Origin: Auricularia sp. M13
Lineage: Eukaryota > Basidiomycota > Agaricomycetes > Auriculariales > Auriculariaceae
Direction: 5' to 3'
DNA length: 64,000 nt
Assembly: GCA_037042915.1 (NCBI GenBank)
Contig: CM073193.1
Span: forward strand, 6,696,001-6,760,000
Part shown: piece after piece, positions 1-64,000 of the stretch
Position numbering within the stretch: the stretch's first letter is position 1
How the letters are laid out: each line of letters starts with the position of its first letter
Made by a program: the position numbers and the translations under genes
The notes under the pieces: generated by a model
What the model saw: the letters and a program-made list of their open reading frames with translations, nothing else
Database searches by the model: none
Told to the model about the DNA's origin: nothing

Positions 1-774
1 ACAAGACGTACTGGAGTGTCTCTTCAGGTCGAGGTCGGTCCAGCAGATGCCGTTTGACTGAACTTCGGCGTCCCTCGGTCATGACGTCCTTGACGTGTCT
101 CAACGTCACCACAATCGAGACTGAAGATCACTGGCTGGATGTCATTTTAGACCGGTCGCGAGAGGGGTCGAAAGTATTCGCGTCGCGCGCAAGCCCCATG
201 GAGAGATATCCTGGATATTGCTGCTCGTTCAGCGGGCTCCTACTTCTTCCTCATGGTCGACATCACATCCTCAACCTGATATTTTGCTGATTCCGGTGAG
301 TCGGTCCCCGATCTCCTCTTCTCCGCCTGTGCGCTGGCTTACTTGCCCCCGGCAAACAGACCGTTATCGTGACCTTCCAGAGCGTCGTAACGTCCATCCT
401 CGCGCAGCGCATCAGTGAGCTCCTTGCCCCTACTGCCTTTGAGGGGCGCGCTCAGCCAACTACCACCCACAGTCATCTCGCTCAGCGAGCGCACGGAGAA
501 CATCCACAGCAGCGACCACCACAACGCGTCCTACACGGCGCGCGACAGGTCCAAGTCGGGCTCGCGCACGCCGCACGCGCGGCGGCATCTTCTCCAAGAT
601 GCCGAAGCCGCCTGCTGCGTCGTGGACATGTCGCGCTCGATCAACGGCACCGAGCCGCACACCAGGCCGGACGTCGAGATGGTCAAGATCCAGATCGGCG
701 TCCACAAGCAGGTGCTGCACGACGACGACGTCAAGGCCGACCACGAGCGCATGCACAACGTCAGTTTTGCGTAA
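1..774 (+). CDS. 3' end of a multi-pass membrane protein (partial)
   Basis: The left edge of the window cuts this gene. An intron 296-359 (GTGAGT...CAG) precedes an exon reading TVIVTFQSVVTSILAQRI. A second intron (about 417-470, GTGAGC...CACAG) joins it to the last exon, which runs to the stop at 772-774. The hydrophobic segment around 205-275, then the helix just quoted, then a polar basic tail (SKSGSRTPHARRH) resemble the C-terminus of fungal seven-helix proteins of the DUF6533 kind; that assignment is inference. The reading frame before 296 is not settled: one frame gives a good membrane-like stretch but meets a stop at 277. The tail after the last helix is about 100 residues and carries no motif I recognise. 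Confidence 0.45.
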
Positions 775-999
775 TAGCAACTTGGTCCTTGGAGGCGATC
801 TATCTGCATGAATGCTTGCGTGGAACGAGGATGGACGTGGCTTGGGATGTGTTGTGAGTGCTAGTGTACTGATGCTCATTGTCGCGCCTGGTATAAAGTA
901 ACGCGCCTTTCGCTATCGTAATGAAGGAGTAGCATTTTCAAACGAGCGTTGAGACTTGATCATCATGAATATAAATCATACTGGTACACTATCGTTGAT

Positions 1000-2145
1000 T
1001 CAATGTGCATGGGATTTCTTCGCCCGAAAATCGACAAAGTCAATGGCCGCATTCGGGAACGACTTCTTGGCCAGCGCCAGAACCTCGTCATACCGTTCTG
1101 TAGAACGGAATAGACCGTTGCAGACAAACACTTGCACATTAGGCGAAGCAAGGGCGGAGATAATGGTCGCAGCATGGTCGGGATCGATCGCATGACGAAA
1201 ACCAGCTCTCGGAGAGGCATTTTCCAGCCCCATCGGGCAGCAGCTGTACGCAACGCCTAGTGACCAAAGACATGAGGCTACGGTAGTGAAATTGTATGGG
1301 GTCCAGACGACTTACTACACAGTCTCCTGGGAACCAGCTGAGGCAATCTATAGAGTCGGGCACACAATAGTGCACGACCTCGAGATGCCGAAATGTCGAC
1401 GGGGGTATCCGATATGCGTCCTGTTCAGCCAATACTGGTCGTTGCGCAATTCCCGCAGATGCGGAAATGCCGCAAAGGAAGTCACGACATGCGTCGTCTC
1501 CAGCCGCTCGACGGAGGCGAGGGCTACGCCAGACAAGCCAGGTAGGTGGCAGCCGCTGAAGCGGATATCGGCCAATCTCTGGAGGCTGGCCAATGCGCGC
1601 ATCATTTTGGGCGAGAGAGTATGTCCGTTTCCAGAGCAGCCAAAGCGCAGATGTATGTCGATAGCAACTAGGTTCGGTACAGCACTGAGTACGCGGTCCG
1701 CAGTGGCATCAGCGAGGTTGTCCAGGTCTTGCTGTGTGGGACTCTTGGATCCAGGGCCATCGTCGACGTACAATGCGAGCCCAAGACGTTTTGTCTGCGG
1801 TCCTAATGGAATGTCGCCGAGTGGAAAGAAAGAAAGCGGTTTGTGGTATGGCGCAGGGTACGGCCCGCCGTTATGTCTGACGAGTTCGCCGTCGCGCAGA
1901 CAGACATACAAGTCGGCAAAGGATACTTCCTCCAACAGCAGGCTCCGAAAGAATCTGCAGGTCGCGGATAGAGCAGCAAGGTCCCGGCTAGGTCGAATGG
2001 CCAAGGGGCCCACGCCGAGCGACGATCCAGGTCCGGGAGACCAGCGCCCGCCACAACAGGTGTCCCCGACGTAGTACACGGGCTGCGGGCGCAAGTAGTC
2101 GATGATGATGACCCATATTTCTGTGAGCAAGACAGGCGCTGCCAT
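1000..2145 (-). CDS. F-box protein with leucine-rich C-terminal part
   Basis: Starts at ATG 2145. The N-terminus reads LLTEIWVIIIDYLRP, then a loop, then LAALSATCRFFRSLLLEEV, the usual F-box pattern of fungal proteins. The middle has leucine-spaced segments (LQRLADIRFSGCHLPGL and onward) as in degenerate LRR F-box proteins. F-box proteins bind Skp1 and pick substrates for SCF ubiquitin ligases; the substrate is unknown. The long first exon stays open to about 1348. A plausible intron on the minus strand (GTAAGT near 1314 to CTAG near 1257) leads to a last exon ending near 1000 (NVQVFVCNGLFRSTERYDEV and onward). The first and last exon frames do not connect through that intron alone, so either a second intron near 1380 or a frameshift is present. 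Confidence 0.6.
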
Positions 2146-3096
2146 GGCAAGGGCTGGTCGACCGTCAAGGTAAATATCCTTAGTTTCCCAGGGCGCAGTC
2201 GCGGACAGGCACTTTCCGTGATCGTTGTCCCAGGCGGCGAGTAGTACGAGAGCAAGCGGTGCGGCATCCCCGCCGGTGTCATCCGCGCCACCATTCGTCC
2301 GACGCGCGCATCGTAGTACCTCATTCTCACAAAACGTGCGGCATCTCCAAGTCTAGTATTTTCCTCGACATATATTTTGCAAATATAAACGTTGCACATT
2401 GCTCGCCCAAACAGCCTTCCAGCCAGTCTGGGGAACAATTCTCATGCAATATGGAGGGGTCCGCTGGAGGGCTTATTTCGTTTTTTGAACCCTTTGTAAC
2501 GTTTTCTTTTTCTTGGACACCCCTTGGCTATGCGTGCACTTTCTGCCGCGGCAACGGCAGTCTACAACGGTGGCCAAACCCGTAGCACCTGCGCATTGTA
2601 ACAAAAATAAACGCCAAGGTCATTAATGGCATACTCTATGTCCGTCTTTTGTCATGACTCTGGGAATCTGAAGGGGAACAGTCGTCTATGTTGGGAGATG
2701 TAGATCAACATACATTTTGGTCGTGACAGACTTCGCATCCTGAGTCTCAGATTGGTGGCCAACCAGATGTCTCGAAGTGAACAAAGATGTAGCGATTGAT
2801 ATCGCCTAACAGCTCGAGTCAGCTAGCATTGCCTGGGCGGATGAGTGAGGTTGCATATTATTGACTGCGGTTTCGCCATCGCGTCTGTGGTGAGGAACTT
2901 GAAGTATGACCTGAGGAAAATGATCAATACAGGTTCGAGTGCATCAGCTAGCCTCAAATTACCTGATCCTCTATATCCTTCGGCGCGTCAATGACTTCGC
3001 CATCACCAGGCTGAGCTACATTCGCGATTCCGAGGCCCGCGGACGAACTCGCGTGCGACGCGACTCCCGCATTCACCTGAGGTTCCGGTCTCAGTC
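2146..3096. other. intergenic, no gene seen
   Basis: This lies between the 5' end of the F-box gene and the 3' end of the antiporter. Short open frames occur on both strands but have random-looking composition and no splice-supported extension. It presumably holds the F-box gene promoter and the antiporter 3' UTR. Confidence 0.5.
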
Positions 3097-5341
3097 CTAC
3101 ACTCCATGACCACATTGGATATCGCGGACCTCGACACCACTTTCACCGATGCGAACATTTCTCCCGGAGCTGGACTTCTCGTGATGCTTGGGCGCAATTT
3201 GCTCGCCTGCGGCCTCCGACTTGGGTGTGTCTGGAACGCGACTCGTCATCGCCAGCCATTCCGGGTTGTGGCTCGTGTCTCCACGAGATGTCCGCGAGAT
3301 GGTATACGAATATGTGAAGGTGTGAACGCGACGGCTCAGGCTGAAGAACGGAATGGAGAGACCGTCTTGGAACAGCACGGAAGCCTCAGTAGAGTTCTAA
3401 CGGTATCTGAAGACTTACGAATCATGATTGATCCCAGTACTATAAAGGCCACGATGGGGTGTATCGACAGCGCCAGCACATCTGCCTGGTCCCGAGGAGG
3501 GCTGTCGGGCTTCGGTAGCTCGCTGAGAGCGAGCGTCGAGATGAAGACAGCCCCAACGCCCATAGGACCGAAGTGGCCGCAGAACAGTGCCTCGCGCCAG
3601 TTATGAATATCGGGAACCCAGTTGTAGATAGCAATCAACGCAGGCACCCTGCGCAGGACGAGGAGAGCAAAGAATAGCACGACGAGACGCCATGGAACAA
3701 TGTCCAGTTCGGGAATGTTGAAGTCGCGGAACGGAATCCATGCACCGATGTAAATGAAGCAAGCGATGTTGAGAAGCTGACATGGGCATGAGACGGCGAG
3801 GCGTTTCTCAAGTTTAGACTCGCATACCAAGTCTATGACGGACGAGAAGATAGTGTCCTCCGTCTGGTCGTTGAAGTCCCCATCCCAAGACACCGCGGAG
3901 CCTGATAAAGCACATAAGTAACAGCAGGAAGACGCCGTATCGAAGGACTCACCCGCAGCGAAAGCAGCCAACAAATCGTCGCTCCCTAGCAGGTTGGCTA
4001 ACCCCACAGTGGCAAGTGCCAAGGCGATATACTATGGAAAATTGTCAGCGCCAATAAAGCTAACAACGAGGGCCGCATCCTGAGCACCTGCGCCACATAG
4101 CTCTCGCGATCGATGTAGCCCTGCCGCCGACTGTACCGCATGACGACGCCGAACGTTTTCCCTATTACGGCGCCCAGGAGGACTCCGAACGCGACTTCGT
4201 CTGTTACTGCTGTCAGTGGCGGGCACGTATTGCTGAACGTTTAGCTCACATAGCCAGCCGATGAGGAACCATTTTTCGACTGCGATCCCCTTGCGCGCCT
4301 CAAGGTGAGGTACATTGAGATGCTCAAGAACGGGTACGCAAGACCGTCATTGGCCGCCGATTCAGCTGCCAAAAGCCCTGAGAGACGACGTGAGTTGTCG
4401 CGGTTGCCATGAGCGCGCGTTGCTCACGCCTGAGATGAGTGGGGACGTGCTTGACGGCGAAGCGTCCGTTGATGATGGCGTTGGCCAGGATGGGATCGGT
4501 GGGAGTCAATGTGGCTGAGATGACGAGGCACGAGATGTAGTCAAGTTTCGGGAATAGCACGTGAATCAGCGCTGGTGGTGGTGGTGGTTCAGCACCCTGA
4601 AGCTTGCGATGCGCCGAAGGGTGCGGTTACCTGCAGAGATCACCCAGCCGACCGCCATCGTAGGAACGACCATGATCAACAGGGAGCTGCGCGGCAATGC
4701 TCAATGCATGCATGCTGTGGCGCGGGGGCAGACGGCATACCGGCGCTTCTTCCAGAGGTAGCTTTTCGGCAGCTCAACTCCAATCGCAAAGACACCTATG
4801 CCGAGTGAGCGTCTCACAATGGCGCGCGCCGAGGCGTACCCGCTGCAAGCACGACGCGCATGACCTGTGATAGGAGTTATCGTCATCCGGCACCCGTTGA
4901 CACACGTGCGAACGCGCCTCGAGCGTGATTGCATTGCTCTCCGTCGCCCAGGATCGTGGATCGAATATATTGGCCACATAGGGCCCTGGTATTCATGTCG
5001 GAACATTGGCAAAGTGCAGAGTACTGGGATGCGCACCCATGAGGATCCCGAAACCTGAGCCGTACAGTGTCGGTCAGGCAGGACAATCACGGGAAATCGG
5101 ACATGCCTGTTCCAAGGACGACCTCGCCGAGATACAGCTGGGAGTGCAGTTCAGACGGCGCCAAGGCTGCTGGCCGGCCACGCGCACCTTTTCGCGGACC
5201 AAGAGGGAAAAGGCAGCAAAGACGACGGCGAACGTGCCCAGGAGGAGGTACGCGACATTGGTGTCGGTGACCTGCGCGCACGTCGGCTTCTTCCTGCTGA
5301 CGCGCGCCACGAGCAGTGCTCACGTGCACAAGGCGAACCAT
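3097..5341 (-). CDS. NHA1: Nha1-type Na+/H+ antiporter (CPA1 family)
   Basis: Plasma-membrane alkali cation/proton antiporter for Na+/K+ export. Start is ATG 5341: the first exon gives MVRLVH, and an intron (GTGAGC...CGCAG) joins VTDTNVAYLLLGTFAVVF, the usual fungal start. Downstream exons, each in its own frame, show ISATLTPTDPILANAI (about 4430-4530), GSDDLLAAFAAG, an IGAWIPF segment, PWRLVVLFFALLVLRRVPAL, and NWREALFCGHFGPMGVGAVF. An intron GTAAGT...CAAG near 3364-3420 joins GSIMI to HGLSIPFFSLSRRVHT. The tail ends at the stop at 3097, so the cytoplasmic tail is short compared with yeast Nha1. One early intron fits best with a GC donor (near 5106). Not all intron borders between 4230 and 5060 were resolved. 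Confidence 0.88.
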
Positions 5342-5694
5342 GTCGCGGTTGGCGGCGACAAGACTGTACAAGAGAGGTGGAAAAGTCTGGGCAGGTGAAG
5401 CCAAGCCGCGCGCTTCGGATAGCCGGATCGCTAGACTGTCACGGATATATCGGTCCGAATTATAAGCATTTTGCACTGCGGACCGGGATTGCTGCCAGTT
5501 GAAATCTTCTGGATTGGGAAATCTAGATAGATACAGGCGGGGAAACGAGGGCGCACAGCGACGAAAACAGCGCGAGAGCAGGAGCGGTGCAACGAGATAG
5601 GTAGGTACACGCACGCGCCAGGCATGCACTGATTACGAGGATGAGTAGAATATCAGTATGTGTCCGTCAGCAGCGGAATGACGGGGAGAATCAA
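5342..5694. other. intergenic, no gene seen
   Basis: This stretch lies upstream of the antiporter start and just past the stop of the next minus-strand gene. Nothing recognisable; presumably the antiporter promoter. Confidence 0.5.
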
Positions 5695-6555
5695 TCAGTA
5701 CACTTGCTCATTGAGAGCCATTTCGACGTCTAGCTCTTCGTCGTCGATGTCGTCGGTCATGGAAAGAAAGTCGGCCGAGTCGCGCGCACCGGCGCGATAC
5801 GGGTGATGGGCGTAATCAAACGAAGGGCGATTCTCCTGTTCCTCTGCGGCGATGGACTCGGGCGTCGCATCACGGTATGGTGCTACGAGCGCGTTGTGTA
5901 GCTCCGCAGCTGACAGATTCTGTGCCTGGGCGCGCGGGATGACAGTCGCGGCGTATGAAGGCGAAGGCCGGTTGTAGGCCGCAAGCGGCGCGCGCTGCGT
6001 CTCCCGCGGAGGCGGAGACGGCGTGCGCTCCATGACAAGGAAGGACTTGTTGGAGAGCGTCGACGGCGTCGGTGAGACACATGTCGGGACAGGCGGCATC
6101 GGCGTGGTCGGCGCCGGTTTAGCACGTGGTGGCAAGAAGACGAGCCGCGGCCTGCAACAACAGCGCTGTCAGTTTGGCTCTCGCAGTTAGCACAGACAGC
6201 CAGGCACTGACCGCTCGACTCTGGGAGGTTGTGCAATGGGGACCAACCGGGTTACGGTTTCGCCGTCCTGGCCGATCCGGCCGCGAGACGGCGACTTGAA
6301 CAGCTTCGACAGCGCCCTGGCGGCCGCTCGCGATGGCGAGCGCAGGAGACTGATTGGGCTTGCGCTGCCCTCAATGTTCAGCGACGAGCGCCGGCGCCTG
6401 TGGTACACCTGGCCTGAGCGACTGGCTGCTGGTGGCTCGATAATGACGGGCGGGGCTAGAAGCGCAGAACTGCTGCTGTACTGCTGGGCACGATGAGCGC
6501 TCCCAGTGAGCTGCAGTCCCTGCGCAAACAGCGTCGAGTAGCCGTCCGAAGTCAT
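5695..6555 (-). CDS. uncharacterised basic/acidic low-complexity protein, two exons
   Basis: Not recognised. ATG 6555 (MTSDGYSTLFAQGLQ) opens exon 1, which ends at 6212. Intron 6211-6152 (60 bases, GTCAGT...TGCAG) joins exon 2 in frame, giving VERPRLVFLPPRAKP, which supports the model. The protein is rich in Ser, Pro and Arg in the middle, with a stretch around SRAAARALSKLFKSPSRGR that could be an amphipathic basic helix. It ends in an acidic tail (TDDIDDEELDVEMALNEQ). No membrane segment or catalytic motif is visible. Length is about 266 residues. It could be an adaptor or nuclear protein; that is a guess from composition only. Confidence 0.6.
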
Positions 6556-7649
6556 GGCTCGTCGGTGAGGCAGCCACGAGCAAGGCCGAGCCTGCTGCAC
6601 GTGTGGTTGAGCTTCAAGATCAAGCCGCTGATGCGGAAGCAAACGCGCTCGTGACAGCTCCGCCGACGGCCCTTCACACCTCCATGTGTTAGATGTACAG
6701 GATACTTGAGATATCACTGCCAGTGTCAATGTCTGTCTTAGATTTTAGTATCACAGTGACAGTCACAAAGGTCAGAAATTCGGCGAGGAGAAAGCTCGCT
6801 GCGTAAGCCGGTCTCATCTGAAAACGAAGATCCACTGGAGCTCGGGAGAAGTCAAGGGTGAGAGCAGAAGGAAAGGTTGCACCTGCGATGGAAGCACTGA
6901 GCTTATACTCACGAGGATGCGCGTAGGTTGAATTTCCGTCTTTAATGACGCAAGCGTTGAGGAATTGAATGACGACTCGTTAATATATCTGAGATTTTAG
7001 CTATGCAATATACGCATTACGCTGAGCAGTGCGCTCAGAGCGTGATAAATTACCACTATTAACGGTCGAAGCCTGTGGCAAACGAGTCGACTCGGCGGCA
7101 AGCGCCGCCTCTTTCCTTCCTTTGCTCAAGTCCATCCGTAACCCGAGCGCCAGAGGAGTTACTGTATCAGGACACTCAGCTCAGGACAGTTGATTTGCGC
7201 AACTCGGGAATAAGCTGCTGCTCTCTGTCCAGCACAGACGGCAGCATTAGATAGCTTTGCTGTGCTGTAACACCTGCCTCTCGACTCTGAGTGGCCGTCA
7301 CCCCCGCATCGGCGCAGGTCTTCGAGGCTGAGGTTGAAGCTCGCGTTCTCGCCGAGAAGCCCTGCTGGCCCTGACGTTGCCGGCGGTCTTACCGTGGTTG
7401 CTGTCTGCTGATCCTCGAGCACGCGTCCACTGCGTAGTTAACGCCCCGACACCCTGGCACAGGCGCTTTTTCTGCCGAATTCAGCCCTCTCGACACGCTC
7501 TCGAAACTCCTAGTCCTCGGCGCTCTTGCGCGTCTTGTGGCCTGTCTCAGTGTCTGTTTGCTATGGGATCAATCGCTCTGGCACGCCGGCCAAGCCCACC
7601 CTGGCGATCCTGCGTGTTGTGCTTCTACTTCTAATGCGTAGGAATCTGA
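6556..7649. other. intergenic about 1.1 kb, no supported gene
   Basis: Shared upstream region of two divergent genes (minus strand at 6555, plus strand from about 7650). The AT-richer part around 6900-7060 has no coding frame. Small frames at 7159-7422 (-) and 7377-7634 (+) have no homologous-looking content, though 7480-7620 encodes a hydrophobic stretch and could hold an unrecognised upstream exon of the plus-strand gene. Confidence 0.4.
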
Positions 7650-9364
7650 ATGGAACGGTCTCAGACGCGCCCGCGCTTCAGCGCCACCAGCTGTCAGGCC
7701 ACGGTTCATTTCTGCTTCATTCATAAGCACCAAGTTGATCGAGGCGGGCGATTGCTACGCCTCTTTCTCTTCCCTCACCTGCATTCAGGCTTCCTAATGC
7801 TCGTTCCATCCTTCCCTGCCCTGGTGAACGGCACCCTCCACGCATATCGCAACAATAGCGTCCATGACGAGCAGGACGAGAATCGCGAGCTATCGGCCGG
7901 ACTGTTTGCCGACAAAGATTCGTCATTGTTCCACGCGCCAGCGTATACCAGCACGTCCCGCTCGCGAACTCCTAGGTACGCTTTCTACATATCCCACAAT
8001 ATTATCTCTCATCGCTGCGCTTCAGGATTGTCGGTGCAGGCTCCCAGGCCCGCAACGCCGATATCTTCGCGCGACAATCACGACCGTCGCTAACATCTCA
8101 CCATTCTCGGTTTCATCCCCCGTCCTCTCTTTCTCACATATGTTCCATCTCGTATGTCATATCCAGGATCTCATGATTATATCCTCATAACTCAATATTC
8201 ACTGTGCAGCGATATGCAACAATCCATCAAGGCATCCAACGGCACAACATTCCACAGTCGCACTAATTCCCGTGACCATTCATCACAACTGCAAGCGCCT
8301 TGTCTCCTGGGCGCATCGTATCAGCAAGGCCCTCCTACACGGCACTCTTTTCTTTGTATCTCGGAACCTGAGTGCGTATATAGCGCGACCATGCGCGTAA
8401 CCGACCCTGATCTCTACACAGTATCCTACCCCACGATCATTTCCAATATGTGTGCGCTCAACCGCAAAGGACCCTGCGCTCATGCGTATCCATCCTTGCC
8501 GACCGAGCACGAGCTGTCCTGGTTCGCGTAAGAACGTCCTTTCGGAGCGCACCGCCCCCGCGCAGACGCCTTTCCCCGCACTCCCCGCTACCCCGCTTAT
8601 CGATATACCAAACACGATCAAGCGCTGACTCCTCATTGTCCGGGCTGCGTGAGTTACTCACATCGCCTGCGGACGGCGACATGTTACCGCTTCCGATGCC
8701 AGGTGCCTGGCTCGAGCCCAAAGATACCTCTCCGCACGTCGACCTTCATAGCACTTCCCCTCGGCCACTGTCATGGCCCTCGATCATGCCTTTGAGCCCG
8801 GATATGCCTTGCGACGTTCTCTCCGCCAGCACGCTTGACTTCCGGACGGCAGCCGACCTCGTACTCGATTACGACAGCACGGACTTGCCCTTCCTGCAGC
8901 GAGACGATGGAGATGAGGACACCGAGGACACCTTGTCTCTGCAGACGCCGTTACACGGCCAGTCCCGCCCGCCTTTCGCGCTGCACTCGACATGGTCAGA
9001 CAGCGAATCCGAGGCTGACTGCGACGATCTCGAGGGTGAAGACGCGGACGGCTTCCCAGGCATCACCTTCCCACTTCTGCCACAGGCACTCAGCAGAGCG
9101 CGGGAGCACGAGCGCGCCTCTATTTCCTCGCTCTCGCTCTTCCCAAGCCCGCCTGGCTCCCCAGCATTTACCGAGCGCTTCAGCACGGTGACGCAGGCCG
9201 ACCCGCCCTCCACCCCCAAGCGGTCGCGCCGCAGCGCCGTCCTCGATCCTTATATTCATCATACACGTCAGCCTTTTGCTGAACCGGAAAGCCCAACCGT
9301 GCGCACAGCACGCATCCGCCGAGAGACGCTCGCCCGGCTTGAGAGCCGCGTGAACCAGAGGTAG
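7650..9364 (+). CDS. uncharacterised Ser/Pro/Asp-rich protein, four exons
   Basis: Not recognised. Three canonical introns connect in phase. The first (GTACGC...TTCAG) starts near 7975, the second (GTATGT...GTGCAG) near 8154, and the third spans 8528-8565 (GTAAGA...CGCAG, only 38 bases). The last exon is a long open frame with acidic stretches (DDGDEDTEDTLSLQ; SDSESEADCDDLEGEDADG), phosphorylatable Ser-Pro sites and a basic end (STPKRSRRSAVLDPYIHH, then RTARIRRETLARLESRV), stop at 9364. ATG 7650 is the longest in-frame start; ATG 7797 is an alternative. The composition fits a regulatory or scaffold protein; no domain is visible. Confidence 0.55.
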
Positions 9365-10574
9365 CGGTGACTTTGCCCTGGATTACATCGCTCAAGATGT
9401 CATCGTCGACTCGTTTTGACTAGCCCCGAAGTGATGGAGGCGTATGCTTGTTCGTTTCTTTCGTTGAGGTCCCGCTCTCTTCCCATCGCTGTCCTATTAC
9501 AGTACAAGTTCTTAGTGTTGGCGAGGTCGCTTCCGCATGTAACAAACAATGCCGCAAGTAGTTGAGGTGCCAATTGAACTGTTGATGAAGTTGTAGCTTC
9601 CTTTGTAGACATTCGGGGGATGCGCAGGTGAGGCCTCACTGGCAGGTCTCAGGAGTCCCGAGGTGGAAGGAATGATCGAGACCGTTCGAAGATACGACAA
9701 TAATGCCTAATATGAGACCCCGTTCGTATTCAGAGGGTCATCCAGAGGACCAGAGGGACCCGTGGCAGGTTACAGTAGGGATTTATAAGTAGTCTGTTCT
9801 CGATCAATCTTATCAGACCACCTTGCATCCGGATAAGATCCAGCGGCTGCTATCTTATCTGATTCGGTAGATGGTGCCACTTTTCCTGCAGGAGCAAACC
9901 AAGTGCAAAAGCGGGATGAAGAGTTCAAGCGCATGAGGGTAATGCCCACCGTCGGAGAGCATCCTGCAGCCCTTTTCAACCCGAGAATGAGTGAGCTTTA
10001 CGCCTGCGTACGTCCAGTCATTTTTTTTGACCGAGCGGAATGGCACTGTGGCTCGGAGTCGGGCTGTGAAGTTGCCCAAACTTTGACCCAACAGATGCCG
10101 CCAATACCGCGCCTTGCACGTGACGGGCCAGGACGAGCGTGCACGGCGCACATTGGCTCTTCATGAATCGAGGCCAGGCTTGGCTGGCAGTGTCTGGCGC
10201 ATAGGAAGTCAACCGGCCGCTCGGGCAATTCACGACCCGTCGTCCGACATTGATGACCCGTCCTCTGGGACCTTCTGCCGCTGCACGGGCACTCTGCTCA
10301 ACCCTGCGTAGTGGACGGGATAGCTACTGGCTCTCTGTGAGCCGAACTACAGCCTGGGCATCGAAAAGGCTGTCACTGGTGCCATACAGCCGTCCAAGAA
10401 ACGCAGCTATGGAGAGTGTACCCGTATGCGGGACCCATTCACTCGGCTGGTCCAGATTTCATAACCGGCACTGCGTTACGCTCAGAAGACCTCCAGGCGA
10501 TCCACCTCTTTATTGAGCCTGAGCCTGAGCAGGTCCTCGCGTTTTCTCCTCTGCTTGCGCCTGTTCGCGACTCC
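9365..10574. other. intergenic about 1.2 kb, likely transporter promoter
   Basis: No supported coding exon. It contains three GATA-core motifs within about 55 bases (see 9810-9863). The start of the downstream transporter is set at ATG 10575 because the frame upstream of it lacks an ATG; an unseen 5' exon near 10409 is possible. Confidence 0.45.
9810..9863. promoter_or_regulatory. cluster of GATA-factor-like motifs
   Basis: TTATCTGAT at 9855-9863 is the exact reverse complement of ATCAGATAA, which fits the ATCWGATAA site known for fungal iron-responsive GATA factors (Urbs1, SreA, Sfu1). TTATCAGAC at 9810-9818 differs from it by one base, and GATAAG lies between them at 9832. The nearest gene downstream on the plus strand is the metal cation transporter at 10575, about 0.7 kb away. 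Regulation by such a factor is inference. Confidence 0.35.
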
Positions 10575-12432
10575 ATGCCGATCTCGCCGAGCTCACGGTC
10601 GCCTAGCGTACCAAGGGACATTGAAAGCATAGGCGACGATTCCTTGGCTTCGTGTCCCATACCAGCCGATGTCGATCCGTTGGACCTCGCTACCAAAATC
10701 GTTTCGCACGAGCAGCTGGAAGTATTGCGCACACGCGGACGGTCGGGAAAGCGAGTGGCTGGCTACTACCAACGGCAAAATAAGGTACGAGCTCACCTTA
10801 TATGTGGACAAACACGCGAATAGCTGTGGCGGCTCAGCGCATAGATCAATTGCTGAAGCCACTCGACGAACAAGCCCTTGAGGCGCAAGAACGCGCTAAT
10901 GCGTCTCGAATATCCGTGAGTGATCTAGAACGTCCGATATGCTGCGAGTCCTAATTGCGCGTCCTCATAGGTACGGATCGCAGTGCATGCCAGCCTCGTT
11001 GCAAATCTTGCTTTATGTATTCTTCAATGTCAGTGCTTTTACCAAAGTCGTTCTGACGGGATCAACGAATACTCGCTCAGTATATGCCGCCCTGACATCC
11101 AGGTCACTGTCTCTTATTGCTAGTATGCCCTTTTCATTCGTCTTCTGGCGTTACGCTAATTGCTTCAAAGCTGCAATCGACAGCGTATTTGACATCGGGA
11201 GTAACGTGCTGCTTTACTGGGTCCATAAACGAGCGACGCAGTTAGACAGGCATAGATGGCCCTTAGGTGCTGGACGTGTCGAAACGGTGGGAAATATTGT
11301 CTTTGGTATGTGCGCAGTTGCAGTCCTATCGTATTGATTCAAGCAAGTTGCGGCGCATCCAGGCTCGCTGTGAGTGTCTCGTTTTGAATACATATACAAC
11401 TATTGATTTAATGCTGCGAAGGATGAGCGCTGTTAATCTCGTCGTCGTTGTGGAGTCGGTCCACCTCCTGTTCGATCGATACGCAGAAGGCAAATTGATG
11501 CCCTTTCACGTTCCTTCCCTCGTCGGTGTCGCTGCTGCGCTTGGTAAGGCCCAGATTACGCTGGCTACTGGCTAATTTCATGACAGGATTGAAATTGCTT
11601 TTGTTCCTGTACTGCTCTCCGTTGCGACGAATATCAAGCCAGGTTCAGATGCTATGGGAAGACCATCGCAACGATATCTTCATAAATGGGTTCGGTAGGG
11701 AAACGCATTCTATTCAGCACTCCTGTTAACATGATTCAGGGTTACTAATGAGCGCAGGAGGCAGCAAACTGGTCTGGTGTGAGTACTATATCGTAGCTGA
11801 GCGCAGGCTGCGAATTCATGACAATTTATTCTTGCAGTCTTGGACCCTATGGGCGGTGTCATTGTTCGTTCTTCCGCTGCTCGCTATTTCTACCGGTCTC
11901 ATTTCCTACAGATCGGATCCGTTGTCATTGCCATGTGGACCTGGACGCTGTATGGCCTATTCAGATCTATTGCAGGGGTTTCAGCGCCCGATGCAGAAGT
12001 ACGCGTGGTCCTGTATCAGGCACTCATAGCGAATGGCCCTATTCTTCACTTCCGCGACCTCAAGGTGTACTACGTGCGCGATAGTGCGAGCGCCGTACGA
12101 TATGTGAGCTGATCGTACTTGTAGAACGGCGACGTGAGAACCTTCATGATTGCGCTGCAAGTTGCCATTATAACCCTTTATACCCTCGCAGAAGCTGTCA
12201 GTGGAGATCACGGCCGTATTCTCACCTAGCCTTAGCATATGCGAAGCGCATTTGGCCGGGGTACAGTTACGGAAACGCCTGCAGACTCTGCCACAAGTCG
12301 AGTCAGCTTTGATCTTGATAGAACCCGATCTCCCGGTCGCGGGTAAGTGAACTCGAGATCTATTTGAGAGGCCAATGCTCATCCGTTCGAATGACAGAAT
12401 ACCGATCGGAAAAACTGGGCGCAGGGCGATAA
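10575..12432 (+). CDS. cation diffusion facilitator, Mn-type
   Basis: Membrane metal2+/H+ antiporter of the CDF family. The start is ATG 10575 (MPISPSSRSPSVPRD). Intron 10785-10837 gives QRQNK|RIDQLLKPLDE; a GTGAGT...CATAG intron then joins ANASRIS to VRIAVHASLVANLA. Helix 2 carries IDSVFDIGS and helix 5 carries WEDHRNDIFINGFG, two DxxxD sites as in Mn-type CDFs (Zn-type has HxxxD). HRWPLGAGRVETVGNIVFG is the conserved loop. The C-terminal cytosolic domain continues as LSVEITAVFSPSLSICEAHL and ends after LPQVESALILIEPDL; a last intron (GTAAGT...ACAG) leads to a stop at 12432. The organelle is not shown by the sequence. Confidence 0.85.
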
Positions 12433-12836
12433 TTTGGGCTGCCGTAGAGATGTATAGCGAGAATTTTGAGATGCAGAGAACTTCCTGTTATGCGACGTGC
12501 TGACTTGGCTATCCGCAACACAAAAAAAGCAGAGGTCTGACAGTGGCATTATCGAAATTGGTCCTACCCCGTCTGTCGGACACGAAGATGTTTTGAAGGT
12601 GTATCCGCTGAATAATTACCTCTCTCCAGACATTCTGACGACTTGAGAGAACGCCAGCCAGGGCGATGTAAGGTAGAATTGACGGTGGTGTGGCCGGATG
12701 ATGATCGTTAGCGACGAGAACGAGGTAAACACAACCAAATAATCTCCTCGAGCCCACTTCAACCCGGCCAGCGCACCGGTGACCGACGCTTGTCCCTGTC
12801 TTCGAGCGCTCTTTTCTTTCTCCACATCGCTGGGAA
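12433..12836. other. intergenic, likely promoter of ATP21
   Basis: This runs from the transporter stop to the ATP synthase subunit e start. No coding exon supported on either strand. Confidence 0.5.
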
Positions 12837-13214
12837 ATGGTCTCGGCGACTGTAAACGTGCGCTGCACGGCTGCGTAATCTGGACCGCGCTGAGTAGAGG
12901 CCAGGTTTTCCGCTACACGGCGCTGCTGTCCGGTGTCGTGTACGGCATCGTGCACAAGCGTACGCTGCAGGCCGAGTACGACGCGAAAAAGGCCGCGCAC
13001 CATGAGCACCGCAGGGAGCAGCTTGTCGCGGAGGCGAAGCGCGCCTGGGCCGCAAAGCAGGCGTCGTCCCAATCCGATGGTGCGCATGCACGCTGCGCGC
13101 TCCGCCTCAGATCATGCTCATAATATACGCTGTGAAACAGTAATAACGGACCCGGAAGACCCACGGTTCGACCTGGAGAAGCTCATAGCAAAGTGGGAGC
13201 GCGACGCGCAATAG
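12837..13214 (+). CDS. ATP21: mitochondrial ATP synthase subunit e
   Basis: Small single-helix membrane subunit of F1Fo ATP synthase that promotes dimer formation in the inner mitochondrial membrane. Three exons, 12837-12857, 12905-13079 and 13141-13214, with GT-AG introns closing in frame to give 89 residues. The N-terminus reads MVSATVNVFRYTALLSGVVY, a hydrophobic segment with a GxxxG-like region, then GIVHKRTLQAEYDAKKAAHH and a long basic amphipathic helix. The end DPRFDLEKLIAKWERDAQ is typical of the fungal protein. The seven-codon first exon would be missed by simple frame calling. Confidence 0.9.
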
Positions 13215-13618
13215 ACCGGCCTCGCCTGCCCACTGCCAACTGTATAGACCAGACCTGCTTTCCCGCCGTGCGCTACAACAATGTTTACTTCAGTCTAATC
13301 GCCATGGCCGACCACATCCCAGCGAACACCTATCCAGCCTGTTTCATCCCGGCAGTTCTTACGATACGGCTCCCCCGACGCCTCCTTCATGTGATTGACG
13401 TGGTTACAGTCGACACGTGCATATGCATACAGGATGCGCGTAGAACGCAAGGCAAATGCGGTGAAAACTGGCCAATGACCCGAAGTTCAAGACCGTGACG
13501 ATGAGTAAATAAGCATGAGTGGATTGGTGTACATGAATGAGTGAGCTATGCGAGACAATGTGATAGACGACCAGGAGAAGCGCGAAAGCAGATACAAGCC
13601 CGATTCAGGTAATCAGTA
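13215..13618. other. convergent 3' region, no gene seen
   Basis: This lies between two convergent genes and presumably holds their 3' UTRs. A frame on the minus strand runs through it but looks like a shadow past the preferred stop at 13619. Confidence 0.4.
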
Positions 13619-15025
13619 CTAACGTCGCGGCAGCCGGGGTTCTGCGATTGCCATTGCATGCAACGGAGAAGGCGCCGCACGCAGTTCCTGTTGCCGCAAC
13701 GTTCGTTCTCGTGCGAGCTCAACGGAACAGCTAGCACAGATGAACCCTTGTCCCTGTGGCAGACGCCCTTGCTGTTGTAAGGGGATATTCGACGATGTCG
13801 CAGCTGACGAGGACGAAGCGAACAATGACGACTGTGAGGCGCCGAGGTCCACTCGCGAGTTCGACGCGAATGGGTTCGGATATGGCACGCCCAAATGCGT
13901 TGCAGGGCCGGACAAAGCAGCCCACTGTCGCGCGGCAGCCGAGCGCGAATGCTCAGAGCAGACGCGCCGGTATTGGTAGCGGAGAGCGTGCGCAGATGCG
14001 ACGGCGTGTGACTGCTGCCTGCCATTCGTGACGATGATTCTCCCCGAGGTAATGGACCTGCATGAGCCTGCGTGTGTGGGCGGTATGGATAGCCTGGCCC
14101 GGGAGAAACGCCCCGAGGCGTGGACGATCCAGCGACGGCGTGATTGTGTGGGAGATGCGCATATCCATGTCCGGGCTGAAGTCGCCGTCTGGCACGGGCA
14201 TGATTCGCATTGACAAAGTAAAGCCGTGGAGGATCTGGTGGGGCAAGCACAAGGGCCAAGGCAATTATTGCCAATAACAAGGCTGCGCCTCCGATTGCGC
14301 CTCCTACGACGAGACTGAACGGTGGCACGGTGTCGTGTTGTGATTGTTGCGCGCGAGTCGACAATATTCTCGAGGGCAATTCGGCAGGATCACTGATATC
14401 TGAGTTAGTAGGAGAGCTTGAGAAGTCGAGCCGTACAGCGTACGTTGGAGAATAACTGCGGCACCCCCAGTTTAGATGAGCCATTCGACAGCCACAAGAA
14501 TAATACGCACACAAAGTAATCTAGTGCAGTCGTCTCGTCATCGGCATTGGTTATCGTTACAGTATGTTCAAAGTGTGGGTTTACTGCTTGCTCGAACAGC
14601 AGGACACGCGAGTGAGGGTGGCTCGACTTGGCCGATGTCGCAGTAAGCTGGCCGTCCAGGATGATATTGCAACGCCCATGTGTCGCGTCTGTATCGGTAA
14701 TATATGCAATGTAGGAGCCTGTACGAGTTTTTGTTGACCGATGCAATAGAGCATTGAAAGAAATCGCGTTACCATTGAATGAGAACGAGACAGATGCGCC
14801 TCGTATTCGAGTTGTGTATGGTAGGTTGTCTAGCTGGCTTGAAGCGTCTACGCGTTCTGTCCAGGCACCCTGCGGCGAGTATAATACTAAGGACAGGCTC
14901 AGAGTGAGCTAGGAATACGAATAGCACGAGCACGCACACCGCTCGTCCGCAGCGTACACAGTTAGATTTTCTGGGCTCGCGGCCGCTCTTGAAAGCAGCG
15001 CAATGCACGCCAGCGCTCGACGCAT
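13619..15025 (-). CDS. single-pass surface protein with lectin-like ectodomain
   Basis: Starts at ATG 15025 with a signal peptide (MRRALACIALLSRAAA). A GTGCGT...TTAG intron leads to LLYSPQGAWTERVDASSQL, then GASVSFSFNG, GSYIAYITDTDA, HTVTITNADDETTALDYF. This beta-rich ectodomain is found in many Agaricomycete surface proteins, always followed by one helix. A GTGCGT...CCGCAG intron joins DYF to VYSPTYAVRLDF. The helix SLVVGGAIGGAALLLAIIAL follows, then a long Pro/His/Arg-rich cytosolic tail. The frame near the end is uncertain: NIPLQQQGRLPQGQGFICAS with stop at 13619 looks more protein-like than the continuous frame to 13546. The ligand is unknown. Confidence 0.65.
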
Positions 15026-15353
15026 TTGTCCAGCGAGGGATGAGCGTGCAGCGGCGGTCGACGTGGTCGAAGTATAAGCGAATTACCGCCGGCCTGCACT
15101 GCCCGGAAGCCCTGCCGCCATCAACTCATCAAGGCCGTGCGCCGCGCGCGGAGGGTCTCGTCCAGTACTCCAGGGTGGCAGGGGATGCATTCCTAGATAT
15201 GCAGCAGCAGCAGCGGCAGCAGCGGTAACGTTTATCGTGCAAAGGGCGATCCCGTCGCTAGTCACGAATGCGCAGTCCCGGAGAGTAGATGTCGATCATG
15301 ATCCCGTCCCCCGCAGTCCAAAGTGACATCGGGCCTTTCTCACCAGTTCTATG
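15026..15353. other. intergenic, promoter side of surface-protein gene
   Basis: No supported gene. It contains a short CAG/CGG-rich stretch near 15198-15226 that produces runs of Gln or Ala in chance frames. Confidence 0.45.
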
Positions 15354-15355
15354 TA

Positions 15356-15778
15356 CAGTCGAACCTGACCTAACCCGTACCCGTCCTAACCCATACTCGC
15401 TATTACTCATGAAGTTCTCCTGTTCATCACCTCGGCTCCATTATAAAACCCATAAGTCCATGCCCCATAGGCCATGGTGTCCGAAGCATTTTCTGTGGGT
15501 TTTGGGTGGCTAAAGATACTTCCGAAACCAGTAGTCTGATGCTCTGAAATCCACTCTTGGCATGTCAAAATGTGTTTTAACATGCAGAAATGGGTCCAGG
15601 AAATGGTTTCGGTGGCAGACAGTGCGATTATGTGCCCTAGCTCATTACTTCCGGAGCTCAGTGCCCGCAAAGTGCCCGCCTGACATAACAAGTGATGCCT
15701 CTGCTGCATCCCATACTCCATGATAACCCATACTCCCGGACTGGAACCAAGAGGTATGGGTTAAGACAGGTTCGACTG
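15356..15778. mobile_element. non-autonomous Tc1/mariner-pogo-type MITE, 423 bp
   Basis: The two ends are inverted repeats. The left end begins CAGTCGAACCTGACCTAACC and the reverse complement of the right end begins CAGTCGAACCTGTCTTAACC, with about 26 bases nearly matching. Both ends are flanked by TA (15354-15355 and 15779-15780), the target duplication of Tc1/mariner-superfamily elements. CAGT at the termini fits the pogo/Fot1 branch. No transposase frame is present inside. Extra copies of TAACCCATACTC lie inside both ends (about 15389 and 15725), so subterminal repeats are present. Confidence 0.82.
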
Positions 15779-15926
15779 TATCACGTGTTCGCAGTTTTTG
15801 CTCACGTGACTTCGGGAAGGAATGGAGGACGGACATCATAAGCAAAATCTCCGATGGGCTTCGTGTGTGGCACAGGTTTTTGGCATCAGGCAACGTCCGA
15901 CCTTTTGTTTAGCCCAGAATAAAGAG

Positions 15927-16293
15927 ATGTACGAAGCAGCAGACCCTGCGGTCTTCTCTTACTACGTCGTATGTCTCTCCGTGCGGTACCGGAACCCACG
16001 CACTTATCAAGCGTGTCATCTTCCAGCAAAACCTCGGTGCCGACGTGAACGATTTCATTGATCATTCGCAAGTCGTGCGGCTCGCCGCTCTGAGGAAGGG
16101 CATCTGGGGAACAGTATATACGGGCTGCTCTTTGATGTGACTGTGGCTGACACTCTGCAGACCTCAACCTGTGGACAAATTGTGACTTTCTCCAATGGTA
16201 TCAAGAACTGACTGGCCACAAAGTCTGTTTACCACATTTACAGTAATTGCACCGAGCAAATATCTATGTCCCTTCCAGCGCCCCACCACCTGA
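15927..16293 (+). CDS. possible small four-exon gene, unknown function
   Basis: Not recognised. Exons 15927-15968, 16012-16113, 16161-16197 and 16244-16293 are joined by three introns of 43, 47 and 46 bases, all GT-AG, and the phase is kept to a stop, giving 76 residues. The longest exon reads RVIFQQNLGADVNDFIDHSQ and continues with hydrophobic/charged alternation typical of real protein. Three consecutive in-phase introns are the main support; no homologous motif is seen. It could also be the remnant of a larger gene interrupted near the neighbouring MITE. Confidence 0.4.
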
Positions 16294-16526
16294 GATACAA
16301 CCCGGTACCGGTCAGCGTCTCACATCGATGCGCAGAATTCCGAAGACCTGTTGCTATGTTTAAGTTTTGAAGAAAGACCCATTGGACGCGTGGTCCTAAG
16401 TACCTGCTGCGCACCAAGGCTCATTCTCCAGCCGATTACAACCATTGCTGACTAAGCCTCGGCGTTGCTGATGCAGGTTCCTGTCAGGTCGGTGTTTAGG
16501 GGTCATGCGGACAAGCATCGTCGGCC

Positions 16527-16535
16527 TATATAAAG
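16527..16535 (+). promoter_or_regulatory. TATA box of the dehydrogenase gene
   Basis: TATATAAAG lies about 40 bases before ATG 16575, which implies a very short 5' leader. Confidence 0.6.
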
Positions 16536-16574
16536 GGGGACGTGCAATCGCCGTCCCGGCACGACGCCCGTATT

Positions 16575-17806
16575 ATGACAGCTCTCAACGACGCCAAGAC
16601 CCCCGATGAGCTGTTCGCTCTGCTCCATGCGGGAAGGTTCTTTGACCTCACCGGTCTGGTTGCTGTCGTCACTGGCGGCGCAAGTGTATGGGGCCAATGA
16701 AGCTTCGATGTGCCTTCCATAGCTGACCGGCTGCTTTGCAGGGAATCGGGCTCATGACGGCTACCACGCTGCTGGCCAACGGAGCGAAGGTGTACATCGT
16801 GGACAAGTCGAAGGACAATCTCGACCATGTGCTGGAAGTGTACAAGCAGGTCGCCGGCGACCGACTTGTCGGGTTTGAGGCAGATGTTAGCCAGAAGGTT
16901 AGTCGTTGATATCGAAAGCGTATAGGTTATTGACACTGTTTCGCCAGAGCGAGGCAAGTCGTATTGCAGAACAGATCGCTACCAGCACTCCATACGTCAA
17001 CGTTCTGTTCAATAACGCCGGCATCGTGAGTCCATCTCCTGTGTGTCACTCATGCCCCTCGAGATTCAACTTTTGTCAAACAGACCGGTCGGGCTATCCG
17101 TCTACTCCCAGAAGGGTCAAGTGATCCGGATCCGAAGGAATTCGTTGATATCCTGAACGACTACGAGGCCCAGGATTTCCAAGATGTGTTCAATATCAAT
17201 ACCTTCGCAGCATATTTCTGGACGGCCGCATTCATCCCACTCCTTTGCGCCTCGAAGGAGAGCGCAGGCAGTCGCTTCGTCCCCCAAGTCATCAACACTT
17301 GCTCGCTGAACTCTTGGTCAAAGATACGTATAGTCTCTGGTTGTGGCAGCGTCGATATTCATTGGCATTCTACGATCTTGCCACCAGCTGGGAAAGGCCG
17401 GCATACCAACTCTCCAAGGGCGCCATCCATCATCTCACCAAGATTTTAGCACACAAGCTCATCCCACTCAAGATTCGCGTCAACGGATTCGCTCCAGGGC
17501 TCTTCCTGACTGGAATGTGCGCAGACACGGACATGTAGCGAGCTTGCTATGCTGATTCGAGGGCAAATTAGGACTACACTGCCAGGTAGCCGTTCGCCGC
17601 TCGGGTTCTCCGTCACTGCGCCGCAAGTCTGGGACGGGGAAACCACAGCTAAGATAGGAGGACGTTTCAAGGCGCCGATGCAGCAGCTGGGGCGCTTCGA
17701 GGACCTTAGCGGGCTCGTGCTGATGCTCGTCACGAACAAGTCCATCGACGGTGAAGTCATCCTCATCGATGGTGGCTCCCTGCTTCGCCACAGCGCCTTC
17801 CACTGA
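16575..17806 (+). CDS. short-chain dehydrogenase/reductase (SDR)
   Basis: NAD(P)-dependent oxidoreductase with a Rossmann fold. ATG 16575. Intron 16686-16741 splits the cofactor motif, giving VVTGGASGIGL. Further GT-AG introns follow DVSQK and NNAGI, and another (GTGCGC...ATTAG) completes GLFLTGM before TTLPGSRS. Catalytic Tyr and Lys sit in YQLSKGAIHHLTKILAHKL (YxxxK), and INTCS supplies the usual Ser region. The C-terminus has GRFEDLSGLVLMLVTNKS and IDGEVILIDGG. The link between SLNSWSK (about 17325) and SWERPAYQLSK (about 17390) needs one more intron or has an indel; no clean GT-AG pair fits. The substrate is unknown; no obvious cluster partner is next to it. Confidence 0.85.
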
Positions 17807-17899
17807 CCGCCCATGCCCATTGCCAAGTTGCAGCGACGAAATCGCGGGCTCCCATGTATTCCGGAGATGTATTATCCAAGTCGCACTGCGGCATCATGT
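17807..17899. other. 3' flank of the dehydrogenase gene
   Basis: Short stretch between the dehydrogenase stop and the proposed target-site duplication of the LINE. Confidence 0.5.
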
Positions 17900-17914
17900 G
17901 AAACTGTCTTGCTA
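17900..17914. repeat. left copy of LINE target-site duplication
   Basis: GAAACTGTCTTGCTA, identical to the 15 bases that directly follow the poly(A) tail at 28715. By chance such a match within 11 kb is expected about once in 100,000 trials. Confidence 0.75.
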
Positions 17915-18516
17915 GATTACATCGGCCTAGCGCGGCTGTCAAGGCACAGACGCACAGTTATGAATAACCTCTCCGGCGGAGTAAGAATACACATACCACG
18001 CCTCCGGACACTCCTCGACCGCCACACACTCGATTCCACGATAAGCGACGTCAGATACAGCATGTACCTGTCAGCGACAACTAAAACCGACAGCAGCCGA
18101 AATTACACTCCCAGAACTCTGAATAACCCATTGCCAGAGCAAAGTAGAGACTGTGAGCACGACATCGAAACTAGCCTGGCACCATGACGACACGTCTGCG
18201 GGCGCCAACACAAGTCGTTGGCCCTCGAATGAGAGCCGCATGATACCAGGATAGTCACAATATAGCGCTCAGGGTCGCCGGCGAACTCCAAGTTACAAAG
18301 TTCGCGGAGGTCGAATCGAAGCCCGGTCCCCTCTCAAATCAATATCAATCAGGCATCGCCTGACGCAGATGAGCGCCTTAGCTCCCTGCCAACACGCTAC
18401 GGTCACGGCTCATCCTCGAGGCCAAATGAATACTTAAGCCGGATCTCCAGTCGCATCCGCCTGACCAGCGCCATTGCGGCCCCCCAGTCTCGCCAGTCGT
18501 CCCACTCTACGCAGAT
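17915..18516 (+). other. proposed 5' untranslated/promoter region of the LINE
   Basis: No coding exon is supported here. A TA-rich promoter-like stretch (GAATACTTAAGCC near 18428) lies about 85 bases before the zinc-finger ORF. Confidence 0.4.
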
Positions 18517-19359
18517 ATGTCCACCACGCCTGAAAATCCCCCAGCGAAGCACGAAGATGCAGCTAGCATAGCTCACAGCCAGTACAGTTCGGCATCGCCC
18601 TCTCCCGCGGAAGTCATCTGGAAATTCCCCATCGAGATTGACTTCTCAAAATATAGGGAGTCGCTTTTCGGTATTCGCAATTCCCCTCCTTATCAACATC
18701 TTTCCTCTGACTCTATCCCAGTCAAATCTGCCAGGCAGGCCCGCGAGGGAACAAACATCAGCGTCAAAGACGAGCCGCACTCGCCAGCAGTGCCGCCGCC
18801 CGCGCTACCATCGCCGCCGACCATGCCGCCGCGCGAGGTACCACGTGCCACAGTCTCGGCCAATGCTCCCGCAGTTACGATTGGAGCGCGCGATGTACAC
18901 GTTCGCAGTGCAACCTCTCCGGCTCAAGCCCAGCGTGCGTCCGCACCTCGCTGTCGCCTCATCAGCTCACTCCACATAGCGGTGCAGGATAATGTAATTC
19001 ACATGCCAGCGCCTACGTCAGAACACGTAGTCTCCGGCCCCCGCGCTTTCTCCGAACCTATTCCCCCGAAAAAAAAGCAAACAGTGCGCCACGCGCCGTA
19101 CATTCCCAGTGCATCAGCAGCCGCACGTGTCTCGATGCGCACATCTTCATCGTCTCCGCGCGCTGGAGCCAAGAAATGCTGGGGTGGATGCAATCGGGTG
19201 TTCACCCGAAACGAAGGTCGCGACAAACATTGGAACAGCCATCCGGAATGTGCACAAAAGCATGCGCTAATCGTCCGGGGCACTGAGGACGAAGACGATT
19301 TCACCAGAGCCACCACCAGGCGTGCCTACAAGGGCTCCCAGAAAAAGTCTCCCCTGTAG
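18517..19359 (+). CDS. C2H2 zinc-finger protein inside the LINE
   Basis: Intronless 280-residue ORF from ATG 18517. The N-terminal two thirds is Ser/Pro/Ala-rich and disordered-looking (PPPALPSPPTMPPREVPRA), with a basic patch PIPPKKKQTVRHA near residue 185-200 that could act as a nuclear signal. Near residue 220 lies one zinc finger: CWGGCNRVFTRNEGRDKHWN, i.e. C-x3-C-x12-H, followed by the second His and a Cys. A charged tail with DEDDF and basic residues closes it. It may be a host-like transcription factor gene or a third protein of the element; its position between the proposed target duplications favours the second. Function is not known. Confidence 0.6.
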   Translation: MSTTPENPPAKHEDAASIAHSQYSSASPSPAEVIWKFPIEIDFSKYRESLFGIRNSPPYQHLSSDSIPVKSARQAREGTNISVKDEPHSPAVPPPALPSPPTMPPREVPRATVSANAPAVTIGARDVHVRSATSPAQAQRASAPRCRLISSLHIAVQDNVIHMPAPTSEHVVSGPRAFSEPIPPKKKQTVRHAPYIPSASAAARVSMRTSSSSPRAGAKKCWGGCNRVFTRNEGRDKHWNSHPECAQKHALIVRGTEDEDDFTRATTRRAYKGSQKKSPL

Positions 19360-20080
19360 CTTCGTCGTCTCTACCGGTGTAAAGTCAAGACTCTTGTGCA
19401 ATGTTTTTTGATTTTAGCTCAGCGTACGCGAAACGCCGATTGTTTAACGGCCTAAGCATCCAAGCCTTATCTACAACAGGAGATCACAGCCCCAAGTACC
19501 CTTCGAGGTGATTGCCAGGCTTTACAGCTGGGCCATGCAGTGCCACGCATGCCCAGCGCTTTATCCGGATGCGGTCCACAGGTCGCTCTGGCCCGTACCG
19601 CAACCGGGCGGAGCACAGACACAGTTTGAATCGGAGTTTCGGCGGAAGATAGCTCTTGCTCCGCTACCACGCTCACAGCCGGTGCCAGCGCCCGCCGCGA
19701 CGGCGACCGTCGTCCGGCCTCCCACGCCAATTTGCGCGGCAGCCAATGCGCATGCGTAATCACAATATCCGTTGGAGCTTAGCGCCGCAAACAAGTGCTG
19801 AAAGCCATGCCAGTACCACCGCAGCAAGATACGCGAGAGCCCCAGCGCCTACACGCACGCCCGAGTATTCAATCCATTTCATTTAGGCCCTGAATATCGA
19901 TGAGCGCCGTGTGTCAGTCACTCGAGATCATCCCCGGCGCTCAGGGTGACACTGCCAGGCAGGATGACACTGTCAGTCAGTCCTCTTGCGCTGGACGATA
20001 CCCCCTGACATACGTTCGCGCTATATTAAGAGGCCAACAACATACACGTCCCATCGCCCCCTTTGCCCACGCTGCACTCG
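19360..20080 (+). other. spacer between zinc-finger ORF and ORF1
   Basis: No coding exon supported. It ends with a TATA-like box (20022-20030). Confidence 0.45.
20022..20030 (+). promoter_or_regulatory. TATA-like box before ORF1
   Basis: TATATTAAG lies about 50 bases before ATG 20081. This spacing is normal for a fungal Pol II promoter and suggests ORF1 may have its own transcript. Confidence 0.45.
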
Positions 20081-22394
20081 ATGCCTCAAAATCCCAATTT
20101 CAACTCCTTTGCTGCGCTGGACCCAGACCGCGACGCTGCGCAGCGAGATGATGGCCAGCCGACGACGATCGACGAATCTCAGGCTGGCGCTGGCGAAGCC
20201 GACACTAGGACTCGTGAGGAGGCTGACGCCGACGAAGACGCGCCCGCCGGCGCGGGGGACGCCACTCTTGAGCCAGTAACGCGTCAGGCCTTTCACTTCA
20301 GCTCGCCGACAGCCTCCGAAATCGACCAGGCCGGCTTCATCCCCGTCGACCTCGCCATGAACGCAGAATCCGCCGAATCAGCTGCACCCTTCGACTTCGT
20401 GGTCTCCGTCGACAAACGAGGCACGATTCGCAAGTTCCCGGGGACCCCGTCGGACAAGAAGACCCACGTCGCGCGCCGCGACAAGAAAGCGGCGGAGCGC
20501 CGTCTGAACGACACGCAGGAAGAAACTGTACGTGTCCCGATAGGGCATGCACTTCGTCCTCACCTGCACGCCAGCCCAAAGCGGTCGCCGAGCCGACGCC
20601 AGCTGCCCAGCATGACACGGGTGTCGACAAAGCCCAGGACCAAGCCAACACGGGCCCTCCTAACGCGCCGCACTTTGGCACGGTACGCACTGCATCACAC
20701 TCGCCCCGGACACAAGCTCACTTTTCGCCCAGTTCACGAGCGCACGAAACGTCTTCGCATACTCACGGGCTGTGGCCGGCTCGCTGAGGTCTCGCGCGTC
20801 ATCGACGACCTCGACTGTCCGGGCATCAACCCTCATCCCGCGTATCCCGAGCCCGCCGCGCTTCCCGGAGATGAGCACGAGACTTGAGCCGCGTGACGCT
20901 TGGCCCAGTCTGCCGAACCTACGGGAACGCCCCGCGGTCTACACGACGCTCCCGCCCGACATCCTTGGCTCTGATGACGACGACGAAATTTCGCCAACGG
21001 AGTTCGTTGGACGCCGCGCGCGCGCCCGGATGGCCGAAGGAGAAGCAGGCAGCAGCCGTCACCCCGACCCTGGCTCTCCCACGCGGGCTGCCTCGCTCCG
21101 CGAACAACGCCGTCAGGAGCGGCAGCGCGCTCAACAGCGCCGCGACGACTTCGACTTATACGGAGTCGCTGAAGTCCCTCCTCCGGTCAAGCTCGAACCA
21201 GTCGCGGACGACGCGATGTCCGTCTCCGAGCACGCCGTCCCAGGCTTCGAAGTTGACGAGGACGACCTAGACCAGGACCCGGAACCGTCCGACGACGATG
21301 AAGACGGCGGTATCGCCATCTCGGACCCGCCAGCCACGGCAGAGGAGCGAAGGCGAGCAGGCTCGTACTCCGCAGCCTTCGCGCGCACGGGCGTAATGAT
21401 GGACCGCATCGGCGACATGTCGCCGCTGGACGGTCACCACCGCAACCGTGTCTGGGACCACGTCAACGCGGCCCAGAAGGTCGCACTCGACAAGACCCCC
21501 GGCCCTAAACTCATCATTAGGCCCATCGACATCCTCGGACAACGGCCCCTCCATAGCATGGACGAAGACACGGTCATGGCGTTCACGAGGAAGAACTTCC
21601 TCGAGACGATCCGCAAGTCGTACCCGGAGCTCGAGCCCCTCTTCACTCGCCTTCGAGCTGCAGTAGACGCTGCCAACCACGAGCAGGTCCAGGGCATCGT
21701 AATCGCCGTGTCACGCCTGCCACCGGAAGTTGTCGAGGCGTTCCTCACAGCACGCTGGTGGGTGATGGGCAGCCTGCTCATCGAGGTCCACCAATACGAC
21801 CAGCCGGAAGGATCAGACTTCTTGTACACGTTGCGTCAACTCAACCTGCCAGCCGACGCGATCCCGCGCCGCATCCGACCAGTCTGGCGCCGTAACTCGG
21901 AGATGCGAGCCATCGCTGCACAACACGCAGCGGACAAGAACATCTCCGTCGAAGAAGCGATGGAGCTCCTCCTCGCTTCGCTGCACGTCAAGCCGCTCAG
22001 CGTCGTGTTGCCCAAGACCCCCGGCGTTGTCGAGCAGCAGTTTAACATTTATGCAGGACATTTCTTCACCCCGGTCCTGCACCGACGCCTGCGTGATGCC
22101 GCCGCCTCCATCGTCATAGACGACCTTCTCCACGGTCGGGGCGTCGCGTGGAGCGGCTGGTACTGCACGTTCTGCCGCGCGGAATCGCACCCAGCCGGAA
22201 AATGCGAGATATGCAAGCTGGAGAGCCGTCAGCCCAAGCCAGGCGACAAGTCCAAGAAGGGTCGCCGCAAGGATGACGACGACGACTCGACTCGCGGGCC
22301 AGGCAGTGGGCGCGGACGCCGGGATGGCAGGGGTGGCGGGCGCGGCGGACGCGGAGGGCGCGGCGGCGCGCGCGGCCGCAAGCCCGGCTTCTGA
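20081..22394 (+). CDS. LINE ORF1, gag-like CCHC protein with two introns
   Basis: Nucleic-acid-binding structural protein of the element. ATG 20081. Exons 20081-20527, 20575-20682 and 20733-22394 give 738 residues. Introns are 47 and 50 bases, both GTACGY...CTCAC...CAG, and both are needed to leave a frame that otherwise ends at 20887. The N-terminal half is acidic and Ala/Pro-rich. A folded middle part (residues about 400-640) has NRVWDHVNAAQKVALDK and WWVMGSLLIEVHQYD. Residues 663-676 are CTFCRAESHPAGKC, an exact C-x2-C-x4-H-x4-C zinc knuckle. The end is a basic then Gly/Arg-rich tail (GRGRRDGRGGGRGGRGG). Similar CxxCxxxxHPxxxC proteins accompany Agaricomycete retroelements. A frameshift instead of splicing is less likely. 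Confidence 0.78.
20528..20732 (+). other. two spliceosomal introns in LINE ORF1
   Basis: Intron 1 is 20528-20574 and intron 2 is 20683-20732. Each has a GTACG donor, a CTCAC branch-like site and a CAG acceptor. They enclose a 108-base exon. Neither length is a multiple of three, so splicing both is required for the full protein. Confidence 0.7.
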
Positions 22395-23022
22395 GGGCAG
22401 CCGACAGTCGCCGCACACGCACCTTTGACCGCTCGCACCGCCAGACACGCTACCTCCAGGAGCGCCGTAGTCGTCACCCCCCTCCTTTTTTCTTCACCAG
22501 TCTCCTCTCTCGATGCCTGCGTGGTATGCCCTTGTCCTTTCTAAACACTGTTACCCCCCCCACTATTGCCGGTTTTACATGCCACACCATCTCCCCCGAA
22601 TAATCGCATATAAACGCGCACGTCACATACCATTAACCAACATTCATTCGATCCTTACCCTTTGCCCCTTCACCGCCCTTTGCTCCTCCACCGCCTGCAT
22701 CGCAAATAGATAGTGAGACGTCAATGCTCGGAATACACGTTGACGTTATGCAGCACGTACTGCGTGTGAGCCCGCCCGGCAGTGATCGCACGCTGTGAAG
22801 TACGAGAGCTGTGCACGATCTCTTCACAAAGCTAAGTGCCCTGGTGAGCCCAAATAGACTGCAAGGACAGGAAAGCTCACTAGGACAAATAAACGGCGGC
22901 CTGTTGAGGCCAAGGACGTGCCGTGCGGCGACGCTCAAGTCCTGGGTGAACCTCCGCGAGCCGGAAAGCGTGGGTCGGGGACCCCGGGACATAGCTCCAC
23001 CGTTCTAGTCGGGATATACTAG
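22395..23022 (+). other. 628-base spacer between ORF1 and ORF2
   Basis: Pyrimidine-rich first half, then a GC-rich stretch just before ORF2. No coding exon is supported. LINEs usually have a much shorter gap here, so ORF2 may be made from its own transcript or by an internal entry mechanism. Confidence 0.5.
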
Positions 23023-26000
23023 ATGTGCCAGTTGGGTGCGCTGGCCCCGCTGGCGAGAAACTCAGTGCAACCAAGAAGTCATACATCAAAATACAATCTT
23101 AGGTCGCGAAGGAAACGGTTTGGTTTCGAAACCCTCAGTGCTGGAACAGCGGACGATGATTCCGCGGCGGACGCTGTGGATGAAGGCACAGGGGTCATGG
23201 ACAGCAGTTTTTTACAGACATTCACCGATGTCAACTCCCCCATAGCTCCCGGAAAATGGGAGCTCGCTCACGGTAAGAGGGCACATGGGGACGAACGGGA
23301 GAATGGGTTCAGTGGCTCATCCCGTCAGACGCCGCCAAACCGAGCGGCCTATGAGATTAACGGGCTCAGGGGACCATATGATGGGCGGATGCTTCAACAA
23401 CGGACCGGTAACGGAGGGCCAGATGGGGACGCGAATAAAGCGACGGGCCACGTGCACAGAATGCAGACCCCGGGGCGCGTGGAGAGCGCCTATGTCGCGA
23501 CGCCTAGCTCATGGAGAGAGTCTCCAGGTGGCGAATCGAGTGAAGACTCAGGCTCTGAGGACTCTATCATCGAGAGGTCCAGGGAAGCTCATCCAGACCG
23601 AGCATTCCTCATGACCAGCCGTAAACACACGCGGGCAAGTCTGAAACTCGCCTCAGAGAATATGAGAGGACGCGGCTCGAGCTCTATCACAGGTAATAGG
23701 AAGTGGAAGCGAATAGCGGAGGATGTGAGACGACAAAAGATTGGTATCATGGCGCTGCAAGAGACGCACTTGTCCCAGGCGCACCTCGATGATATACACA
23801 AGTTCCACGAGCACATAACAGTTTTTAACTCCCCAATGCCATCAAACCCGACCGGTGCAGGGGGAGTGGCTCTCATCTTGAACAAACTGCTCACGAACCA
23901 TCTGTCGGCGAGGTTTCACGTCCTTGTCCCAGGACGAGCGATAACAGTTACGATTAACTGGCACCGAGGGGATAATATCTCCGTTATGGCGGTGTACGCC
24001 CCGACGGACAAACGGGAGAATGATCGGTTTTGGTCCACAATTAAGAACAAACTCAGGAGAGCGAAGGGGGCGATCCCCAAACCGGACGTGGTGATGGGTG
24101 ACTTTAACATGGTCGAAGACCCATTAGATAGGTACCCCGCGCGGTTGTCCCCTATCGATCACCCACAGTCTTTCCAAGAGCTCAAAAGATTCTTGTCCCT
24201 GTCGGACGGATGGCGGGAGACATTCCCAGACTGCGTGGATTGGACATGGCGCAACAGTGCCAGAACGGCGATGTCGCGCATTGACCGGATATATCTAACG
24301 AGGGCCCTCACGCAGTCGAGCCGGCAATGGGACATCACGATGTCAGATCTCACAGTAGATGATCACAGTAGGGTATCGGTCGAAGTGGTCAACTTGGAGA
24401 TGCCGGAAATCGGCCCCGGGAGATGGGCGATGCAACATAGATTGACGAAGGACAAGGCCCTGCTGAAGGACGCAGACAGGTTAGGAAAATGCGCTCTACA
24501 AGAGGTCGCGGCCATCAATGAGCGCGGCAGAACGACGTCGGAAAATGCCCAGACCATATGGAAATCCTTCAAGGACCAGATCACAGTGCTGGCGAAGCGG
24601 CGGTCCAGAGAGCTCAACTGCGCCCGAAATGCGCGAGTAGCGGCGAAAGTAGCTGAGAGGAAAGCCGCGATCACGACTTTAAAAGCTGCGACATCGCCAG
24701 AGAGCGAGGCAGAAGTACGCCGACGCCTGCGGGTCGTGGAGCGCGAGATACACGGACTGCAAGCGGAAGCCCACGACGATATCTTCAGGAACAGGAGAGA
24801 CCGTGTCTGGCTAGAAGCTGAGACGATGCACAAGTCATGGTTCCGTTGGGCCAAGGATAACAAGCCGCGAGAGACCTTTGCGGCAATACGCAGACCAGGG
24901 ACCGAGCCAGCCGTGTATGCGACAGATTCACGTACGATGGCGGAAATTGCGAAAGAATACCATGATGGGGTCCAGTCCGTCGATCTGGAAGTAGACGACG
25001 TGCAACGAGCAGCGGCCACTGCTACGGTACTTGATCATGTTGAGCGGCAAGCTGATGCCGCAGCTAAAACGGAGCTGGCATGCCCCATATCAAGAGCGAA
25101 TGTAATCGAGTCCCTGGCTGCGAGCAAAGCAGGTAGCGCAGCAGGGGTAGATGGCTTCATATACGAGTTCTGGAAAGAACTTGTCAGACTGCACGCAGAG
25201 TCCGAGCGCACGGCAACGCCGTGGTTCGACGTTGCCCAGCTGCTGACTGAGGTGTTCACGGACATCGAGCGCCACGGTATTTCAGAAGGAACAGACTTTT
25301 CGACGGGCTGGTTGTGCCCTTTGTACAAGAAAGGGGATCGAAGCGACATCGCTAACTACCGGCCCATAACGCTCCTGAACACGGATTACAAAATATATAC
25401 GAAGGCTCTGGCTCTCAAGTTAGCCCGAGCAGCTCCGCGGCTGATACACGAATCTCAGGCGGGCTTTGTACGCGGTCGCAGCATCACGGACCAAACGAAG
25501 ATCGCATCTCTGATCCTCGATTATGCAGAAGCCTATGAAGAAAACGGCATAATCGTGGCTCTCGATCAGGAAAAGGCCTACGATAGGATTCGCCATGACT
25601 ATCTAGGCCGTGTACTCCGCCAGTTCGCCCTGCCGGAGAGGTTTGTCAGGACGGTCGAAAGCCTCTACAAGGGCGCGCAAACGACGGTGCTGATCAACGG
25701 CTGTATGAGCTCAAAATTCACAGTATCGCGAGGGGTACGGCAAGGGGATCCCTTATCATGCTTACTTTTCAATTTGGCGATCGAGCCCTTACCCGCCATG
25801 CTGCGACGGTCAAACCTGCGAGGATACACCATCCCAGGCCTTACACAGAAGCTGATAGCGACTTTATACGCCGACGATACCACGGTGTATCTGGCAGATG
25901 ACGATTCGTTCGACGAGCTCACAGACATCCTCGAGACGTGGTGTCTAGCCTCAGGTGCCAAGTTCAATACAAAGAAGACTGAGATCATACCTCTTGGTAC

Positions 26001-28509
26001 GGAGGCGCACAGACTGCGCCTAATCGAGTCGCGGAGCATGCGCGTGGATGGCCCAACACTTCCAGAAGGCGTCCGCATAGCGCGCGATGGCGAACCCACG
26101 AGGATTCTCGGCACGTGGCCCGGAAATAAAGTACAGGAAGCGAATGCGTGGTCGACCATAGTGGATAGAATAACTGAGTCGTTGCAGAGATGGGAAAAAC
26201 ATAAGCCATCTCTGAACGGCAGAGGTATCATAGCACAGACTGTGATAGGAGGTCTCACGCAATACTTGACGTCAGCGCAGGGTATGCCGACCAGAGTTGA
26301 AAAACTGCTCGACAAAATAACCCTAGATTTCGTCTGGGGCGAGGGAAAGACCCGCCCGGTGAATATGGAGACGCTGCGACGCGATAAGGACGACGGCGGA
26401 CTGAAACTGTTCCACGCCCGCGAGCGGAACGATGCGCAATACATCACCTGGATTGGGCGGTTCTTAGCCCCAGTGGGCGAGCGACCAATCTGGGCGTATA
26501 TAGCAGACTCGGTCTTCCGGGCTGCGACCGTGGCAAAAGACCGTGCCCGAATTCCAGAGGCGCAACGAGTTAACCCGCTCTATCAGGATTGGAAGCCGAA
26601 CATGCGCAGGCTGCCCTTTATGCTGCGGCAAATGATGAGAGTGGCCCGCAAATACGATCTGATGCTCGATGCCCCTACCATCCCGCAACGGCTGCGGGAA
26701 CAGATTCTAGTCTGGTCACATCCTGCTCTTACTACCATGAGGATGACAAAGGCCTCCAGGGCCAGCGTACGTTGTTTAAAGGTGCACCACGCCGTAGAAT
26801 CGGTCGAGGACCTGGAAGAAATAGCTGAACAGGACGAAGATGGCCACGCCGACTGCGACCTCTGCGTGTGCGCAAATTGCGAGCAGGATCGTCAGGAAGG
26901 CTGCAGGCACCCGTTCCGATGCAGACAGGTGGCCGAGGACGTGTTAAGTTCGATCGGCGGAAAGTGGAATACGGCGACGTCGGAAGCGCCGCGTAGCACA
27001 GAGCTCTGGGACACGTTCCTAAGCGACCGCCAACGAGCCCTCCAACAGGGCGAAGTGGTTGTGTTTCAACCAGATGTTCCGCGACTGAACAGGCTAGAGG
27101 ACCTCTCGCGGATCTGCGTCAGCTCGTTCGCAGTGGGAGCGGCAAAACCACATGAAATTATGCGAAGGGAAGCCGGCACCGCCGCCCCCCACCCGATGCA
27201 GGCAGAGCCCGTACAGGTTATTGTGTGCGCTGGTATGAGCAACGACAGCTCCGCACTAGCGAGGGGTGGGTTCACGATCCACTTCCCGGACGGGGAACTA
27301 GAGGACCAAGATCAAGCGTGCGCGGGAACGGGCCAGACATACCTTCGAAGTTTGGCCCTGGCGGTGACCAAGACAGTCGAGCTGGTACCGAAGAATGCGC
27401 CACTGCACATGATAGTAACCTCAAAGACTATCATCGAGTGCCTTACGACCAGCCTCGAACGGCACGAAGCTGCAGGCTGGCTGGATGTTCCAGGCGCGGC
27501 GTCGGAACTTCGCGTCGCAGTGGCAGCTCTGCGCACACGGGTAGCCGAGACGACTTTCTACCGTGTGGATAAGGCAAGACGGAAGTCGTGGCCGGAGGTG
27601 AAGCAAGCACAGGATCGCGCGACCTTATTTGCGAAGTACGGCGAGAGCAGGGAAGTCGCAACGGCAGATTACGTAGATTTCGACAGGCCAGGGCTCAGCG
27701 TCATGGGAATCACGCAACGAGAGGCGCTCCGCGCGATCAGACTGTCCAGAGAGTCGCGCGAGACAGCGAGGCGCCAGACGGTTAGGAACCTGGCACGGGT
27801 CAGGTCCGACATCTCCGCAATCGGAGAGTTTCAGCCATCCGATCGGCAGATCTGGGCTGGCATCCGTAGCAAGGACCTGTCGCGGTCAGTACGCAACTTC
27901 CTCTGGAAGTGTCTACACGGTGCGCATAAAATTGGCGTTTATTTTGAAAAGATGCCGGAACCATGGCGGAGCTATGCGCGCTGCCCCACGTGTCACGTGA
28001 CTGAGTCGATGGAGCACGTGCTCCTAGAATGCCCCGACTCACGCCAGGAGGATATCTGGAAGCTAGTACGTGTATTTCTTCTGCACAAACGGATAGACAT
28101 AGACATATCATTGGGTGTGATATTAGGGTGCGCGAATGTCAGGCTCCCAGGCCTCAAGAGCGGGCGCGACCTAGCCCGCGAGCGCTCCCTTAGAATAGTA
28201 GTGGCTGAATCGGCCTTCCTGGCGTGGAAAATACGCTGTGAAAAGCGACTGGGTCACCCCGATGCCCCGGACTGGCGTCTGGACACGGCGACACTCACGG
28301 CGCGCTGGAAAGAAATGCTGAAGCAATGCGTGCTCCGGGACTACAGAATCGCGAAGAGGGACAGGAAACGTCCCATTATGCGCTGGCTCGCATGGGCCAC
28401 GTGGCGAGACCTTTTGGGCCCCAAGTTGTGGGACGTGCACACAGTGACTGGGAGACTCGGAGTTTTAGTGGGTACCGGACCCCCGCACGCCGCTGTCGGA
28501 ATAGGATGA
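23023..28509 (+). CDS. LINE ORF2: endonuclease-reverse transcriptase
   Basis: Enzyme for target-primed reverse transcription; 1828 residues in one open frame from ATG 23023. Residues about 205-450 are an APE-type endonuclease: IMALQETHLS, MAVYAPT, VVMGDFNM, RIDRIYL, VDDHSR. Residues about 760-1020 are the reverse transcriptase: NYRPITLLN, GFVRGRSITDQ, ALDQEKAYDRI, GVRQGDPLS, and the catalytic YADD at 949-952 (25867-25878). A Cys-rich module CDLCVCANCEQDRQEGCRH starts near residue 1278. Residues about 1397-1530 resemble RNase H but lack most catalytic acids. A zf-RVT module (CPTCHVTESMEHVLLEC) begins near residue 1654. The N-terminal 200 residues before the endonuclease are low complexity. Total length is larger than typical Tad-type ORF2. 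Confidence 0.95.
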   Translation: MCQLGALAPLARNSVQPRSHTSKYNLRSRRKRFGFETLSAGTADDDSAADAVDEGTGVMDSSFLQTFTDVNSPIAPGKWELAHGKRAHGDERENGFSGSSRQTPPNRAAYEINGLRGPYDGRMLQQRTGNGGPDGDANKATGHVHRMQTPGRVESAYVATPSSWRESPGGESSEDSGSEDSIIERSREAHPDRAFLMTSRKHTRASLKLASENMRGRGSSSITGNRKWKRIAEDVRRQKIGIMALQETHLSQAHLDDIHKFHEHITVFNSPMPSNPTGAGGVALILNKLLTNHLSARFHVLVPGRAITVTINWHRGDNISVMAVYAPTDKRENDRFWSTIKNKLRRAKGAIPKPDVVMGDFNMVEDPLDRYPARLSPIDHPQSFQELKRFLSLSDGWRETFPDCVDWTWRNSARTAMSRIDRIYLTRALTQSSRQWDITMSDLTVDDHSRVSVEVVNLEMPEIGPGRWAMQHRLTKDKALLKDADRLGKCALQEVAAINERGRTTSENAQTIWKSFKDQITVLAKRRSRELNCARNARVAAKVAERKAAITTLKAATSPESEAEVRRRLRVVEREIHGLQAEAHDDIFRNRRDRVWLEAETMHKSWFRWAKDNKPRETFAAIRRPGTEPAVYATDSRTMAEIAKEYHDGVQSVDLEVDDVQRAAATATVLDHVERQADAAAKTELACPISRANVIESLAASKAGSAAGVDGFIYEFWKELVRLHAESERTATPWFDVAQLLTEVFTDIERHGISEGTDFSTGWLCPLYKKGDRSDIANYRPITLLNTDYKIYTKALALKLARAAPRLIHESQAGFVRGRSITDQTKIASLILDYAEAYEENGIIVALDQEKAYDRIRHDYLGRVLRQFALPERFVRTVESLYKGAQTTVLINGCMSSKFTVSRGVRQGDPLSCLLFNLAIEPLPAMLRRSNLRGYTIPGLTQKLIATLYADDTTVYLADDDSFDELTDILETWCLASGAKFNTKKTEIIPLGTEAHRLRLIESRSMRVDGPTLPEGVRIARDGEPTRILGTWPGNKVQEANAWSTIVDRITESLQRWEKHKPSLNGRGIIAQTVIGGLTQYLTSAQGMPTRVEKLLDKITLDFVWGEGKTRPVNMETLRRDKDDGGLKLFHARERNDAQYITWIGRFLAPVGERPIWAYIADSVFRAATVAKDRARIPEAQRVNPLYQDWKPNMRRLPFMLRQMMRVARKYDLMLDAPTIPQRLREQILVWSHPALTTMRMTKASRASVRCLKVHHAVESVEDLEEIAEQDEDGHADCDLCVCANCEQDRQEGCRHPFRCRQVAEDVLSSIGGKWNTATSEAPRSTELWDTFLSDRQRALQQGEVVVFQPDVPRLNRLEDLSRICVSSFAVGAAKPHEIMRREAGTAAPHPMQAEPVQVIVCAGMSNDSSALARGGFTIHFPDGELEDQDQACAGTGQTYLRSLALAVTKTVELVPKNAPLHMIVTSKTIIECLTTSLERHEAAGWLDVPGAASELRVAVAALRTRVAETTFYRVDKARRKSWPEVKQAQDRATLFAKYGESREVATADYVDFDRPGLSVMGITQREALRAIRLSRESRETARRQTVRNLARVRSDISAIGEFQPSDRQIWAGIRSKDLSRSVRNFLWKCLHGAHKIGVYFEKMPEPWRSYARCPTCHVTESMEHVLLECPDSRQEDIWKLVRVFLLHKRIDIDISLGVILGCANVRLPGLKSGRDLARERSLRIVVAESAFLAWKIRCEKRLGHPDAPDWRLDTATLTARWKEMLKQCVLRDYRIAKRDRKRPIMRWLAWATWRDLLGPKLWDVHTVTGRLGVLVGTGPPHAAVGIG

Positions 28510-28714
28510 ACGGCAAGGGTCCAAGCCCCACACTGCCTTATTGGCGTGTTAAGAGCTATTTCTCCGAGGGGAGGTGTCTTCGTTTTCTCGTGCGGGCGGC
28601 CGTGACGGCTGCCCCCCACCAGCTTGCGTGGTAACACGCATAAGAGGAATCCCCGAATCACTATGTGATTGCGGGCTCCTTGACGCTCAAAAAAAAAAAA
28701 AAAAAAAAAAAAAA
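28510..28714 (+). other. LINE 3' untranslated region and poly(A) tail
   Basis: Short 3' UTR ending in 26 consecutive A residues (28689-28714), the insertion end produced by target-primed reverse transcription. Confidence 0.85.
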
Positions 28715-28729
28715 GAAACTGTCTTGCTA
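28715..28729. repeat. right copy of LINE target-site duplication
   Basis: GAAACTGTCTTGCTA, exact copy of 17900-17914, starting at the first base after the poly(A) run. Confidence 0.75.
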
Positions 28730-29367
28730 AACTCCCTCCATCTGGCTGGTATTTTTCGTCGTAAGCAAGTCCCGCGCAGATTGATAACGTGAGACGTGGC
28801 AATGCTACAAACCGCCCAGCGATGCCCGGGAAAGCAGGCTCGCGGCATGGTCCAGGGTGTTAGATTAGGGTTCGTTGGGGACGCAAGCAGGGTGATCATG
28901 AGCAAGTGCCCACAGCTCCACGGCAAGGCCCATGGCTTGACGGGGCAGCATAGCGCGAACGAAAGGTTACAGCAAGTGATGGTTTGGTCGCTGGAGCCCG
29001 CAGTTAGGAACCCAGAGAACGAGCAGATGTGTGTCCTCGGTGCTGAGAGTTGTGCAGGAGGCTAGATTTTGGACTCCTTGTGGAATGCGTGATAGGATCA
29101 AGGAGAGCAGGGGCATTCCTCGCGTGACAGTAAGGGAAGCGAGCATTTGGAGACTTGGGAGCAGGGAAACGCGTTCATGGCCGAGAATATAAAAGCACAG
29201 GAGCTGTTGCAGTGCGCGCAGGCGTGTGCTGTGTGAGACGAGAACCAGTGCGAGGCGAGCGGCTAAAGGTCGGCAAGGGGATTTTAGCTAGGCGACGGCG
29301 AGAGGATCGGACGCGAGCCGTCGGATAGAGCGGGAGCAAGCCTGTTACGCGAACGCTGCCTGCTGCG
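28730..29367. other. promoter region of the Rab-GAP gene
   Basis: No supported coding exon; small frames only. It contains the TATA box at 29188-29195. The LINE inserted about 460 bases upstream of that box. Confidence 0.5.
29188..29195 (+). promoter_or_regulatory. TATA box of the Rab-GAP gene
   Basis: TATAAAAG lies 173 bases before ATG 29368, in an otherwise GC-rich region. Confidence 0.5.
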
Positions 29368-31884
29368 ATGTCCCAGCCAGCGCGCAATGGGCGCATGGTC
29401 GCGGTCCAGGGCCAGGACGCACGGCGGCCAGCGCGGCAGCACCCGAACGTTGGATTGAACGAGCTCAAGGCTGCACACTGGACGCGCCCGCGCTCGCCGC
29501 CGGCCACGACGAGCTCCCTGCTGCACCCAGGACGGACAGCGCCAGGCCCCGCCCGCCCCAGCAGCGGCCACCGCCAGTCGACGGTCATCAGCAGTGGCAT
29601 GGGCAATCCGACCGTCGAGCTCGTCCCCCCGACGCCAAGCGCAGAGCCAGACGCCGCCTTCAAGCTGCCATCCAGACGGGCCTCGCCGTCGCCGCCCTCG
29701 TCGCTCGAGACAGACACGCTCGACACGTTGCTCATCACTGCCAGCAGACGGCCGTCTTCCAGCGAAACCACTGCTGTCACCATCTACTCCATGTACGGCG
29801 ACCTGCTCGACGACCCCAACCCCCATCCCGACAACGACGACACCGTCAAGGCTGCTCCGGCGCCGCCGAGCGCGTTCCAGCCCCAGCAGCAGCAGGGCCG
29901 GTCCAGCAGGAGCTCGAGTCTGCGGCGAGCGCCTGGCGCTGGCCACACGCCGTCGCACTCGGGCCACGGCTCGTCGTCTGCGGCCAGCGTCCAGCTGGCC
30001 TATCTCGACGGCCGCCCAGACTCGCACCGCCAGAGCCGCACTGAGTCGCCCGCACCGGGCCAGCGCACGCCCGACGCGGCGTCGCTCCGCACTTCGGCTT
30101 TCACTCCGCCTCCAGCGCCAAAGCAGTTGCCTCTCGGCGCCTACCTTTCTCCCGCGACACTCTCACACGCCTCCGTGGCAACCTCGCCGACCTCAATATC
30201 ACACCGTTCTCCATCGGGCTCCCTGTCTCTTTCCATCAAGCGTGCAGATGCTGAGGACCCAGACTCCTTTCACGTGCGCGCGACCTACGCGCAACTTGAC
30301 GTGTCCGGCGTCCCGCGCGACGGCGTAGACGACGGTATCGAGCGCACGCGAGCGAGGCTTGGCGCATCGCTCGACGATATCTCGCGCAGCTCGCTAGACC
30401 GCTCGCAACAACAACGCGGCGGGGATCTCGACGACAAGGAGCTCGCCGTTCTCTCCAGCCTCGATCGCTATGGCTTCTTCCGCGTCGAGAACCACGACCG
30501 ACTGGTCCGCGTCCCTGCTGCTGCGCTGGCGAAAGCTCCTTGGGCGGTAAAGCTGCGCCGTCGTCCGCACAGCCCACAGCCCCAACACCCGCCCAGTTAG
30601 CTCTGAGCGCGCTTCCCGCAGACAGCAACTCTACTGTCGATTCTGTCGTTGAGCTGCGACGCATCGACAAGTGGGGGCGCATGATTGCACCTAAAGCTAG
30701 GGACCAGGGTAGTAATGTGCAATTGTGGACGGTCTTGCCTCGAAAAGAACACAAGCTACGCGAACGTGTCTACAAGGGCATCCCGGACCGCTGGCGCACC
30801 GCTGCCTGGGAACTGCTTGTCCGCCGATACGTTGGCGATGCTAGGATGGACCTTGCGGAGCTTGCGAGGGAATACCGGGTACGTTCTTCCTGACCGCGTT
30901 TGCTAGACTCGGCGTTCTAACAATCTATGCTTGTGCGCGCCGTTAGGATGCCATTGACCGCCCGTCAACATTTGACATCCAGATTGATCTGGATGTCCCG
31001 CGTACAATTACAGGGCACATCATGTTCAGAACGCGCTACGGGCTCGGGTGTGTACAAATGCTTGTCCCTAGTGGGCACCAGCTAATGCTCGCGTTCAGGC
31101 AGCGCGCGTTATTCCACGTCCTTCATGCGTTCTCGCTTCTATGCGACGAATGTGGGTACTGTCAAGGCATGGGCCCAATTGCCGCCACATTGCTGTGCTA
31201 CTATGAGCCTGAGGTCCATCCCGTCTCCCAACTTGCTCACTTTTTTACTGACATTCAACAGCGAGTGTACGCGATGCTTGTGCAACTACATTCACCGCGC
31301 GGCTACAACATGCACACCATTTTTGCGCCTGGATTTCCTGGCTTGTTGGAGGCCATCTTCGTTCAGGAGCGAATGACGGAGAAGATGCTTCCCGCGGTGT
31401 GGACCAGCTTCGTGCGTTCAGCTGACCTCCGACGTGTCACTTCCACTGACCCAGTCCGAGCAGAAGAAGCACAACATATCCACAACATCCTACGCGACGA
31501 AGTGGTACATCACACTCTTCAGCAATAGCATGCCGTTCCGAACACAATTGCGGGTATGGGACGCATTATTCTTGGAAGGCGAGGATGTATTGGTTGTGCT
31601 CGCCGTTGCTATCGTCTGGGGCTTCCGCGGTATGTGGTATATTCTATGTTTGTTCTTGCGGCGCCGTTCAATTCAGTGTAGACCAATTGGGCGCGCCGAA
31701 CGCCTCATTCGAGGGCATCCTTAGCCTGCTTTCCAGCATGTTTGTTCCCGAACTGGACGATTCGCTCTTGCGCTGGGTCTCGCGAATCATGGGCGATTCC
31801 AAGCTGCGCGCGGATATTCGGACATGGCGTGAACAGTGGCGTGGTCTTGTACGCGATGGCAAAGACGCCGGCGTCCTGTTATAG
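29368..31884 (+). CDS. TBC-domain Rab GTPase-activating protein
   Basis: Accelerates GTP hydrolysis by Rab proteins in membrane traffic. Six exons: 29368-30546, 30597-30878, 30947-31047, 31099-31411, 31455-31629, 31682-31884; they sum to 750 residues with every junction in phase. The first 390 residues are Ser/Pro/Gln-rich and probably disordered. The TBC domain starts at RVYKGIPDRWRTAAWELLV. The arginine finger is in QIDLDVPRTI and the glutamine finger in GYCQGMGPIAATLL, so it looks catalytically competent. Later helices include TQLRVWDALFLEGEDVLVVL and LDDSLLRWVSRIMGDSKLR. The target Rab is not evident. Confidence 0.9.
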
Positions 31885-33285
31885 GCACTCGCATTGCGGC
31901 CGAATCTTGTTCCTGCATCGGCATCTTCACTCTCGATTTGTGGCTCTCGCTTGGGTTCTCTTTCTCTACTCTTTCCCTGGTTGTCCGTGTCCGCGCAACT
32001 GCTCTCGGTCTCGTCGCACGCTCTGCACTGCACCACCCACCTGCACTCGAAATACATATCCCCCTCTCCATCTCATCACATGTCTCGCCGCTCGTTCAAT
32101 CTCTGCTATGGTGTTTTCATATGATATACTCTAAAGCAGCGCCGCCGTCCGTCCGGCATCCCTCTCCCTCTATTTCCTCCTCCGCCTTTATCATCTCTTG
32201 CAACCCCCCGCATGCCGTACTGTAACTATCTTATTTCTTCACGGCGACTCGCTAGCAAAACTCTGCATCCTGTGCGCGAATGGGGGTTCTGGTTCGCCAC
32301 AGTAATCCCGATCATCTTGGACCCTGCCCCGCGCAGCCACCCCCAGACCCTACCAGTTACACTTGCTCACGTGTGCCCGATCTGGCGGCGTTCGTGTAAG
32401 CCTGCAGTGTCATTGGGATTTCCTCGGTTGCTATTGTGAATCCGGGGTAGCCAGCCCGGCAGTCCGCGAATCCGCGAAAAAGCACGCGCCTCAAGTGCGG
32501 ACTGGCCCGCCCCTCCTTCGCCGGCTGTACATGACTGAATGGAAGAAGCGACCGCAGTAATGGTAGCGGGGTCCAGGCCGTGCTGAAGGCAGGGCCGAAG
32601 ACGGTTTCTCGAGCTTTCGCATCCGGGGTGCAGACGGCGAGAGCTTGTCTGTACTCGGATGTTCGCAGTCTGTGCTCCCTGGTAGCAATTCTTCGGCTCG
32701 GTACTCGCATCTAGGCGTCCTTTCGGTGAAGAGATAAGAGTCCCAGCCCTGTCAGCGGACCTGCTCCGTCGATCAACTTGAGTGCGTGATTAACTTCGAT
32801 GCTCCTCTGTCTTGACGCTGACCGCTACATATTGGGAGGCACAGCGCCTTAACCGCTGAGACAGGTTGAACTTGGAAGTGTTGCTCATGGCCGTGCGTTT
32901 TTATGAGGCGCTCGTGACCGGCTCGCGGCTCGAGGAAGCCTGAAAGCGGCGGTAGCAATTGCGTTAATCTTCATAGGACCCCTTCTACGTCACCACTGCG
33001 CAATCAGCTCGTGAATGTAAAATCCTACAGATTATCATGCGAGCACCCCCGAACTGATGAGCTTGCAGGAACGTCGCCATGAGTATGGGCTAGCCACCGT
33101 GGCTAACTTCCTCAGTGAGCACTACGGTACCAGTCTCCTGATTCCCTGTCTAAAAACACGTTTCTCATAGAAGCGACAGAATTGGCATCTCTTCCGGGCC
33201 ATATGACCACAATACGGGATGCCGTAGGTCGCCTACTTATAGCATACTCCCGTTCTCCCCAGTTCCTTGCACCCTCCACCGCGCC
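31885..33285. other. intergenic about 1.4 kb, no gene seen
   Basis: Pyrimidine-rich (31900-32200) just after the Rab-GAP gene, which fits a 3' UTR. Further on there are only short frames on both strands with no splice-supported extension. It ends in the CT-rich leader of the acetate-type transporter gene. Confidence 0.45.
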
Positions 33286-34565
33286 ATGTCTGTGAAGGAG
33301 CGCGATACCATTCAGAACGACTACCTCACTGGCACCAATGGCCGCAGCACAGATCCTGAGATGGGTCTCCATCGCCAGATGACGACGGTCACGCTTTCCC
33401 CCGAGCAGTTCGAGGCGCTGTACTTACAGCCCAAAGGCGTGCGTGCCGGCCCTCACGGCTTTGCTAATCCTACCGCGCTGTATGTTCATGGGATATCTGG
33501 AGATAGACACTCACCACGATGACAGCGGTGTCACGTCGTTCCTGTTCGCGCAGACGCCGTTAACGATGTGTCTCATGGGATTCCAAGGCGCGACAAGCGC
33601 TTCGGCCGTTGCACAACTTGGAGTGAGTACGGGGAATTACGCGGGTAGGCGCTGTTGTTGACTTTTTGAAGGGTTACTACGCATGTGCTGGTATTGGTCT
33701 GTGGATCACCGCCCTCTTGGAATACGTGGCAGGAAATACCTTTCCCATGGTACGAGCTTGTTCCGTAACCTCTGTCTGTAATGCTAATCACCCATTCCCA
33801 ATACCAGGTTGTTTTCGGGTCATTTGTAAGCACTATAAAAGCGAATGGACAGACTCTAATAATTTCAGGGCGGATTCTGGATCTCCTTCGCAATGACGGT
33901 CTCTCCATCCATGGGCGTGGCAGCGAGCTTCGCGCCGCAAGGGATCACAGATACCATAGCCGCTGTCACTGCAGGCCAGGCCACGCGCGCGTACAACAGC
34001 GGACTAGGCCTGTACTTCCTAACTTGGGGCATTGTCTGCGCGATTTACTCAATTGTGGCCCTTCGCACGTATGCATTTTTCTCTTTCAAGCCGGAGCTGG
34101 GCTGACAGGCGATCCGATTTAGGAACCTTCCGTTTGTCATAGTCTTCCTGAGTATGCTCCTCCCTTATTCCCGGGCTGATGTCGTTGACTGGTAATCAAT
34201 TTATTAGGTCTGACGTTTTCATTTCCGTTGGTGGCGGCTGGATACTGTGCGTCAAGGCTATGGAGCTCACATCACGAGATTAACCAGATTTTAGTTTACC
34301 AAGGCATAGGCCACACGGACTTCGCATCCCAGCTGTTTGTGGCCGGAGGGGCTTTCGGATTCATAACATCCTTGTGCGTGGTTATGTCTACCCGACTCTA
34401 CCGTAAAGCCGGACAACGGCGCTGAAACATTCTGACAGGGCAGGATTTTATATCGACATACATCTGCTCTTGGCCGCGGTGGACTTTCCCTTCAACATCC
34501 CCATATTTGACCTATCTCACATCATCCGCTCGCGTACCGCGATAACGAAGGAGAAGGAAGCGTAG
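33286..34565 (+). CDS. GPR1/FUN34/YaaH family acetate-type transporter
   Basis: Six-helix plasma-membrane carrier of the AceTr family (acetate uptake or ammonium-related export in fungi). ATG 33286. The family motif is split by intron 33480-33525 and reads FANPTALGVTSFLFAQTP (NPxxLG). Further GT-AG introns follow AQLG, NTFPM, VVFGSF, ALRT, FLS, AAGY and FITSL, all in phase; exons read GYYACAGIGLWITALLEYVA, GGFWISFAMTVSPSMGVAA, YNSGLGLYFLTWGIVCAIYS, LTFSFPLVAAGYF and ASQLFVAGGAFGFITSL. The C-terminus is FPFNIPIFDLSHIIRS then a short charged end. The second motif position is changed from the usual NPAPLGL to NPTALGV, and an unusually high number of short exons is used. Confidence 0.9.
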
Positions 34566-34875
34566 CAATTTGTCCATACATACTGCTGCCAGTAAGCAAT
34601 GCGTTCTTCAACAACTCCCATGTAACATAGCATCGGCAATGACCACGCCAAATTCTGCTGCAATATGTATTGCGCGTCCGGACCGTCGTGTATGGCAGAC
34701 AGGAAGATTTGCATAGATTGGGCATAATTTGGGTCAGAAAATCATATGATGGCACATCTTGCATTCCATATACTAATTAAATGAGAGTCCTCGAGAACCC
34801 AAACCAGAGACAACAGCGAATTGCGGCACACTCCCCACACAGGTTTGCTCTGGAAGGAGCCCCCGGACAACGGAA
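34566..34875. other. convergent 3' region, no gene seen
   Basis: This lies between the transporter stop and the stop of the minus-strand Skn7-like gene; no coding content is supported. Confidence 0.5.
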
Positions 34876-36837
34876 TTAGTCCCCGTCGTACCGAAGCTTC
34901 TTGACGGAGCGCTCATCCCCGACGGAGGTGTCGTCGCGGGGGCGTTTCGGGTTCGCCGCGGACTCGGGGTTCGTATTGATGAACTGCTGGAGCATCGCCG
35001 AGTAATCTGCGTCGGTGAACTCGAAGCCGCTGCTTTTCTGCTGAGCATTCATCTGAGCATCGGCGCGAAGATGAGCGAGATGCTTGTCAAGGAGGGAGAT
35101 GAGGGAGTCCTTGGAGAAAGGCTTGATGAGGACGTCGGTCATCCCTGGAGATAAATTAACATCGCAGTGGGGATAGCGATAGCGAATTTCTCACCGTTAG
35201 ACATGTAGCTGACGACATCGCTGGTTTCACAGTTGCCGGTCATGGATACGATGGGGGTTAGCATGTCGAATTGGCGGATCCTGGCAGTAGCGGAGATTCC
35301 GTCTAGGTGAGGCATGACGATGTCCTGGAAATAACATAAATACTTGTTCTTTATCAAGATGGTTAGACATACCATAAGAACAATGTCGTACTTGGTGGAG
35401 CGCATCTTCTCAACGGCTACTATCCCGTCGTTGGCAGCCTCATACACGCAGCCGATGTCCTGGAGGAAACGAGCAGAGACGGTGCGGCTGACGGCGTCGT
35501 CATCGACGAGGAGCACGCGAGGTGCCCTGCACCAGACGGGAGCGGTAGCATGCTTGCCGGAAGCGCCGAGCTGATCGAAGAGGGCGGCAACTTCATCCGT
35601 ATCGTCCTGCTTAGCAGGGCTGGGCTCCTCCGAGGAGGGGCTCAGCATAGGGGTCATGGCGGCGATGGGGCCTTCAGACTGAGGAGACATATCCATGGGC
35701 ATCGAAAGGTTGTAAGCATTCATAGAATCACGGGTCGCATTGGAAGATGCTTTGGAGGCAGCGGGCGACGGGCTGTTGAAGTTGAAGAGGCTGTCGTCGA
35801 AGTCTGCGCGGTCTCAGCACTGGTAGTTGCCAAGCATATAGATATGCTGACTAGGGGTGGGCATGGAGGGAATCGCCATGTTTGCTTGAGCGCCGGCTGT
35901 TGTACACATCAGAATGGCAATGTATGTACATGGGGAAGCTGCGTACCGGTCTGGGTGTTAAGCAGATGCTGGAGCAGGGTCTGGATGAGCGCATCCTGCT
36001 GAGCGACCGTGCGCTGCATGGCCACGAGCTCGCGCAAGGTAGCCTGGTGGTTGGCCTCGAGACGCTCGATGACACTCCGGAGATGATCGTGAGATGAATT
36101 CAATGTGTCAATCTGCGCCTGCAGAGCGCGGGTCGAGCCATCGGAGACAGTGGTGACATGGTCCTCCACTGCGGCACCGGGACCCGTCGGCTTGCGCTGG
36201 GTCGGCGCCTTGCGCTTGATGTGCTCGAGCCCGTCAAGATGGCCTGAACGGAACTGTGGGTGCTTGAACACCCAGGCCTGGTCGCCGGTGACGCCGGCGT
36301 CCGTGCTCTTGACCTTGTGGAAATCATACTTGTTGAGCTGGCGGACGAAGCTGGCGAAGTTGGAGTGTTTGAAAGCCTATGTGATCAAATGGTGAGAGGT
36401 GCGGAGACCGGGTGGCGCGGCCGGCAACGTACGCGAGGGAGGCAGTTCTTGGTGAAGTCGGTCACGTCCTACGGAAAGCACACGCGCCATTCAGCGCAAG
36501 GTCAAAGCACCTCGTGCAGTACGCACCTTGATCACGAAAGCGTCTCCGCCAGGGGACCACATCACGACGTTAGGGTACAGCCTGTCCTCGAGCATCCTGC
36601 GGGCGAGGTGAGACGATGGCCCACAGCACCAGGAGCGTGAACAGACCTGTAGAGACGCTTGACGAAGTCGCTGGTGGACGATGCAAGGTCGTCCGTATCT
36701 TTGTACATGTGGTGATCGTCGCCCTTCATGTCGACCAAAGGCAGGTCGAGGCTGGTAGCCCAGGGCTCGGTCACCTGGCGCTGGCGCAGCGAGTAGGACG
36801 AGATCATCTGCGCCGACGGTGTCTGGCGCGATAGCAT
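34876..36837 (-). CDS. SKN7: Skn7/Prr1-type HSF DNA-binding response regulator (copy 1)
   Basis: Nuclear end point of a two-component phosphorelay (osmotic, oxidative and light responses in fungi). ATG 36837. An HSF-type domain is split by introns: DFVKRLYR then MLEDRLYPNVVMWSPGGDAF, then FKHSNFASFVRQLNKYDFHK, then TGDQAWVFKHPQFRSG. A coiled coil follows (LNSSHDHLRSVIERLEANHQ and onward). After a Ser/Pro linker comes the receiver domain: PRVLLVDDDAVSRTVSARFL, phospho-acceptor Asp in VLMDIVMPHLDG, then PIVSMTGN and VLIKPFSKDSL. The C-terminus ends with a basic KRPRDD and KKLRYDGD. Transcribed away from the second copy at 50927. Exon borders near 35150-35350 and 35800-35950 are by eye. Confidence 0.92.
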
Positions 36838-37100
36838 TGCAGCTGTATGTGTGGTAGGTAAAGGAGGTACACAGTGGCATCGAGAATCTAGATCGTACTT
36901 TATGAGTTGGAGGGTCTCGTCAGCCGGGCGCCGGATGTTATCGGACTATCCGCTCCGCGCCTTCGGCCGCCCTTGTAGCTCCCCTCGCTCTACGCGCAGG
37001 CACATTCGCATATCTCATCTGACCATCTCTTGCATATTTTCGAGGCGTAGAGGGCAGGGGGAAGGCAGTAAAGGACGACCTCTGCAACGTTGAGAGCCAA
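36838..37100. other. upstream region of Skn7-like copy 1
   Basis: No supported exon; presumably the promoter of the minus-strand regulator. Confidence 0.4.
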
Positions 37101-37329
37101 CATCGGTGAGGCCTCCGACGGCCCAGACCTAGTTCGGCAAGGTGCCGAGCCTCGGGAGTGCTCGCTCGGGGCATTGGCCGCGCTCTCCTCCCCACCTGAA
37201 CTAGGCTCAGCGACAAGTGACATTCAGGCTCTCCTCCCTGCAAATATAGGGTATTTCTCGTCGACACGGCATGCTACAGACGCCAGTGGTCAAGTCTGCT
37301 CTAGACCACGGTCGGCACACACCGATGCA

Positions 37330-37894
37330 GTGCACCTGGTCTGGACTAGGGGTCCACTGTAATCACGCCTGGTGGCGGCATCCGTGGAGCTGCCGCTTCG
37401 CCAACGGTGGAGGGCAGCTCGAATGCATATAGACGAGTGATGAGGACAGCAGAGAGGATGAGACAAAGCGCAGCGGACAGGGAAATGCAATTTTGCTCAG
37501 CTTTGTGGGCCAGTCTCACCCGGTCCTCGCCAGCTGCAACTCCGGGAGTCCTCGGAGTGAGCAGGATCTCTCAGCTGCGAGAAATACTGCGATGGAATGA
37601 AGATGCTGTGGATACAGTTGAGAGGGCGGACTCACCGTCTCACGCTATCCTGCAGGCGGGAACCGGCGCGGCACGGATGTTCTCGCAGGGCATCTCGAGC
37701 CACACAACTCGCGGAACCGGCGGGAAAGCATTTGGGAACGGAAGGCTGGTGAGAGCAGGCAGGTAGGTGGGATGTGGGATGAGAGAGAAGCATAGCACGG
37801 ACCTCTGGCTCTGGACAGCGTCTATAAGAGCAACGCGGACGAGGACGAGACCCGACTGGGCCAGAGCGATCTTCGCCGCCGTGGCCGGATGCAT
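37330..37894 (-). CDS. possible small membrane protein, multi-exon, uncertain
   Basis: Not recognised. ATG 37894 opens MHPATAAKIALAQSGLVLV and continues with RVALIDAVQSQ. A GTCCGT...CACCAG intron would join LPFPNAFPPVPRVVWLEM in frame. A further exon reads AEQNCISLSAALCLILSAVL then ITRLYAFELPSTVGEAAA and stops near 37360; this contains one clear membrane helix. The junction between the second and third pieces was not solved. The three pieces look protein-like compared with the other frames, but the model is weak and the true gene could be shorter. Confidence 0.35.
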
Positions 37895-38254
37895 ATCGCC
37901 ATGCAGTGGCGGTCCACAGTCCAGTGAATGCCATAATTCTGGAGTCTCATGCCGTGCACGAGCCTGCGGACGAAGAAATGGTTGGAATTGGCGGGGAGGA
38001 TCGAGCCGCTGCCTTCAAGTCCCCGACAACCGTCGTGCTCACTTCCTGGTGCATCTACAGCAGCGCCAACATAGCACGATTACCTAGTACTGTGAAGGCA
38101 CCAATTTCCATTTCCTTGCCGTGTTTTTAACAATCAAATGTGGTGTGAAAAGTCAGGACGGCCATATGCATTCTAAGTCCGAGGTTCCGAGCTTCTTGCA
38201 TCGAGTACGGACTTGACGGCGATCATCTCCATTCAATCGACATCTGACTGACAC

Positions 38255-38722
38255 ATGCCGGATACAGATTCTGAGACAGACCAGGATCTTGTTGCCGCGC
38301 GCTCTGCCGAGCTGGACCGAAACTCGGATGCGGCCAACACAGTCCCGATTGCAATGGCAAATTTTCTCAAATACCGACAGAGCACCGAGCTTCCACCTCA
38401 TCACCAACAACCTCCAAAACCTCTTCGAACACACGCACAGAAACGCACAATGTGCTACAACCCCGTTATTTTCTCTTGCGGCTTTATGGGGGTCAGCCGC
38501 GCGCTCCATTGCGACTGTGCGACACAGAAGCCGACTCTGACAGCCGAATACCGATGCAAAGGAACCTGCGTTGGGCACGATGACGAAAATGCGGTAGGAG
38601 AGGTAAGATATAATTGACTTTTGAGTCCCTCGTTTGTCGTCTGATTCTTCCCGCAGGACTCTGAATCCGCGAACCTGTCCCGTTCGTCGTCTCAGACCGC
38701 CTCCGAGGAGTCTCACCAATAG
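38255..38722 (+). CDS. small cysteine-rich protein, unknown function
   Basis: Not recognised. Two exons, 38255-38602 and 38657-38722, with a 54-base intron GTAAGA...CCCGCAG, give 137 residues. The N-terminal half is acidic (MPDTDSETDQDLVAARSAEL). Residues about 67-110 hold seven Cys: one at CYNPVIFSC, then CDC, then CKGTC, a spacing that could bind zinc. The end is Ser-rich (SRSSSQTASEESHQ). There is no signal peptide, so a cytosolic or nuclear role is more likely than secretion. The in-frame second exon and the Ser-rich acidic end support a real gene. Confidence 0.55.
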
Positions 38723-39023
38723 TAACCGCGACGAACGAACAGCATACAGCACACTCATTTATCCCCTGAGACGGACAGGCAGTTTTGATAGACGTGTAAT
38801 CGGGTACGATGGGCCTCGCGATGTAAATTAGTATACGGACTGCGTGGACACTGCATGGACATTTAGCAATGTACTCTGGTTTGAGAAATAATGCGCTCCA
38901 GCAGCATAAGCAATTAAGGCTTTCCAGTATGATTACGGCAAGCCATGATGTGAATGTTGAGATACATGTGCGTGTTGACGAGAACCGTGAAGAAATCTAT
39001 CCGTGTTCCGAGGCCAAGGTAAG

Positions 39024-39923
39024 TTACGCTTCGCAGACGACCTTCCTCACAAAGTACTCGTGGAAGCGAACGTCCTTAGTGAGCTCGGGGTGAAACGTGG
39101 TAAGCATGCAGCTGCCCTGGCGGATCGCTACGACCGTGCGGTCGTCCTGGGGATCTGTGGGGTCGTCCATAGGATCTGGCGGGAAGTCGGACGCGCCGAT
39201 GGGCACGAGGTCTGCGGCGACGCGGGCAATGATATGCGGCTTGGGACGCGAGGGCGGGTGATGTATCGATAAGACGACCTGTGGGAACGTGAGCTGGGCC
39301 ATACGGCAGCGAGATGCAGAACACGGACCGGAGCGCGGATGAAGACACCGGGAAATGGCTTTTCGGCGTCGCGCAGGCCGTCCACGTCTAACGGTGCCTC
39401 GAAGGATTCGACCTGTGGGCGGCAACGCTATCAGACGCGAACGCGAAAACAGCGCACGCCAGATGGGCGCATGCGCACCTGCGAGCCGTATCCGTTCCTG
39501 GCGATGCGGACGTCCATGCCGCCCAGCAGCTCCTGGCCGCCGGTCTTTGCGCCCTCGACGCTGTCGGCGAGCAGGATGGCGCCGGCGCAGGTGCCCCACA
39601 CGGGCTTGCCGCTGCGCACGAATTCGCGCAGCGGCTCGAGCAGGCCGGCGAGTCGTGCGAGCAGCGCGATGGTCGTCGACTCGCCGCCCGGGATGATGAG
39701 CGCGCGGCAGGTCGCCAGGTCTTCTCTTGTGCGCACGGGCCGTGGGACAATCTTCTGCGACGACGGCGAGGGCAGGCGCGACAATGCGGCGACATGCTCG
39801 GCGAATGCGCCTTGCAGGGCTTGAACCCAGGTTCAGAAAGCAGGGCAGCACGGCAGCGAGTGTATGCGTACCCAGCACGCCGATTACGATGGATCCTGGC
39901 GCTTGGGACGGCGTGGACGACAT
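39024..39923 (-). CDS. PDX2: pyridoxal 5'-phosphate synthase glutaminase subunit
   Basis: Class I glutamine amidotransferase (PdxT/Sno) that makes ammonia from glutamine for the Pdx1/Snz synthase in vitamin B6 synthesis. ATG 39923. A GTACGC...CAAG intron joins IGVL to [16 protein letters not shown]. Diagnostic motifs are [11 protein letters not shown], the nucleophile Cys in [12 protein letters not shown], and the His/Glu pair in [18 protein letters not shown]. Two more GT-AG introns separate GYGSQ / [20 protein letters not shown] / and RAP / [10 protein letters not shown]. All triad residues are present. An insertion [12 protein letters not shown] before the last motif is longer than in yeast Sno1. 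The partner PDX1 gene is not in this window. Confidence 0.92.
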
Positions 39924-39961
39924 GGGAGACGGTATGAAAGGCTGAGCGGCGACATGCTCCG

Positions 39962-40543
39962 ATGAAAACTTTTGAAAGGGCTCCGGGCGCGAGCCGATAT
40001 CCCGCACCTGCCGTTATCTCCGTCCTGAACGGCGAGTCCTGCCAGTGCGAGTTGCGAACGCTCGCTCAGAATGCTTTGACGCGCATCGCAGACAGCTCGT
40101 TACCAAGGGCTATATTTTGCGCAACGTGCCCGGCATGGCGACCATCGACCGCGAGCATACCGACGCTCGACAGCCCGGCCTTCCGCTTCGCCGCGGATAT
40201 ATTGGCTCTGCACAAGACAAGTTGTACAGACACTGCGGGTAGCGGGAAAGCAACGTTGCTCTCAAATGGTAGTGCCACGATGAGCAAAACCAACGATGTT
40301 CGAAAGCAAGCGCTTCTGCTGTACCTTCTCACGCCGCGGCTTCTCTCCAACGTGTTCATCCAGATGGCGCTCCAGGTGGCCTACCACGGTCTGGACGTAT
40401 TGAATGAACGCACGAGACTGCGGTTGCCAACATTCAGACAGCACAACGATTCGCCCTTCTTTTTACTCAACTCGATTATGGAGGTTCTTAGACTACGGCA
40501 ACGCTGGCGTTGGTGTCTGCTGCTGCTGCCGATGGAACTGTAA
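39962..40543 (+). CDS. open frame of 193 codons, doubtful
   Basis: An uninterrupted frame from ATG 39962 lies head-to-head with PDX2, in what should be promoter space. The middle contains [20 protein letters not shown], which looks protein-like, but no family is recognised and the first 90 residues look random. It may be chance. Confidence 0.2.
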
Positions 40544-40659
40544 TGCTGGTATCTTTGATTCCTTGACACTTGGCCTAGTGTGGCCAGCGCGTGCGCTCGC
40601 CATTTATATGCCGAGGATGTCCATGAACATTCTTGGACGTGCGTTCATCTGCATTGATC

Positions 40660-41752
40660 ATGACCCCAATCAGCTACTTGCCCAACATCCAAATGCAAAC
40701 CGCCCAGTACTATCCGAATGGCGGGATCATGCCTGGTTTCGCCGCCAACTCGGTCGACTCTGCTCCTGCTGATTCGCTATGCTGTGGCTTGGTTCAGTCC
40801 CACCGCCACATAGCCACCCATTGGGAGCTGCACATCAACGCATTCCTCGCCTGGCTCGCGAAGAACGGTCGTCGCGAGGTCGAATTATCCAAATTGCCGC
40901 AGGACGACACAAAGATCCACTTCATTGTGGAACTTACCACGAAAGCAAGTATTCACTGTCCGCCTATTCCCTCATTGACTTGTATCTCATCCACCCCTGC
41001 AATAGATTGGTCAAAGGATTTGCGGCACGTTGGCATACGCCGGCTGCATCAAGAATCCCATCGCGCAGGGACACGGACGCGACAGGTTCAAGTTCTACCG
41101 CGTCACACTCAGCTTTGGCGAGGAGCACAGCTTCACCGACCTCTGCGCCTTCAAGAACTACCACTGCAAGAGGCACGGTCTGTTCGTCAAGCTGAACGTG
41201 TTCCGGTAAATCTCTCACTGAGGTGCTTCGTGTATGTGCTGACAGGAATGCAGTAGGTCCATGATGAAGGAGTCGCCGCTCGTGGCAGAGGTACTTTCTG
41301 AGGTGATGTTTGACTCGACTTGATGCCTGCTTTTTGTACGGTGACATTACGGCGGTGGAGAAGAGATGTCTGGAACCGAAATGATTCTGCAAAGCTTCGT
41401 GACCCTGCCTTACCTAAATGAAGAGATTTATCGCTTTGGGACAGTCAAGAATCTGAGGTACGCCGACAGTGACGATCTGCTTCACTTGTGAGCTCATTCA
41501 ATGTGAATAGTTGCTGGTACAAAGCGATTTGCGATCACTGATTAGGAGACAAATGAGCGAACTCTGCAGGGCTACGCATGCGATGGCAAGCTGCACCTGC
41601 AGGTTTGTGTTCCACATCGGTGCAGATGCGCTACGTCCCGTTGAATATGGTCTACAGCGTGAGTCCAGCCCGTGCATCATCGTTTTCTCGATCTGGCAGA
41701 TGATTGTTGACAGAGCCTTATATGGCAGCGCGATTACCGAAAGAGGCGATAG
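40660..41752 (+). CDS. conserved-looking protein of unknown family
   Basis: Not recognised. ATG 40660 opens a long exon ending LPQDDTKIHFIVELTTK. The next exon fits only if the intron uses a GC donor (GCAAGT) and an ATAG acceptor, giving IGQRICGTLAYAGCIKNPIA and GRDRFKFYRVTLSFGEEHSF, then LCAFKNYHCKRHGLFVKLNV. A GTAAAT...GTAG intron leads to FRSMMKESPLVAE. Later pieces, YLNEEIYRFGTVKNLRYA (about 41410-41465) and MRYVPLNMVY (about 41625), probably belong too, with a possible stop at 41752. The Cys/His-containing middle exon has strong protein character. Borders after 41280 are not resolved. Confidence 0.5.
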
Positions 41753-41972
41753 CGATCATCAGCCCAGCGCAGGGAGCAGATCGCGCGAGCCTTGTTAGCA
41801 AACGTAAATCTATGGGGGACAATCGCAATAACACCCGAAGAGGGAGTACGTACACTCCACGTTCCCGTGGAGCTCACCAGGGAAGAGCCGGGCGAGCTAT
41901 AAACGTTCCCACGAGTGACCGCATCGCTGACGACCTCAAGCTCAGACATGGCGTCAGGTACTGCGACGAAAC

Positions 41973-41979
41973 TATAAAG
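41973..41979 (+). promoter_or_regulatory. TATA box of the tetraspan gene
   Basis: TATAAAG lies 44 bases before ATG 42023. Confidence 0.5.
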
Positions 41980-42022
41980 CGTTGCAGGCTGCAGCGGGAA
42001 TTGCTCAACCAGCAGCTTCACA

Positions 42023-42689
42023 ATGTTCGGACAAAGCAGCTACAACAACCACTCGTACACGGGCCGTCGTCTGATACTTTATGGCCTGCTCTGGTGCACC
42101 TCCGTCGTCGTGCTGGGTCTCAGCGCGTGGCGTATAGCCCGTATTAACCGCCATGGTAAGTAATTCACACTCTGTGCGCGATCCCAGTATTCATTTGTAC
42201 GCGCAGAACGAATTGTCATCGAGCTCCTCGTCACCTCGCTACTTACCGTTATTTGGGTTCCCATCGCGTGAGTCTCTACCAGTCCACGTATCTCTCCCGT
42301 TTTGCTGACAGTTGCCACGAAGGATGTTCCTCCTCATGGCCGTTCGCGCCGCAGGCGCCGTCACCGGTGCCAACCGCAATGCCGGGCGTCATCCGCACTG
42401 GCCGCACGAGCAGTTCGGCGGCTGGCCCCTCTGGATTCTTTGGCTCATCGGCGCCGCCATCTTGACGAACCACTACCCGACGAGCACCTTCCGCGGCTTC
42501 GGACGCCAGTCGCATCTCCTCGCCACGCTCATCGCGCTCAGCTGGGTCTCCTGGGGCCTCCTCACGCTCATCGGCATCCTCGCCTGGATGCACCACTCCC
42601 ATGCGCGCGGGTCCCACGCGGGCAATGGTCTGGACGATGGCAATTATGGCCGTGGCAAACGCACCGATGGGTATCCGCCGGCGGTTTGA
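42023..42689 (+). CDS. MARVEL-like tetraspan membrane protein
   Basis: Three exons, 42023-42155, 42207-42267 and 42323-42689, give 186 residues with both GT-AG introns in phase. Four membrane helices are visible: around LILYGLLWCTSVVVLGL, IVIELLVTSLLTVIWVPIAM (created by the second splice), GWPLWILWLIGAAIL and LIALSWVSWGLLTLIGIL. The layout (short N-terminus, first helix near residue 18, short loops, His/Gly-rich cytosolic tail) matches fungal MARVEL-domain proteins, which act in membrane apposition and cell-wall or eisosome-like structures. Family assignment is by topology, not by a diagnostic motif. Confidence 0.65.
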
Positions 42690-43605
42690 GCTGCTGCAAA
42701 CCGTACGAAATGCTTTACTTTTACGAACGTCTTGAAATCACGCTGCATGATGTTTTGTACGAAAGAACGAAATCCGGACGCTTAGTGTAGAAGTATAAAT
42801 CAATCTTTCCTATCTACAAATTTACACACTTGTAACACTTGTATTTCGGCTGAAAACTTACGGCCTCCTCGGTCAGGCCGGCCAGGAGTCCAGAGTATCG
42901 CGTCAGCTTGCGTCGGACATTTATCGGGCTTGAGGCCTTGAGGCTCGATCGGTAGGGCCAGTCAAAATTGTCGTGTGCGCGGCCGTCAGGTTACAGTAAG
43001 ATCACGAAGAACAGCTGGTTCCTTTCGGGACGTAGATATGGTAGGCAGCAGGGTGATGCCATTTGTAGATGGATGGATGCGCAGCCAATCGCCATCCTGG
43101 TATGCGGGTATTTTCCCGTGCATGTCGTTCTCCTCCGGCCTAGGTCCACAGCCCTCGAGGTGTAGAATATGGCGTAGAGTTGTCCGAAAATCACACATTA
43201 TGGCATGGAATATTCCCTGTTGCATTGCAGTCATATTCGCCGGGTTTCATGTTGGTTTGACTCTTTGCACGAGTTTCTGATGCAAACACGTGTGCCCACG
43301 TGCCTCCGGGCTAATTCATCTGTTGCGACCCAAGAACTCGGCGACCGCGGGCCGGCAACGCGCGGAAAGCCGTAAAGGGTCCGACGGGCGACGAGGAGAG
43401 AACGGGGACGCGAGACAGGGGCATGTATGCGTGCAGCAGCTTATTTATGCAGGCCAATATATGCAAGGCGTGCCTGGGAGACGGGGCGCCGTTGCGCGTG
43501 GAGGGGGCAGGAGCGGTGACGTAGGACGTGACGGGCGCCAACTTCAAAACCTGTATGTTTTGCCGTTCGTGATATTTGAACGTCATTCCTCTTTCCCCAA
43601 CCCCC
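42690..43605. other. intergenic about 0.9 kb, promoter of the RhoGEF gene
   Basis: No coding exon supported. AT-richer right after the tetraspan gene (42790-42850), then GC-rich toward the next ATG. Confidence 0.45.
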
Positions 43606-45911
43606 ATGGCCCTCTCAGCGCTGGCCCCGACGCCCGCCGCCGCCGCCGCCCCGCACCCAGAGAGCGGCCAGCGCCGGCAGTCGCAGAGCGCCGGCGGCGG
43701 AGGGCTGCTCCGCAAACCCCGCAGGTTCTCCGTCGACACCAAGGGCAAGGACGCGCCCAATTCGCCGCCCACGTCGCCCTGGCGGCTCGCATTCAGCAAA
43801 GCAGCGGCAATGTCGCCATCAGCATCCAGGCCAGCCCGCAGCCACGCCCCTTACAGCCTGCGCCAGAGCCTGCAGTGGCATCGACGGCACAAACCAAGTC
43901 GATCTCGGGCTCGTCCAACGAAAGCTCCATTTACTTTGCGACGGACGTCTCCTACGACGACGACGACGGCCTCGACGATTTCTTTGCCCGCAGGCTTGTG
44001 CGCGAGCTCGACGCTGCGGTCAAGACGCCGCCGGACGTGCAGATTCCGCGCCCGTATGCCTCGCCGCCTCTGTCGCCATGCGATACCACAGACTACGACC
44101 ATATCGACTATTTCTCACCCGTGTCGCCCGTCTCCGCGTCGGGACGGCCGTCAATATCCACAGAAGTGGCTCATCATTATCAGTCACATGCTCAGCATCC
44201 CAGTCAACATTCCCAGTCGGTGAGCTCTGCGGGAGAGGTCAAGCGCCAGAAATCGAAATTGAGGAAAAGAATCGCAATTCCAACTGTACGTGACCGTCCC
44301 TGCAACCTGAGAACTTCTCAGAAGCGCTCATTTGGACCCGTGCAGCCCACCCGCCATCCGCGTTCCCAGGCGCGGCCCAATCTGAGTCCGCATCGGGCAG
44401 CAGCGGCAAGGGTTTATTACAACGCTTGGCTAGTTGGAAGCGCCGGTCGTCGACGGATGTCAGCACCAAGGCCGCGTCTGCGTCTTCGGACAATGATCAT
44501 TCAAATGCGAGTGTGATCAGTCTGCCCGAGCGCCCTGCGCCTTATCCACCCTATCTCGCCCATCAACCCCGCCCAACTGCCTCAACGCGCCAGCACCAGC
44601 CACCCAAAGCCCAGAGTGAACAGGGCCATGGATTCGCGCTGGAACACGCGAACTCGTACAGCAGCTGCGCGAGTGCGTTCGGAACGGGCTATGATTCGTC
44701 TGCACATGGCCACGGATACGGAGGCGCGCATTGGACGCCCGCGACGAGCGTCGGTGCGCTGAGCGAGGCTTACGGAAAGCCGGGCCTGCCGGATGTCCTC
44801 TCCATCTTCGCACGCAGCACGAGGCACACCCTCTTCCTGCTGCCCCATTGCTCCCTGCGCTACCGCCCGTCCCTATATCCCCCGGCGCCGCACGCCGCAA
44901 GCCCGTCCCGTCGCCCGGCGCGGACGAAGCGACCACATCCGCTATCGGCCAGGCGTTCCTGGACTTGGACCCTGCATCGATCCAGCACTTCCCCACAACT
45001 CCAGGGGGAACGCCCGATTTGACGCCCGATATAACGCCTGGCAGCTCTGGGAGCTTAGCAGACCAGCTGCAGACGCCCCCGAATGGCGCCGCCCTCCCTA
45101 TTAGACTGAGGCCTCCGCTACCGAGGCGCGCCACAAGCCGGCGCTGGACTATGCCTGCGTCCAAAGCCCGTGCGATGCTCTGTGCCCAGGAAATTGTCGA
45201 AACCGAAGAAAATTACAGACGCGCCCTCGGTCAGCTTTTGCGCGGCGAGGTAATTACCTCCTTGCCTGTTGCTGCTCGTCGTTTTGATTTTATCGCATAG
45301 ACCACGCTCCCGCCGCCTGCTGAACTGACAGCGCTCGTGCCGGCGCTGCTGGCGGCATCGCCGCGGTTCGCGGTGCATACACCAGGGCAGGCGTTCCTCG
45401 CCGCCATACCACAACTGGAGAAGGCGCTTGTGGACTGGTGCGCTGTGGCGGGCGTGTTCTTCAGCCCTTCTGGAACACCGTCGCGTGGCGGATGGAAGAA
45501 GACTTGGGACTCCGCAGCCCTCGCCGACTCAAGCTCCAGCGACAAGGAGGGAAGCCGACGCCGTCTTCTCGCCCGTCGTCGCCAGACCCGTGCGCTACTC
45601 GACGATCGCTTTGGGCTCGGCATCACTGGCTCAGAGGAAGACTTCAAGCCGCGCAAGAAGATCCCCACTGTCCAAGATCTCGCCATACAGCCCACACAGC
45701 GCGTTGTCCGTTATGTGTTGCTTTTCCGCGGTAAGCCTCAGTTACGCCGCGCGGAGTGTGTTCCGTTTACTGATTTGATTCTACAGAGCTGCTCGAGCAT
45801 ACGCATGGCGAAGAGCGCGAGACGGTGCAACAGGCGCTGGACGCGGCAACCCAGCTCGCGCGACGATGCGACGAGGCGCTCGTTATTGTTAAACCCGCCC
45901 CTAAATCCTGA
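43606..45911 (+). CDS. Rho guanine nucleotide exchange factor (DH domain)
   Basis: Activates Rho-family GTPases. ATG 43606. The first part is a long disordered region over several frames/exons (SSIYFATDVSYDDDDGLDDF; KRRSSTDVSTKAASASSDND; FLDLDPASIQHFPTTPGG). The DH domain starts at AQEIVETEENYRRALGQLL (conserved region 1). A GTAATT intron follows, then PPPAELTALVPALLAASPRF and KALVDWCAVAGVFF. Conserved region 3 is DLAIQPTQRVVRYVLLFR, and an intron GTAAGC...CTACAG joins ELLEHTHGEERETVQQALDA. The stop at 45911 comes right after the DH domain, so the PH domain found in most DH proteins is absent. Introns between 43800 and 44300 were not solved. Confidence 0.8.
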
Positions 45912-46656
45912 CGATGAGTCGTCCGATTTTATTCAGCATTGTTGTCTTAGTACCATCACAAGCAACACCCACAGCAAACCAAAAGCTCCCCCGCATGCAT
46001 TGTCAAAGCTTCGGAAACTCACAGATATTTATGTTCCGCGCGATTAGTCCTGTTGTACTCGATGCTTTCTGTATCCGCTGCCTTCTCACTCCCGCGTTTC
46101 GTTCTCTCCACCTCTCCCTCGTGCATGCATCGGCTATAGAGCCGTAGTAATATTGGGTGAATACACGCTGTTGTTCTGAGCATTACTATTTTTTGTTGTG
46201 TACTGTGTCCTTTCCGTGTGACCTATTATTTCTGCCATAAAGTTGAGTAACTGGAGCAGTGGCAGGAGGAGGGCCCCGGGAGCAATTGCAGATACCTCCT
46301 TCCTTCCCGCCTGGGAGGCCCGCTGTTTCGCGCTGCCATTTGTGATCTTCTACTACAGCCGGTTTCTACGGCGTTGCTGGTGGACATGCTTTATGCGCGA
46401 TATACATGCGCGATAGCCAGCGCTGGTTAAACTCTGAACTGTCGCGGCCTCTGCGAGTCTGCGTTATGTCTGCGCGCGGCGGTGGTTGACTCGAATCGAA
46501 CTTGCACCAGGACGCCTGCTCCACTGCCGATCTTGCACAGGCTGTCGCTGTTCGCGCATGCAGTTCGTTTCGGTGCTCAGCACACCTGCAAACATACATA
46601 TAAAGCCAGCGCTGCGCATCACCTGCTTGCAAGTACATGTACGACGCCTGGTCGGA
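45912..46656. other. intergenic, no gene seen
   Basis: 3' flank of the RhoGEF gene (about 45912-46260) and the promoter of the STAND gene. A tRNA-like word near 46490 was checked and rejected. Confidence 0.5.
46599..46605 (+). promoter_or_regulatory. TATA box of the STAND gene
   Basis: TATAAAG lies 52 bases before ATG 46657. Confidence 0.45.
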
Positions 46657-49600
46657 ATGGCTCTTCTACCGCAACTCGCTGATACGGCTGGCGACATCAT
46701 GGAGTTGGCACTGGTCAGTGCTTCATCATCTTCAGTCCATACGTACATCCACCAACTGTATTCCAGAAATCTGGGTCCCACAGGGACGCGGCGCTGTCCC
46801 TGTCGAAACAAGTCAACGAATATCTGGCCGCGATTGAAACACAAGACGCGGATGAAGGAGACGAAGGCTCTGGCAACTGCTCTGCTTGGCGCGACGCTCT
46901 TGCACGCTTCCGGAGGTAAGTTACTAAGTACCCGCTCAGTATAGTTGGTTGACGATTGACCATCGCAGCATCTTGGACGAAAGTCGCGCATTCTTATCCA
47001 GGTTAGAGAACAAGGGTTTCTTTGCGAAGGCTGTCCCTCTGCGCAAAGACAAACACGGTCAAAAGCTGGCAGATCTGTCAGGGAGTCTTCGTGATGCGTT
47101 TGCGGCTCTTATGGTGCGGTTTTCGTCCTTATTCAATAACGCATTCTCACTTGCGGAAAGCTTAGCGCTCGATCGAAGACAGTATTACAAGCCGAATTTC
47201 TTGCAACCCAGGCTACGGAGCGGCAGGACATTCTCACGCGTCTGCAGTCTCAGACCAGCGAGATTACCCGCTGCTCTCCTCAATGTCCGAGCTCGGTGCT
47301 GTGCGACAGCCGTTCGCTCGCACGCCTACCACTACCGCCCAGCATATACCACGGTCGGTCGGTAGAGACTCGGACCGTCGTCGATTCCCTAGCGAAGGCT
47401 GCTGCTGCATACGTAGCTGTCCTCGGCGGTCCCGGGATGGGCAAGACATCCCTGGCGCTGTCTGTCCTGCACGACCCTGCCATCATCAATCTTTTCGCCG
47501 AATACAGATACTTTGTCCCCTGTGACGCGGTCACCGGGCCTTCCAGTTGTCTTGCTGTCGTTGCTTCTGCTTTCGGCGTTTCAGGAACATCTCGCAGATC
47601 CATGCGGCACCAGTTGGCGAACCGCTTTGCGGCCCATCGTTCACTTGTTGTTCTCGACAATTTCGAATCAGCCTGGGAAGCTGGGAACGGCAGAATGGAA
47701 GCGGAGGAGACACTCCAATTCTTATCCGGCCTTGATGGACTGTCTTTGCTCGTAACATTGCGCGGCACTGAGCGCCCACACGGCGTCGCATGGAGTCGCC
47801 CGTTCTTGCCACCATTGGGACCACTGAGCGACGAGGCGGCCATGCAAGTGTTTGCGTCAACGTCCGACGTCGACGCTGATGTGGCACCTGTACGCGCGCT
47901 CTTGCGGTGCATAGGAAATGTCCCGCTTGCCATCATGCTGATGGCCACCCTTGTGCAATACGAGCCGCCTACTGGCCTTCTTCAGCGATGGGAGACATAC
48001 AGCACAGCCGTGCTCAGCGTAGGGCAGGGCACTCACCGCCTGAATAGCCTTGACGTCTCAATCGCAATCTCGCTCCAGTCCCCTCGCATGACTACAGTCC
48101 CAGGCGCCACTCAAGTGCTCAGCCTTCTTGCTCTCATTCCCGACGGAGTGCGCACCATAGATATCGAAGCATGGTCTCTCCCTGTAGACCATGTCTTCCG
48201 CGCCGTCACAACTCTCCAGCAGACAGCTCTCGCGTACCGTACATCCCAGGACCGTATTCGTGTCCTGGCACCCATTCGTGCGTTCATGCTAGCATATCAT
48301 CGCCCATCCGACGACCTCCTACGACCGTTGTGCGATTATTACTTCGGGCTTGTGAAGCATCTCAACGATACAGGGAAGGCGACGATGCCCATGTTCATTA
48401 CAGCACCGGCCGCCATTGCAGCAGTCGAGCTCGAGGTCGGGAATATTTCTTCGGTGATCGACTATGCTCTACGCCACAGTTCCGACCCGTACCCGGCTGT
48501 AAGCGCAGCCGCGTACATGTGCAAGCTGTTGTGCAACACCGGTATCGGTCCCCCGACTTGTTGCATCTCGCGTTGTCTACCTCCAAGGCGGCATGCTTTG
48601 AGGAGCTCACGGCCAACCTGCTGCATACGTGGGCTGCCATTGCCGGTCTGTCGGAGGTTGAAGGCGATGTCGAAACGCTCCTGCGAGAAGCGCGCTCAAC
48701 GTACGAAAGGATCGGCAATGTCGACGGTATCATTGATACTACACTCGACTTGCTGCCATGCTTGAGTGTCGGAGAGGCAATCGACGCTTGCATGGCGATG
48801 CGGAAATTGGCCGAGGAGGAAGGCGATGTGCGCCGCACGGCACGAGCGTGGCAATGCCTAGGGTCGGTGCACGACCGCTCTGGTCATTACGGCCTCCTCA
48901 GGACGTGCTGCGCCAGGGCAATAGAGACTCTCGAGAATGCTGGCATCGCCGACGCCCGAATTCGAGGATACTGCCTTTCTCGAATCGCAAGAACTCACAT
49001 CGCTGATGGCAGCTATGACCTCGGGGTGGAGATGTTGCGGGAAGCCCTTCCTCTCCAACGTGCTGCCAGACACACGTTAGGCGTCGGTGATACGGCACGT
49101 TGCATCGGTGCTACGTCACTGAAGCGAGGAAACTCCCGCGAGGCCATAGACTACCTTTCGCAGGCTCTAGACGCGTACCAACGTGGAGGGTATATTCATT
49201 CCGAAATTGGGTGTCTCTTCAAGCTCTCCGGCGCTCACCTAGCCAACGGGGACCCAGATATGGCAGCGACGATCTATAACCAGGCAAACGAACGTATGCG
49301 ACGGGCAGGAATCAGTTCGGCATCGTGTCGTGCAACCCTTCTTCATATGCGGGGAGATATTGCAATGCAGTGCGGCGACTTCGAGGAGGCAATGGCTTCG
49401 CTGGTTGGCGCACGCCGCGCATATCGAGAAACAGACATCGCCGTTTACCCAGAGTCGATGTTGCACTGGGAGGCACAAACGATTCGGTCGATCGGCAGGG
49501 TGCAGAAATTGCAAGGAGACGGAGACGGCGCTGTTGTCTCCTTCCTGCTCGCTGCAGTCATATTTCGCAGTAGCGCTAATCAATCCTCCACAGTTCGCGT

Positions 49601-49766
49601 TCTCGTGGCTGTCGCACAGGCATGCCACGCGGATATCGCAGAGCCGCTGCTACGGGCTATCATTCCGCCTCTGCGCCGGTTTGGATTTCGGCCAGCTCTG
49701 GCTGCGGCACTCCTGCGCTTTGCAGAACTGTCAGGGAGCTACGGAATAGGGCATGCAAGCCCCTGA
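46657..49766 (+). pseudogene. STAND protein: NB-ARC ATPase with TPR repeats, apparent frameshift
   Basis: NLR-like signal-transduction ATPase of the kind expanded in Agaricomycetes. ATG 46657 opens an N-terminal helical domain; in-phase introns (GTCAGT...TCCAG; GTAAGT...TCGCAG) give SGSHRDAALSLSKQVNEYLA and SILDESRAFLSRLENKG. The ATPase follows: Walker A LGGPGMGKTSLALSVL, Walker B SLVVLDNF, then VTLRGTERP and GNVPLAIMLMATL. From 48540 a TPR-type array runs to the stop at 49766 (EGDVRRTARAWQCLGSVHDR; GNSREAIDYLSQALDAYQR). Between LLCNTG and RSPDLLHLALSTSK (about 48530-48560) the frame changes and no GT-AG intron of the right phase exists; a one-base deletion would explain it. It is either a recent pseudogene or an assembly error. 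Confidence 0.78.
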
Positions 49767-50926
49767 AGGGGAATCGGCCATAGCATTCTTAATAGAGTTA
49801 AAGGCCCAGCCTGAGATGCAACTTTACCGCCAGCAGTCCATGATAAGTGATTCCGAGGATGTTCTTGATATACAAGCTCTATGAAGCCGTCATTCCTCGT
49901 CGTGCAATGCATGACGTATAAGACCCTCCAGTCGTTGCTTAAGGACGGTGCAAGAAGTTGGGTCTATAGTCCATGTCCAACGCGACGAGCGAATGTAGTA
50001 ATATATGGCCTGAGTCTGATACACTTAGTGATGAGGTTATGTTTCCGCATCGAGCAGCCTGAGGAGCGCCCCCTTTGCTCACGGTCTATAGTCACTCACT
50101 CCACGCTCCCGCGAACCTGGACACACACACTGTAACCGTCTTTAAGGAGCGTGGAGCACGTGGGCGTGGTAATATAGCACGAGATTCGAAGAGGAGGAGG
50201 AGGAGGTGCGATAAGTCTGGATAGACTCGGTACGGTATCTTTCCCATGTTGGTTTACGGCCAAAACTGGCAGCTTCTTTCGCAAACAATATTCCAGATTG
50301 GCGCAGCCGTGCCCCTGGAAAACTCCAGCAAACAACAACGTCTGGGGTGCAGAAGCGCAAGCAGGGCCCAGCCAGCTGGCCGTGGACGAACAAGGGTGCG
50401 AAACGACGAGTGACTTGGCGAATCTCGAAGTGAACCAATAGTAGCGCATGACATAGCATTTGGTCGAAGCAGCCAACTGGATGCGGAGCGGTGGTGCAAC
50501 AGTGTTGGACGGGCGGAAGTCAAACAGAAAAATACTGGACTAGTCAAAATGCAGATGTCGCCGACAAAACCAATGAGAAAGATGAGAGCACCTCGAGGCT
50601 GGCATGAGATCTGGTTACTTTTCGGCCTGCGGGGTGAGCAAGTCGAGCGCATGTGCGCAGGAGGGTGAGATTGGCGCCGGACAAGCGACCCAGCGCGGAA
50701 GAGGAGCCGATCCTTGCGGTAGACTCCGACCCGGACTACTGCCAGCCGTTTTGAGACGGCCCACACTAAATCGGTCACCACTGCACGCTCGCAGCAGCTC
50801 TCCTGCTGCCACTGCCGTCGTTCGAGAGCGCGATTCGTGCCTGGAAGAGCGTGTCCGTGACTGCAACCACCACTCGCTCCGTCACACCTGGTTCGGCCCA
50901 CCCCGTCACACCCAGTAGCACCTACC
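49767..50926. other. intergenic about 1.2 kb, promoter of Skn7-like copy 2
   Basis: No supported gene. It contains a GAGGAGGAGGAGG run near 50195. Confidence 0.45.
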
Positions 50927-52154
50927 ATGTCCGACCGCCCACGACGGACGAGATCGCAGGCTCCCAAGCAGCAGCTGTCGCCCGAGAACACCATAGAGTT
51001 CGCCCAGGATGTCGAGGAGCAAGGCTCGCAGGCAAGCGAGTTCGTCAAGAGGCTGCACAAGTGCGTGAGACTGAGCGGGCCGCTGGTCCCTTGCTGATCT
51101 AACTGCCCTGCAGCATGCTGGAGCAAAATTTGTATCCCGGGGTCATCGAATGGAACGCTGCGGGCGACGCATTCATGGTCAAGGACATGAACGAGTTCAT
51201 CCAGACGGTCACGCCGCGCCAGTTCAAGCACTCCAACTTTGCTAGTTTTGTCAGGCAACTGAACAAATACGACTTCCACAAGGTATCTGAGCCGCACTCC
51301 ATGCCGTATCTCAGGCTAAAATTACTGCTCAGGTTAAGGGCACCGAAGCTGATGCGAGCGAGGATGGCAAGCAGGTATGTGCCTGGTTTCCTCTGACCCC
51401 ACCGATTGTGCTGCCACTCAACGTACTCGTGCCGCAGACATGGGTCTTCCGACACCCAAACTTCAGAGCGCAGGGAGCCGCCCGCCTTGAGCTCATAAAA
51501 CGCAAAATCCCCTCGCAACGACGCCCGGTGGCCAACGGCGAAGGCGGCTCCCCGGCATCGGACGGCGTCCTGCAGCACGTCGAAGCTAAGGTTGACGGCG
51601 TGATGGGGACCCAGGAAGAGTTGCGCGACGAGATTGACAAGCTACGCGGAGCATATTCGACAGTGGTCCAAGAGTTGACCAACGTCAACCGCGCTCTGGT
51701 TCAGCAACAATCGCTTATTCGCTTCATGTTCGAGCGCCTTACCGGCACCCAGCTAGCGCAAGGTATGTGCAACCACAGTATGCGGATGCGGATGCTAAGC
51801 GCATAGACTACCCATCTGTAGACGAACAAAGTCCGGTCAGCAGGTCCGTGTGTTTCCTCACCATACTTGGGTCCCCTCGTTGACGTGTCTCTATGTCTTC
51901 GTAGTGTGTCGACTGTCTCGGCGTCCCCGAACGGACCTTTGTCAGCCGCTCAAGCGCCACCTTTCGCCCCTTCTGCTTCCTTGTCATCGAATGAAGCAAA
52001 TAGCCGAGTATACCGCCCGTCTACCAACATCTTTGGGTTGCAGTTGCCCCCCGATCTTCCGTTAGCGACGGACCGCGACCCGCACTTCCTGCCAATATCG
52101 AGTCCTCTCAATACGACGGCGTCACAAGTCAATCACTCGCCATCATTCCAGGTG

Positions 52155-52189
<35 letters not shown>

Positions 52190-53264
52190 GCAGCGGCAAC
52201 AGCAGCAATGGCAAGATGACGGGAGAAGCTCGCAGGATACGATCGACAGCGTGCAGATGCAGGCCGAGTCGTCTTCTGCTGCCGCATCGCGCGCCGCCAT
52301 CCAGATGAGCCAGGCACAGGCAGGGCCAGTATCGAAGCCGGCGGCCGCGTCGTACATGCCGATTTGGGCGACGAAGCCTCGTGTTCTCCTAGTGGACGAC
52401 GATGTTGTTAGTCGAACGGTGTCGAGCAAGTTCTTGAACATGCTAGGGTGCTCGTTTGATATTGCCCAAGACGGTGTCGCCGCACTAGAACGAATGAACG
52501 GCCCGGCCAAGGTATGCTCTGATCAAACATCACGCGCACCTTCATCAGGCTGAACCTGCTGCAGTACGACCTCGTCCTCATGGTATGTGGGCCTACTGAC
52601 GACAACGAGCATCACTAACCCGTGTAATAGGACATCGTTATGCCGCGCCTGGATGGACTGTCTGCGACGACCATGATTCGGCAGTTTGACCTCAGAACGC
52701 CTATCATCTCGATGACTGGCAATTCGGCGCCTAGGGACATCGTGAACTACTTCTCACATGGTGCGCAGCACGCGTCCGAGTGCGTACCTCCTCCCGCTCC
52801 AGACTGACGTACAGCGCAGGCATGAACGATGTCCTCTCCAAACCCTTCACAAAAGATGGTTTGGTCAACATCCTTGAGGTGAGGTTCAACATGCGATTGA
52901 AGCACGTACCTGACGAGCGTTGGTGTTAGAAACATCTGGTCCATTTACGCACTGTTTGGGATCTGAGAAACATGCCTCGCTCGCCGGGCATACCACCTCT
53001 ATCCGATCCTCCTTTCACGGAGGCTGTCGCATTTGGCGTGGGGCGCGACCCGTCGACCCTCATCGTAAACCCCCTCGCATCCATGGGCGTATCGGACGAG
53101 GATTACAGCGTGATGGTGCAAACCATGTTCAGCGACGACCCGAACCTACCTGCGATATCAGTTCAGCATGTCAATGGAAATGGTTCGAACAAACGTTCGT
53201 GGGATGACGTCTCGGACGAAGATGGACGCGCTGGCAAACGCGCGAGGTTCGAGACCATCGAGTG
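50927..53264 (+). CDS. SKN7: Skn7/Prr1-type HSF DNA-binding response regulator (copy 2)
   Basis: Same architecture as the minus-strand gene at 34876-36837. ATG 50927. The HSF domain reads ASEFVKRLHN|MLEQNLYPGVIEWNAAGD across a GTGCGT...TGCAG intron, then QFKHSNFASFVRQLNKYDFH and TWVFRHPNFRAQG. A coiled coil follows (ELRDEIDKLRGAYSTVVQEL). The linker holds a 12-residue poly-Gln run extended by more Gln (about 52157-52210). The receiver domain has PRVLLVDDDVVSRTVSSKFL, phospho-acceptor in VLMDIVMPRLDG, PIISMTGN and VLSKPFTKDGL. The C-terminus has a conserved-looking YSVMVQTMFSDDP segment and a basic end KRARFE. Stop at about 53264. Short introns interrupt the receiver domain around 52510-52625 and 52760-52815. 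Confidence 0.93.
52157..52210 (+). repeat. CAG repeat coding poly-glutamine
   Basis: CAG/CAA tract encoding about 17 Gln with one Arg, in the linker between the coiled coil and receiver domain of Skn7-like copy 2. Confidence 0.85.
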
Positions 53265-56200
53265 AAGTGCGGTTGCCCGCTGGTCGGTATATGTGGACAG
53301 TCATGAGGTATCGTCTTGCATAGTTTTTCCAGTTGCTTTGTATCCCACCTGTGACATATGTGTACGTTAGCGCTTGCATTAGAACAACTTGTATCATTCA
53401 TAAGAAGGAGAAGAACGCAGCGTGTATCGGCGATACCGAACGACATGCAGGCGACGCGTGCATGCGGTCCGACAAGTCCCGGTGCCGTGGCTGTCTTCTA
53501 AGACCCTAACTCCTTCCGCTGCCACACCGCCAGCCCATGCCTTGACGAGTCTCGCTGCTGGACGTCTGGTCGTACACACCTGGAGGAATAAAGCGCCAGC
53601 TTTCGCGTTGGATGCGTGAAACTCCTGTCTGACCGTCGCGGCGCGTCGCCAACCTCTGGACACGACATTTGTTCTGCTTCGTGACCTCAGCACAACGCCG
53701 AATGCATTAGGACTTGTCCAAAACACCTTGCGTCCAGTCTTGTCGCACTTCGCGCCGTCTTCAGAGCCGCAATGGGAGTGCTTGCCGGTGCGGGACGACG
53801 GGCAGCGACCTGCGACATGCTGGTCAAAGGAAGAAGGACCGAAAGTTTGCATCACAAGCACCATGGTGCATCTTTATCCTCGCACTGTAGGCCCGCCGCG
53901 GCTCCAGAAAGAGCGCTGTGTTGAGGAGTTCTAGGCGGGTTCTGGGCCTTCGGCGATTTAAGCTCTTCCTCACGCACTGCCTGCCCTATCTGTGCTCTCT
54001 GACTGAGCGTCTGCTCATGTGCCTTGTTGCATGCCTACATTGAGACCATCTCAAGGATTCTGCGAGCCTGGGCCGGTCCCTGAGGCCATGCAGATCAGTT
54101 TGTTCCCACCGTGAGTAAAGTGGAGCGCGAGCAGTAGGACTCGATGGCACGTCCACAGCCTATTTTATACTCGCCACAACACACAGGGTACACTCGCGGG
54201 TGGTTGCCCTCACTGGTGGACCGAGGGATTGGCGTGCTATCAGCTTCGCTTGCATGTGAGAGCAAGTATCATGGTCTTTGTTACCCCGAGGCAGCTTTGT
54301 TCACCCCCACTGCGACCGACGCGAAACATACACCTTTACCGGTCCCTGCACGCTCCTGACCGCCTCTTTTCCTGACATGGGACCGCGAGCCCAGCCCTCG
54401 CTGTCTTTCACATTTTTCTTACCGCTTTTGCGCCGGCGACCATGCCGTTATTGGCCAACTTCCCTCCTTACCCTCCGACCTGTCCGTTCTCCGCGCGGGA
54501 CACGCAGTGATGCCCCCACGATGAGTTCGCCGAGTGTAGGGCCCGCAGGACCGCCGTCGTGGCGCGCAACCGCTTCAAGTTACGGCTCGGCAACTGCCTT
54601 CGCCTGCAGGCTCGTTACACGGCGCGGGAAACGCGGTAGCTCGGTCGCTGGTCTCTGTACGCACGCTCCGTTTATTCTGGGTCATTGGCATGGGACGCCG
54701 CCTCCTCATTTCCTGCGCACACAGAACATCGACATCGGGCAAACGCGTGGCAAGCCCCAGCCTTTCGCTTTCGAGCTACCGCCCTGTTCTCTGCGACTTC
54801 AGCTTCCTCTCCTCGTCGCTGAGGTTGAGTCACGCGTACTGCGTCTTTCGTCCATTGATCAGCAACTGCGAGACGGCGGCCCATCGCGCGAGCCGAGTCT
54901 CTGTTGGCCAATGAAAGTTCTGACAGGCGGTCGCAGTCTGTGCGCAGCGATGTGCGTGGGTGGATTGCTTTCATGCCCTTTGCGCAAGGCTCGCAACTCT
55001 GACTCGGACACGGTGATTTCCTGTACTATTCGCACGGACTTCATCGCTGGGCCGAGGCCCGCGATGTTGCCACGAATCGCTGAGAATCTATCGGACAGTT
55101 CCACATCTCCTATCACTATCAGAAGCGCGCAGACCGTTTAAATAGCGGGCTGGTGCAAACCGGCCGTCATTCCGGAAGGTTTGCTTCACGGTGTGCTAAC
55201 TTCTGCTCATCGGCCTCCATCGGCGCGCTCCCTGCGATGTTACAGCTAACCGAGCGCTACGGGGAGAAGACGAAGAACCGAACGAGTCAGTGTGGGATAG
55301 CAATACGGAAGACTGCGCGCTGGCTACAGTAGCAAACTTCGCGCGGAATGAGAAGCATCTCCACGCAAAGCGCGGTGGCTGAACGCACCGCCAGTCCCGC
55401 AAAAGCTTTCACGTGATTTTATATCTTCCTTACTATATTTCCTCGATATCGTACCGATTTACCCTTTGCAAAAGCGGCCACGCCGGCAAATACCGAAATG
55501 GAACTACAATATCGAAGCCTTCACTATCTCTATGCACTTAGCGTGCACATAGGTTTGTTTTAACTCTCATACAACCTATACGTAAAGGTGCACATGAAAT
55601 CTGCGTCTCCGAACTTGCCATTGTGAGCGTTCCACTCCATCATTGTGGATAGACAGCCGAAAGTTGGCGGACTTGCCGCTGCAGAGTTCGAGGGGGAAAA
55701 GAAGAAAATCTGCAACACGAAGAGCAAAGGAATGTTACATAGACAGCGGACATAGGTAAAGAAATGGTACTCACCAGTGAATGCACGACAAGGTATTTGA
55801 ACTGTATGAGGAGCGGGTGTGGGGTAGGATTAAAAGTGTTGGACCAAGTCAGACAAGGGTGTGTACGTACAGATGAAGATATCTGGTATCACCAAGGCCC
55901 TGCGTGGTGAGCATCATGGCATGTGCATAAGCAAACGGATTACGCACGCGCGAGCCGCGAGCCGCCTCGACCAAGTGCAAGCAGTGACCCGCCGCAGCGT
56001 CGAGACCTGATCGATTTGTGATGCGAAGAGGATGAAGCAGAGGCCCGCGCGGACTTTGCATTCACGCGACGCGCGTGAAGTCTGCACGGGACTGGCGCGT
56101 GTGCTGTTGTCATATTGTGACGATACTTAGAAGGTATCGGCAAAGTGCCGCTGGAGTTCCAACGAATATATTGAACAGATACTGCGACGATATTTTCCGA

Positions 56201-57645
56201 GTTTTGGCGGAGTCTCGTGGCCTGTGTTCGATCGGCTCGACACAGTGTGTCGGCCGCCGCCGCCGCCGCCGCCGGATGCTTCTACAGTACTTCTGAAAGC
56301 TCACCAACAACCTCTTCCCAGTGAAAACCATGACGGCGAGCGGCTTGTCTAGAGCGTTGCGCACAGAAGGCTAGGCTAACAGACGCCATAGCGCTGGCAG
56401 CCATCAGTTGTCGCAAAGAGCGCAATCCTTGTGTCCTGGTCCACTGCTTTGGTCCAGGCTGATGCGACCTCGGTTTATGAGTCTGGTCAGCGCCAGCCAG
56501 CCACCGAGCCAGACCGCCCTACCAGGTTCTACTAAACATCTAAATCAAGGTTTGATTGTGGGTTATTAGCACGGATTTGTGCTTCTTTTGGGACCCTGGC
56601 AAGCGACTGTGCCAGCTGGAGCGCTCACAATATTGCCAACAATGTCCACCCGCCATGCATTGCCACTATCGTGCGCTACCTTTCATGCAGAGCTGAATTC
56701 CTTCTCGCTCTCGTCCTGCGGTAGGCCGACGGCGTTCTGCAATCCTTCATTTCCGATCGCATTCACTCCGCCATCCGCGTTGCAGCACGAGTCGAGCATC
56801 TTCATGTGCTGCTGTTTGCGGGGCATGAGGTCTTTCTGAATAGACTCCGCCCTGATGTCTTCATGTCCCCTGTCAGCAACCCTCGCAGCCGCCTGGCATG
56901 TCTTGTCTTTGCTCTCGGACGTACTGTCTACTCGGCGCCCGCAACCGCCCGATGCTTATCGTTGCCTCCGCCGCTGCTGAAGCGCAAGGACGTTGACATT
57001 CTTTTTCGGGATTCCTGTATTGGGAATAACTGAGGCGTTGAATCAATGGAATCAATGCGCTGGGACAGACTTGATTGCCGACTGTCTTGTGTTCCATTGG
57101 AGTGGGAGGGGCTTCTGGGGGCTTCAGAGTACCACCATCTGCAAGCTTTCTGGTGTTATAGCTTTCTTTCTGGAGTTCCCACGTTCTGACACGTTGACAC
57201 AGTCCGAGCATTGTGTCGACTTGCCAGAAAGCATACGTGATCAGTGCTCTAAACCACGACATCGCCGTCGACATCCGGGTAAGGTATGGAAAATTTTGTC
57301 TAGCATTGTATCATGCACCCCTTCCTGTGAATCATCTACTTGCGCTGTTTCCATACTTGCCGATGTTTCCAGCGTATAGGATCCGAACAGCAAGATGGTG
57401 CCGCTTTCTCGGATATCGACGTTTATGCTGTCCTATCTGTATTGGACATGGCGATGGACTATCACCGTAGTTTCCATACGGAAAAAAGCCTTTTGTCACC
57501 GGTTTCAGGTAACGTAAACATTGCTCCTGAGATATCAGCCGCCTGTAACTGCATTGATTCTTCACCTCCTATAAAGGTCCGCCATTCTAGGCTAACTCAC
57601 ACATCACCCCAAACTCCTCTCTCTGCTTTCCAGTGGTACATTACA
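53265..57645. other. gene-poor 4.4 kb
   Basis: No gene could be supported with confidence. At 53394-53934 both strands hold protein-like frames: minus strand, a 156-codon frame from ATG 53864; plus strand, a spliced reading (intron GTGAAA...CTCAG from about 53615 to 53690) ending in EPQWECLPVRDDGQRPATCW and stop near 53934. I could not choose between them. The long frame at 54278-55141 (+) has shadow-like Arg/Ser/Pro composition and no good start. A CCG trinucleotide run lies at about 56252-56275. The stretch 55400-55800 is AT-richer and looks non-coding. Confidence 0.35.
57570..57576 (+). promoter_or_regulatory. TATA box of the terpene synthase gene
   Basis: TATAAAG lies 70 bases before ATG 57646. 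Confidence 0.5.
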
Positions 57646-59228
57646 ATGAACACCTCTCAAAATACCCCGACAGAATCAGGTGAGCTTACCGTCCTTCCGT
57701 ATTAGCAATATTTTCCTGTTGACGGACCCCGGCAGAGAAAAGCCTTGTCGTCCAAAGTGGACTGTGCCCCTTGCCCGTGCCCCTAGACGATTCATCGCCT
57801 CTGCATCCTGCTCTGGCATCTCGCTGTGTTGTTCCATACCACATCCCCGACATACTATACATCCCTTACACGGTGGATTCTTGGCCATGGCCTCGCAAGC
57901 TCAATGTCTATTACGAGGAGGTTAAGCGGCAGTCGAACAACTGGTTCTTTGCCTTCCATCCGTTCTCTCCAGAGTCTTTAGCAGCGTTTGAACGCTGTGA
58001 CTTCTGTGCGTCTCACCCTGAATCAGCAATTACTATCTTATATGACTGAGACTTTCGTTGCAGCCAAGCTCGTGTGCCTCGCGGGCAACTCTGCGCCCAA
58101 AGGTGCGCACGATGCCACGTCTTAAGAGTCAAGTTTACGAGCATTCTTCGTGGCAGAGGAAGTCCGCGTTGGCTGTGACCTCATGAACCTCTTCTTCCTC
58201 ATTGACGAGTACACGGATAGCCAACCACTGGACACTGTCAAGAAAACTTGCCAGATTGTCCTGGACGCTCTAAGCGACCCGGAGAAGCCTCGTCCCGTAG
58301 GCGAAAATCTGGTTGGAGTCGTTACGCAACAGTGAGTGCATTGCCACTAAATTGCCCTCATCGAGGGTCCTGAACGATAGTGCGCGTACAGATACCTGAA
58401 AAATGCAATTAAGCACTCCAGTTCGCAGGCTCTCCAACGCTTCGTTCACGTATTCTCGCAGTATGTGAACTCTGTTATTGAGCAAGCAGACGATCGCAAC
58501 AAGAAGCGCGTCCGCACCATCCAGGAGTACTTCGACTTGCGCCGCGACAACATCGGTCAGCGACCTTCGCTTTTTATTGGTACTATGAAGCTCGAATTGC
58601 CATCCTCCGTGTGGGAGCACCCATATCTCGTCCAACTTGAGGTGAGCTGCGTAAATGCCGTATGCTGTGGTCTCACACTGGGCTCACGTTTGGTCAATTC
58701 CAAAGTACACCCTTGCGGACCTCGCTGTCCTGGACAACGTGAGCAGCGGTATTTTTATAAATTAATATTATGTGTTGATTTCTGCCTCTTGATGTCCAGG
58801 ATATAGTGTCTTTCAATAGGGAGCAGGCGTCCGATAATGCTGATTGCAACGTAATCACCATCTTGATGCACCAGCTGCAGACGGACTACCTCGGTGCGAT
58901 CGAATGGATTGTCAGAGAGCACAAGCGGCTGCAGCGGCAATTTCTCCAGCTGGCTGCGTCATGTGCTCAGCGTCTCCGGGCCGATGGTGTCGAGGTGACA
59001 CCGTGGCTCGAGGAGCAGCTCACGCAGTACATCAATCACATGGGAGACTGGCTGCGCGCCAACAACGAGTGGAATTTCGAGAGCTGGAGGTACTTTGGTG
59101 ACAAAGGAGCGGAGATTCGGAAGACACGCCTCGTGCGCAAGTACCCCAAGCGGGCCAACGACAAGTACAAACCCGGAGAACCACAGGCGAAGGTTGTGAT
59201 TAGCATTCCAAACGCGGAAGCGTGCTAG
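57646..59228 (+). CDS. terpene synthase (class I, basidiomycete type)
   Basis: Class I terpene cyclase, cytosolic, probably acting on farnesyl diphosphate. ATG 57646; exon 1 ends at 57679, exon 2 is 57736-58005, exon 3 58064-58102, exon 4 58142-58331, and so on, all GT-AG in phase. Features: DSWPWPRKLNVYYEEVKRQS near the N-terminus; metal-binding FFLIDEYTD (DExxD, the common basidiomycete variant of DDxxD); NSE triad as NDIVSFNREQ, where the Asn is supplied by the exon ending VLDN near 58738; and the C-terminal NEWNFESWRYFGDKGAEIR with RY-type residues. Length is about 340-380 residues, normal for the family. No P450 or other tailoring gene lies beside it in the window. Confidence 0.9.
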
Positions 59229-60195
59229 ACAAGCCGCAAACGCTTGTGAGAATGTCTCAGTTTCGTTGCGAAGGTGTGTCAAATGCTCTCCCAATTGACC
59301 TGCGCACTAAAGAATCAAGATCCCAGTTCTTGTTGGATGGAGGGAAATGAGTGCTGGTGTAGATTATGTAGCCAAATTAGGCCTAGCACTCGATATCGAT
59401 GAGAGCCTGTAACACGCTTTTCTCAACCTTCAAGACGTCGGTCGGAGTTGACACGTGAATCGGAAAGAGTCGGAGGCAGATTCACAAAGTCCGCTGCTTG
59501 ACCAGTGACGCTCCATCAGTGCTGAGCAAACGAACGACGCCCTGGCAAAGCGCCGACATTCCTGCTGCTCTGAATATTTGGCTATCTGCGCCTGGCTGTC
59601 GTTATCATCCAAGCAGGCCCCGGACGGCGGCAATCCCGTTGGCAACTCAATGACAACTCGTAGACAAAGAAACTCGTCCTGTCTCTGGATGTTGGCTGGT
59701 CTGCAATGGGCTGTGGCATGGCTCTGCTTGATTCTTGCTTCCTGTCGATGCCCGCCTTGTTGCCTGTTCGCGAACCTTCTGGCTGCCGTCAGGTTTACGG
59801 TCTTTCTTGTCGCGGCATCACATTCACAAGCATGACCGCTCTTCTTTCCTTCTACTCCAGCATGCGCGCTTATACTGGCGAAATGAAGTTGCAAGGGATA
59901 GTGCTGTTTCTGGCGGTCTGCTTGTCGACGGCCTCACGCTCGCGCCTGCCCGGAGCCGACAGACAGGGTATTCTAGGGGCACGGCAGAGGGCTAGCACTA
60001 TGCTCTCGGACAAGTTTCCCGGTCATTGTTGCGCCGCGTGACTGGGTCTGGCAGTGGGGGAGGATCCGGCGCGCAACATATGACGTAGGCATGGCGTGAG
60101 CTATTGTACAAAAGGCACGCCGGCTGCGCACGCCAGACACCCCCAGTTATAAGGCGACTTGCCTGTGAAGTCACTCCACACACGACGAAGCAGCC
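59229..60195. other. intergenic, perhaps one tiny secreted-protein frame
   Basis: Mostly without supported exons. From ATG 59883 a 52-codon frame begins MKLQGIVLFLAVCLSTASRS, which looks like a signal peptide, and ends at 60041 after GHCCAA. This is the only candidate; support is weak. A TATAAGG near 60148 serves the next gene. Confidence 0.3.
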
Positions 60196-61265
60196 ATGCC
60201 CATCCTCCCCACCAGCAACCACAGCGGTGCGTCCTGGAAGGACGGCATCTTCCTCAAGGTACATTCACATCTCGTTCCTCATGTCCCCGCCGCTGAATTA
60301 TTTTCTTTCTGTTTAAGATTGTTAATGTCATCGTCTACCTCGTCTTCCTCGGCTCCAACATCTACACTGTCGCCGGGCCCTCCTGGGTAGGTAATAAGCA
60401 CTCAGCCCTGGCCTGCTGGCTCACGCAAGCCGTTCGCTCGCTCAGGGATGGCACCACTACGGTCGCGAGACATTCATCACCCCGGCCTGGTGGGCGTTCT
60501 ACATCTGGACGGCGATCCACCTGCTCCTCCTTGGCTTCGTCATCTACCAGTTCTTCCCTGAAGGCAAGCGGGTCATCGTCGACGGCATCGGCTGGCGCTT
60601 TGCGATCCTGACTGTCCTCAACGCTGTGTACATCAATGTTTGGGTAGGCGCTTGATTTCCCACCAATGGCCCTGTCGCTCACATGTCTTGCGCCAGAACC
60701 GCGGCCACTACATCGTCGCCTTCATTTTTGCGATTCTCGTTAGTTTGACGGTGTCGCACATCTACTATGTCGTCAAGAAGAGCCACGCCCCAGACTCCCT
60801 CAACGACGAGCTCTGGGTTCACCTGCCGTTCGGCCTTTGGCACGGGTGGACGACTGTCCTCGTCTTCCTCACTGCCTTCGAGGCCTTCGGCGTCAGCCCT
60901 GCGAACCATCACGCGGGAATTGCTACCAAGATCCTCGTCTTCCTTTCGCTCTTCTTCCTCGAGAGCACCAGTGCCGGATACGCCTTTGGCAGCGCCGATG
61001 GTGACATTGCGGGCTCCGCCGCCATCACCTGGAGTCTGTTTGCCATTTACGACCGTACGTGACCCCTCTAATCGTCTTGGAGGACGTCCTGACGTGGCCC
61101 TCTTCAGATCAGCGCAGCTCTGCGTTTATTCACTGGTCGGCGCTCGCATTTGCCATCCTGAGCTTGTTCTGGATTGCGCGCAGCGCGTACGCCCTCGGCA
61201 CCCGTGGCAGCCGCGGCGGTGTGCTCGAGTCGGAGCGCGCTCCTCTCATCGGCGGCGGCCACTAA
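60196..61265 (+). CDS. polytopic membrane protein of unknown function
   Basis: Five exons from ATG 60196 ([19 protein letters not shown]), with introns after LK, PSW, INVW and the Asp of AIYD, all GT-AG and in phase. About eight membrane helices are visible: [129 protein letters not shown] and [18 protein letters not shown]. The tail [16 protein letters not shown] looks cytosolic with a dileucine-like sorting signal (ERAPLI). This matches a conserved fungal membrane protein type of unknown role; no transport motif is seen. Confidence 0.75.
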
Positions 61266-61553
61266 AATGCTGCTGCGCCATGAAAGTTTCGATGAATGAA
61301 TGAATCATAATCCTCTTCAAGACCCTGACGAACACACGAACATTGACGTCCTGCTGTATCCACCCTTCTTGTACCACTGCTTTCCATGCATGCGTACCTA
61401 CCTCCCAAAAATAATATCTTTGTCACCGCAACTTTACATAGTTAGAGTGACAGGCGCCGAGAGACTATGACGGCGGTGTAAATTCCTGTGCCTTGACAGC
61501 TTGAACCTGTCCTGGAATCCTGAACCCGCGAAAGTCTGACTCTGCCTGCCTGG
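61266..61553. other. short intergenic, no gene seen
   Basis: 3' flank of the membrane protein gene and 5' leader of the next TBC gene. Confidence 0.5.
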
Positions 61554-63951
61554 ATGCTCGAGAGCTCGACGAGCCTGCCGCGATCTCCACGCTCGCCGCG
61601 CAGCCCGCGCTTGCACTCGCCGCTGTCGGCGCGAGATGTCGCGCTCGACCTGGACGACGCGTTCAGCACCGGCGCCGACGACGACAACTTCAGCGCCTTA
61701 GACCTGCCCTCGCGCGCCGAGCTCGAGCGCATGGCCGCTGGCCAGCATTGGAACGACGACGCGGAGGAGTTCGACGCGGACGGCCAGTACGCGCGGGACG
61801 TGCACGCCGGGAGCGACTCGTTCACGCTCGAGCTTCCGCCGTCGCCCATAACGTTCAGACGCTCGCTGTCGCCGTCGCCTTCGCCGTCGCGCATCAATGG
61901 CGCCGCGCCGCTCGCCACGCCGGACATCCCGCCCGTGAGCGACGACGAGGACATCGCCTCGCTCGACGCGGCGATGGAGGCCGTCGACCTCCAGGACCCG
62001 CAACGGCCGGCGGCCCTGGAGCTGGAACTGACCGTCGAGCCCGCGCACGAGGATGTACACCCATATCCGGACGTGCACATCGACGTCGCGCACAGGACGG
62101 TCAAGAGCATTTCGTCGCTGTCCGCCGCGAGCGCCACAGACGACCACGCAGCCGGCCATTCGCGCGAGCTGTCCACGTCCCTGTCAAACTCAAACCTGTC
62201 CGCATCGGCGTCCAACCACTCGGCGTCGACAGGACGGCCGTCTTCGGAGCACAGTCGACACGGTGCTCAGCCGTCCGTTGAGCTCCCCTCATCAACCTCG
62301 CAGATGTCGTCGTCAGCCTCGCACATGTCCAACTCGACGTCCGTGTCGTCGATGGGGAGTGCTGGAGGACCCGTGCGCTCTCCGCGATCGACAACATCCA
62401 GCCACGGGCCCAGCGCGCTCGAGAAGGTGCTCTCCAAGACGCGTCCGACGTGGCTGCCGCCCAAGGACAAGGAGGAGGATAACAAGCATCTCAAGGACTG
62501 GGAGGATATGATGCGCAAAAGTCGTGCTGCGGGTACGTGGCGTCCCGTATCGACACCGAGGTTCTCTATCTTACGAGTTTGACGCGTTTCTTAGAGGAAA
62601 AGCGCAAGGCGCTCGTGGCAGAGCGGCGGCGCGCACGCGAAGCCGCCGTCGAGGCGAGCATCCCCATTTGGGAGCGCGAAATCGTGCCAGATTGGCGCGC
62701 CGCGACGCGCGATCCGCGCTTGCGCTCCCTCTGGTGGAACGGCATTCCGAGCAACCTGCGGGGCCAGCTGTGGGAGCAGGCCATTGGCAACGACATTGCG
62801 CTTAGCAAAGGTACGCGAGCTACGCCGATTGCCAATACGCTTCTGACTGGCCGTAGATTCCTTTTTGCGATGTTCGGCGCGCGGGCGGCGGGCGAGGGAG
62901 AGCGGCGTGCAACCCCTTGGTCCGGCCAACTGGCGGCTATAGAAGCGGACATCGCCTCGACGCTGCCTTCCTTACACATATTTAAACCGACGACGGGGCC
63001 CATGTACGAAGACTTACGTGACATTCTATGTGCTTTCGTGCGTGGCGCGATTGTCTCCTGATATGCTGTTCATTCTGACTCTCTACTAGATGATCGCACG
63101 GTCGGACGAAGGCTTATCGCATTATGTCGCTGGCACCGCGCGTGCCGCCGCTATGCTTTTGTTGAACCTGCCGCCGCCTCGCGCGTTCATTGCATTGCGC
63201 AATCTGCTCGAACGGCATTGTTTGCGCTCATTTTATGGCGGCGAGGCCGCAAAAGAGGAGGTCGGTCTTGTGCACTTCTTTCTCGTATATTTCAACTTAC
63301 GTACCACTAGGTTGATGCTTACTATCGGTGAGCTCGTCCCCAATGGTATCCGGAATGCAAACTCAACCGGGAACTCCTCTACTGCAGAATATTTGACACA
63401 CTACTCGCGGATTGTATGCCCAAGAGTACGTGGCGTCTTCGCCCTGCCTCGCACATTCTAACGGAATGCATGCATGTGTCTAGTTTATTTCAACTTTAAA
63501 CAGCATCATATATCGCCTGCGGCATACCTGCCCGAGTGGATCATCCCCATCTTCGTAGACCACTTGCCCGTCGAAGCATGCACTCGCGTGTGGGATGGGA
63601 TAGTGCTGCACGGCGACGCGTTCCTCTTCCGCGTCGCGCTCGCGCTGCTCAGCAACATCGAGATGCGACTCTTCTTTCCTGACCGCAAGGAGCTGATGGA
63701 GGTTCTTCGGTACGCCTCGCAGCTCCGTGCCCATTGTCTCGCTAACGTATTGGCAAAGGGGAGAAAACCGGGCAGCGCAGGAGGTCGCGCGGCGCACGGG
63801 TGTACTGGGCCCAGAGTCCGAGGGCGCGGGAAAGTACGCGCAATATGGAGTGGACGAGGAGAGCGTGTGGCAGCGGATCGTGGAGATGGACGACTGGTGG
63901 AAGGAGAGTACGTGGGCGCGCCTGATCCAGCGCGAGCTGCCCGATCTGTAG
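61554..63951 (+). CDS. TBC-domain protein lacking both catalytic fingers
   Basis: Rab-GAP-like fold. Seven exons: 61554-62532, 62595-63037, 63090-63260, 63311-63327, 63388-63425, 63484-63709, 63759-63951; they sum to 688 residues with all junctions in phase (one exon is only 17 bases). About 325 residues of Ser/Asp-rich sequence come first. The TBC domain starts LRSLWWNGIPSNLRGQLWEQ. Where active members have DxxRT, this reads EADIASTLPSLHIF (Arg replaced by Ser). Where they have YxQG, it reads GLSHYVAGTARAAAMLLLN (Gln replaced by Ala). The rest is typical: FIALRNLLERHCLRSFYGG, IFDTLLADCMPKIYFNFKQH, YLPEWIIPIFVDHLPVEACT. It may bind rather than inactivate its GTPase. The stop is 49 bases from the window end. 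Confidence 0.88.
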
Positions 63952-64000
63952 ACGACTGGACTTTGGACATTCATTTACCGAACGCGTGTAAACTGCTAAT

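Follow-up and report, generated by a model that had tools for sequence, protein, structure and literature searches.

The window (the whole 64,000-nucleotide stretch of DNA from Auricularia sp. M13 that was analysed here) carries a single LINE insertion at positions 17900-28729, with 10,800 bp between its target-site duplications. The insertion holds an ORF for a protein with a C2HC finger; a gag gene (20081-22394, forward strand), which codes for 738 amino acids once two predicted introns are removed; and ORF2. The features are as follows.

17900..17914, forward strand: left copy of the 15-bp target-site duplication (exact match)
17915..18516, forward strand: truncated 5' leader, which aligns, clearly from ~17975, with sequence past the stop of an extra first ORF (ORF0) in two relatives; 5' RNA fold not found
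18517..19359, forward strand: ORF encoding a 280-aa protein that has a single C2HC finger (C-x3-C-x12-H-x6-C, residues 221-245), from the ORF and copy comparison
20081..20527, forward strand: gag exon 1 (copy comparison)
20528..20574, forward strand: predicted gag intron 1, 47 nt, GT-AG, with a CTCAC branch-like motif, at the same position in all five copies of the clade
20575..20682, forward strand: gag exon 2 (copy comparison)
20683..20732, forward strand: predicted gag intron 2, 50 nt, found in two of five copies and precisely absent in three
20733..22394, forward strand: gag exon 3, with a CCHC knuckle and an RGG-rich tail (from sequence)
23023..28509, forward strand: ORF2, 1828 aa, with an APE-type endonuclease (~224-437) and a reverse transcriptase (RT; ~772-989) by Pfam and PDB match
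28510..28688, forward strand: 3' untranslated region, the final part of which, before the poly(A), is conserved among copies (copy comparison)
28689..28714, forward strand: poly(A) tail of 26 A's (from sequence)
28715..28729, forward strand: right copy of the target-site duplication (exact match)

On the forward strand of the 64 kb, GAAACTGTCTTGCTA occurs exactly twice, at the two borders, and its second occurrence lies directly 3' of the 26 A's. When the prefix of the 3' flank was compared with the 20 kb upstream, the longest match was 15 bases; the maximum in a random control of 2000 window positions was 13, and four positions reached 12. The borders and the exact 15-bp duplication that a sequence-only reading had proposed are thus borne out. 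A search of the assembly for the window's own empty allele gave no match with up to three mismatches allowed. Just upstream of the insertion, an open frame at 17500-17806 by eye resembles the last part of a short-chain dehydrogenase gene and stops ~94 bp before the left duplication.

To describe related copies, we used the RT part of ORF2 as query against the assembly (52 Mb, 14 contigs). Of the 126 matches, the best 76 by score (at least 61% identity, some partial) make up the analysed set; the next six were short pieces with 59-81% identity, and the remainder had at most 42% identity, mostly near 30%. By our own count, 44 of the 76 matches are in open frames of 1700 codons or more. A gag match is found on the same strand in the 10 kb upstream of 45 of the 76, with none on the opposite strand and one downstream. 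With the window finger protein as sole query, 32 of the 76 have a same-strand finger match within 10 kb upstream; pooling these matches with those of the ORF0 finger raises the count to 45, again with none on the opposite strand and one downstream. These pooled matches accompany 44 of the 57 best RT matches (at least 66% identity) and one of the remaining 19 (more distant or partial matches), the cut at 57 having been chosen after the list was seen; 29 of the 76 RT matches have no finger match within 12 kb. The finger ORF is, accordingly, a marker of this LINE family.

Target duplications were found in all eight copies whose two ends were compared. Outside the window, they measure 19 bp in the C5 copy, 15 bp in C1:348k (three of them A), 16 bp in C4 (seven A), 15 bp in C1:5.36M (in an AT-rich tail), 13 bp in C8, 17 bp in C3, and 17 bp in C1:3433k; those of C4, C1:5.36M, and C3 were found only once the upstream range was extended. 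In the copies examined, gag lies within the same duplication as ORF2, and so does the finger ORF, except in the truncated C8 copy. Among the eight compared copies, there was no ORF2 that starts near 22.4-23.0 kb with a duplication of its own.

These data bear on the idea that the interval is a chimera, in which a shorter LINE made up of ORF2 and perhaps gag came to lie beside older finger-gene sequence, with the two 15-mers matching by chance. Consistent with it, 24 of 74 merged finger loci lack an RT in the 12 kb downstream of them. However, the finger ORF, gag, and ORF2 are collinear in many copies, including seven of the eight whose ends were compared, and the leader is similar to that of the window in four other copies. 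Moreover, the 12.6-kb sibling C1:3433k inserted into a repeat of which two 99%-identical paralogs keep the undisturbed site with a single AAGCTCTTTTCTTCATG; because these paralogous empty sites exist, both borders of this sibling are proven. We therefore regard a chimera as exceedingly improbable, and entry in one event, as the earlier reading had it, holds up. The invaded repeat has several copies: L018-L021 (C7:119k, C4:2587k, C9:903k, and C1:3431k) are four places with a repeat of at least 2.9 kb that is 98.7-99.8% identical and encodes a 191-aa protein with an ORF0-like finger; near three of the places there is no gag or RT match, and one copy of the repeat is the target of the C1:3433k LINE.

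With a fixed 2690 bp added past the RT match, we estimate a full length of 11.4-14.1 kb for 15 of 17 copies and of 15.3 and 16.7 kb for the remaining two; the 16.7-kb estimate is that of C1:5.36M, an interrupted copy that really measures ~21 kb end to end. This sibling (C1:5363553-5384613, ~21 kb between its duplications) has an interruption of ~4.3 kb inside gag and another within ORF2. Recent activity of the family is suggested by identities of 99.1% between C8 and C3 over 3.5 kb and of 99.4-99.6% among L070-L072 (of which L071 is the C1:3433k copy) over the initial 1.56 kb, beginning exactly at the element start; the upstream flanks of L070-L072 differ (the pairs L070-L071 and L070-L072 were compared).

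ORF2 places the element among the APE-type LINEs. Pfam recognised Exo_endo_phos (1e-10) and RVT_1 (2.4e-36), that is, an APE endonuclease and an RT in one ORF, and the motifs GVRQGDPLS and YADD are present; the 3' poly(A), the target duplications of variable length, and the 5' truncation (window and C8) are also those of an APE-type LINE. Pfam found no GIY-YIG endonuclease, the mark of Penelope, in ORF2. The best PDB match of ORF2 is LINE-1 ORF2p (8sxt; residues 227-1128, E 7.6e-44); the other matches listed are R2-type and other RTs with none named Tad, so that L1 and Tad are not separable by this search. In the Tad clade, an RNase H domain follows the RT. Pfam found no RNase H in ORF2 or in five C-terminal pieces from five copies (E up to 10), including the degenerate RNase H that we had suspected by eye in the C-terminus, where a degenerate fold is possible. 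A conserved region of the ORF2 C-terminus, at 27190-27714, is by eye RNase H-like minus the acidic residues, and Pfam gives a weak zf-RVT match there in some copies. ORF2 resembles the LINE-1 type, and "Tad-type", the group with which the earlier reading compared the element, appears doubtful. Among fungal LINEs, its features presumably fit the L1 side (Deceiver or Inkcap) better than Tad; our guess is Deceiver or a neighbour. Tad ORF1 of type I is described, in the part of the source consulted, as having an RRM upstream of the CCHC (PMC4120745); the gag here has the CCHC and, across 18 sequences, many of them partial, no Pfam domain.

An RNA three-way junction that shows covariation forms the 5' end of full-length relatives of the window copy. 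This kind of sequence and RNA fold stands at the start of six of the eight copies with compared ends, the two closest relatives (C5 and C1:5.36M) included. In single-sequence folding, the junction is the minimum-energy fold in C4 (z −2.2), C5 (z −2.6), and C3 (z −3.2), and it lies within a longer outer stem in C1:348k (z −2.9); C1:5.36M alone folds otherwise (z −1.9). MAFFT with RNAalifold gave no structure for the first four 5' ends. A covariance model built from C4, C5, C1:348k, and C3 (the last in place of C1:5.36M), with a structure that we chose from the single-sequence folds, recognised the 5' end of C1:5.36M, which had been left out of it (E 0.011). In the whole genome, a loose pattern of the fold had 16 matches compared with one for a reversed control, and each of the 16 is followed, 7.9-11.8 kb downstream, by an RT on its own strand. 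Across 17 matches (14 distinct), in an alignment that was fitted to the model and is biased towards it, 88.6% of cells are paired and 32 cells carry a double change, compared with a shuffle mean of 11.4; one base pair is G-C in five, U-A in five, and A-U in three. The outermost stem, between the first bases and the bases after CCAAA, is paired in 54 of 56 inner cells, which none of 2000 shuffles equalled. Other measures on the 17 matches are unexceptional: the number of pairs with a double change was reached by 33 of 500 shuffles and that of further pair types by 196 of 500. From an independent MAFFT alignment of 15 sequences, RNAalifold recovered the outer and the first inner helix with four double-change pairs. 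Rfam had no match (E up to 1) in five loci, four of them with 5' ends, or in the window interval.

The window copy lacks this start. The covariance model gave two chance-level matches in the window, of 10.5 bits at 19042 (E 0.55) and 10.3 bits at 8601 (E 0.67). Instead, the leader aligns with the interior of C5 and C1:5.36M, just past the ORF0 stop of both, and positions in these relatives make the window copy short by ~1.7 kb. The ORF0 product has ~210 aa and a C2HC finger. The assembly yielded no near-identical sibling of the window copy, so truncation was judged against relatives: the closest ORF2 is 73% identical (26 of 208 candidates scored) and the closest RT 90%. The C8 copy shows the same kind of loss relative to the longer C3 copy. 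We had at one point taken both C8 and C3 to start at GGATCACAG without a finger ORF, and rejected this: in C3 a finger lies just upstream, and because the true start of C3 and its duplication lie farther upstream, the C8 start is a truncation point. The stretch that starts at GGATCACAG, folded as a supposed fifth 5' end, had a z-score of 0.00, and the covariance model had no match in L057, which contains the truncated C8 start.

Alternatively, the window copy could be full length, with 17915 as the start of its own, divergent 5' end. Its exact duplication, its open ORFs, and the distance to the nearest ORF2 sibling fit this possibility, but the fold at the start of most compared copies, including the two closest, the match of its leader to the interior of these two, and the parallel loss in C8 make it very unlikely. 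Judged by alignment to its relatives, the window copy is 5'-truncated. It is probably dead although the ORFs that it retains are open, and the suggestion that it is perhaps still mobile is not supported. Likewise, the view that all parts are intact applies to the finger ORF, gag, and ORF2 but not to the 5' end and the first ORF of the two closest full-length relatives; and the proposed larger, three-protein LINE describes the 10.8-kb insertion with its finger ORF, spliced gag, and ORF2 well, whereas complete relatives measure ~11.4-14.1 kb and the nearest two have four ORFs.

The reading frame of gag has intron-like interruptions at conserved positions. The first has GT-AG ends and a CTNAY motif in all five copies of the clade and lengths of 47, 46, 48, 52, and 53 nt, which shift the frame by 2, 1, 0, 1, and 2, respectively; because this shift varies between copies, a fixed programmed frameshift is excluded. 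Its interiors are 31-51% identical compared with 57-74% for the adjoining exon. The second interruption is present in the window and in C1:5.36M and absent in C5, C1:348k, and C4, where the flanks are joined exactly in frame; because a tree of the C-terminal part of ORF2 does not resolve the order of the window, C5, and C1:5.36M, gain and loss of this intron are indistinguishable. Outside this clade, the reading frames and splice signals of C8:2852k, C1:4875k (whose second intron has a GT start in the alignment and no standard acceptor in a scan), and C4:846k (with several possible acceptors) point to one or two introns in gag, and gag reads through in one frame in the stretches examined of C8:1448k, C1:200k, C7:3483k, and C6:337k; these intron counts leave out the gag loci L063, L066, and L052. 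In ORF0, an interruption of 46 nt with GT-AG ends is present in the C5 copy (L054) and absent in the C1:5.36M copy (L056/L011), and this putative intron is a second precise presence/absence difference.

The interruptions of gag might instead reflect mutations that shift or stop the frame, or programmed frameshifting. In the window, the unspliced frames overlap, and in C1:5.36M the interruption, at 48 nt, leaves the frame unchanged, as such an explanation would allow. Against this stand the splice signals at the same place in five of five copies, the variation of length modulo 3, the poorly conserved interior, the exact, frame-keeping absence of intron 2 in three of five, and the comparable interruptions that three copies outside the clade show. 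We consider this alternative highly improbable and infer from the frames and splice signals that gag is spliced.

The ORFs are under purifying selection, with every dN/dS value well below 1: 0.26 (window-C5) and 0.18 (C1:348k-C4) for the finger ORF, 0.25 for ORF0, and 0.12, 0.18, and 0.38 for gag exon 3. These values are rough, as synonymous divergence is 0.78-2.1, near saturation in some pairs. Relatives in databases are few. For gag, protein searches (8000 candidates scored each) returned two matches in all, the second one weak; the only clear relative found is AURDEDRAFT_119638 (P0001; a hypothetical protein of Auricularia subglabra), with 32% identity over 74%, which is annotated as a single protein, unlike the split gag here. 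Pfam found no domain in the 18 gag sequences at E up to 0.1. For the finger protein, the protein search found no relatives, and Pfam zf-C2H2 matched only at E 0.19, below the Pfam cut-off. The finger proteins may, we suggest, bind nucleic acid and contribute to transposition or to its control.

Altogether, we think it very likely that the interval arose by a single target-primed reverse transcription event of a LINE whose complete form is ~12-13 kb and of which the window holds a 5'-truncated copy. According to this model, the full-length RNA would start with the clamped three-way-junction fold; encode, in the closest relatives, the ORF0 C2HC finger, a second C2HC finger, gag with its CCHC knuckle from a spliced message, and the APE-RT ORF2; and end with the conserved 3' segment and poly(A). 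ORF2 would carry out the insertion by target-primed reverse transcription, and an early stop, ~1.7 kb before the 5' end and near the ORF0 stop, would have given rise to the window copy. Gag would be an RNA-binding protein translated from spliced RNA. The usual template may be unspliced RNA, and spliced RNA may be copied now and then, leaving a precise absence of introns. We tentatively speculate, although we consider it rather unlikely, that the host spliceosome separates two RNA pools, with spliced RNA giving gag and unspliced RNA with the 5' three-way junction being the genome that is copied, somewhat as in retroviruses, and that the C2HC-finger proteins control the switch.

LINEs are usually described as compact elements with one or two ORFs that use their own mRNA as template, and with such a template introns are therefore expected to vanish at each jump. 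Introns that are fixed across insertions, yet precisely missing in some copies, would preserve a natural trace of which RNA had served as template. The 5' fold identifies copies that are truly full length and offers a cis element that can be tested, and the finger ORFs indicate that LINEs are able to carry accessory genes. Such elements have possibly been overlooked because of the scarcity of protein-search matches for gag and their absence for the finger protein.

The element here is like human L1 in the alignment of ORF2, the GVRQGDPLS and YADD motifs, the lack of an RNase H found by Pfam, the poly(A) tail, and the target duplications. Human L1 has a length of 6 kb; the LINE described here differs in its 12-13 kb, its finger ORFs, its intron-bearing gag, and its structured 5' end. 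TART and TAHRE of Drosophila exceed 10 kb, and length alone is not new for LINEs. In searches of the open-access literature, we found no LINE with such introns or extra ORFs and no relatives of the element. For Laccaria bicolor, the non-LTR groups Tad, Deceiver, and L1 have been reported; the part of that account considered here mentions, for LINEs, neither an additional finger ORF nor introns nor a structured 5' RNA, unlike the element in Auricularia (PMC3411680). Penelope-like elements keep introns through retrotransposition, for which, in the sections of the source used here, an antisense template is proposed and an unspliced sense transcript allowed, and some of them are without an endonuclease altogether (PMC3846280). 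They share intron retention with the element studied here but are not LINEs, whereas this element is an APE LINE, in which one would not expect introns to survive independent insertions. Overall, we see here a genuine, large LINE that carries accessory genes.
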